Source of the DNA: Colwellia sp. | GTDB lineage: Bacteria > Pseudomonadota > Gammaproteobacteria > Enterobacterales > Alteromonadaceae | Direction: 5' to 3' | Length of the DNA stretch: 38,631 bases | Assembly (NCBI RefSeq): GCF_013215345.1 | Contig: NZ_JABSOV010000033.1 | Span: 1-38,631, forward strand | Shown here: positions 1 to 38,631 of the stretch, piece after piece | Layout of the letters: the number at the start of each line of letters is the position of its first letter | Position numbering within the stretch: the first letter of the stretch is position 1 | Made by a program: the position numbers and the translations under genes | Notes under the pieces: generated by a model | Told to the model about the DNA's origin: nothing | The model's input: the letters and a program-made list of their open reading frames with translations, nothing else | Databases searched by the model: none

Positions 1-815
1 TTTTTAAAGCCCTACTCTTTTTATCCGCAGGCGCGCTGATTTATAGCCTACATCACCAACATAATATTTTTAAAATGGGCGGTTTGCTCAAAAAGCTTCC
101 TGTTGTGGCTGTGTCATTTGCCATTGGTTGTGCAGCATTAGCCTCGCTACCTTTCACTGCTGGGTTTGTCAGTAAAGAATTAATCTTAGCGCAAGTCGTT
201 GCTTCTGGTCATACTGGATTATGGTGGGCGGCAATATTAGGTGCCTTTATCACCGCATTTTATAGTGCTAGATTATTTTTTGTGGTGTTTTTAGGTAAAA
301 CTCAATTATCACCGAATGCCATGCCAACAAAATCAATGAGCCTAGCATTGGTTATTTTATCAGTATTGTCATTATTTGGCGGCATAGCTCCTGAAGGATT
401 AAAAACGTTAATGCCGCAACAGGATGCTGAAGGGTTAAGCACTTTACATCATTGGCTACCTATTATTTTACCCTTTATTGCTATTTCATTTGCTTGGTGG
501 ATGTTCAAAACAAAACGTTTTGGCAAACCGGTAGCTTCTACTTATATGCAAGCTGTTCATCGGTTACTCAAAAGTGGCTGGGCATTTGATGACATTTATC
601 AAACAATTTTCGTCTCCCCTTTTAACACTTTATGCCAATTAAACAAAGATGATTTGATTGATTCATTTTATCGATTAATAGAAAAAACTAGCTGTACATT
701 ACATAGAACATTCAGCCAATTTCAAAATGGACAATTACGAAGTTATAACGCCAGCCTTATCATATTTTGTATTTTAGCTTTTGCCTGGTTTATCAGTGGG
801 GAGTTAATACTATGA
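1..815 (+). CDS. nuoL: NADH-quinone oxidoreductase subunit L, 3' part
   Basis: Partial gene: the reading frame is open from base 3, so the start lies outside the window. The first residues (FKALLFLSAGA, then HNIFKMGGL) match the conserved mid-protein region of NuoL, the most distal proton-pumping, antiporter-like membrane subunit of complex I. The visible ~270 residues contain the later transmembrane helices, including LPFTAGFVSKE, followed by the long amphipathic region and a final hydrophobic helix ending in GELIL. The stop TGA (813-815) overlaps the ATG of nuoM, so the two are translationally coupled. A methionine at base 75 is internal to the protein and is not the true start. Identity is secure from sequence and from the nuoM-nuoN neighbours. 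Confidence 0.95.
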   Translation, partial: FKALLFLSAGALIYSLHHQHNIFKMGGLLKKLPVVAVSFAIGCAALASLPFTAGFVSKELILAQVVASGHTGLWWAAILGAFITAFYSARLFFVVFLGKTQLSPNAMPTKSMSLALVILSVLSLFGGIAPEGLKTLMPQQDAEGLSTLHHWLPIILPFIAISFAWWMFKTKRFGKPVASTYMQAVHRLLKSGWAFDDIYQTIFVSPFNTLCQLNKDDLIDSFYRLIEKTSCTLHRTFSQFQNGQLRSYNASLIIFCILAFAWFISGELIL

Positions 816-2314
816 GCTTGTTTATACTTTTATCTATCCCATTAATGGGTGGTGTACTTGCTTGGTATAGCGAAAGGTTTAATGCAGATTTACCAAAAAA
901 AATAGCTGTTATATCCTTGCTTATGTGCTGGTTGCCATTAATTCCCTTGCTTAATAGTATGCCGTTTGATGCCAGTGTCTTAGGCACATCACAATGGCTT
1001 ATAAATGAATCTTATAGTTGGATCCCACTATTTAATATCAGTGCTCATTTAGCGCTAGATGGTCTTAGTTTTCTATTAATTATACTAACACTGATAATGG
1101 GCTTAGTCGCCCTATCTTCAGCTTGGCATGAAATTACCAAACGTACTGGTTTGTTTTATTTAAACCTGCTGTGGACTTTAGCCGGTGTCTTAGGTGTATT
1201 CTTAGCGATTGACCTGTTTCTATTTTTTGTCTTTTGGGAAGTAATGTTAGTACCTATGTACTTTTTGATCTCAATTTGGGGCTACGAGAACCGACATTAT
1301 GCAGCATTTAAGTTTTTTATTTTCACTCAAGCGGGAGGACTATTAATGCTAATAAGCCTTTGCGCATTAGTAGGTATTCACTACCAGCAAACTGGCATAT
1401 TAAGCTTTGACTATAATATTTTAATACAAAATCCTATTACCGGTGACCTGGCCTTTTGGGTCGCACTGGGTTTTACTATCGCATTCTTAGTAAAACTACC
1501 TGCTTTACCCTTCCATTCCTGGTTACCTGATGCCCATACTCAAGCCCCTACTGCCGCTAGTGTCATTCTAGCCGCAGTATTATTAAAAACAGGTGGTTAT
1601 GGCATTATTCGTTTTGTGCTGCCGTTATTTCCAGAGGCATCGATACAGCTTGCTCCCTTTATGATGTTGATAGGCGTAATAGGCATTATCTATGGCGCTA
1701 TGATGGCTTTTGTGCAAACTGACTTAAAACGTTTAGTTGCCTATTCAAGTGTCAGTCATATGGGCTTTGTCTTATTAGGCTGTTTTGCTTTTAATATTTA
1801 TGCGCTGCAAGGGGCTGTGATGCAAATGTTAGCCCATGGCATTAGTACCTCGGCATTATTTGTTTTGGTTGGCATGATACAACATAGATACCATACTAGA
1901 GATCTCAATGAGCTAGGCGGCTTATGGATTAATTTACCTAAACTCAGTGCTTTTGGCTTGTTTTTTGGTATTGCTTCTTTAGGTATGCCAGGTTTGGGTA
2001 ACTTTGTCGCAGAATTCTTGATATTAGTGGGCAGTTTTGAACAATACCCTAAACTGACCATTTTGGCGGCATCAGGCTTAATATTAGCTGCGATCTATTC
2101 ATTATTATTGATTTATAAAACCTTTTTTGGTCAAACAAAGCATCCTCATGAGAGTAAAATAGCAGACACCAATACCAAAGAGTGGTGCACACTCATCTCT
2201 ATGTGTTTTATTCTCATTTATTTAGGTTTACACCCGCAGCCATTTTTTGATTTAGTGCCCGTTACCTTAATGAAGCTTAGCTTTATACCCGCCGATATTG
2301 GAGCTTCATTATGA
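812..2314 (+). CDS. nuoM: NADH-quinone oxidoreductase subunit M
   Basis: A 500-residue polytopic membrane protein of the Mrp-antiporter/complex I family. FFVFWEVMLVPMYFL contains the conserved glutamate of transmembrane helix 5. LPFHSWLPDAHTQAP and VAYSSVSHMGFV are hallmark NuoM segments. It forms one of the proton channels in the membrane arm of complex I. I chose the ATG at 812 because it overlaps the nuoL stop (ATGA) and follows a GGGGAG-like ribosome site. An upstream in-frame ATG at 767 would add a non-conserved extension lying entirely inside nuoL. Its stop overlaps nuoN in the same ATGA manner, so nuoL-M-N are co-transcribed and coupled. Confidence 0.96.
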   Translation: MSLFILLSIPLMGGVLAWYSERFNADLPKKIAVISLLMCWLPLIPLLNSMPFDASVLGTSQWLINESYSWIPLFNISAHLALDGLSFLLIILTLIMGLVALSSAWHEITKRTGLFYLNLLWTLAGVLGVFLAIDLFLFFVFWEVMLVPMYFLISIWGYENRHYAAFKFFIFTQAGGLLMLISLCALVGIHYQQTGILSFDYNILIQNPITGDLAFWVALGFTIAFLVKLPALPFHSWLPDAHTQAPTAASVILAAVLLKTGGYGIIRFVLPLFPEASIQLAPFMMLIGVIGIIYGAMMAFVQTDLKRLVAYSSVSHMGFVLLGCFAFNIYALQGAVMQMLAHGISTSALFVLVGMIQHRYHTRDLNELGGLWINLPKLSAFGLFFGIASLGMPGLGNFVAEFLILVGSFEQYPKLTILAASGLILAAIYSLLLIYKTFFGQTKHPHESKIADTNTKEWCTLISMCFILIYLGLHPQPFFDLVPVTLMKLSFIPADIGASL

Positions 2315-3750
2315 ATGTTTATTATTACCCCGCATCCATTGTCATGTTTGCTGCCTTACTGATATTAATTCAGCTTTGCTTTAAAAGAAGCCATATCACC
2401 AGCTATTTAATTTCGGGTCTCAGCATATTCATAGCTCTCTTCATGCAATTCGTTTTACAGAACCAGCCAACAAGTCAAACTAATAGCAGCAATGTTTTAT
2501 TTATTTTTAATGCCCAAACAAGCTTTGTAGCTTTTTTATTATTAATGGTGGTGGGCTTAATTTGGGCGCAACTTTATAATTGGCTTAAAACAATAAACGA
2601 GCAAAAAGAGGAATATTATTTACTGTTTTTATTAAGCACAATCGGTGGTTTGATAATGGTTTCAAGTAATCATTTTGCCAGTTTTTTTCTCGGCTTAGAA
2701 TTAATGAGCCTGTCTTTTGTTGGCTTGATTGCTTATTGTGGCCATGATCAAAAAGCACAAGAAGCTGGCATTAAATATTTAATTTTATCAGCCATCGCTT
2801 CCGCCTTTATTTTAATGGGCGCGGCACTTTTATATCTTCAATTTGGCTCTTTATCTTTTTCAGAGTTACTACAAAATACTTCGAGTGAAATTTTACCTCC
2901 ATGGGCGATTATAACTGCAATCATCTTTATTTTTACCGGGCTATTTTTTAAGCTTTCTTTAGTGCCTTGCCATTTATGGGTTGCTGACTTATTTGAAGGT
3001 GCACCGCTGGTTACTGCGGCTATGTTAGCAACTTTATCAAAGTTAGCTGTGTTCATTATTTTATGGCGATTAGTCACTTTAGGGAATTGGCAACAATATC
3101 AAATTATTATAGATATAATATCTATCGTAGCGGTTGCTTCTATGTTTATCGGTAACTTTTTGGGCTTATTACAAAAAAACCTGTTACGTTTAATTGCCTA
3201 CTCTTCTATCGCACATTTTGGTTATTTATTAATAGTGTTGTTATTAATAAATAACAATGCCATATCATTTTCAAGCCAAAGCTTTAATGAACAAACCCTA
3301 TTTTTTTATTTAGTGGCCTATTTGTTTACCCTAGTAGGTGTTTTTTCTATCTTCATGCAATTACCAAAAACAAAAACACTCGATGATTTAACCGGCTTAT
3401 TCTGGCACAAACCTTTTATTGCCATCACGCTAATGCTGTTAATGCTTTCATTGGCGGGTATTCCATTAACCTTAGGTTTTATGGCTAAATTCTATTTAGT
3501 CATGGCGGCCGTCAGCCAGCAATTATGGCTGGTATTAACTGCGTTAGTGATCAGCAGTATTATTGGCTTATTCTATTATTTAAGAGTGATTATGACGATG
3601 TTAAAAACACCCGAAGATGAATTGAAATTTAGCGATATAAAATCCGATGGCAGGAACCTATCACTCAATATACTTATTTTATTTTTAGTCATAGGCTTTG
3701 GTATATTTCCCTCATCGTTAAGTCAATTTATCCAGCAAGTGACAGGTTAG
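2311..3750 (+). CDS. nuoN: NADH-quinone oxidoreductase subunit N
   Basis: A 479-residue antiporter-like membrane subunit of complex I and the last gene of the nuo operon, as is usual. The conserved FFLGLELMSLSFVGLIAYC (helix 5 glutamate), LVPCHLWVADLFEGAP and LIAYSSIAHFGYLL segments identify it. The length matches NuoN of other gammaproteobacteria (about 480-490). The ATG overlaps the nuoM stop. No strong intrinsic terminator follows. A weak pairing TTAGA/TCTAA lies around 3747-3765, and nothing else is clear before sbcB at 4044. Confidence 0.95.
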   Translation: MNVYYYPASIVMFAALLILIQLCFKRSHITSYLISGLSIFIALFMQFVLQNQPTSQTNSSNVLFIFNAQTSFVAFLLLMVVGLIWAQLYNWLKTINEQKEEYYLLFLLSTIGGLIMVSSNHFASFFLGLELMSLSFVGLIAYCGHDQKAQEAGIKYLILSAIASAFILMGAALLYLQFGSLSFSELLQNTSSEILPPWAIITAIIFIFTGLFFKLSLVPCHLWVADLFEGAPLVTAAMLATLSKLAVFIILWRLVTLGNWQQYQIIIDIISIVAVASMFIGNFLGLLQKNLLRLIAYSSIAHFGYLLIVLLLINNNAISFSSQSFNEQTLFFYLVAYLFTLVGVFSIFMQLPKTKTLDDLTGLFWHKPFIAITLMLLMLSLAGIPLTLGFMAKFYLVMAAVSQQLWLVLTALVISSIIGLFYYLRVIMTMLKTPEDELKFSDIKSDGRNLSLNILILFLVIGFGIFPSSLSQFIQQVTG

Positions 3751-4043
3751 AAAAATTCAAAATCTAATTACACTGACACTATTGAAACATGCCATTTGTA
3801 GGAGATTTTGATTGGCTTTTATAGCATTTTATTTGAACCTCAGGCTTGATAACACCATTGATTAATTTTGATAATTATCACTCGCTCGTTTCAATGAAAT
3901 ATCAGGATAACGTGCCAATGCAATGCCAGATGGTTTATCATGGTAAAAATATTGAGAGGTCATTGTTCCTAAGTGCGTAAAACAAGTACCGACAAAATCA
4001 AACACCTTGATTAAAAGAAATAAAAAGATAAGAGCGAACGCTA

Positions 4044-5489
4044 ATGAATACAACTGAACAACCATCTATCCTTTGGCACGATTATGAAACCTGGGGTATA
4101 TCTCCAAAGTTTGATAAACCTTCTCAATTTGCCGGTATTCGCACAGATCTTGATTTAAATATCATTGGCAAGCCACAAATGTTTTATTGTCAACCGCCAG
4201 TGGATTACCTGCCGCACCCAGAAGCTTGTTTAGTAACAGGCATTACCCCGCAAAAAGCACAACGAGAAGGTTTAACCGAAGCGGAATTTGCTGCGCGCGT
4301 ACATGAATTATTTTCCGCACCTAATACCTGTGTCGCCGGCTATAACAATATTCGTTTTGATGATGAAGTCAGCCGTTACTTATTTTATCGTAACTTTTAT
4401 GACCCTTATGCCCGTGAATGGCAAAATGGCAATAGCCGCTGGGATATTATCGATATGGTGCGGGCCACTTATGCCCTACGTCCTGAAGGTATTAACTGGC
4501 CAACCGTTGATCGCGACGGCGAAGAAGTGGTTAGCTTTCGTCTAGAGTTATTAACCAAAGCTAATGGCATTGCTCATGAAGCCGCTCACGATGCCATGAG
4601 TGATGTTTATGCCACCATTGCTATGGCAAAATTGATTAAAGAAAAACAGCCAAAGCTGTATGAGTTTATATTTAACTTAAAGAACAAAAACCAAGTTAAA
4701 GATTTGATCAATACCGCAGATATGACACCGATTGTGCACACCTCCAGTAAAATATCATCGGCACACGGTTGTACCAGTTGGTTTGCGCCAGTGATTTATC
4801 ATCCAGTCAATAAAAATGCGGTAATTTGTGTAGATTTGGCCCAAGATATTTCACCTTTATTGACGCTTACTAGTGAAGAAATAAAAGCCCGTTTATATAC
4901 CCGACATGATGATTTAGCACCAGACGAAAAACCAATACCTGTTAAGCTTATTCATGTCAATAAATGTCCGGTGATAGCACCAGCAAAAACATTACTACCT
5001 GAAAATGCCGAGCGTTTAGCAATACCCCGAGATTTTTGTCTAGAAAATTTAGCTTTATTAAAGAAACATGCTGAACTAAGAGATAAGCTAAGTGATGTTT
5101 TTGCCACATCAGATTTTGATAATGAAAACACTGATGCTGAGCAAGCGCTATATGGCGGTAGTTTCTTTAGTCATAGCGATAAAGCGCAAATGGAAATTTT
5201 ACGCGGTTTAACACCAGAGCAATTAGCTAACCATCCTTTCAAATTTCAAGATGAGCGTTTAAGCGTATTATTATTCCGCTATCGAGCTAGAAATTACCCG
5301 TACACTTTATCTACTGAAGAACAACAAAAATGGCAGCAGTATTGCCAGAACAAACTGCAATACGGCGGTAAAGGAATTTTATCTCTCGATGAGTTCATGA
5401 TGAAAATTGAAAACTTAGCGCACGAGCATGAAAAAGATAAAGCTAAAATGTCGGTACTCAAAGCCCTGTATGAATATATTCAAGGTTAA
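4044..5489 (+). CDS. sbcB: Exodeoxyribonuclease I
   Basis: A 481-residue 3'-5' single-strand DNA exonuclease of the DnaQ/DEDDh superfamily, acting in mismatch repair and recombination end-processing. The N-terminus has the Exo I motif HDYETWG with the metal-binding Asp13 and Glu15. Motif II is AGYNNIRFDDEVSRYLFYRNFYDPY, followed by NSRWDIIDMVRATYALRPEGI. The third motif is HEAAHDAMSDVYATIAMAKL. The C-terminal half is the SH3-like/helical region typical of SbcB, and the length matches E. coli ExoI (475). Single gene: preceded by a ~290-bp gap after nuoN and followed by its own intrinsic terminator. The start is supported by AAGAG about 10 bases upstream. Confidence 0.96.
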   Translation: MNTTEQPSILWHDYETWGISPKFDKPSQFAGIRTDLDLNIIGKPQMFYCQPPVDYLPHPEACLVTGITPQKAQREGLTEAEFAARVHELFSAPNTCVAGYNNIRFDDEVSRYLFYRNFYDPYAREWQNGNSRWDIIDMVRATYALRPEGINWPTVDRDGEEVVSFRLELLTKANGIAHEAAHDAMSDVYATIAMAKLIKEKQPKLYEFIFNLKNKNQVKDLINTADMTPIVHTSSKISSAHGCTSWFAPVIYHPVNKNAVICVDLAQDISPLLTLTSEEIKARLYTRHDDLAPDEKPIPVKLIHVNKCPVIAPAKTLLPENAERLAIPRDFCLENLALLKKHAELRDKLSDVFATSDFDNENTDAEQALYGGSFFSHSDKAQMEILRGLTPEQLANHPFKFQDERLSVLLFRYRARNYPYTLSTEEQQKWQQYCQNKLQYGGKGILSLDEFMMKIENLAHEHEKDKAKMSVLKALYEYIQG

Positions 5490-5524
5490 TTCCCTGTTTA
5501 TATAAAAATCATCTTGATATTAAA

Positions 5525-5549
5525 AAGGCGCAATTAAGCGCCTTTTTTT
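5525..5549 (+). terminator. Rho-independent terminator of sbcB
   Basis: Stem AAGGCGC / GCGCCTT with loop AATTAA, followed by a run of T. A short A-run precedes the stem, so it may also act weakly on the convergent minus-strand gene that ends at 5619. Confidence 0.9.
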
Positions 5550-5618
5550 GATAGTTATTAGTAAAGAAAGCTTTAAAAGTCACTACATTATAATAAGCTC
5601 TTTAAAGTAAAATATACC

Positions 5619-6482
5619 TTAACGTTTAAATCGTGAAATTAAGCTTGAAGTATCCCAACGATTACCGCCACTTTCTTGAATCTCTTGATAATAACCATCA
5701 AGTTGCTTAGTTACCGTTAAGTCAGCACCTAATTTTTCAGCCGCGTCAAAAGCAATAGCAAGATCTTTTCTTACCCAATCAACAGCAAAGCCAAAATCAA
5801 ACTCACGGGCACACATAGTATTACCCCGGTTATCCATTTGCCAAGAGCCTGCAGCGCCTTTACCTATAGTCTCAAGTAGTTTAGTCGTATCTAAACCGGC
5901 CTTTTGTGCAAAATTCAAACCTTCGGCTAAACCTTGAACGGTATTAACAAAACAGATTTGATTGACCATTTTAGCTAATTGCCCTGAGCCAACTTTACCC
6001 ATTAATTGACTAAAACGGGCGAATGCAGCCATCACAGGCTCAGCTTTTTCAAATACGGCTTCATCACCACCAACCATTACCGTTAGTATGCCATTTATCG
6101 CACCTGCCTGACCGCCAGAAACTGGCGCATCTAAAAAGTATTGCTCGTTTTTATCTGCCGTGGCCGCAAGCTCAATGGCAAGCTCAGCTGATGCCGTGGT
6201 ATGATCAACAAATATACTGCCTTTAGGAAGTCCGGCAAAAATACCCTCTTCACCCAAAGCCACTTGACGAACGTCATCATCATTACCCACACAAGAAAAA
6301 ACTATGTCACAACCTTCGGCCGCTAGCGCTGGCGTTGCGGCAATGTCGCCGTCAAATTCTTGCTGCCAAGCTATGGCTTTCTCTTTATTACGGTTATAGA
6401 CACAAACGTGATGACCCGCTTTTTTCAAATGCCCTGCCATTGGATAGCCCATTACACCAAGACCAATAAATGCTACTTTCAT
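5619..6482 (-). CDS. NAD(P)-dependent beta-hydroxyacid dehydrogenase (3-hydroxyisobutyrate dehydrogenase family)
   Basis: 287 residues. The N-terminal Rossmann domain opens with MKVAFIGLGVMGYPMAGHL (GxGxxG dinucleotide site). The family substrate motif DAPVSGGQAGA follows at about 118-128, and the catalytic lysine lies in GSGQLAKMVNQ (about 165-175). The all-helical C-terminal domain includes FDFGFAVDWVRKDLAIA. Known family members reduce or oxidise 3-hydroxyisobutyrate, tartronate semialdehyde, glyoxylate or succinic semialdehyde; sequence alone does not settle the substrate. It is monocistronic with no valine-degradation genes nearby, which argues against a dedicated mmsB. An AAAGG ribosome site precedes the start. 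Confidence 0.85.
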   Translation of the reverse strand: MKVAFIGLGVMGYPMAGHLKKAGHHVCVYNRNKEKAIAWQQEFDGDIAATPALAAEGCDIVFSCVGNDDDVRQVALGEEGIFAGLPKGSIFVDHTTASAELAIELAATADKNEQYFLDAPVSGGQAGAINGILTVMVGGDEAVFEKAEPVMAAFARFSQLMGKVGSGQLAKMVNQICFVNTVQGLAEGLNFAQKAGLDTTKLLETIGKGAAGSWQMDNRGNTMCAREFDFGFAVDWVRKDLAIAFDAAEKLGADLTVTKQLDGYYQEIQESGGNRWDTSSLISRFKR

Positions 6483-6593
6483 ATTCCAACCTTTTAAGTC
6501 ATTAATTCTTTAACTAATTCAATAGTGCCAGTTTACGATAGTTTACTATTTTGCTCTAGCAACTTTACAAACCCGCCGTTTTAATTTAGAACC

Positions 6594-6621
6594 ACAATTG
6601 CATTGTGCACAATACAATTGT
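6594..6621. promoter_or_regulatory. 28-bp near-perfect palindrome, candidate OhrR operator
   Basis: The two half-sites ACAATTG and CAATTGT flank a central GTGCAC. Across 28 bp only one symmetric pair is mismatched. OhrR/MarR operators in other bacteria carry ACAATT...AATTGT half-sites, and an ohrR homologue lies one gene downstream. The right arm covers the predicted -35 of the gpx promoter, a position suited to repression. Confidence 0.7.
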
Positions 6622-6646
6622 ACAAAACTAGGTTTGATACTATAAT
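6618..6646 (+). promoter_or_regulatory. Predicted sigma70 promoter for gpx-ohrR
   Basis: The -10 TATAAT is at 6641-6646. TTGTAC at 6618-6623 is a weak -35 at 17-bp spacing, overlapping the palindrome. Transcription would start near 6653, giving a leader of roughly 47 nt. Confidence 0.55.
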
Positions 6647-6653
6647 ATCGACT

Positions 6654-6670
6654 AGCTAGTTACACTAGCT
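6654..6670. repeat. Short inverted repeat in the gpx leader
   Basis: AGCTAGT and ACTAGCT, perfect 7-bp arms around a TAC spacer, lie between the -10 box and the ribosome site. This could be a leader hairpin or a second protein site; function not determinable. Confidence 0.4.
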
Positions 6671-6699
6671 TGCTATTTTACCTTTAGGAGATAACGAAT

Positions 6700-7179
6700 A
6701 TGAGTAATATTTATCAATTTTCAGTTGAGAACAATAAACAAGAATCTATTGAATTAACTCAGTTTACCGATAAAGTATTACTTATCGTTAATACTGCGAG
6801 TAACTGTGGCTTCACCCCACAATATCAGGGATTACAAGCACTACACGATTCTTTCCAAGAAAAAGGTTTTGAAGTTTTAGCCTTTCCTTGTAACCAATTT
6901 AAGCAACAAGAAAGTGGTAGCAATGAAGAAATACAGCAATTTTGCGATTTACACTTCAAGATAAAATTCCCTTTATTTAATAAAGTAGAGGTCAACGGAA
7001 ATAACGCTCATCCGCTATTTAACTATTTAAAACAGCAAGCGCCCGGTATTCTGGGCTCAAAATCAATTAAGTGGAACTTCACTAAGTTTTTGGTTAATCG
7101 CCAAGGTGAAGTAGTACAACGTTATGCGCCAACAACTAAACCAGAAGCAATAACTGCTGATATTGAAAAGCTGTTGTGA
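6700..7179 (+). CDS. Glutathione peroxidase (Cys type, BtuE-like)
   Basis: 159 residues, the usual size for bacterial GPx. The peroxidatic Cys36 is in NTASNCGFTPQY. The second conserved motif FPCNQFKQQESGSNEEI follows, and KWNFTKFLV carries the Trp125/Asn126 of the catalytic tetrad. Cys82 (QQFCDLHFK) could be a resolving cysteine as in thioredoxin-dependent GPx, so the physiological reductant may be thioredoxin rather than glutathione (inference). The start follows TAGGAG at suitable distance. The ohrR gene begins 30 bp after its stop, pointing to a two-gene operon responding to organic peroxides. The usual partner of OhrR, ohr, is not seen here. Confidence 0.93.
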   Translation: MSNIYQFSVENNKQESIELTQFTDKVLLIVNTASNCGFTPQYQGLQALHDSFQEKGFEVLAFPCNQFKQQESGSNEEIQQFCDLHFKIKFPLFNKVEVNGNNAHPLFNYLKQQAPGILGSKSIKWNFTKFLVNRQGEVVQRYAPTTKPEAITADIEKLL

Positions 7180-7209
7180 GTGCAACTGAAGAGCGATTGA
7201 GAGTAAGCA

Positions 7210-7641
7210 ATGAATAATAATCTATTACTGGAAAAGCAATTATGTTTTCGCCTTTATAGCTTAAATAAATTAATGTGCCGCCTTTATGTCCCGGTACTAA
7301 AAGAGTTAGCATTAACCTACCCACAATATTTAGTGATGATGGTTTTATGGCAATATAAAGCCGGTATTTCAGTTAAAGACTTGGGCGAGAAATTGGATTT
7401 AGATTCAGGCACCCTTTCGCCGCTATTAAAACGTATGGAAAAGCAAATGCTCATCAAGCGGGAACGCGATTCAACAGATGAACGAGTTGTGCTTATCAAG
7501 CTTACTCAAAAAGGAGTCGAGTTACAAAAAAGTGCTGAGCATATTCCTGAAGAAATGTTTGCTGTGACCGGATTATCTCCGGATAAACTACAAGAGTTGA
7601 ACCTAACACTTGATCAGCTTATGGATAATTTAGGCGGTTAA
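7210..7641 (+). CDS. ohrR: MarR-family organic peroxide sensor OhrR
   Basis: 143 residues. The N-terminal LEKQLCFRLYSLNKLM places Cys12 where OhrR proteins carry the reactive peroxide-sensing cysteine. The winged helix-turn-helix includes YPQYLVMMVLW, VKDLGEKLDLDSGTLSPLLKRME and the wing RERDSTDERVVLIKLT, all typical of OhrR. Oxidation of the cysteine releases DNA in characterised members. It lies in the same operon as the peroxidase and presumably autoregulates through the palindrome at 6594. Other MarR proteins could look similar, but the LCFxLY cysteine motif makes OhrR the best call. Confidence 0.88.
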   Translation: MNNNLLLEKQLCFRLYSLNKLMCRLYVPVLKELALTYPQYLVMMVLWQYKAGISVKDLGEKLDLDSGTLSPLLKRMEKQMLIKRERDSTDERVVLIKLTQKGVELQKSAEHIPEEMFAVTGLSPDKLQELNLTLDQLMDNLGG

Positions 7642-7685
7642 AGAAAGCAACGACATTGAAACTGATTTGGCATACGACTGTGTTC

Positions 7686-7720
7686 TTAGCCCAAGCCTTT
7701 AAAAATAAGATTTGGGCTAA
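7686..7720. terminator. Hairpin between convergent ohrR and lysC
   Basis: Arms TTAGCCCAA (7686-7694) and TTGGGCTAA (7712-7720) with a 17-nt AT-rich loop. There is no clear T-tract on either side, so it is either a weak bidirectional terminator or an RNA 3'-end stabiliser for the two convergent genes. Confidence 0.5.
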
Positions 7721-7743
7721 ATTAGACTCATTGAAATTATAGC

Positions 7744-9114
7744 TTAGGAAAACAAGCTATTGTGCAATTTCTCGACCACAGAATTAGCATCAGCTTCAGC
7801 AACTAAAAAGCAAATATTATTGGCACTGGCGCCATGACAAATCAAACGTATATTTATATCATTTATCGTTTCAAAAATGCTTTGTCCTATACCTTTCGCA
7901 CACGTCAAACCATTACCAATAACGGCAACAAGTGATAACCCATGCTCGACGCTCACTTCACAAAGCTGTTCTAATTCAGCAACAACGGTATTGGTAATTA
8001 GTGATTGGGTTGAGCCACTTGGATTATCAAAAGTTAAAGCAACACTGATTTCACTGGTGGTAATTAAATCAACACTCAGTTCATGTTTTGCTAGTACGGT
8101 AAATACTTTCGCTAAAAAACCACTAGCATGTAACATTGCCGGGCTTTTGACTGTTACCAAGGTTTGCTCTCGTCGCAAAGCAATTGAACGATAGGTGGGG
8201 TTTGACTCGACTTTTTGCTTTATTTGCGTACCTCCTTTTTCCGGCTCCTTACTTGAGCCGACAAAAACAGGAATATTACAACGCATGGCCGGAATAAGTG
8301 TCGCTGGATGTAAAATTTTTGCGCCAAAGGTGGCCATCTCAGCCGCTTCACCAAAGCTGATTTCTTTAATTGCTCGAGCTTGATCGGTAATACGTGGGTC
8401 GGTAGTGAAAATACCAACCACATCGGTCCAAATAGATAAATTATCGCCATTTAACGCTTCAGCAAGTAACGCAGCTGAATAATCTGAGCCGCCTCGCCCT
8501 AGGGTAGTAGTATTGCCTTGACTGTCTTGACCAATAAACCCTTGGGTAACAACAACTTTATCATGAAGTTTAGGCGACAAATATTGTGCACTTTGCTCAC
8601 TTAGCTGGGTGATATCCACTACAGCTTTACCATGTGAACTATTGGTTTTCATCACTTGTTGTACATTAAAGTACTCACCAGCAACACCAATCGATTGTAA
8701 AACTTGCGCAAAAATACGTGAGCTTAATTGCTCACCAAAAGCCAGAATAGCATCGGTAGTTTTACTGGTATATTGTAGTGATTGCGTTAAAGCATGCTGG
8801 GTTAGTTCATCAAGCAAACTATTGATTTCTTGATTTAGACTGGCTTCAACGTCACTAGCTAAGTGCTGAGTAATGTTAACTTGAATAAGTCGAATACTTT
8901 CAATAATGTCTTTTTGTTCATTTACAGCAACATTTTTTTGACTTAGGCGAACCAGATAGTTCGTTACGCCAGCACTGGCTGAAACAACCACTAAACGGTT
9001 ACTGGTATCGTTTTTAATAATATTGGCGCAGCGCAACATGGCTTGGAAATCGGCAACACTGGTGCCGCCAAACTTGGCTACGGTTATTGATGATGTAGAT
9101 TGTACTGAATTCAC
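7744..9114 (-). CDS. lysC: Lysine-sensitive aspartate kinase
   Basis: Catalyses ATP-dependent phosphorylation of aspartate, the first step to lysine and other aspartate-family amino acids. VAKFGGTSVAD is the N-terminal amino-acid kinase motif. TTLGRGGSDYSAALLAEAL and WTDVVGIFTTDPR form the aspartate/nucleotide site. The C-terminal ~170 residues hold two ACT domains, including VKSPAMLHASGFLAKVF, for lysine feedback. The protein is monofunctional, with no homoserine dehydrogenase domain, so it is LysC type. I chose a GTG start at 9114-9112 because GGGAG sits 6 nt upstream. The alternative ATG at 9135 has no ribosome site and only adds seven residues. Expression is governed by the lysine riboswitch upstream. 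Confidence 0.93.
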   Translation of the reverse strand: MNSVQSTSSITVAKFGGTSVADFQAMLRCANIIKNDTSNRLVVVSASAGVTNYLVRLSQKNVAVNEQKDIIESIRLIQVNITQHLASDVEASLNQEINSLLDELTQHALTQSLQYTSKTTDAILAFGEQLSSRIFAQVLQSIGVAGEYFNVQQVMKTNSSHGKAVVDITQLSEQSAQYLSPKLHDKVVVTQGFIGQDSQGNTTTLGRGGSDYSAALLAEALNGDNLSIWTDVVGIFTTDPRITDQARAIKEISFGEAAEMATFGAKILHPATLIPAMRCNIPVFVGSSKEPEKGGTQIKQKVESNPTYRSIALRREQTLVTVKSPAMLHASGFLAKVFTVLAKHELSVDLITTSEISVALTFDNPSGSTQSLITNTVVAELEQLCEVSVEHGLSLVAVIGNGLTCAKGIGQSIFETINDINIRLICHGASANNICFLVAEADANSVVEKLHNSLFS

Positions 9115-9262
9115 AAATTTCTCCCATAAAAACACTAGCTACTGAGCTCTATTGAGTAAGTTAGCTATTGGAAGAGCATGACTGAGTAGTTAACGAATGG
9201 AGCATTTTGACTTTTTAGTAGACTAAGCTAACAAAATGGCAAAAAAAACGAAACTTTTTCAG

Positions 9263-9476
9263 CCAGAAGCTCTCCACCTTTTATTTAATGCCTAATGATG
9301 CCTAAAAATATAAGCAATATTTAACAAATACGTCAGGTGACAGCCATAAGGATTCAACCTAAATGACCGAATATTTAAGTCCACTCTTAAATACTCTCGG
9401 CGATAACTTCCCTCAAAAACGGTAATAGGAAATGTGGTTCCTCTCGTTTTCTACCTAAGTTTCGCACCTCTTCTGG
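9263..9476 (-). ncRNA. Lysine riboswitch (L box) of lysC
   Basis: Read on the minus strand, it opens with CCAGAAGAGGTGCG and closes with GGTGGAGAGCTTCTGG, so P1 is CCAGAAG/CTTCTGG. In order between them come the other conserved lysine-aptamer segments: GAGGGAAGTTATCGCCGAG, then GGTTGAATCC, then GGCTGTCACCTGACG. These correspond position by position to the E. coli lysC aptamer as I recall it. The length (214 nt) is somewhat above average because of an AT-rich extension between the P5 arms. A U8 tract (minus strand of 9241-9248) follows P1 by about 14 nt, but I see no strong terminator stem. Termination versus translational control is therefore unresolved. Confidence 0.92.
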
Positions 9477-9477
9477 T

Positions 9478-9515
9478 GTATTGTGGTTTAGAGTATTCAC
9501 CCTAAACCACAATAC
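9478..9515 (-). repeat. Perfect 14-bp hairpin immediately 5' of the lysine aptamer
   Basis: Arms GTATTGTGGTTTAG and CTAAACCACAATAC pair perfectly around a 10-nt loop. The hairpin ends one base from riboswitch P1 and begins close to the predicted transcription start. It could protect the 5' end or stack on P1. Confidence 0.8.
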
Positions 9516-9521
9516 GGAATT

Positions 9522-9550
9522 ATTAGACCCGATTTTGACCACTATTGCAA
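9522..9550 (-). promoter_or_regulatory. Predicted lysC promoter
   Basis: On the minus strand, TTGCAA (9550-9545) is followed after 17 bp by TCTAAT (9527-9522), which matches 5 of 6 in the -10. Transcription would start about at the base of the 14-bp hairpin, so the hairpin and riboswitch make up the 5' leader. Confidence 0.6.
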
Positions 9551-9883
9551 CAGGACTTTTAGCAATTTATTGTAAATTGCCAACTGCTTAAGGTCTTTTT
9601 ATTATTGGTATACTTCACCAAGGGATTCATCGCAGTTTCGTTTACTACATCGAATAGTATAACTAACTGAATATTTAATTGATAAAGATAGAACCAATAA
9701 CTAAGTCGAACTTTAAAATCCATCGCTGAAGGTTGTCAGCCATCGCACTTTGTTATTGCAGTAATGAAATAGTAAACCAGCATGACTTAATCGTTGTACC
9801 TAAAACTAAAATGGCTAACAAACTCTGAAACATACACTAGATTAATAACGTGAATACTCGGTTTATTTACCAAATATGTAGTT
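9551..9883. other. Intergenic DNA with no recognised gene
   Basis: An AT-rich spacer between the lysC promoter and the BCCT transporter promoter region. I see no open reading frame of useful length, no RNA gene and no strong repeat. Confidence 0.6.
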
Positions 9884-9917
9884 CAAGTAAGTGATTACTT
9901 GGTAAACACGATATAAT
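9884..9917 (+). promoter_or_regulatory. Palindrome plus -10 box upstream of the BCCT gene
   Basis: CAAGTAAGTGATTACTTG (9884-9901) has perfect 7-bp arms around a GTGA loop. TATAAT follows at 9912-9917. No good -35 is present, so the palindrome sits where an activator or repressor would contact RNA polymerase. An overlapping longer-range pair TTTACCAA (9866-9873) / TTGGTAAA (9899-9906) has 33-bp centre spacing. Confidence 0.5.
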
Positions 9918-9972
9918 GTTAATTAAGACTCAAAGCTCGCCTTATTCTATAAGAACTGTATAGGAAACTATC

Positions 9973-11574
9973 ATGAGTGAAATTAAAGAGAGTGATAAGA
10001 AAAACTGTATGATTAAAGATCCTGTTTACCAAACAAACCACAAAGCTGGCGAGCATAACGTAGAAATAATGGGCATGGATTTACATAATCCTGTTTTCTT
10101 TTTTTCAGCTTCATTGATTGTTTTTTTTGTCATACTCACCTTAGTGTTTCCTGACTTAGCAAAGCAATCTTTCGATGCGTCAAAAAGTTGGTCTATTAAT
10201 CACTTTGACTGGTTATTTATCGTTAGTGGTAATATTTTTGTGCTGTTTTGTTTGGCATTAGTCGTTTCCCCCTTAGGTAAAATTAGACTCGGTGGCACCG
10301 AAGCCAAAGCGGAATTTAGCCGGTTATCTTGGTTCTCTATGCTATTTGCTGCTGGAATGGGCATCGGGCTAATGTTTTGGAGTGTCGCTGAGCCCGTTGG
10401 TTATTTTACCAATTGGTATGGTACACCTTTAAATACCGTTGCAGGCACTGCCGAGGCTGCAAAAATGGCGATGGCTGCAACCATGTTTCATTGGGGCCTA
10501 CATCCATGGGCTATCTATGCTGTCGTCGGTTTGTCTTTAGCTTTCTTCACTTTTAACTGCAACATGCCATTGACCATTCGTTCGGCGTTTTTTCCTTTAT
10601 TAGGCGAACGAGTTTGGGGCTGGCCCGGCAACATCATTGATATTACCGCTGTTTTAGCCACCATCTTTGGACTAGCTACCTCTTTAGGTTTTGGTGCACA
10701 ACAGGCGGCTGGTGGTTTAAACTTTTTATTTGATGTGCCCAATACCATAAACACTCAAATTGCCATTATTTTTGCTGTCACTATTGTTGCCATATTTTCA
10801 GTTTCAAGAGGTTTAGATGGCGGAGTCAAACTATTAAGCAATATCAATATGTCGCTAGCATTAGTCTTAATGTTATTTGTGATGATTACCGGCTCTACTA
10901 TGGCAATTATTAATGGTGTTGGCACTACCCTGCTCTCTTATGCCGAAAACATCATCCCCTTAAGTAACTGGATCGGCCGTGAGGATGAGACCTTTTATCA
11001 TGGCTGGACAGTATTCTATTGGGCTTGGTGGGTTTCTTGGTCACCTTTTGTCGGCATGTTCATCGCGAGAATTTCACGGGGTCGAACCGTGCGTGAATTT
11101 ATCTTGGCGGTATTATTTGTGCCAACATTACTTACGTCAATATGGATGGCAACTTTTGGCGGCATGGGCCTTGAACAGGTTCAAAATGGCGTAGGTCAAT
11201 TGGCTCACGGAATTACTGATAGCTCTTTAGCGCTGTTCCAAATGTTGGAGAACTTGCCATTAGCCAACATCACCTCCTTTTTAGCCATTATCCTGGTGTT
11301 AATTTTCTTTATCACCTCTTCAGATTCAGGCTCTTTGGTAATCGACAGTATTACTGCGGGTGGAAAATTAGATGTGCCTGTGCAGCAAAGAATTTTCTGG
11401 GCTTCGATGGAAGGTGTCATTGCTGCCGCATTGTTATTTGGCGGTGGCAAAGATGCGCTGGGCGCATTACAAGCCGCAGCTATCACGGTAGGGCTACCTT
11501 TCACTGTACTATTGATTATTATGTGCCTTGGCTTGTTCTTAGGTTTAAGAAAAGAGTATAAAAAACTAACTTAG
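9973..11574 (+). CDS. BCCT-family betaine/choline/carnitine transporter
   Basis: 533 residues with about 12 transmembrane helices. The family signature is FYWAWWVSWSPFVGMFIARISRGR (about residues 350-373). A glycine-rich unwound helix is seen in FAAGMGIGLMFWSVAEP, and the tryptophans of the substrate box lie in both segments. BCCT proteins import quaternary ammonium compounds such as glycine betaine, choline or DMSP by coupling to Na+ or H+, usually for osmoprotection. The long C-terminal osmosensor tail of BetT/BetP is absent: the protein ends soon after the last helix (LRKEYKKLT). It may therefore serve nutrient uptake rather than sensing (inference). No choline-oxidation genes lie nearby, so the substrate is open. 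AGGA precedes the ATG by 8 nt. Confidence 0.92.
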   Translation: MSEIKESDKKNCMIKDPVYQTNHKAGEHNVEIMGMDLHNPVFFFSASLIVFFVILTLVFPDLAKQSFDASKSWSINHFDWLFIVSGNIFVLFCLALVVSPLGKIRLGGTEAKAEFSRLSWFSMLFAAGMGIGLMFWSVAEPVGYFTNWYGTPLNTVAGTAEAAKMAMAATMFHWGLHPWAIYAVVGLSLAFFTFNCNMPLTIRSAFFPLLGERVWGWPGNIIDITAVLATIFGLATSLGFGAQQAAGGLNFLFDVPNTINTQIAIIFAVTIVAIFSVSRGLDGGVKLLSNINMSLALVLMLFVMITGSTMAIINGVGTTLLSYAENIIPLSNWIGREDETFYHGWTVFYWAWWVSWSPFVGMFIARISRGRTVREFILAVLFVPTLLTSIWMATFGGMGLEQVQNGVGQLAHGITDSSLALFQMLENLPLANITSFLAIILVLIFFITSSDSGSLVIDSITAGGKLDVPVQQRIFWASMEGVIAAALLFGGGKDALGALQAAAITVGLPFTVLLIIMCLGLFLGLRKEYKKLT

Positions 11575-11696
11575 CGCTGTTAGCACTTATCAAAGAATAA
11601 AGTCTCATTAAATAAGGTCTAATAAGCTAAGCAGCCTAAGGCAATAGTTGATATAGTAAATAAATCTCAATGTAGTAGGTAACTTAGCTAAATTAT

Positions 11697-12461
11697 ATGG
11701 ATTTATTTCTTCTTAAAAAGATCATCACTGTATTTATCATGCCTATTAACATAGTGCTGTTATTACTTATTTTTGCCCTGTTTATGCATGGTAAAAATCC
11801 AAAAAAAAGTATTAAAAGCTTATCTGCAGCTATTGTCATTTTACTTATCAGCGCCTTTCCACCCTTTTCCGATACGGTTATGACCGCAATTGAAAACGAT
11901 TACCCGCCTTATGTTAAAACCAATGAGAGTATCGATTATATTGTTGTACTAGGTTGTGGCCATAATACCAATGCTGAATTACCAGTAACCAGTCAATTAG
12001 CAACCTGTTCATTACAGCGCATGGTTGAAGCGCTACGTATTTATCAACTACACCCAGAGGCAAGAATAATCACCTCAGGTTATGGTGGCCATAATCCGGT
12101 ATCTAATGCTGAAACCGTCAAACAATCATTGGTACTTTTAGGTGTGCCTGCACAAAAGATTATTACTGAAAATTTCCCCAAAGATACTGAAGAAGAGGCT
12201 GAGCTCATTGCGCCTAGGGTACAAGGTACAAAAGTAGTACTAATCACCAATGCCGATCATATGCCCAGGTCAATAAATTACTTTCAGGCACAAGGGATTT
12301 ACCCTATTGCGGCGCCCACTGGTTATTGGGTGAAAAATCCAGACAGCAGTAAAAGCTGGGCTCACTACACACCTAGCAGTAAAAAATTACAGCAGAGCAC
12401 TATTGCCTGGTATGAAAGTTTAGGATTAATAGTGCAATGGTTTAAGTCGTTATTTAGTTAA
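11697..12461 (+). CDS. elyC: ElyC/YdcF-family (DUF218) envelope biogenesis protein
   Basis: 254 residues. Two N-terminal hydrophobic segments (about 5-28 and 39-58) are followed by a DUF218 domain. IDYIVVLGCGHN, ARIITSGYGGHN, NAETVKQSLVLLGVP and FPKDTEEEAELIAP are the characteristic DUF218 blocks. The two-helix architecture and length fit E. coli ElyC (YcbC), which is needed for normal envelope/peptidoglycan metabolism at low temperature; a shorter YdcF-type protein would lack the N-terminal helices. It appears monocistronic and converges on the Nif3-like gene. A weak 19-bp imperfect palindrome (12470-12488) lies between them. Biochemical activity of the family is not settled. Confidence 0.78.
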   Translation: MDLFLLKKIITVFIMPINIVLLLLIFALFMHGKNPKKSIKSLSAAIVILLISAFPPFSDTVMTAIENDYPPYVKTNESIDYIVVLGCGHNTNAELPVTSQLATCSLQRMVEALRIYQLHPEARIITSGYGGHNPVSNAETVKQSLVLLGVPAQKIITENFPKDTEEEAELIAPRVQGTKVVLITNADHMPRSINYFQAQGIYPIAAPTGYWVKNPDSSKSWAHYTPSSKKLQQSTIAWYESLGLIVQWFKSLFS

Positions 12462-12546
12462 AATTTCATACAGGTAATAATTATCTGTAATAATTTTCTT
12501 AATTAAAACCCTTTGTTTTAGTGATAACTTAAAATATATTTAACTA

Positions 12547-13323
12547 TTAAACGGGGTTATCAATATCAACAAAAACTACTTCAAGCCCGTGCTCTTTAGC
12601 TAAATGCTCCCCTAAGGCTTTTATACCATAGCGCTCGGTAGCGTGGTGACCTGCAGCAAAGCAGTGAATATCCATTTCATGGGCAATATGGGTTGTTTGC
12701 TCAGAAACTTCCCCTGTTAAAAAGGCATCTATACCTTGCTCTGCCGCCAGTTCAATATAACCCTGACCGCCGCCAGAGCACCAAGCAATTGTTTTTATTG
12801 CTTTGTTACTCGGCGGAGCAATATGCAAACATTCACGTTCAAGGGTAGTATTGATTAGCTTGGCAAAGTCTTCACCGCACCACTCTTGTTTAAAATGGCC
12901 CTGCATAGCAACACTGAGTGGATTACCAAGCTCTAACGGAGCAACATTCTCAATGTTAAAAAGTTTGGCAAGCTGGGCGTTATTGCCCAACGTCGGATGA
13001 ATATCTAGCGGCAAGTGATAAGCAAACAAGTTGATATCGTTGACCAATAAAGACTTTATGCGGTCATGCTTCATACCACGAATCACATAAGATTCATTTT
13101 TCCAGAAATAACCATGATGTACCAATATGGCATCTGCTTGTTCACTGATTGCCCGTTCAATAAGTGCTTTAGAGGCAGTAACACCAGTAACCACTTTAGT
13201 AATGTTATTACAGCCTTGAATTTGTAAGCCGTTCGGTGTGAAGTCTTTAATTTTCTCTGGTTTTAACAACCCATTGAGATAGTGCTCTAGTTCATTTGTA
13301 AGCATATATGTTAACTCTGTCAT
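12547..13323 (-). CDS. Nif3-like dinuclear metal centre protein (YbgI/GTP cyclohydrolase 1 type 2 family)
   Basis: 258 residues. DFTPNGLQIQG, KVVTGVTASKALIERA, ADAILVHHGYFWKNE and FAYHLPLDIHPTLGNNAQLA are highly conserved in Nif3/YbgI proteins and carry metal-binding His/Asp residues. A C-terminal GHHATERYGIKALG contributes the remaining ligands. Characterised homologues form hexameric toroids with a dinuclear metal site. The cellular role is still unclear, though a folE2-like name is often attached. A start six codons downstream (MLTNELEHYL) is equally possible because neither has a good ribosome site. Confidence 0.9.
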   Translation of the reverse strand: MTELTYMLTNELEHYLNGLLKPEKIKDFTPNGLQIQGCNNITKVVTGVTASKALIERAISEQADAILVHHGYFWKNESYVIRGMKHDRIKSLLVNDINLFAYHLPLDIHPTLGNNAQLAKLFNIENVAPLELGNPLSVAMQGHFKQEWCGEDFAKLINTTLERECLHIAPPSNKAIKTIAWCSGGGQGYIELAAEQGIDAFLTGEVSEQTTHIAHEMDIHCFAAGHHATERYGIKALGEHLAKEHGLEVVFVDIDNPV

Positions 13324-13537
13324 AAATTTTAATTATCATACTTGATCATCCGTTTTATTTACACCTCAGTAAATACAGCTCTAGCTAGGTATTTTATTTA
13401 TTGTTAAGGCAATCAAGATTCACGATTAGTAAATATGTATACATTATACACTATAGCGGCTTGTTTATTCGGCGATTTATTTGTTTCATAGCGTGAAAGT
13501 TTTTGTTATAACTTTCAAATCAAGCTTTACATTTGAT

Positions 13538-13559
13538 AACAAACTGTTATCAGTTTGTT
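13538..13559. promoter_or_regulatory. Perfect inverted repeat upstream of the TonB-dependent receptor
   Basis: Arms AACAAACTG and CAGTTTGTT surround TTAT, 55 bp before the receptor start. It overlaps a second pairing GATAAC/GTTATC. It could be an operator or a leader hairpin. It does not resemble a Fur box. Confidence 0.5.
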
Positions 13560-13614
13560 GCGACTTAAAGACATTGATACTCAATAAAAATAACTATATC
13601 AAAAGGAAGCTGCT

Positions 13615-16293
13615 ATGAGATTTTGTATGAGGAAAAAACATTTACTTGCGCTAAGTATTTCAACCGCACTATTAACAGGCCAAAGTTTCAGCACATTAGC
13701 TGCAGAAATCGAGGAGGTTGAACGCATTGAAGTAACCGGCTCACATATTAAAAGAGGTGATATGGCAGGGCCATCACCTGTCACTTCACTGAGCGCAGAA
13801 GACATAGCCAGAACGGGTGTAACTGATTTAATTGGTTTATTCACTAAGTTACCAGCAGCTGGCCAAGGAACCTTTTCTACTCAAGGTAATGGTAGTGATG
13901 GTACAGGAAACGGGGGTTCAAGTGTTTCATTACGTGGCTTAGGCGCTGACTCTACTTTAATCTTGATTAATGGTCGACGCATCGCCGTATCACCATTTGC
14001 CAATGAAATTTCCACTGCCTTTGTTGATATTAACAACATACCACTTGCGGCAATCAAAAGAGTCGATATTTTAAAAGATGGCGCATCAGCCACCTATGGC
14101 TCAGATGCAATTGCGGGCGTTATCAATATTATCTTGAAAGATGATTATGATGGAGCAGAGCTTTCCGCCAAAGTTGGTGATACCGCAGATGGTGGTGGTA
14201 AAGAAACAAATATAAGTTTAGCTTGGGGAAATACCTCTGAAAAAGCGAGTCATACTTTTATTTTAGATTATTTCGACCGTGAAGAAATAATGAACAGTGA
14301 CCGTGACTATACCGCTACGGCGAATCAAGCAGCACGTACTGGGCTCAGATTTGCTAACGATGGTCGTAGTTCTTCAGGCTACCCAGGGACAATTGCATTA
14401 GCTTCTGATGCAAGCATTCGTACGCCAGACACTTTTGGCAATGATGTTTGTGCTCCAGAAGATATTGTTGGCACTTTATGTCGTTATGACTATGCTCCTT
14501 TTGGTAGTGCTGTTCCCTCAAGTGAACGTTTTAGTTTTATCTATACGGGAAAATATGAAATCAATGATACGCTTCGTGGTTTTGCCGATATTAATGGTCA
14601 AAACTCAAAAACAGTTATAAGAGGCGCAGCTAGCCCTAGTTTCAACGAGCTATTTATGTCTGGCGATAATGCTAACCACCCTATGGCCAATCTTCCAGAT
14701 CATGACTTTTACCAGCAAGACCTGACTATGCGACGCAGAATGGTTGATATTGGTAACCGCGAAAAACAAGTGAGCTCAAATTACTACCGTGGCGTAATTG
14801 GCTTAGGCGGTGAAATTGGTGATTGGGAATGGGAAGCAGCTTATAGCTATATCAAAAGTGAATCTATTGAACGTGGTGTTAACGGTTTTCCTAACTCTCG
14901 CCGAGCTCAAGAAGCAATAGATAGCGAGTTATGGAACCCCTTTGAACCCTCGACTAATACTCAAGAAGCTTTAGATTTTATAGAAACTCAAACAACGCGT
15001 TTTGGTAAGTCTACCAATAAATCTTTTGATTTAACCGTATCGGGTCCACTAATGGAAATGCCTAGTGGTGACTTGCTAATAGCCCTTGGTACTGAATATC
15101 GTGAAGAGTCAATCAGCGATAACCCTGATGACCAATTTTTACGCGGTGAGGTTTTTGGTACTGAAGCAACACAAGCCAATGGCTCTCGCGATAATTTAGC
15201 CATATACGGTGAGTTAGCAGTCCCTGTTATGGATAACGTTGAAGTTCAACTTGCTGTTCGTTATGAAGATTATAGTGATTTTGGTTCAACCACCAATCCA
15301 AAAGTAGCTTTTATTTGGAGCGTTAACGATGATATCTCGCTTCGTGGTTCGTGGGGTACAGCATTCCGTGCGCCATCATTACATCAAATTGGCTTAGGTA
15401 ATACCGATGAGTCACCTGAGCTAGTCGATACCGTGCGATGTGATGCCGTTGGTAACGTCAATAAAGCGTGTGAATTACAAGAATATACTGCGGTATTATC
15501 AGGTAACCCAGATTTGGGGCCAGAAGAGTCTGAAAGTATCAATGTAGGGATTATTTATCAAATTAGCGATAATGTTGACTTCTCACTTGATTATTATAGT
15601 TATGACATTGAAAATATCATCACTAAAGATACTCAGTTCAAGTTTACAACCTTTGGTAACGATCCAACTGTGGTAGAACGTGAACCTTCAAATGTGCCTG
15701 GCGCTCCTGACGCTCCTGGTGAAGTTATTAGGATTTTTGATCAATATGAAAATATTGGTAATGTTAAAACCTCGGGTTTAGATTTTGACCTTAGTTATAA
15801 ACTTGCGAGTAACATTGGTGATTTCACCTTTAATTACGCCCTCAATTATATCTTAGAGTATGAAGATTCAAGACCAACGGCTAATGAAGATGGTTCACAG
15901 GGACCAAGACGTATTGAGATACAAGAAGGTGACTTTGAACAGCCGGAAATGCGCTGGACATTCAATACCTCATGGGTAATGGATGATTGGAGCGCTAATA
16001 TTGCCGTTAACTATATCGGCGAGTTTAAACAAGATAATGCAGTAAGAATACAGGAAGTTAAAGACGATGATGATAATGTTATCGAAACCGTGATTTTGGA
16101 TGATGTAGAGTCAATGGTGACAGTTGATACGGCTGTGAATTTCATTGGTTTTGACGATGTTACCTTAACCCTTGGTGCCACTAACTTATTTAATGAAAAA
16201 CCACCGTTTAGTTACCATAGCTGGACTAGTTTTTCTAATGTTCACAATAGCCAAGGTCGCTTTACTTATGTAAAAGCAACTTATAAGTTCTAA
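13615..16293 (+). CDS. TonB-dependent outer-membrane receptor
   Basis: 892 residues. A signal peptide (KKHLLALSISTALLTGQSF, cleavage near LAA-EI) is followed by a TonB-box-like VERIEVTGSHIKRGD. The plug domain is about 45-165 (SVSLRGLGADSTLILINGRR; RVDILKDGASATYGSDAIAGVINI). The rest is a 22-strand-type barrel with the TBDR landmarks WGTAFRAPSLHQIG, NPDLGPEESESINVG and a C-terminal Phe (TYVKATYKF). It takes up a large or scarce ligand using TonB energy. The type resembles marine receptors for peptides or organic compounds rather than classic siderophore receptors (inference). No transport genes adjoin it, so the ligand is unknown. AAGGA precedes the first ATG; an alternative ATG lies four codons in. 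Confidence 0.93.
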   Translation: MRFCMRKKHLLALSISTALLTGQSFSTLAAEIEEVERIEVTGSHIKRGDMAGPSPVTSLSAEDIARTGVTDLIGLFTKLPAAGQGTFSTQGNGSDGTGNGGSSVSLRGLGADSTLILINGRRIAVSPFANEISTAFVDINNIPLAAIKRVDILKDGASATYGSDAIAGVINIILKDDYDGAELSAKVGDTADGGGKETNISLAWGNTSEKASHTFILDYFDREEIMNSDRDYTATANQAARTGLRFANDGRSSSGYPGTIALASDASIRTPDTFGNDVCAPEDIVGTLCRYDYAPFGSAVPSSERFSFIYTGKYEINDTLRGFADINGQNSKTVIRGAASPSFNELFMSGDNANHPMANLPDHDFYQQDLTMRRRMVDIGNREKQVSSNYYRGVIGLGGEIGDWEWEAAYSYIKSESIERGVNGFPNSRRAQEAIDSELWNPFEPSTNTQEALDFIETQTTRFGKSTNKSFDLTVSGPLMEMPSGDLLIALGTEYREESISDNPDDQFLRGEVFGTEATQANGSRDNLAIYGELAVPVMDNVEVQLAVRYEDYSDFGSTTNPKVAFIWSVNDDISLRGSWGTAFRAPSLHQIGLGNTDESPELVDTVRCDAVGNVNKACELQEYTAVLSGNPDLGPEESESINVGIIYQISDNVDFSLDYYSYDIENIITKDTQFKFTTFGNDPTVVEREPSNVPGAPDAPGEVIRIFDQYENIGNVKTSGLDFDLSYKLASNIGDFTFNYALNYILEYEDSRPTANEDGSQGPRRIEIQEGDFEQPEMRWTFNTSWVMDDWSANIAVNYIGEFKQDNAVRIQEVKDDDDNVIETVILDDVESMVTVDTAVNFIGFDDVTLTLGATNLFNEKPPFSYHSWTSFSNVHNSQGRFTYVKATYKF

Positions 16294-16337
16294 GTAAGGT
16301 AATAATATAAATAACCTAAATTATGGTTAAATAATAC

Positions 16338-16360
16338 AAAGCCGCATAACGCGGCTTTTT
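16338..16360. terminator. Bidirectional rho-independent terminator
   Basis: Stem AAAGCCGC / GCGGCTTT with a 5-nt loop (ATAAC) and a T-run after it on the plus strand. It lies between the receptor gene and the convergent methyltransferase gene ending at 16366, and could serve both. Confidence 0.88.
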
Positions 16361-16365
16361 TATAA

Positions 16366-17124
16366 CTATTTATTATGTCTGGAAGTATTCTTATGCAAAC
16401 GCATAGTAGGTACTTTTACCGGATTAAACTCTGGCCGTATTTTCCATTTAGGCTTAATTGGCGTTAGCGGCAAGACCCGCTTTTTGGCTACAATCACATA
16501 AACAGAGCCCAAAGCTGGCAAATAGTTTTTAGCAAAATTATGCCAACTACTATCTAAGGTGTCAGTGGTCAACTTTCCAGTTAAACCACTATGTAAAAAA
16601 CGTTGGTCGGCTAAAATTTCAAAGCCCATTAAATGCAGCCAATCTTTGACTCGCATCGGAGAGAAAAAATGTTCATTCCAGGGTGTTTTACTGCGCCGGT
16701 AAGGTAACAGTCGGTTTAAGCCGACAAGACTTAACGGATTAAAACCGGTTAACACTAAATAGCCATTAGGGATCAACACCCTGTTAGCTTCACGTATCAC
16801 ATGGTGGGGATCAAGAGAGAACTCTAAAGCATGACTTAACAAACAAACGTCGACGCTATGTTCTTGCAAGGGTAAATCATCAAGATCACCAACAACATTT
16901 ACTAAGCTACTTTTACTGCTGATACTTACTTGATGGTTTATAGTGCAATCATTTACCTCTATTTCACTACTTAATGCACCCAATTTAACTAAATGATAAC
17001 CGAAGAATTTTTGCCACCAAGGTGCCAGCTCTTGCTCTATCGCTTTTTTAATGACTTCACCATTAGGTAAAGCCTGCCATGAGCTAGGATAATGCGGTTG
17101 TCGAAAAGCTAACGCTGGTTTCAT
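16366..17124 (-). CDS. YafS-like class I SAM-dependent methyltransferase
   Basis: 252 residues. The post-I motif region LVNVVGDLDDLPLQEHSVDVCLLSHALEF and the block HHVIREANRVLIPNGYLVLTGFNPLSL are typical of small-molecule/lipid methyltransferases of the Methyltransf_11 type. The usual glycine-rich motif I is not evident: the N-terminal region (LVKLGALSSEIEV) is degenerate, as in E. coli YafS. Position supports the call, because yafS also borders gloB in enterics; here the two are divergent with a ~146-bp promoter region between them. The substrate is unknown. Confidence 0.75.
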   Translation of the reverse strand: MKPALAFRQPHYPSSWQALPNGEVIKKAIEQELAPWWQKFFGYHLVKLGALSSEIEVNDCTINHQVSISSKSSLVNVVGDLDDLPLQEHSVDVCLLSHALEFSLDPHHVIREANRVLIPNGYLVLTGFNPLSLVGLNRLLPYRRSKTPWNEHFFSPMRVKDWLHLMGFEILADQRFLHSGLTGKLTTDTLDSSWHNFAKNYLPALGSVYVIVAKKRVLPLTPIKPKWKIRPEFNPVKVPTMRLHKNTSRHNK

Positions 17125-17270
17125 AGAGTCTTCTTTTAGGTGTATTGTTTTAAGCGTATAATGAGGGTAATTGTTATCATGGTGCTAGCAAAACTGCGCA
17201 TGCTAAACCTCATCAACAAAATAAATGTTTAACGAACTAAGTATATAACGAACTAAAGGTAAAATCTCCT

Positions 17271-18068
17271 ATGTCTAACGCTCACCCTATGGTTACCGCA
17301 ATCAATGCCTTTAATGATAATTACATTTGGGCGCTAGCGAGTAAAAAAAATAATCAAATCGCCCTAGTTGATCCGGGTGATGCAGCAGTATGTATTGACT
17401 ATATAGAAAGAAATAATTTAACCCTTTCAGCCATTTTGATCACCCACCATCATAGCGATCATGTTGGCGGTATAGCAAAGCTACTTGAATATGCCAAAGC
17501 TAATGCCTGGTCAGTAACTGTTTATGGCCCCGCTAATGAGCGTATTGCTCAGCTTGATGTCACCCTCGAAGAAAACGATATCGTCACCTTAGCAGAGCTC
17601 AATTGTCAGTTAAACGTACTCGACCTTCCTGGTCATACTAAAGGCCACATTGCATATTATAACAATGACATGGTGTTTTGTGGCGACACCTTATTCTCGG
17701 GTGGTTGTGGTCGATTATTTGAAGGCACACCTGAGCAAATGCATAGTTCACTGACTAAGTTAGCAAACTTACCAAAAAGCACTCTAATCTACTGTGCGCA
17801 TGAATATACCCAAGCAAACTTAGCCTTTGCTTTAGCCGTTGAGCCAGAAAACTGCGACCTGCATAACTATGCAGAACTGGTCAATTTCAAACGTCAACAA
17901 AGCCAAGCAACCATCCCAAGTAATATAGGGTTAGAGCGGAAAATCAATCCTTTTTTACGCTGCCAAGAACCAACTATTAAACATGCAGCACTAGCCTACA
18001 CAAACCAAAAACAAGGTTCCGACAGTGACGTTTTTGCTGCCATTAGAGCATGGAAAGATAATTTCTAG
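17271..18068 (+). CDS. gloB: Hydroxyacylglutathione hydrolase (glyoxalase II)
   Basis: 265 residues. Hydrolyses S-D-lactoylglutathione to D-lactate and glutathione, completing methylglyoxal detoxification. It has the metallo-beta-lactamase metal motif THHHSDHVGG (58-67), DLPGHTKGHIAYY and FCGDTLFSGGCGRLFEGTPEQM with the bridging Asp. The C-terminal helical domain (ERKINPFLRCQEP) binds glutathione. INAFNDNYIWAL at the N-terminus is typical of GloB. The mltD neighbour downstream matches the conserved mltD-gloB-yafS neighbourhood of gammaproteobacteria, although orientation differs. The first ATG is used; AAAGG lies about 11 nt upstream. Confidence 0.95.
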   Translation: MSNAHPMVTAINAFNDNYIWALASKKNNQIALVDPGDAAVCIDYIERNNLTLSAILITHHHSDHVGGIAKLLEYAKANAWSVTVYGPANERIAQLDVTLEENDIVTLAELNCQLNVLDLPGHTKGHIAYYNNDMVFCGDTLFSGGCGRLFEGTPEQMHSSLTKLANLPKSTLIYCAHEYTQANLAFALAVEPENCDLHNYAELVNFKRQQSQATIPSNIGLERKINPFLRCQEPTIKHAALAYTNQKQGSDSDVFAAIRAWKDNF

Positions 18069-18162
18069 CGGCTATGCTTGGACGGGATTTATTTTCACCC
18101 GCAAGTTAAATATGCTAATCTGCTGCATCGTTTTTCTTTCCCGCTGATTTTACTGGTTATTC

Positions 18163-19794
18163 ATGAAGTATTTATTATTACCTGCTGTAGTTCTTTTAGC
18201 TGGCTGTCAAAGCCTCTCCCAAAGTGATAACGCCGACAGTGACTCCGGTGCTAACACGCATATTGAAACTGCCAATGCCGTTGAAATCCATCAAGCGCTA
18301 TTAGCCGATGAAAGCATTGATGTGACCCACCCAATTGCTGATGTAGAGTTCTCTTTAAAAGATAAAGAATCCCTTGCCAAGAATGATATTTGGCCACGAA
18401 TTCAAAGTCAACTTACTTTTGATATTCCAGAAGAAAAGCGCCTTATAGCCCAGCGTAATTGGTATGCTAAACATCCAAGTTACCTGAAGCGTGTCGCTAA
18501 ACGCGCTGAGCCATTTCTTTATTATATTGTTGAAGAATTAGAAAAAAATGACATGCCCATTGAACTGGCGTTGTTACCTGTAGTTGAGAGCGCCTTTGAC
18601 CCCTTTGCCTATTCTCACGGTCGCGCTTCAGGCATGTGGCAATTTGTCCCTGCCACGGGTGAACGCTTTGGCATGAAGCAAAACTGGTGGTATGACGGCC
18701 GAAGAGATATCGTTGCCTCAACCGAAGGTGCCATAAAATACCTTAAATATTTAAATAAATTTTTCGATGGCGACTGGATGTTAGCACTTGCAGCTTATAA
18801 TTCAGGTGAAGGTCGAGTAAGAAATGCGGTTAGGAAAAATAAACGCTTAGGTAAACCTACCGATTTTTGGTCACTAGATTTACCTAAAGAAACCCGTGCT
18901 TATGTACCTAAATTATTAGCACTAGCCGATATTATAAAGCGCCCTGAAGATTTTAATTTAACACTTTACTCTATTGATAATAAAAGTGTTTTGAGTCTAG
19001 TCGATATTAAATCACAACTTGATTTAGCGAAAGCAGCAACCTTAGCCGGTTTATCATTAGCCGAGCTACAACGCTTAAACCCTGGCTTTAATCGTTGGGC
19101 AACCGATCCTGATGGCCCTCACCGCTTATTGTTACCTACACATACGGTAGAAAAATTTCAGCTAGGCTTAAGTAAGCTCAGTAAAAACGACCGTTTAGCA
19201 TGGCAACGTTATAAAATTAAAAGCGGTGATAATTTAGGTGTTATCGCTAATAAATTTAATACCCGTGTTGATTTAATCCAGCAAGTTAACAACATCAAAG
19301 GTAATCAAATTCGTGCGGGTAAACACTTGCTTATCCCGGTAGCAGCGAAGTCACTCGACAGCTATGTTTTTTCGCAAGAGCAACGCATAGCCAAAAAACA
19401 AAGTAGACCGGGAAAAGGTATAAAAGTTACTCACACGGTAAAATCAGGTGATAACCTTTGGGACATAGGTCGTAAATATAAGGTCAATGGCAAAAGTATT
19501 GCTAAGTGGAACGGCTTTGCCCCAAGAGATACCTTAAAACTAGGTCAAAAACTCGTGATTTGGCAAAAGAATACCGCTAGCTATGCCAAGAGTAAAACTG
19601 GTAATAGGGTAGAAAATGCCATAATACGTAATATTACTTATAAGGTACGCCGTGGTGACTCTTTTGCTCGTATAGCAGATAAGTTTAATGTCCGTATCAG
19701 TGATATTGAACGCTGGAATAACCTTGATAGAAGTAAGTATTTACAACCTGGACAAAGATTAAAACTGTCGGTAGATGTTACCAATAATATTTAG
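18163..19794 (+). CDS. mltD: Membrane-bound lytic murein transglycosylase D
   Basis: 543 residues. The lipoprotein signal has lipobox LLAGC (Cys15). The SLT catalytic domain (about 115-235) contains LLPVVESAFDP with catalytic Glu142, then GRASGMWQFVPATGERFGM and LALAAYNSGEGRV. Three LysM peptidoglycan-binding repeats follow at about 349-392, 424-467 and 492-535, each opening with a K/R-SGDN or RRGDS turn. It cleaves glycan strands with formation of 1,6-anhydro-MurNAc ends and is anchored in the outer membrane. Three LysM units is within the range for the family (E. coli has two). A strong terminator follows. Confidence 0.95.
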   Translation: MKYLLLPAVVLLAGCQSLSQSDNADSDSGANTHIETANAVEIHQALLADESIDVTHPIADVEFSLKDKESLAKNDIWPRIQSQLTFDIPEEKRLIAQRNWYAKHPSYLKRVAKRAEPFLYYIVEELEKNDMPIELALLPVVESAFDPFAYSHGRASGMWQFVPATGERFGMKQNWWYDGRRDIVASTEGAIKYLKYLNKFFDGDWMLALAAYNSGEGRVRNAVRKNKRLGKPTDFWSLDLPKETRAYVPKLLALADIIKRPEDFNLTLYSIDNKSVLSLVDIKSQLDLAKAATLAGLSLAELQRLNPGFNRWATDPDGPHRLLLPTHTVEKFQLGLSKLSKNDRLAWQRYKIKSGDNLGVIANKFNTRVDLIQQVNNIKGNQIRAGKHLLIPVAAKSLDSYVFSQEQRIAKKQSRPGKGIKVTHTVKSGDNLWDIGRKYKVNGKSIAKWNGFAPRDTLKLGQKLVIWQKNTASYAKSKTGNRVENAIIRNITYKVRRGDSFARIADKFNVRISDIERWNNLDRSKYLQPGQRLKLSVDVTNNI

Positions 19795-19815
19795 GGCGGG
19801 ACAGAGTCTATCTTC

Positions 19816-19845
19816 AAAAAAGCGAGCTATGTAGCTCGCTTTTTT
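19816..19845 (+). terminator. Rho-independent terminator of mltD
   Basis: Stem AGCGAGCTA / TAGCTCGCT with a 2-nt loop (TG). The A-run before it and the T-run after it extend the pairing, and it may work in both directions. Confidence 0.92.
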
Positions 19846-19929
19846 CTTATGATTTTTTTTAGTGCTTTTAGTGAAATTAAAAAATATTCATTATCAATGC
19901 AAAAGATAAACCCTACAGAGTAAAGTAAA

Positions 19930-20442
19930 CTATAACCGCTGGCTGGTAAAATCGACAAAAAATGTTTGAGTTTGTCCTGATATATCAGCGGTAATCCACA
20001 AACGCCACACCATCTGTTCATCACTACAACTGGCTAATAAGCTTTGCGCTAAGTAAACACCATCTTTGCCTGATTGTTCAAAAAAAACCGGCACCTTGCC
20101 CATAAACATATCCTTACCTTCTAGATAAGCAGTTATGTTAGTGGTGTTTTTCTTAGTAATTTGTTCCGATTGAGGTGATTCAGTTAATTCGATTAACTCT
20201 ACTAATTCAATGAAAAAAGGTAATTCAGTTTTAACCTTATCTGATAAATATTGTTGCGAAAATTTAATACTAAAATTAGCAAGCTTGGTATTAACTTGGC
20301 ATTGACTCTGACTGGCAATACACAATGGGACTAAGGGCTTTAGAGTATTAGCTGAGTCCTGTTCACTTACTGGCTTGCAAGCGCTAATGAGTAATAAAAA
20401 ACCGACAAGGGGAAGTTGTTTTAGCACGTTAAAGCCTACCAT
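19930..20442 (-). CDS. Unrecognised small lipoprotein divergent from the cco operon
   Basis: 170 residues. The N-terminus LKQLPLVGFLLLISACKP is a lipoprotein signal with lipobox-like ISAC (Cys22). The mature part contains a Cys pair (LCIASQSQCQV), a beta-rich middle (MFMGKVPVFFEQSGKDGVYLA) and LASCSDEQMVWRLWITADI near the end. I do not recognise the family. The pattern of a short beta domain with an aromatic-rich end faintly recalls FixH-like proteins, and the gene sits next to ccoN, so a role in cbb3 biogenesis or copper handling is possible but speculative. A periplasm-facing lipoprotein is the only firm statement. Translation starts near 20442, at MVGFNVLKQ or a few codons inside. Confidence 0.7.
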   Translation of the reverse strand: MVGFNVLKQLPLVGFLLLISACKPVSEQDSANTLKPLVPLCIASQSQCQVNTKLANFSIKFSQQYLSDKVKTELPFFIELVELIELTESPQSEQITKKNTTNITAYLEGKDMFMGKVPVFFEQSGKDGVYLAQSLLASCSDEQMVWRLWITADISGQTQTFFVDFTSQRL

Positions 20443-20954
20443 TTATGACAAAGTAGTTATTATCCACTAACGCCAGTAAACTAGCCACTATTAGTCTTAG
20501 TTAACCAAAATACGGCTATAAGCCAATGATCCCGGCTAGTGAAACGGTAAAGCGAACGCTTTGAGGGCATACTCCTTATTATTATGTTGACTGCGATAAT
20601 TCTTCAAAGCATAACATGGTCAGTTTTTTAGATTTTCGTCGTAAAAACTCAAGCCTACTGTTATAAAAACCTAAAATAACAACTCACTAGCCTCAACCTT
20701 ATTGACCATAGACAGTTTAAAACAACTTGCTAAGAGCTAATTAACCATTAGCAATCATCTAGCTAACAACTAAATAGCCTTGCACTTTTAATTTACTGAA
20801 AAACGTCTATAAATAAGGTTACGGCTGTGCATTGTAATTTTTGTTCATTAATAAAAAGTAATCAGCACTGAATGTTTTCTAACCCATTGAGATACTTTTG
20901 TCTTTTTATTGTTCAGTTAATATCCACACATAATTTAGGTGTAATTATCTTTTG
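20443..20954. other. Long intergenic region upstream of the cco promoter
   Basis: About 500 bp without a convincing coding frame. It contains a small palindrome AAAGCGAACGCTTT at 20549-20562 and otherwise AT-rich DNA. The lipoprotein promoter must lie near 20450-20600, but I cannot pick one. A small RNA here cannot be excluded. Confidence 0.5.
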
Positions 20955-20968
20955 TTGATCTACATCAA
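20955..20968. promoter_or_regulatory. Consensus FNR box for ccoNOQP
   Basis: TTGAT-CTAC-ATCAA matches the FNR consensus TTGAT-N4-ATCAA at every fixed base. A plausible -10 (TTATAT/TATATC, 20993-20999) would put the site near -41.5, as in class II activation. The FNR gene lies about 8 kb downstream in the same block. Confidence 0.88.
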
Positions 20969-21028
20969 ATTTAAACGCGCATAGTTGTTGATTTATATCC
21001 TCCCCAAGGGGTAAAATTGCCGGGATTT

Positions 21029-21056
21029 TGACACATCTGCTTACAGCAGGGTGTCA
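21029..21056 (+). repeat. Leader hairpin before ccoN
   Basis: TGACAC / GTGTCA outer arms and CTGC / GCAG inner arms with loop TTACA form a stable hairpin in the ~180-nt ccoN leader. A palindrome CCCCAAGGGG (21002-21011) lies just before it, near the expected transcription start. Confidence 0.55.
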
Positions 21057-21187
21057 TATCTCACGGCTCAATGAGCAAACACACAGAGTTAGTATAACTT
21101 GTGTCCTATATCTAAGGCTTTTTTAACATTTAGATATTACAGCAAGAAGTACTTTCTGATTAATAATAACACTGCGGAATTCTTAAC

Positions 21188-22612
21188 ATGACCACAAGTA
21201 ATACGTCAGCAGTAGACTACAACTTCGATGTTGTACGTCAGTTTACTGTAATGACTGTAATCTGGGGAATCGTTGGTACACTTGTAGGTGTACTTATCGC
21301 GGGACAATTAATTTGGCCTGCGTTAAACTTTGATACACCTTGGTTAACCTACTCCCGTCTTCGTCCACTTCATACTAATGCTGTAATTTTTGCTTTTGGT
21401 ACAAGTGCTTTATTTGCCTCATCTTATTACATTGTACAACGTACCTGCCAAACACGACTGTTTGGCGGTAAGTTAGCGGCTTTTACCTTCTGGGGCTGGC
21501 AAGCAGTTATTGTAGCCGCAGTCATAACCTTACCTTTAGGTTATACCTCTACAAAAGAATACGCTGAGCTAGAATGGCCAATTGATATTCTCATAGCTGT
21601 GGTTTGGATTTGTTATGCCATTGTTTTCTTTGGTACCTTAATTAAGCGTAAAGTTTCGCATATTTACGTTGCCAACTGGTTCTTTGGTGCCTTTATTCTC
21701 GTTATTGCGGTTTTGCATATTGGTAACAGTATGGCGATACCTATTTCAGCAATGAAATCCTACTCTATATATTCTGGTGCTATCGATGCCATGATGCAGT
21801 GGTGGTATGGACATAATGCCGTTGGTTTCTTATTGACTGCTGGTTTCTTAGGTATGATGTATTACTTCGTGCCTAAACAAGCAGAGCGCCCAGTCTATTC
21901 TTATCGTTTATCCATTGTACATTTTTGGGCCTTAATCTCTCTTTATATTTGGGCCGGCCCTCATCACTTACATTACACGGCATTACCTGACTGGGTACAG
22001 ACCGTTGGTATGACCATGTCTATCGTATTATTCCTGCCTTCATGGGGTGGTATGATCAACGGTATAATGACTCTTTCTGGTGCTTGGCATAAACTTCGTA
22101 CTGACCCTATTTTACGTTTCTTAATTGTTTCTTTATCTTTCTACGGTATGTCTACCTTTGAAGGCCCAATGATGGCAATTAAATCAGTAAATGCTCTATC
22201 TCATTATACTGACTGGACTATTGGCCACGTTCATTCTGGTGCCCTAGGTTGGGTTGCCATGATATCAATTGGTGCTATGTACCATTTAATCCCAGTATTA
22301 TTCAATCAGGGCCGTATGTTCAGCATTCGTCTGATTAACGTACATTTCTGGTTACACACTTCAGGCGTTGTACTGTATATCGTAGCGATGTGGATTTCAG
22401 GTGTCATGCAAGGGTTAATGTGGAGAGCTGTAAACAGTGACGGTACGTTAACGTACAGTTTTGTTGAGAGTTTAACCGCATCTTACCCCTTCTATTTTAT
22501 GCGTTTCATCGGTGGGATTTTGGTCGTTGCTGGTTTCATATTAATGGCCTACAACATGTTTAAAACTATTTATGCGAAAGACGGAAGTCTTAAGCCTATT
22601 GAAGCAGAATAA
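21188..22612 (+). CDS. ccoN: cbb3-type cytochrome c oxidase subunit I
   Basis: 474 residues with 12 transmembrane helices, the catalytic heme-copper subunit. Conserved ligands are visible: LRPLHTNAV (His62, low-spin heme), [10 protein letters not shown] (His209, CuB), the pair WAGPHHLHY (His259, His260) and GHVHSGALG (His347, His349, hemes b3 and b). The Tyr in SLYIWAG (about 253) is positioned as the cross-linked tyrosine of C-type oxidases. It reduces O2 at low oxygen tension with proton pumping. It is the first gene of ccoNOQP, with the start 220 bp after the FNR box. The gap to ccoO is 11 bp. Confidence 0.97.
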
Positions 22613-22623
22613 GGAGAACAGAC

Positions 22624-23268
22624 ATGAAAAATGCACATGAAAAAGTTGAAAAAAACGTTGGCTTGTTCTTCTTGTTTACTGTCTTTGCGATCAGCATCGG
22701 TGGTTTAGTTGAAATTACGCCGTTATTCTTCCAAAAAGAATTGGCCCAACCGGTTGATAATTTAAAACCTTATACTGCCCTGCAAATGGAAGGACGTGAC
22801 GTTTATATTCGTGAGGGTTGTCACGTATGTCATAGCCAAATGATCCGTCCATTTAGAGCAGAAACAGAACGTTACGGTCACTATAGTGTTGCCGGTGAAC
22901 ACGTTTGGGAACATCCATTTTTATGGGGTTCGAAACGTACTGGACCTGATTTAGCCCGTGTTGGTGGTCGTTACAGTGACGATTGGCACCTGGCTCATTT
23001 ATTGGACCCTCGCTCGGTTGTACCTGAATCTAATATGCCCGCTTTTAAATGGCTAGCTGAAAACACCCTCGACGGTGAACTTACCAGGAAAAAGCTGGAA
23101 ACATTCAATTGGTTAACAAGAAATCGTAGCCATAAAGATGAAGATGGTAACCGTATTAAGCTTTATTCTGATGAAACACTTGCCGCTGCTAAAGACGCAG
23201 TCAAGGGTAAAACAGAGATGGATGCCTTGATTGCTTATTTGCAATCCCTTGGCCATGCGTTGAAGTAA
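22624..23268 (+). CDS. ccoO: cbb3-type cytochrome c oxidase subunit II (monohaem cytochrome c)
   Basis: 214 residues. One N-terminal membrane anchor (about 12-35) is followed by a periplasmic cytochrome c domain with the haem motif CHVCH (66-70) in [17 protein letters not shown], and an axial Met in ESNMPAF (about 138). The segment [36 protein letters not shown] is strongly conserved in CcoO. It carries electrons from CcoP to CcoN. AAGGAG precedes the ATG. The length is typical. Confidence 0.97.
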
Positions 23269-23279
23269 CCGGAGTGATC

Positions 23280-23483
23280 ATGGATTACGGAACACTTAGA
23301 GGGCTTGTTGCCCTCCTTATATTGGCCTTGTTTGTTATTATTGTCATGTGGTCTTATTCAAAAAAACGGAGTGCTGCATTTGATGATATTGCTAACTCTA
23401 TTTTTGAAGAAGATGAACTAAACAAGCAAACAAAACAAAGCCATATTGATACAAACAACAAGCAGGAGACTAATAATGTCTAG
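23280..23483 (+). CDS. ccoQ: cbb3-type oxidase small subunit CcoQ/FixQ
   Basis: 67 residues: one transmembrane helix (about 6-25) followed by WSYSKKRSAAFDDIANSIFEEDE, the typical CcoQ tail. In other bacteria CcoQ stabilises the assembled oxidase. GGAG five nt upstream supports the ATG at 23280; a GTG two codons earlier is in frame but less likely. Its last 8 nt overlap the start of ccoP. Confidence 0.92.
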   Translation: MDYGTLRGLVALLILALFVIIVMWSYSKKRSAAFDDIANSIFEEDELNKQTKQSHIDTNNKQETNNV

Positions 23484-24447
23484 CTTCTGGAATATATGGG
23501 TTTGGGTGCTTACTCTGGGCTCACTCGTAGGTTGCTTTCTATTACTACGCTGGTGTTTAAATGACCACACTGGCGTTGAAGAAGGTGAGTCTATGGGGCA
23601 CTCCTTCGATGGTATAGAAGAATTAAATAATCCACTACCAAAATGGTGGAGCACATTTTTCTTGTTAACCATTATTTGGGCATTTGGTTATCTTGCACTT
23701 TATGGTTTAGGTAGCTGGGGTGGACTTTTAGGTTGGAAAAGCTCGAACCAAGGTATACTAAACCTCGCTGAATCAAAAGCCAAAACAGCAGCGTCTTTAA
23801 CTGAAGGCTCTAACTTTTTAGTTCAATATGACCGCGAAGTAGCTGCTGCCGATACTAAATATGGTCCTATTTTCGATGCTTACGCTGCGCGTAGTATTGA
23901 AGATTTAGCTACGGATGAGAAAGCATTAAAAGTAGGCCAACGCTTATTTATTCAAAATTGTTCTCAATGTCATGGTTCTGATGCCCGCGGTACAACAGGC
24001 TTCCCTAACCTAACCGATAACGATTGGTTATATGGTGGTAGTCCTGAAACCATTAAAGAAACTATTATGCATGGTCGTATAGCATCAGGCATGATGGCTT
24101 GGGAAGGCGCATTAGGCGGCGAGCAAGGTGTTAAAGAAGTTGCCGCTTACGTTATCAGCTTAAGTGGTCGTTCTGTTGACCCTGTGTTAGCGAAAGCAGG
24201 TAAAGGTAAGTTTGCCTTGTGTGCTGGTTGTCATGGCTCTGAGGGTCAAGGTAGCTTAGCGTTAGGTTTACCCATGGGCGCACCTAACTTAAGTGATAAC
24301 ATCTGGTTATATGGTGGTTCAAAACGTGTAATTGAAGAGTCTATTCGTTATGGTCGTGCTGGTGTTATGCCGCCATGGAAAGACATTCTAGGTGAAGAAA
24401 AGGTTCACCTAATTAGTGCTTATGTTTATAGTCTTTCTCAAGATTAA
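23476..24447 (+). CDS. ccoP: cbb3-type cytochrome c oxidase subunit III (dihaem cytochrome c)
   Basis: 323 residues from the ATG at 23476, which has AGGAG 8 nt upstream. An upstream in-frame ATG at 23446 lies inside ccoQ and adds ten unconserved residues. There are two N-terminal membrane helices (about 5-25 and 57-78), then two cytochrome c domains with CSQCH (162-166) and CAGCH (249-253). Axial Met candidates lie in GRIASGMMAWE and GRAGVMPPWKD. The conserved LYGLGSWGG after helix 2 is typical of proteobacterial CcoP. It accepts electrons from soluble or membrane cytochromes c and passes them to CcoO. It is the last gene before the REP-like element and terminator. Confidence 0.96.
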   Translation: MSSFWNIWVWVLTLGSLVGCFLLLRWCLNDHTGVEEGESMGHSFDGIEELNNPLPKWWSTFFLLTIIWAFGYLALYGLGSWGGLLGWKSSNQGILNLAESKAKTAASLTEGSNFLVQYDREVAAADTKYGPIFDAYAARSIEDLATDEKALKVGQRLFIQNCSQCHGSDARGTTGFPNLTDNDWLYGGSPETIKETIMHGRIASGMMAWEGALGGEQGVKEVAAYVISLSGRSVDPVLAKAGKGKFALCAGCHGSEGQGSLALGLPMGAPNLSDNIWLYGGSKRVIEESIRYGRAGVMPPWKDILGEEKVHLISAYVYSLSQD

Positions 24448-24466
24448 TAACTCACATCGCTGATAT

Positions 24467-24561
24467 TGAACGGTAGCTCACAGTCATCATGACAATGTGC
24501 ATCCTGCATTGTCTAGTAAGCTACATCCGTGTAGCATCATGTGATCGCGAAGTACCGTTCA
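24467..24561. repeat. REP/BIME-like multi-hairpin element
   Basis: Outer arms TGAACGGTA (24467-24475) and TACCGTTCA (24553-24561) enclose two nested hairpins: GACAATG/CATTGTC (24491-24513) and GCTAC/GTAGC (24520-24535). Small palindromes ATCA/TGAT and GTCAT/ATGAC are also present. The motif CATCCTG/CATCATG/CATCCGTG recurs at regular intervals, giving a cloverleaf-like fold. This architecture is typical of extragenic palindromic repeats downstream of genes. Confidence 0.75.
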
Positions 24562-24571
24562 TCCTGAACAT

Positions 24572-24607
24572 AAACCCTTGGTTACACATTGTAACCAAGG
24601 GTTTTTT
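24572..24607 (+). terminator. Rho-independent terminator of ccoNOQP
   Basis: Perfect 14-bp stem AAACCCTTGGTTAC / GTAACCAAGGGTTT with loop ACATT, followed by TTT. It is strong and separates the oxidase subunits from the assembly genes. Confidence 0.95.
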
Positions 24608-24620
24608 ATGTCTTTTAATA

Positions 24621-24928
24621 ATACCAAGCGGATTAATATATTGGTCAGCTTAGAGCTACATTAGCGAGCTTAAAACAAGCAAAAAGAGTTAAACATAGTT
24701 AGTCTATATTTCATTCCTTTTGTGATGTTATCAGTTTGCTAATGAGCTCCCAAAGGGCGAGTTTAAAAGGCTTACATACCGCGTTATTAATTTTGACAAG
24801 GACGCTACAGGGATGTTGCTTAATAGATAATGCAGGAGCTTATTCTCCTGAATGACCATTCAATCAATGCCTTGCCTCTAAGCCTTTTAGTTCTCGCTAA
24901 GTGAATAATAAATTATTCCGCTTGGTAT
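24621..24928. mobile_element. MITE-like element, 308 bp, with about 32-bp terminal inverted repeats
   Basis: The left end ATACCAAGCGGATTAAT is matched on the opposite strand by the right end (read inward: ATACCAAGCGGAATAAT). The first 12 bases are identical, and the similarity runs to about base 32 with about five differences. A second shared segment TAGCGAG lies further in on both sides. There is no coding frame inside, so it would need a transposase from elsewhere. Target duplications are unclear; only a TA/AT dinucleotide is compatible. It lies between the ccoP terminator and the fixH promoter. Confidence 0.85.
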
Positions 24929-24962
24929 AAGTAGAAAACTAGCTGACAGTTGAGAAAAAAGG

Positions 24963-24968
24963 TATAAT
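24963..24968 (+). promoter_or_regulatory. Candidate -10 box for fixH
   Basis: TATAAT begins 35 bp after the MITE end. The best upstream hexamer, CTGACA (24943-24948), has a short 14-bp spacing. If this is a promoter, the fixH start must be the ATG at 25006, since 24967 lies in the -10 itself. Confidence 0.45.
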
Positions 24969-25005
24969 GTCGCCCCATATTCTACTGTCAAAAATAAGCT
25001 ACTTT

Positions 25006-25500
25006 ATGAAAACCTCTTGGTACCGCGAGCCTTGGGCTTGGTTAGTTTTTATCCTTCCTTTTACTGCTGTTGTAGCAGGTATTGCTACTTACATTATTGC
25101 TAATACTGATGCTGACACCTTAGTGGTAGGCGATTATTATAAAAAAGGCAAAGCTATTAATTTACAGGTCGGTAAAGTAAAAATGGCACAAAAACTGGGA
25201 ATGCGCTTTGCGCTTCAGTTAAAGGGGAATGAATTAATAATCAAACCAACGGGTATTGAAAAAACCTTTCCTTTAATCAATGTTAATTTTTTTCACCCTA
25301 CTCTTGAAGAGAGAGACTTTTATCTAGCATTGACGCCTGATGGCAATGGCCATTTCAGACACCACTTTGAGCAAGAGGTTAGCGGAAAATGGAAGCTGAC
25401 AATAAGTCCTTTTGAAGGTCATTGGAAAATTCAAGACACCATTACTTTGCCACAAAGTGATTTTATCGATTTAATTCCAAACCCGATTAAAGCCCAGTAA
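25006..25500 (+). CDS. fixH: FixH/CcoH family cbb3 oxidase assembly protein
   Basis: 164 residues. MKTSWYREPWAWLVFILP opens directly into a single transmembrane helix (about 10-34), followed by the conserved VVGDYYKKGKAINLQ. A small beta-rich periplasmic domain follows, including NVNFFHPTLEERDFYLALTPDGNGHF and GKWKLTISPFEGHW. FixH works with the CcoI copper pump in cbb3 maturation. I place the start at 25006 because the protein then begins as its homologues do and the more upstream ATG (24967) overlaps a TATAAT. It is the first gene of the assembly operon fixH-ccoI-ccoS-SafE. Confidence 0.87.
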   Translation: MKTSWYREPWAWLVFILPFTAVVAGIATYIIANTDADTLVVGDYYKKGKAINLQVGKVKMAQKLGMRFALQLKGNELIIKPTGIEKTFPLINVNFFHPTLEERDFYLALTPDGNGHFRHHFEQEVSGKWKLTISPFEGHWKIQDTITLPQSDFIDLIPNPIKAQ

Positions 25501-25547
25501 AGCCTCAACGAGTTAGACTCCTCTATACATATCGACATTGAATTATT

Positions 25548-25573
25548 ATAGTGAGCACGTTATCGCTCACTAT
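25548..25573 (+). repeat. Hairpin between fixH and ccoI
   Basis: ATAGTGAGC / GCTCACTAT, a perfect 9-bp stem with an 8-nt loop, followed only by TTATTCC. It could be a weak attenuator or a processing/stability element tuning ccoI relative to fixH. Confidence 0.55.
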
Positions 25574-25601
25574 TTATTCCCAGATCTTAAGAAAGTAAGC
25601 C

Positions 25602-28043
25602 ATGACTAGCAAATGTTTTCACTGCGATGAAGCAATCCCCTCAGGTATTAACCTGTTTGTTACCATTAATCACGAACCACAAATAATGTGTTGTGTTGGT
25701 TGCCAAGCGGTAGCTCAAACCATTGTCGATAATGGCTTAACGCAATATTATGCCGTAAGAACTGAACCTGCGCATAAAAGCCAACCTTTAGTGCCTGAAC
25801 AATTGCAAAAGCATAAATTACTTGATGAAGCCGTATTACAAAGTGAGTTTGTTTTTCAAGGTGATAGTCAAGATAAAGAGAATAAAGAGGCGATATTAAG
25901 TATTGATGGTATAAGTTGTGCTGCCTGTGCTTGGCTTATCGAGATGAAGCTAGGGACATTAACCGGTTTACTCAGTATTAACGTTAATGCCACTAGCCAA
26001 AGAGCAACGGTTAAATGGCGAGATAGTGCGATAAAATTAAGTGCTATTTTATTAGCTATCGAAAACATTGGCTATCAAGCACTGCCCTTTAAAGCCAATG
26101 ATGCAGAATTAAACAACAAAAAACAAAGTAAAGCTTTTGTCAAACGTTTAGGCATTAGCGGTATTTTATTGATGCAAATCATGATGATAGCTTTCGGCCT
26201 TTATTTTGGTGCCTTTACTGATATGGCTGAACACAATAAAGTCTATTTACGCTGGGTCAGCTTTATCTTGGCAACGCCTATTATTTGTTATGGTGCATTG
26301 CCCTTTTACACCGGGGCAATAAAAGCCCTTAAAGCAAAGCGTTTATCCATGGATGTACCTGTCTCCATTGCCATTATTTTAGCCTTTACCGCCAGCGCTT
26401 GGGCAACAATTACCCAGCAAGGGGAAGTGTACTTTGAGTCTGTTGCCATGTTCACCTTTCTGCTGCTTATCGGTAAATTCTTAGAATTTAGAGCCCGTTC
26501 GCGTGCCGCGCAAGTCTCTGCTAACTTATTAAAATTAATGCCAATGACGGCGACCAAAGTCATCACTGTAAGCAATAATGTAGACACGCAAAGCAAAGAA
26601 GTATTGGTCGCAGCAAAACAGTTGATTAAAGGCGATATCGTGATTATAAAGCCTGGAGAAGTAGTCCCTGCTGATGGTGTTATTACCTCAGGTGATAGTC
26701 AATTAAATGAGGCTATGCTCTCAGGCGAGCAATTACCTATCAGTAAAACAATCAATGACAGTGTTTTCGCTGGCACACTAAACGGTGACGGCAATATTAC
26801 CGTACAAGTGAAACAAGCGACTAACCAATCATTTTTAAGCCAACTAATTCGTTTAAGTGAGGAAGCACAAGCGCACAAACCAAAGATAGCCCAGTTATCG
26901 GATAAAATAGCTCAGTACTTTGTTGCCCTTATTCTATTAACCTCTATTGCTACGGCGATTTATTGGCAGCAACATATGCCAGAAGAAGCATTTTGGATTA
27001 CCCTTTCCGTTTTAGTTGCCACCTGCCCTTGTGCACTTTCTTTAGCAACACCTACTGCCTTAACGTGTGCAACCACACGGTTAAATCGTGCTGGCATTAT
27101 GGTTAAAGGCGGCCATGTTATGGAAACCATGCCGAAAATAAATTGCTTTGCTTTTGATAAAACAGGCACCTTGACTACAGGTGAATTTACCATTGATAAG
27201 GTTGAGTTAATCGATAACGACTCAAACTATAGCCAAGAACAAGTACTCGTCATTGCTGCTGCATTAGAAGCTTACTCAGAACACCCTATTGCCAAGCCTT
27301 TTACCGAGCATAGAGATTACAGCCTAACGGCAAAACAAGTGAAAGTTCACTCCGGCCAAGGTGTTAGCGGTACTATTGATAAAATAAATTATGCCATTGG
27401 TAAATTGTCTTGGTTGAAAGAAAGTGCTCAACTCGAACATAGCCAGGCTAAGCCTTTATCAGGTACCAGCTGTCTGTTGATGGCTAATAAGCAAATTATT
27501 GCGGCCTTTTACTTAGTTGATAAAATTCGTGAACAAGCCTTTGAAACAATATCTAGTCTAAATAAGCAAAGCAAAACCTTATTGTTATCGGGTGATAGTC
27601 AAATTGCGTGTGACAATTTAGCACTAACCCTGCCCATTAATACCGTGTTGGGTGGTTTGACTGCCCAAGATAAAATGCAGCAAATTAAATCTGCCCAAGA
27701 GCAAGGTTTCAAAGTCGCCATGATCGGGGATGGTGTTAACGACTCGCCGGTATTTGGTGCAGCACATGTATCTATTGCCATGGGCTGTGGTGCAGATATT
27801 ACTAAAAGTGGCGCAGATGCCATATTGCTTAATAATAAACTAAGCAACATCAATATCTTGATAGAAGTATCTCGCCGAACGCGTCGAATAGTCATCCAAA
27901 ATTACTTATGGGCCTTTGGATATAATGCTATTGTATTACCCCTAGCTGTGACAGGTTATATAACACCTTATATGGCAGTAATTGGCATGTCAGCTAGCTC
28001 GATTTTAGTGATTAGTAATTCACTACGCTTGCTTAAAGAATAA
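25602..28043 (+). CDS. ccoI: Copper-translocating P-type ATPase CcoI/FixI
   Basis: 813 residues. The N-terminal extension is rich in cysteines (CFHCDE at 5-8; MCCVGCQ at 30-34), as in CcoI. It is followed by a heavy-metal-associated domain with ISCAACAW (Cys106, Cys109). The P1B-ATPase core includes LSGEQLPIS in the actuator, the membrane CPC motif in VATCPCALSLATPTAL (475-477), DKTGTLT (phosphorylated Asp519), SEHPIAK in the nucleotide domain and GDGVNDSPV. CcoI exports Cu(I) to the periplasm for insertion into the CuB site of CcoN; it is distinct from the CopA detoxification pump. Its position between fixH and ccoS fixes the assignment. Confidence 0.95.
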   Translation: MTSKCFHCDEAIPSGINLFVTINHEPQIMCCVGCQAVAQTIVDNGLTQYYAVRTEPAHKSQPLVPEQLQKHKLLDEAVLQSEFVFQGDSQDKENKEAILSIDGISCAACAWLIEMKLGTLTGLLSINVNATSQRATVKWRDSAIKLSAILLAIENIGYQALPFKANDAELNNKKQSKAFVKRLGISGILLMQIMMIAFGLYFGAFTDMAEHNKVYLRWVSFILATPIICYGALPFYTGAIKALKAKRLSMDVPVSIAIILAFTASAWATITQQGEVYFESVAMFTFLLLIGKFLEFRARSRAAQVSANLLKLMPMTATKVITVSNNVDTQSKEVLVAAKQLIKGDIVIIKPGEVVPADGVITSGDSQLNEAMLSGEQLPISKTINDSVFAGTLNGDGNITVQVKQATNQSFLSQLIRLSEEAQAHKPKIAQLSDKIAQYFVALILLTSIATAIYWQQHMPEEAFWITLSVLVATCPCALSLATPTALTCATTRLNRAGIMVKGGHVMETMPKINCFAFDKTGTLTTGEFTIDKVELIDNDSNYSQEQVLVIAAALEAYSEHPIAKPFTEHRDYSLTAKQVKVHSGQGVSGTIDKINYAIGKLSWLKESAQLEHSQAKPLSGTSCLLMANKQIIAAFYLVDKIREQAFETISSLNKQSKTLLLSGDSQIACDNLALTLPINTVLGGLTAQDKMQQIKSAQEQGFKVAMIGDGVNDSPVFGAAHVSIAMGCGADITKSGADAILLNNKLSNINILIEVSRRTRRIVIQNYLWAFGYNAIVLPLAVTGYITPYMAVIGMSASSILVISNSLRLLKE

Positions 28044-28102
28044 AATCATCAGCGGAGCTAACCAGTCCACTTAGTTATCAATGTAGTATTAGTGAGTAAA
28101 AT

Positions 28103-28324
28103 ATGAGCATTATGTATATATTAATTCCTGTCGCTGCTTTATTAACCGCATTAGCGATATACCTGCTTCTCTGGGCAGTGAAAGCTGAACAATTTGATGA
28201 CCTTGAGAAGCAAGGCATGAGTATTCTTTTCGATGATGAACCAGTAAATAACATCAGCAAAGAAAAGCAAGAGGGTGAAATAGAAAACAGTACAAAACAA
28301 CCGGAAACCTCAAGTAAACAATGA
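28103..28324 (+). CDS. ccoS: cbb3-type oxidase assembly protein CcoS
   Basis: 73 residues. One transmembrane helix (about 4-25) leads into LLWAVKAEQFDDLEKQGMSILFDDEP, which is the CcoS signature. In Rhodobacter, CcoS is needed for cofactor insertion into the oxidase. The charged Lys/Glu/Gln-rich tail after the signature is variable. Its TGA overlaps the ATG of the next gene (ATGA). Confidence 0.94.
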   Translation: MSIMYILIPVAALLTALAIYLLLWAVKAEQFDDLEKQGMSILFDDEPVNNISKEKQEGEIENSTKQPETSSKQ

Positions 28325-29070
28325 GCTTAGATCTGTTTTCCGCTTTTATCATCGGCTTACTCGGCTCAGGTCACTGTTTAGCCATGTGTGGTGGCATTAC
28401 CACTATGCTCACTTCAGCTATTGATAAGCCTGCAAATCTGCACACGGCTAAAGCCAGCGACCAAGGCGATATCCCGGTTAATGTAACTTCATCACAGCCA
28501 AGCTGCTCACCCTATGCCTTTCGCTTGAACTTAGTCTTTTTTTACCATATTGGGCGTATTGCTAGTTATTGTTTAATTGGCGCAATCGTCGGTTTCACAG
28601 GCTCAATTGCCGCTAAAAACATTGGTATACCTATCGCCGGTTTACGTTTGGTTGCTGCCTTATTTCTCATTTTACTGGGTTTATATATTGGAAAATGGCT
28701 TTTATGGCTCAACCGCATTGAAGCACTAGGTAAAGGTTTATGGGGTTATTTATCGCCAATGGCTAAACATGTTATTCCTGTTGATAATCGCAAAAAAGCC
28801 CTTGCTTTAGGTGCTTTATGGGGCTGGTTACCTTGTGGCTTGGTATATTCAACCCTCACCTGGGCACTTGCTAGTGGCAGTAGCTTAACCGGCGCCAATA
28901 TCATGCTTTTTTTCGGTTTAGGGACTTTACCGGCCTTAATCGCATTATCACTTGGTATCGGTAGTATAAAAAAACTACTGGTTAATTTAGCCTTTCGAAA
29001 GGCCATGGCTATCTCTCTTATCGGCTATGGTATATATAGTTTTACTGTTGCATTTCAACTAATCTTCTAA
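28321..29070 (+). CDS. SafE/UreH-2 domain membrane protein of the cbb3 cluster
   Basis: 249 residues with six or so transmembrane helices. LLGSGHCLAMCGGI at the N-terminus is the conserved metal-like Cys/His motif of the UreH-type transmembrane domain, related to the DsbD core. A second repeat has GALWGWLPCGLVYSTLTWALASG. Homologues sit between ccoS and fnr in many gammaproteobacteria and are thought to help cytochrome oxidase biogenesis, probably in metal or thiol transfer (inference). A hydrophilic insert (about 38-62) separates the first helix from the second. It is translationally coupled to ccoS. Confidence 0.85.
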   Translation: MSLDLFSAFIIGLLGSGHCLAMCGGITTMLTSAIDKPANLHTAKASDQGDIPVNVTSSQPSCSPYAFRLNLVFFYHIGRIASYCLIGAIVGFTGSIAAKNIGIPIAGLRLVAALFLILLGLYIGKWLLWLNRIEALGKGLWGYLSPMAKHVIPVDNRKKALALGALWGWLPCGLVYSTLTWALASGSSLTGANIMLFFGLGTLPALIALSLGIGSIKKLLVNLAFRKAMAISLIGYGIYSFTVAFQLIF

Positions 29071-29124
29071 TAACATATACTTGCCTTAAAGTTAGTAAAA
29101 ATAGCTACATCAAAGAGTAATATC

Positions 29125-29844
29125 ATGCAAAATAAAAGTTGTCCTGCGACACAACATATCAACTGCCAAAACTGTAGTATTAGTGAGCTATGTTTACCGT
29201 TTACTTTAAATGATAAAGAACTTGATACCCTTGATAATATAATTGACCGTAAGCGCCCTATTCATAAAGGCGATAAAATTTTTCATGATGGTCAAGAATT
29301 ACATGCTTTATATGCGATACGCTCAGGCACATTTAAAACGTTTACCGTTAATCAACATGGCGAAGAACAAATTACTGGCTTTCATTTAGCTGGCGATTTA
29401 CTTGGTTTTGATGCCATTGCTGAAAACTCTCACCCTAGTTTTGCCCAAGCACTAGAAACCTCGATGGTTTGTGAGATCCCTTATGCAAACTTAGATGAAT
29501 TATCTAATACTATGCCTAAGCTTAAAAAGCAGGTATTACGTTTGATGAGTAACGAAATTAAAACCGATCAGGAAATGCTTACCCTACTAAATAGAAAGAA
29601 TGCTGAACAACGTGTCGCTACTTTTATCGTCAGCTTAAGTGAGCGTTATCATGCCCGTGGTTTATCTGCGTCAGAGTTTCGCTTAACCATGACCCGCAGT
29701 GACATTGGTAATTATATTGGTTTAACCGTTGAAACTATTAGCCGTTTATTAAATCGCTTTCATAAAAGTGGCTTAATCAAAGTCGATGGTAAATTAATTG
29801 TAATACTAGATAACGACAAACTTTGCGAAACCGCTGCGCTATAA
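29125..29844 (+). CDS. fnr: FNR-family oxygen-sensing transcription regulator (EtrA/Fnr)
   Basis: 239 residues. The [4Fe-4S] ligands are all present: Cys14, Cys17 and Cys23 in [15 protein letters not shown] and Cys116 in TSMVCEIPY. The CRP-like effector domain is about 45-140. The dimerisation helix is followed by the [26 protein letters not shown], whose E-x-x-S-R contacts read TTGAT half-sites. It activates microaerobic/anaerobic genes when the cluster is intact. The consensus box before ccoN and the near-consensus box before uspE are obvious local targets. Order fnr-uspE is conserved in Shewanella and enterics. It starts 54 bp after the SafE-like gene and may be partly read through from it. 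Confidence 0.96.
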
Positions 29845-29860
29845 CTCTTCACCTATCTCC

Positions 29861-29904
29861 TTGCTATGGTTTATTTTGATTAAGAAATAATTAAGCCATA
29901 GCAA
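29861..29904. repeat. Hairpin between fnr and uspE
   Basis: TTGCTATGG / CCATAGCAA outer arms and TTATTT / AAATAA inner arms. No T-run follows on either strand, so it is not a classical terminator. It may stabilise the fnr mRNA 3' end. Confidence 0.5.
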
Positions 29905-29922
29905 AACTAAGCTTAACTAATC

Positions 29923-29936
29923 TTGATTTAAAACAA
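29923..29936. promoter_or_regulatory. Near-consensus FNR/CRP-type site upstream of uspE
   Basis: TTGAT-TTAA-AACAA matches 9 of 10 fixed bases of the FNR box and lies 75 bp before the uspE start codon, in the intergenic region with fnr. FNR control or fnr-uspE cross-talk is plausible but not proven. Confidence 0.5.
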
Positions 29937-30010
29937 GCATTAACTTGTCAACTTTGCTATAAATAACGTAACGCAATTAAACTTTACTATTTAGCTTGCC
30001 AGAGGTTGCC

Positions 30011-30958
30011 ATGGACATGTATCAAAATATCCTTGTTGTGATTGATCCGACAACAGAAGACCAAAAAGCCCTTAAAAGAGCCATTGAGCTTGCCTCAAGA
30101 ATTAATACAGCTCAGCCTGAACAGCAGATAAAAATAACTGCTTTTTTTAGCATTTTTGATTTCTCTTATGAGATGACCACTATTTTATCCAGTGGCGAGC
30201 GCGATACCATGCGCCAAATGGTTATTAAAGAAAAACAACTTTGGCTAGATGATGTTATCTCAGCCACGAATAGCCAAATAGACATCACCAGCCAAGTGGT
30301 TTGGCATAACCGCCCTTTTGAAGCCATCATTCAGCAAGTCATTGAACATAACTATGATCTTGTCATGAAAGGTACACATCAACATGATAAATTCAAATCG
30401 GTAATCTTTACCCCTACCGATTGGCATATTTTGAGAAAGTGTCCTTGTCCGGTATTACTGGTTAAAGAGCATGAATGGCCGCAGCAAGGTAATATATTAG
30501 CAGCGCTCAACGTTGGTAGTGATGAGACTGAACACTTATCTTTAAACAATACTATTACCAAACAAGCAAAAAATATTGCTCAGTTAATTACCGCTAATGT
30601 GCACTTAGTTAACTCTTACCCTGGTACCCCAGTAAATATTGCTATTGAAATCCCAGAGTTTGATGCCAGCGAATACAATAATGCCATGCAAACACACCAT
30701 AAAGAGGCAATGAGCCAGCACGCTAATAGCTTTGATATTCCTTTAACTAACACTCATGTTGAAGAAGGGTTACCGGAAACAGTTATTGAGCAAGTAGCCT
30801 TAAAAATTGATGCCGAATTAGTTATTTTAGGCACTGTTGGTCGCACGGGAATTTCCGCAGCGCTGATAGGGAATACGGCAGAGCATGTCATTGACCAGCT
30901 AAATTGTGATGTACTGGCACTTAAACCCGACGGTTATGTGTCACCACTTGCTGATTAA
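30011..30958 (+). CDS. uspE: Universal stress protein E
   Basis: 315 residues in two tandem USP domains (about 3-150 and 160-305). YQNILVVIDPTTEDQ opens the first. FDFSYEMTTIL, VVWHNRPFEAIIQQVI and FTPTDWHILRKCPCPV are near-identical to E. coli UspE as I recall it. The second domain ends in LGTVGRTGISAALIGNTAEHVIDQL, an ATP-binding GxxG-type motif. UspE is linked to stress resistance, motility and aggregation. The ATG at 30011 is preceded by AGAGG at 5-nt spacing; a TTG further upstream is in frame but unneeded. Confidence 0.94.
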   Translation: MDMYQNILVVIDPTTEDQKALKRAIELASRINTAQPEQQIKITAFFSIFDFSYEMTTILSSGERDTMRQMVIKEKQLWLDDVISATNSQIDITSQVVWHNRPFEAIIQQVIEHNYDLVMKGTHQHDKFKSVIFTPTDWHILRKCPCPVLLVKEHEWPQQGNILAALNVGSDETEHLSLNNTITKQAKNIAQLITANVHLVNSYPGTPVNIAIEIPEFDASEYNNAMQTHHKEAMSQHANSFDIPLTNTHVEEGLPETVIEQVALKIDAELVILGTVGRTGISAALIGNTAEHVIDQLNCDVLALKPDGYVSPLAD

Positions 30959-30986
30959 ACTTACATTGGCAATTAATATTAAAACG

Positions 30987-31016
30987 AAGGGCAAACCTAA
31001 TAAGTTAGCCCTTTTC
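30987..31016 (+). terminator. Terminator of uspE
   Basis: AAGGGC...GCCCTT with an inner AAC/GTT pairing and a short T-rich tail. The convergent pxpC ends at 31044. Confidence 0.7.
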
Positions 31017-31043
31017 TATATACTTCGCTTAATATTTTCTTTG

Positions 31044-32024
31044 CTACAAACTAATAAGCTGTGTTTGGTTAAAGCGACTTAAATTAAGATGAAAGATGTT
31101 ATCGGCTTTTGACATAGAAATAGGCTCAAAACGCACGCGATCACCTTGACGTAATTGCGCAAGCTTAGCGCAATCTGTTGAAATAACAGCACCTATTTTA
31201 GGATAACCACCAATAGTTTGCCTGTCATTAAGTAATACGATTGGCTGACCGTCTGCCGGTATTTGTACCGCGCCATAACAAATCCCTTCGGATAAAATCC
31301 CCTTAATATCTGCCTTTACCGCTCGCCCCTGCAAACGATAACCCATACGGTCCCAGTGTTTACTGACTTGATACTCATTAGCAAAGAACAGTTTTTTCTC
31401 TATCGCCGAGAAATACCGCTGCTGATAACTTAATATTGTGTGTAACACCACCTCATTGGTATAGTGTGGTTGCTGATGCTCAGCTAACATTAGCTGTTTG
31501 AGCTTATTGTCATCTCTCAACATGATGTGGCAGGGTAAGACATCATTGACGGCGAGTTTATCGCCATTTAAGCCACCTACTGACTCTCGACATACTGTAG
31601 CTGTACTGCCAAAGCTGGCTTTAATAACAAAGCCACCCGCTACCGCTAAATAACAACGTACACCAACGGGGGCATAAGCTAATTTTATAGTATCCCCTGC
31701 TTTAACAGAAAAACTTTGCCACAGTAATCTTTGCTGACCATTGAGTGTCAGCGGCATGGGGGCACCAGTAACGGCAATGACACAATCAACTTGTGCGGTT
31801 AACTCTAAGCCGCCTAAATTAATTTCAATGGCTGTGCAATTGAGTTCATTACCACAAAGTCTATTTGCCCAGTTAAAGGCTAACGAGTCAGCCGGACCGC
31901 CATTGGTTAGCCCTAAATTAAAAGCGCCATATCGGCCTGAGTCTTGAACCAAGCTCAACACGCCAGCGTTAGTGACTAAAAGTCCCAACTCGTTATTACT
32001 CGCTTTAGCTATTACCTTAGTCAT
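31044..32024 (-). CDS. pxpC: 5-oxoprolinase subunit C (biotin-dependent carboxyltransferase-like)
   Basis: 326 residues. LSLVQDSGRYGAFNLGLTNGGPADSLAFNWANRL is the hallmark N-terminus of PxpC (YbgK/AHS2 domain). GDTIKLAYAPVGVRCYLAVAGGF and DRMGYRLQGRAV follow, then PADGQPIVLLNDRQTIGGYPKIG. PxpC forms the PxpBC subcomplex that phosphorylates 5-oxoproline; PxpA then hydrolyses it to glutamate with ATP use. Last gene of the minus-strand pxpA-B-C operon, 92 bp after pxpB. The larger gap and poor ribosome site leave the exact start slightly uncertain. Confidence 0.93.
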   Translation of the reverse strand: MTKVIAKASNNELGLLVTNAGVLSLVQDSGRYGAFNLGLTNGGPADSLAFNWANRLCGNELNCTAIEINLGGLELTAQVDCVIAVTGAPMPLTLNGQQRLLWQSFSVKAGDTIKLAYAPVGVRCYLAVAGGFVIKASFGSTATVCRESVGGLNGDKLAVNDVLPCHIMLRDDNKLKQLMLAEHQQPHYTNEVVLHTILSYQQRYFSAIEKKLFFANEYQVSKHWDRMGYRLQGRAVKADIKGILSEGICYGAVQIPADGQPIVLLNDRQTIGGYPKIGAVISTDCAKLAQLRQGDRVRFEPISMSKADNIFHLNLSRFNQTQLISL

Positions 32025-32116
32025 AAATATAAGTCATACGGCTATTACCTTCATTTCAGCACTCATCTGCACTCGCTTAACCATTTTTAATTGAGTATTA
32101 GCTATCTTCCTAAACA

Positions 32117-32839
32117 TCAAGGTAACTTACCGCCTAACTTCACATACTGCTGTTTATCAATGGCGACAAACTTAACTCTATCACCTACCGCAACCGTCAT
32201 TATTGGCTCTGCTTGAGCATTAAACATATCAAGTGGACATAAAGCTATGATATTCCAACCACCTGGGGACTCGGCTGGATAGACCGCTGTTTGTCTATCA
32301 GCAATAGCGACAGCGCCTTTTGGGACTTTTAATCTAGGTGTAGCTAATCTTGGCATAGCAATGCGCTTATCGACTTCCCCTAAATAAGCAAACCCTGGCG
32401 CAAAGCCGATGGCATAAACACGATATTCTTGACCTTGATGCAAGGCAATTACTTGCTCGACACTCAGCTTGGCGCGCTTGGCAATACGCGCCAAATCCAG
32501 ACCCGATTCGAGTGAATAATAAGCCGGCAGCTCAATTAACCTACCCGGTCTACTATTGCTGTTGTCGCATTGCTTTAATAATTTTTTAAGTTTGTTGCGT
32601 AGATGATGGTGGTCAATTTCAAGTAAATTAAACACTACTAAAATAGAGGCATATGATGGGATAAGATCAACAATTTCTGCTGATAAATGTTGACGAATAA
32701 GCTGTTCGGCTTGGTGAACCTTGCTGCTGATTTCAGGGGTAATAACTGCCGTTGCTTGCCCATTGTCAGAAAAGTAAAGTATCAGAGCATTTTCACCGGC
32801 AGCTTCCAATCTAATATTGTCATTTATATGTGTGGACAT
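32117..32839 (-). CDS. pxpB: 5-oxoprolinase subunit B (kinase-inhibitor/AHS1 family)
   Basis: 240 residues. The C-terminal AHS1 domain contains YRVYAIGFAPGFAYLGEVDKRIAMPRLATPR and VPKGAVAIADRQTAVYPAESPGGWNII, both diagnostic of PxpB (YbgJ/KipI). The N-terminal ~90 residues contain the usual EAAGENALILYFSD region. It acts with PxpC as the ATP-dependent half of the bacterial 5-oxoprolinase. It begins 15 bp after pxpA, in one transcript. Confidence 0.94.
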   Translation of the reverse strand: MSTHINDNIRLEAAGENALILYFSDNGQATAVITPEISSKVHQAEQLIRQHLSAEIVDLIPSYASILVVFNLLEIDHHHLRNKLKKLLKQCDNSNSRPGRLIELPAYYSLESGLDLARIAKRAKLSVEQVIALHQGQEYRVYAIGFAPGFAYLGEVDKRIAMPRLATPRLKVPKGAVAIADRQTAVYPAESPGGWNIIALCPLDMFNAQAEPIMTVAVGDRVKFVAIDKQQYVKLGGKLP

Positions 32840-32854
32840 CAGCTACCTTCAATA

Positions 32855-33589
32855 TTAGCGCAGCAGAGTTTTAATTTCGCCAATGGCTTGTACACCAGCA
32901 ATATTATCACCATGAACACAGATGCTATCTACATTAAGCTTAAGTACTTTACCTGATAAGGTAGTAACCGTGCCTTGCTCTGTTAACTGCTTAACTTGCG
33001 CTAGCATGGCTACTTTAGTTAAAACAGCACCTGCTTGGCTGCGAGCTAATAACCTGCCGTCATCATCGTAACAGCGATCGGCAAAGGCTTCCGCATATAC
33101 TGAAATACCAAATTCATTCGCTTGTGCTTTAAACGCCGCCAACTCAGGCGTAGCTTGTAACATCAAGGTTAGTTTCTTCGGATATTGACTTAACGCCGCT
33201 AAGATAGCGGTAAATACTTCAGCTTTAGCCATCATATCGTTATAAAGTGCACCATGCGGTTTTACATAATCTATCGACAACCCTTGTGCGCTTGCCATAC
33301 CGTCAATAGCTGCGACTTGATAATGCATAAGAGCAATAATTTCCTCAGAGGAGCAAGCCATTGAACGTCGACCAAAACCAACCAAATCTGGATAGCTTGG
33401 ATGAGCACCAATAGCTACTTGATGTTGCTTAGCGAGTGCTAATGTTTTTTGCATCACTAAGGGATCACCGCCATGAAAACCGCAGGCAATATTGGCTTGG
33501 TCAATATAAGGCATAACCTCACTATCGTGTCCCATAGTCCATGCACCAAAGCTTTCACCTAAATCACAGTTTAATTTTATCTTCATCAT
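32855..33589 (-). CDS. pxpA: 5-oxoprolinase subunit A (LamB/YcsF family)
   Basis: 244 residues. LNCDLGESFGAWTMGHD, ANIACGFHGGDPLVMQKTL and IGAHPSYPDLVGFGRRSM are the conserved LamB/YcsF blocks, and YVKPHGALYNDM follows. PxpA completes hydrolysis of 5-oxoproline, a by-product of glutathione turnover and spontaneous glutamine cyclisation, to glutamate. It is the first gene of the operon. Two adjacent ATGs (33589 and 33586) are both possible starts; an upstream TTG is not needed. A TATAAT-like -10 on the minus strand (33624-33619) lies about 30 bp upstream. Confidence 0.94.
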   Translation of the reverse strand: MMKIKLNCDLGESFGAWTMGHDSEVMPYIDQANIACGFHGGDPLVMQKTLALAKQHQVAIGAHPSYPDLVGFGRRSMACSSEEIIALMHYQVAAIDGMASAQGLSIDYVKPHGALYNDMMAKAEVFTAILAALSQYPKKLTLMLQATPELAAFKAQANEFGISVYAEAFADRCYDDDGRLLARSQAGAVLTKVAMLAQVKQLTEQGTVTTLSGKVLKLNVDSICVHGDNIAGVQAIGEIKTLLR

Positions 33590-33671
33590 CAAATCAATCG
33601 AACATATTGTTATAAAAGATTATATACCCAAAACAAGTGCTTAAAATAGAAACTTCTCTGGTGTTGATTGC

Positions 33672-33710
33672 AAAAATAAAAAAGCCAATAAGTGGCGACA
33701 CTTATTGGCT
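33672..33710 (-). terminator. Terminator of the 2OG oxygenase gene
   Basis: Perfect 12-bp stem AGCCAATAAGTG / CACTTATTGGCT with a 4-nt loop, followed on the minus strand by a T-rich tract. It separates this gene from the pxp operon downstream. Confidence 0.9.
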
Positions 33711-33742
33711 AAACATTTATACCGCTGAGAAATGTGGTTAAG

Positions 33743-34585
33743 TTAAACTTTTACGCCTAACTCACGTAAACGCTCTAGTAAATAACTGGCTTGAGTATGT
33801 TGCTCAGATAACACCACTTCGCTACGTGGATGTAAAAATAAAGGCAAAGAAATGCGAGATTTATCACTGCCCTTACCTGTAGGATTAATTACGCGATGGC
33901 TTGTTGATGGAAAATAACCACCCGATGCTTCTTGTAACATATCGCCAATATTAATAATTAGATTGCCAAAATCAGAAGGTACATCCATCCATTCGCCATC
34001 TTGACCTTGCACTTGCAAACCTGGCTCGTTAGCTGCGGGTAATATAGTTAATAAGTTAATATCTTCATGGGCAGCGGCTCTAACCGCGCCCGCTTCCTCA
34101 TCACCGGTAAGTGGTGGGTAATGCAATATGCGCAATAAGGTATTCGGGGTATCTTTAATCATATGAGATAAAGCTTCAGCATACTTTTCAGCAACATCAG
34201 CTGGAGAGTGCACTTCTACCCAGTCCAGTAACTCAGCTGCCAGCAGTGATGTTAATCGATAATATTCAAGAATTTCTTCTTTAAGCGCTTCAGGAATACG
34301 GCCCCAAGGATAAACATGAAAATATTCTTTAATATCTTTTTTACTATGACCTTTAGCCGTTTCAGATATCTCAGCAGAAAAATAGCCATCTTGCTTCTCT
34401 GGATCAAAAGCAAATGAATGCTTCTCTTCACTTAAGAAAAATTCTTGCCAATTTTTATAAATTGACTCAACTAAACTTTGTTTGATTGGGTGATTAATAA
34501 GTACGCCAAAACCTGTATCACGTAAACTTTTCACAAATTTTTCAGCTGCGTCTTTCGCTGTGTAATCGACAACTTGTACTTGCAT
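33743..34585 (-). CDS. 2OG-Fe(II) oxygenase, isopenicillin N synthase-like family
   Basis: 280 residues. The N-terminal DIOX_N-like region (TGFGVLINHPI; FFLSEEKHSF) precedes the jelly-roll core. Iron ligands are His173 and Asp175 (AAHEDINLLT) and His230 (TSHRVINP). The co-substrate-binding R-x-S is RIS at 244-246, and LRILHYPP is a family landmark. True isopenicillin N synthases are longer (about 330) and sit in beta-lactam clusters; here there is none, so the substrate is unknown. It is a single gene with its own terminator, upstream of the pxp operon on the same strand. AGAG precedes the start. Confidence 0.88.
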   Translation of the reverse strand: MQVQVVDYTAKDAAEKFVKSLRDTGFGVLINHPIKQSLVESIYKNWQEFFLSEEKHSFAFDPEKQDGYFSAEISETAKGHSKKDIKEYFHVYPWGRIPEALKEEILEYYRLTSLLAAELLDWVEVHSPADVAEKYAEALSHMIKDTPNTLLRILHYPPLTGDEEAGAVRAAAHEDINLLTILPAANEPGLQVQGQDGEWMDVPSDFGNLIINIGDMLQEASGGYFPSTSHRVINPTGKGSDKSRISLPLFLHPRSEVVLSEQHTQASYLLERLRELGVKV

Positions 34586-34673
34586 AATTTAATTCTCTTT
34601 GAAGATAACTCTTTAAACCAATGAATATATTTTACTCTTTTATCGGTTTTGTTCAACAGTCTCAAGCCAAAAA

Positions 34674-34689
34674 CCTGACCAAATGGTCA
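34674..34689. promoter_or_regulatory. RutR-like palindrome upstream of the phosphatase-like gene
   Basis: TGACCA-AA-TGGTCA (34676-34689), perfect 6-bp arms. The core equals the TGACCA-N2-TGGTCA core of RutR boxes; other TetR-family operators look alike. It lies in the divergent region between the oxygenase and the phosphatase-like gene, and it recurs in degenerate form at 35835-35850. Confidence 0.55.
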
Positions 34690-34771
34690 TTTAAAGTATA
34701 AAGAAAACTTGCAAAAATTACCGTCATTCGCTAGCTTAACTTTTCTTCTTGGTATATTGAAAGGACTATTG

Positions 34772-35764
34772 ATGATTATCAGTCTTAATTTATGGCGAAA
34801 AACCTGTTACTTCCTCGCTTTTTTATATTTATCCACGGTTAGCTCAATACTATGGGCACAAACAGTGGTTGTGCTGGCCGACACGCCATACAGCGATAAA
34901 GAGAAGCTGATGTTGCAAGGCCCTAATGGCATATTATATCGTCTGATCAAAGAAACAAATCCCAGTGTAGTGATGCACCTTGGTGATTTTAAAAGTGGTG
35001 GCAAGTCATGCACTGACGCCTTATTAAACGAACATAAAGCACTATTAGCGCAAACCTATCCCGGTAGAATTATCTACACACCTGGCGACAATGATTGGAC
35101 TGATTGTGATCGTACTACGTTACCTTACAGCTTTAATGAGTTAGAAAGACTCGATTTTTTAATCAAATTAATGTTTAAAACACCGCCACTATTAACCAAT
35201 AATTTAAGCTCGATTACGAGCCAAGCAACACAAATAGAAAACAAGCTTTGGATTAATGACCGCTTAGCAATCAGTACACTTCACCTCGTTGGCACCAGTA
35301 ACGGTCGTGTTCATATTGGTATGTCTGATCAAGAAAGTGCCATCAAAGCCGTGAATAAGCGAGACAAAGCTAACCTTGCTTGGCTGAAAAACATTGCAGC
35401 GCAAGCAAATAAATTTGATGCCGTAATCATCGGCTTTCAAGCAGATATTTATCAACAAAAAGTATTACAAAGTGGTGTCTGTGACAGTACATCGTTAAAG
35501 ACATGTGATGCTTTTTCTGTCTATCGGCAAGCTTTTGAACAGTTAGCCAAACGAATCAATAAGCCGGTATTAATTGCCCACGGTGATACCGGAGAATTTT
35601 GTTTTGAAAAATTAGACCATAACCTTTGGCATTTAAATGCTGCTGGAGACTTTCAGTATTTAGATGCGACCAAGGTTAGCTTTAATAAAGCATCATCTGA
35701 ACAACCATTTATAGTAAACGGCCTGATTAATCCTAACCTGCCAAATATTGGTTGTAATAACTAA
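34772..35764 (+). CDS. Secreted metallophosphoesterase-like protein
   Basis: 330 residues from the ATG at 34772, which has AAGGA 6 nt upstream; an upstream TTG in frame would spoil the signal peptide. The signal peptide ends near SILWAQ. The calcineurin-like core shows VVVLADTPY (Asp37), VVMHLGDFKSGG (Asp72), IYTPGDNDWTDC (GDND motif, 105-108) and LIAHGDTGEF, in the order of metallophosphatase motifs. The usual first-block D-x-H is reduced to D-T, so the metal site may be altered. There are several cysteine pairs (CDSTSLKTC). The substrate is unknown, and periplasmic or extracellular location is expected. Confidence 0.8.
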   Translation: MIISLNLWRKTCYFLAFLYLSTVSSILWAQTVVVLADTPYSDKEKLMLQGPNGILYRLIKETNPSVVMHLGDFKSGGKSCTDALLNEHKALLAQTYPGRIIYTPGDNDWTDCDRTTLPYSFNELERLDFLIKLMFKTPPLLTNNLSSITSQATQIENKLWINDRLAISTLHLVGTSNGRVHIGMSDQESAIKAVNKRDKANLAWLKNIAAQANKFDAVIIGFQADIYQQKVLQSGVCDSTSLKTCDAFSVYRQAFEQLAKRINKPVLIAHGDTGEFCFEKLDHNLWHLNAAGDFQYLDATKVSFNKASSEQPFIVNGLINPNLPNIGCNN

Positions 35765-35834
35765 TCTACTTTTGAAATAGTATTTGGTTGTTTGTTAACG
35801 TAGAACTAGTGTAACCTTGCATTTAACAACGATT

Positions 35835-35850
35835 CCTGACCGAATGGTTA
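35835..35850. promoter_or_regulatory. Second RutR-like site, upstream of the EEP gene
   Basis: CCTGACCGAATGGTTA differs from the site at 34674-34689 by two of 16 bases and is an imperfect palindrome. It lies 171 bp before the EEP protein start. Confidence 0.4.
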
Positions 35851-36020
35851 GATAAAAGACAGGCTGATAATTTTACTTAATAAAGCTTATCTGTTTATTT
35901 TGATATTGAGATACAGCCTAGTTGCGAATACCGAAGAGAAAAAAAACATAGTGGCTGCTTAGTATTAGATACAGCACGGCTGAGTAAAAATTAAGCACTA
36001 AATTCACAAGAGATGTTCTA

Positions 36021-36938
36021 ATGAAAGTTTTGATGAGAAATTCGACCTTTACCACACTAACACTGATCTTTGCTCTATGTAGCAGTTTTATAGCTCAAGC
36101 TAATGAGATCAAAGTTGCCTCATGGAACATCGCTTGGTTAGGCTCTCATGAGTATAACCAACGTAGTGAAGCTGATTACCAACAACTAGCAAATTATGCC
36201 AAGCAACTTGATGCTGATGTTATTGCCCTGCAGGAAGTTGAAAGCGAGTACTGGGCGCGCAAAGTGTTTGGCGATGACTATGATTATTACTTTTCTACTA
36301 AAGATTGGGTACAACGTGTTGGTGTAGCTGTTAAAAAATCACAAGGTTTTACCGTTGAAGCCAAGGAATATAAAGCACTCGATGTTGGCAAAGTACGACA
36401 TGGTATGGATGTTACCTTAACCAGAAATGGTAAAACTTTGCATTTACTGGCGGTACATCTAAAATCGGGCTGTTTCACCGACCCATTAGATAGCAACAGT
36501 ATCAATGCCATGCCAAGTACCTCTGATAAAGAAGTTAGACGTAAGGAAGCCTGTGAAAAACTTAGTCGACAAATAGCACCGTTAGAAAAATGGCTTGATT
36601 TACACGCTGCACAGGATGCTGCTTATATTGTCTTAGGCGATTTCAACCGTCGCTTCTCTCAAGACATTGCCTTAAAGTACTCTGAGAATAAAGGCTTATG
36701 GCAAGCATTAAATGGTGCAGGTCAAACTTCGCTGTGGACACCAACAACGACAATTAACTCTGATTGTTGGGGCGGCTATTATAAAGATTACATAGATCAT
36801 ATTCTTTTTAGCCCCAAAGCGAAAAAGTCATATATTGATGCTTCATTTGAGCAACTGGTTTTCAAGCCAAAGTACACTAAAGAGTTATCACAAAACTTAA
36901 GCGATCACTGCCCTATTTCGGTAAAGCTTAGCATTTAA
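36021..36938 (+). CDS. Secreted endonuclease/exonuclease/phosphatase (EEP) family protein
   Basis: 305 residues. The signal peptide ends near FIAQA-NE (about 27). The DNase I-like fold follows with KVASWNIAWLG (Asn36), VIALQEVESE (metal-binding Glu), LLAVHLKSGC, IVLGDFNRRF (Asp/Asn), YKDYIDHILFS and the final catalytic SDHCPISV. All catalytic positions of the EEP superfamily are present, so it is likely an active secreted nuclease or phosphodiesterase. Whether it cleaves DNA, RNA or small phosphodiesters cannot be told. Adenosine deaminase and deoD follow, so a role in scavenging extracellular nucleic acids fits (inference). Confidence 0.87.
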   Translation: MKVLMRNSTFTTLTLIFALCSSFIAQANEIKVASWNIAWLGSHEYNQRSEADYQQLANYAKQLDADVIALQEVESEYWARKVFGDDYDYYFSTKDWVQRVGVAVKKSQGFTVEAKEYKALDVGKVRHGMDVTLTRNGKTLHLLAVHLKSGCFTDPLDSNSINAMPSTSDKEVRRKEACEKLSRQIAPLEKWLDLHAAQDAAYIVLGDFNRRFSQDIALKYSENKGLWQALNGAGQTSLWTPTTTINSDCWGGYYKDYIDHILFSPKAKKSYIDASFEQLVFKPKYTKELSQNLSDHCPISVKLSI

Positions 36939-37096
36939 ATTTTCTCATCGATTATCTAATGAATGGGCTCTATAATTAACAAAAATAACGAGTTGGTAAC
37001 CTTTATAATTAATGTAGCAAGTTAATGCGAATAGCTAATATAAATAATTATGTAAATGATTTACCAACTCAGTTTTCACAGTCAGGACTTTTTATC

Positions 37097-38104
37097 ATGT
37101 TTAACAAGCAACTTCCCCTCGTTGATATACATCGCCACTTAGACGGCAATATCCGCCCAAAGACCATTTGGCAGCTAGCACAGAAGAACAATATCAAACT
37201 ACCTGAGAATAACTTCGAGTCGTTTCTTCCTCACGTGCAAATCACTGACAGTGAAGCTGACTTACTTGCCTTTTTGAAAAAACTTGATTGGGGGGTTGGT
37301 GTATTAAAATCTCTTGATGACGTTGTCCGCATTGGTTTTGAGAATGTTGAAGATGTTTACAACGCTAACATTGATTATGCCGAATTACGATTTTCGCCTT
37401 ATTACATCGCCATGACACACAAGCTACCAATAGAAGGTGTGGTTGAAGCGATTATTGCCGGGGTAAACCAAGGCAGAGAAAAATTTAATACCAAAATAAA
37501 TCTAATCGGCATCTTAAGCCGTACCTTTGGTGTTGAACATTGTCAAAGTGAACTCAATGGCCTACTCGCTTATAAAGATGATTTAGTTGCGGTCGATCTA
37601 GCCGGTGACGAGTACAACTTTCCAGGAACACTGTTTGAAAACCATTTCAAGCAAGTAAGAGATGCTGGCTTGAATGTCAGTGTACATGCTGGAGAAGCAG
37701 CGGGACCTGAAAGTGTTTGGCACGCTATTGAAAAGTTAGGCGCAACACGTATTGGTCATGGTGTCGCTTGTGTTAATGATCAAAAGTTAATGGATTATAT
37801 GCGCGATCATCAAATTAGTATTGAATCCTGTCTAACGTCAAATTATCAAACTGGTACCATCAAAGACTTGGCAACACATCCAGTAAAAACCTTTTTAGCA
37901 AACGACCTTATGGTTTGTTTGAATACTGATGACCCTGCGGTTGAAAATATTGAGCTTGGCGGTGAATTTGAAGTGGCAAGTAAAGTACTAGGACTTGATG
38001 CTGAGCAAATAAGTCAGTTACAGCGTAATGCGGTGCAAATGAGCTTCTTATCAGCAGAAGAAAAGAAAGCTCTTATAGATATTAAACAAAGTCCTAAGGA
38101 ATAA
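37097..38104 (+). CDS. add: Adenosine deaminase
   Basis: 335 residues from the ATG at 37097, which has AGGA 9 nt upstream and begins as E. coli Add does. An in-frame ATG at 37025 adds 24 unconserved residues. Zinc and catalytic residues are all visible: LVDIHRHLDGNIRP (His12, His14), SVHAGEAAGPESVWHAI (His and catalytic Glu), RIGHGVACV (His) and LNTDDPAVENIE (Asp pair). It converts adenosine to inosine, which DeoD then splits to hypoxanthine. Two TATAAT-like boxes (36971 and 37004) lie upstream; the second is the likelier -10. Confidence 0.95.
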   Translation: MFNKQLPLVDIHRHLDGNIRPKTIWQLAQKNNIKLPENNFESFLPHVQITDSEADLLAFLKKLDWGVGVLKSLDDVVRIGFENVEDVYNANIDYAELRFSPYYIAMTHKLPIEGVVEAIIAGVNQGREKFNTKINLIGILSRTFGVEHCQSELNGLLAYKDDLVAVDLAGDEYNFPGTLFENHFKQVRDAGLNVSVHAGEAAGPESVWHAIEKLGATRIGHGVACVNDQKLMDYMRDHQISIESCLTSNYQTGTIKDLATHPVKTFLANDLMVCLNTDDPAVENIELGGEFEVASKVLGLDAEQISQLQRNAVQMSFLSAEEKKALIDIKQSPKE

Positions 38105-38481
38105 AAGCAAATAAGTAATAGTGCTGACTGACAACTTAAGTAACTTAGAACAACATTGGCTACTTGAAGGATTGTTAACTTAGCATTATTATTAATCGTA
38201 CCTTGTTTATTGCTAAATAAGCACTTTACGGTAGCGTTAAATCAGTACAAAAAACAAAAATAACATCAACTTTATCAGTAAAAAATCCTTGATAGCAGCA
38301 TGAATGATTCTATTCTGGCTAGAAACTTACTGAGTTATACCGTTTTCATTAAGTTTGTAAGCAAGTTGTACCTAGGAAAAACAAATCAGAGCAACGCCGC
38401 TTTGGTGAATTTTAACCAGTACAAGTGAACAATAATTTAGTGGAATGGGTATTAAACTTAAACATTAAAAGGATAACTCTT
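38105..38481. other. Intergenic region between add and deoD
   Basis: 377 bp of AT-rich DNA without a convincing gene, terminator or repeat. An AAAGGA ribosome site precedes the deoD ATG at the right end. Confidence 0.5.
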
Positions 38482-38631
38482 ATGCCAACCCCTCATATTG
38501 AAGCTCAACCAGGTGATTTCGCAGAAACAGTGTTAATGCCAGGCGATCCACTTAGAGCCAAGTTTATTGCCGATAATTTTCTCGATGACGTAAAGTGAGT
38601 CACTAAACTACCTAACATGTATCGTTACACT
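38482..38631 (+). pseudogene. deoD: Purine-nucleoside phosphorylase DeoD, 5' fragment interrupted by TGA
   Basis: [20 protein letters not shown] then [12 protein letters not shown] is the conserved N-terminus of DeoD, the enzyme that phosphorolyses inosine and guanosine. The frame is broken by TGA at 38596-38598, after LDDVK. The same frame then continues VTKLPNMYRYT, which still resembles DeoD (expected pattern V-R-N/G-M-x-G-[FY]-T). Two conserved residues look changed there: Arg to Pro and Gly to Arg, each a single G-to-C difference. Only 150 bases are visible, so the choice between a true pseudogene and poor sequence at a contig end is open. The ribosome site and context after add are normal. 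Confidence 0.65.

Follow-up and report, generated by a model that had tools for sequence, protein, structure and literature searches.

A three-armed palindromic MITE in the ccoP-fixH spacer of Colwellia, probably inserted between a terminator and a promoter-like sequence that were already in place

In Colwellia sp., an inverted-repeat sequence lies between the structural genes of the cbb3 oxidase and the assembly genes that begin with fixH, and the locus raises the question of whether this sequence is a mobile element and whether its arrival separated the two groups of genes. The window analysed here is the whole 38,631-nt stretch of contig NZ_JABSOV010000033.1, in which ccoN, ccoO, and ccoP were identified by NCBIfam matches. 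A preliminary description had placed a MITE-like insertion of 308 bp, lacking a coding frame, between the ccoP terminator and fixH, within 24621–24968. An element is indeed present there, and it measures 306 bp: it starts with TACCAAGCGG (TACC at 24622) and finishes with CCGCTTGGTA (GGTA to 24927), and a TAA directly abuts both termini. The described end at 24968 takes in fixH promoter DNA outside the element; TATAAT, the candidate −10 box said to lie 35 bp past the element, is found at that distance, at 24963–24968. The terminal inverted repeat (24610–24647 and 24902–24939) is 79% complementary, and no ORF of 80 or more amino acids occurs between ccoP and the fixH frame, in agreement with the reported absence of a coding frame. 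The element is predicted to fold into a terminal stem with two hairpin arms (−106 kcal/mol, z −7.3, beating 100 of 100 dinucleotide shuffles), and the opposite strand folds with a z of −7.1. The features of the locus are collected in Table 1.

Table 1. Features of the ccoP-fixH region (positions are those of the window)
Feature	Position	Strand	Basis or remark
ccoP	23446–24447		NCBIfam
Separate 95-bp palindrome-like repeat (TGAACGGTA...TACCGTTCA), just after ccoP	24467..24561	−	Holds a reversed copy of the 48-bp module
ccoP intrinsic terminator, 15-bp stem and six T, most likely ancestral	24572..24607	+	Hairpin and T-run in 29/30 spacers
Left TAA, 3-bp target repeat	24619..24621	.	Identical TNA repeats at 57/98 clear-ended copies
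MITE copy, long form, three-armed palindromic, 306 bp, TACC...GGTA	24622..24927	+	Dispersed matches, ends, TAA repeats
48-bp double-hairpin module (ACGCTACAGGG...TTCTCCT), inside arm 2	24802..24849	+	Missing from the orthologous copy in G029
Right TAA, 3-bp target repeat	24928..24930	.	Flank reading
fixH promoter-like CTAGCT-18-TATAAT, outside the element, most likely ancestral	24939..24968	+	TATAAT in 30/30 and CTAG-type motif in 28/30 spacers (regular expression)
fixH coding sequence from probable start M14 of the longest frame	25006..25500	+	Pfam, start position in relatives

The element is one copy of a dispersed family. A genome-wide search, scoring 40 of 122 first-look candidates, yielded at least 54 matching stretches at E ≤ 0.001 in the 4.24 Mb (257 contigs) of its own genome, a count in which one copy may yield two stretches. 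Every one of the 39 genus genomes, its own included, contains a match, and 111 distinct full-length copies were gathered from the genus, a set biased toward sequences that match the window copy. Their lengths were taken by profile, which for the window copy gives one base more than counting from TACC to GGTA, and they fall into classes of 260 to 266 bp (61 copies), 273 to 276 bp (7), 306 to 313 bp (28), and 316 to 323 bp (12), and three copies are longer. Target repeats were counted in 98 copies, after exclusion of the 13 without clear TACC and GGTA ends. An identical trinucleotide flanks 57 of them, TTA or TAA in 56 cases and TGA in one, against a shuffled-partner expectation of 27.7 on average and 40 at most in 1000 shuffles; the identical 3-bp repeat is missing from the other 41, and none of the 98 has identical flanks of four or more nucleotides.

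Occupied and empty sites were then compared. fixH is present in all 39 genus genomes, and the ccoP-fixH spacer was read in 30 of these, with nine left out. The element occupies this spacer in just two of them, the window and G029, the genome nearest to it by fixH; the 28 others are empty. The flanks of the two occupied sites are 96% identical over 149–150 bp on the left and 100% identical on the right. If the element and one TAA are removed from the window, 46 nt remain between the terminator T-run and TATAAT, and this distance is exactly 46 nt in 11 of the 28 empty relatives and 46 to 48 nt in 24; the exceptions are L063, L072, and L079 (37–40 nt by the last T-run) and L064 (290 nt). That this DNA is instead a fixed regulatory region of the cco locus is contradicted by the matching stretches elsewhere in the genome and by the empty spacers, and nothing was found in its favour, so we give it next to no credence. 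A partial copy of the family was also seen in a congener just past the 3′ end of fixH (L073:1254–1376).

From the copy number, ends, target repeat, and occupied and empty sites, and from the terminator and promoter-like sequence of empty relatives, all observed directly, we conclude with a probability of about 0.9 that the sequence is a non-autonomous MITE that landed, in an ancestor shared by this genome and G029 and with duplication of TAA, between a pre-existing ccoP terminator and fixH promoter. The MITE-like mobile insertion of the preliminary description is thereby upheld. The element fits the working definition of a MITE in being shorter than 500 bp without a transposase gene and in having terminal inverted repeats, dispersed copies, a target-site duplication, and empty sites, except for an autonomous partner, none of which was found in the PF13586 and PF01609 loci. 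PF13586 transposase loci in nine genomes contained no TACC...GGTA partner; matches occurred in one genome, where the alignable copies end in AGGGGCTG. Among 30 PF01609 loci in eight genomes, TACC begins neither of the two best inverted repeats at any locus, and three loci have no inverted repeat. An end-pattern scan by eye in three genomes of g22, another genus of the order, gave no clear pair of partner ends; it did show two inverted ends 2.6 kb apart (G095:C5:103948/106548), the right one being half of a mini-palindrome, and a 585-bp end pair (G050:C11:85969/86531). Because no autonomous element was found in the two transposase families searched, we infer mobilisation: a transposase supplied in trans would recognise the ends and move the element, in this case into the short ccoP-fixH spacer.

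Did the insertion uncouple fixH-ccoI from ccoNOP and supply the fixH promoter, as had been proposed? Two observations fit that proposal: TATAAT follows the element by 35 bp, and the spacers of the two occupied genomes (517 and 561 nt) are the longest among those in which the ccoP end was found. The element-free relatives, however, show the same arrangement. A hairpin of −10.5 kcal/mol or lower, folded without a shuffled control, precedes a T-run in 29 of the 30 spacers, L064 being the exception; under a stricter hairpin rule a terminator is detected in only 17 of 30. TATAAT lies 41 to 54 nt upstream of the fixH start in all 30 spacers, with a CTAG-type motif upstream of it in 28, and in the window the −35-like CTAGCT begins 11 bp outside the element. 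Since the terminator and promoter-like sequence are present at matching spacing in empty relatives, they most likely predate the insertion. Neither the uncoupling nor the donated promoter finds support in this comparison, as the terminator and CTAGCT-18-TATAAT are kept, with little or no change in spacing, where the element is absent, and we consider an insertion-made separation highly improbable. Judged from sequence, the insertion probably changed little for the neighbouring respiration genes and would have been nearly neutral for fixH-ccoI expression; the strong upstream hairpin may still have a distal or subtle influence on fixH. Two variations were seen among the spacers: in L064 ccoP was not found in the stretch beside fixH, where the promoter-like sequence is still kept, and in L054, L057, L061, and L078 another short repeat (TATAGTACTGCGCGGTTGAAACC...-like) lies between ccoP and its terminator.

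The start of fixH also had to be placed. The ATG listed for fixH, at 24967, shares bases with the TATAAT box and is probably not the true start. The fixH matches in relatives begin at residue 10–16 in 23 of 38, a stop codon lies within five of the 38, and all 30 spacers have an ATG at the M14 position or next to it, which makes M14 the probable start. The product from M14 matches Pfam FixH (PF05751, E 4.3e-34); an NCBIfam search with the fixH frame gave no match. Farther downstream, ccoI and fnr flank a gene (28321–29070) with a match to PF13386 (DsbD_2, cytochrome c biogenesis transmembrane region).

Beyond the genus, DNA matches to the window element were found in 24 of 247 genomes and 11 of 87 genera of the order, its own genome and one congener included; the plasmid and phage collections gave no match to it. 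Most of the further loci that were read, in other families of the order, have the same plan with other sequences, and nine of these were folded singly. The shared plan consists of TACC(C), the terminal stem, (T)TCAGAG, arm 1, CTCCC-n-GGGC, arm 2, CT(C/T)GCTGA, the terminal stem again, and GGGTA or GGTA. In the g22 genome G050, nine full-length copies of 260–262 bp were found; eight have TA at each flank, and one (L243, ATA/ATA) has an identical trinucleotide. As the g22 copies are mostly TA-flanked, one transposase may not serve all members of the family. The scan by eye of G050, G075, and G095 also revealed many full-length copies together with palindromes of about 45–55 bp consisting of the ends only, several per genome.

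Within the genus, long and short copies differ by the 48-bp module of Table 1, at AAGG^GAAT, across several terminal-repeat subfamilies, and in L018, L030, and L125 a second, similar module is nested within the loop of the first. The same module occurs in a different dispersed repeat, represented by 14 stretches (L175–L188) of two sequence types; these start like GATAAAGCGTTTCTAAACC or GGTATAAAGTCATTTTAAACC. Of the 95-bp palindrome after ccoP, only the inner module part recurs in the genome (16 other partial matches), and the L052 spacer contains a stretch related to this palindrome. Flank matching among 32 full-length hits in this genome and 29 in G029, some of which repeat one locus, found nine orthologous pairs in all, three of which differ by the exact presence or absence of the module. 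One is the window pair, where the window copy has the module and its G029 orthologue lacks it; in L004/L081 and L009/L085 the module difference runs in the opposite direction. Just past the module junction, the window copy and its G029 orthologue alone among 123 copies read GAATGACCATT, the private base being the second G, at the fifth base. On the opposite side, the window copy has a stretch, GTTATTAATTTTGACAAGGACG, in common with two other long copies, L085 and L045, which is the kind of mark expected from short-tract exchange between copies. The module difference could be accounted for by such exchange, by precise loss, or by the module moving on its own. A short hairpin near GAGTTTA likewise differs in L002/L089, L013/L197, and L087/L104; beside L087/L104 there is a palindrome of ends only, about 30 bp long, that follows TAA.

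The arms vary in sequence between subfamilies and keep their self-complementarity. RNAalifold on 59 short copies (alignment A1) gave 57 pairs, 32 of them with double changes. With a structure drawn from the folds of the two strands, 92.3% of cells pair, compared with 86.1% after shuffling and 29.5–43.0% when partners were slid, and both partners are changed in 342 cells, compared with 92.5 in shuffles, none of 500 reaching 342. Both-sided changes affect 17 of the 29 terminal-stem pairs; in arm 1 they affect 14 of 17 outer pairs and 7 of 22 inner pairs, and in arm 2, 7 of 35 pairs. All these covariation counts use a structure derived from the very copies that are counted, and kinship among the copies, which are not independent of one another where related, inflates them; L041 and L094, which start two columns late in A1, entered the 342-cell count unshifted and the G-U/A-C counts below shifted. 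Among copies at different sites, the compensated share of changed pairs rises from 5–8% below 6% divergence to 43–44% at 24–33%. The nine G000-G029 orthologous pairs (G000 being the window's genome) contain 42 one-sided changes, two both-sided broken changes, and no compensated change, and seven orthologous pairs with other genomes contain 49, 9, and 13, respectively. In some of these 16 pairs the flanks match modestly (L130/L139, over 96 bp at 86–91%), and L032/L158 (short flanks) and L127/L165, L095/L157, and L157/L193 (single flank) were left out. The contrast given by the orthologous pairs is weak, because copies at different sites also show only 5–8% compensated changes at matched low divergence. 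Copies would appear to drift after landing, the source lineages being where pairing is repaired or selected.

Two explanations of the covariation were weighed. The family could be a structured RNA of the + strand whose fold is selected in the host, as the deep covariation and the recurrence of the plan outside the genus would suggest. Wobble pairs are also commoner in whole folds of the + strand than of the − strand (7.8 versus 4.3 per copy in 123 genus copies). In 22 further rows (L210–L234), of which one is a congener and two, L214 and L219, are the same stretch, they number 165 versus 118, and fold energy is lower on the + strand in 15 of the 22. Against this, the column counts are not consistently skewed: G-U and A-C cells number 88 and 62 in the terminal stem, 185 and 80 in arm 1, and 22 and 48 in arm 2, the arm 1 figure being dominated by a few columns in which G-U is the usual pair, and 39 pairs have more G-U and 28 more A-C. 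Gene orientation around 45 copies shows no strong bias (++ 15, −− 12, −+ 11, +− 7; orthologous pairs are included and ORF calling was crude), uncompensated changes pile up in orthologous copies, and an Rfam search of 24400–25100 returned two hits, both under gathering scores, so that no family was reached. Covariation alone was dropped as proof of an RNA gene, the both-strand structure giving no consistent G-U excess. A host-selected RNA is in our judgement unlikely; the constraint may act at the RNA or at the DNA level, with the counts leaning slightly to the + strand.

Somewhat more plausible, while still short of an even chance, is that the covariation arises by template switching between the arms of an imperfect palindrome, one arm correcting the other without selection on structure. 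Template switching is described as a mutational process that makes and repairs hairpin stems (PMC8794818), column counts without a consistent strand skew agree with it, and hairpins are gained or lost at fixed positions. The absence of compensated changes from the nine G000-G029 pairs speaks against it, as do the arm-junction motifs kept across several families of the order, which imply some selection.

Under the insertion reading of this locus, the three-armed self-complementary architecture would be kept while the sequences of the family change. Because single copies drift one-sidedly after landing, arm pairing is most likely maintained in replicating source lineages, either by a need of transposition or by arm-to-arm template switching during replication. 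A broader proposal, which we put forward tentatively, is that this mobile family, found in several families of an order, inherits its three-armed shape and not its sequence, with stem and arms rewritten and modules gained or lost at fixed positions and shared with other repeats; a folded single strand, of DNA or RNA, may then serve as the substrate on which movement or module exchange acts.

Stably folding MITEs are known from prokaryotes, for example QMITE2 of Coxiella, covered in a review (PMC10969869), and Correia elements are mentioned in PMC4853749. The present element resembles such folding MITEs, so far as these two sources describe them, in its size below 500 bp, lack of an ORF of at least 80 amino acids, terminal inverted repeats, short direct repeats, and strong predicted transcript fold. 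It differs from them as described there in its two long internal arms, the covariation of these arms, a plan shared by several families of an order, and the exchangeable modules (PMC10969869, PMC4853749). No published description of this element family was found in the open-licence literature.

Several other repeat families offer parallels, drawn here from their general features. The bcr1 repeats of Bacillus cereus and the enterobacterial ERIC sequences are mobile repeats reported to have conserved secondary structure; this reported property is their likeness to the present family, and the hosts differ. IS5/IS1031-type elements and their MITEs have TNA targets, and a 3-bp TNA repeat is seen at copies of this genus; no matching transposase or TACC ends were found in the loci searched, and the g22 copies are mostly TA-flanked. 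REP/BIME sequences are mosaic repeats built of small palindromic modules in varied combinations, a property shared by the present element, which in addition has defined mobile ends and a target repeat.

For the organism, the placement of the assembly genes behind a terminator, with a promoter-like sequence of their own, looks ancestral in the genus, and the insertion should therefore not be cited as the cause of their separation from the oxidase genes. For the family, the copy set, the orthologous copies that differ by one module, and the covariation of the arms together offer a testbed for telling selection on structure from template switching and from movement of a folded strand.
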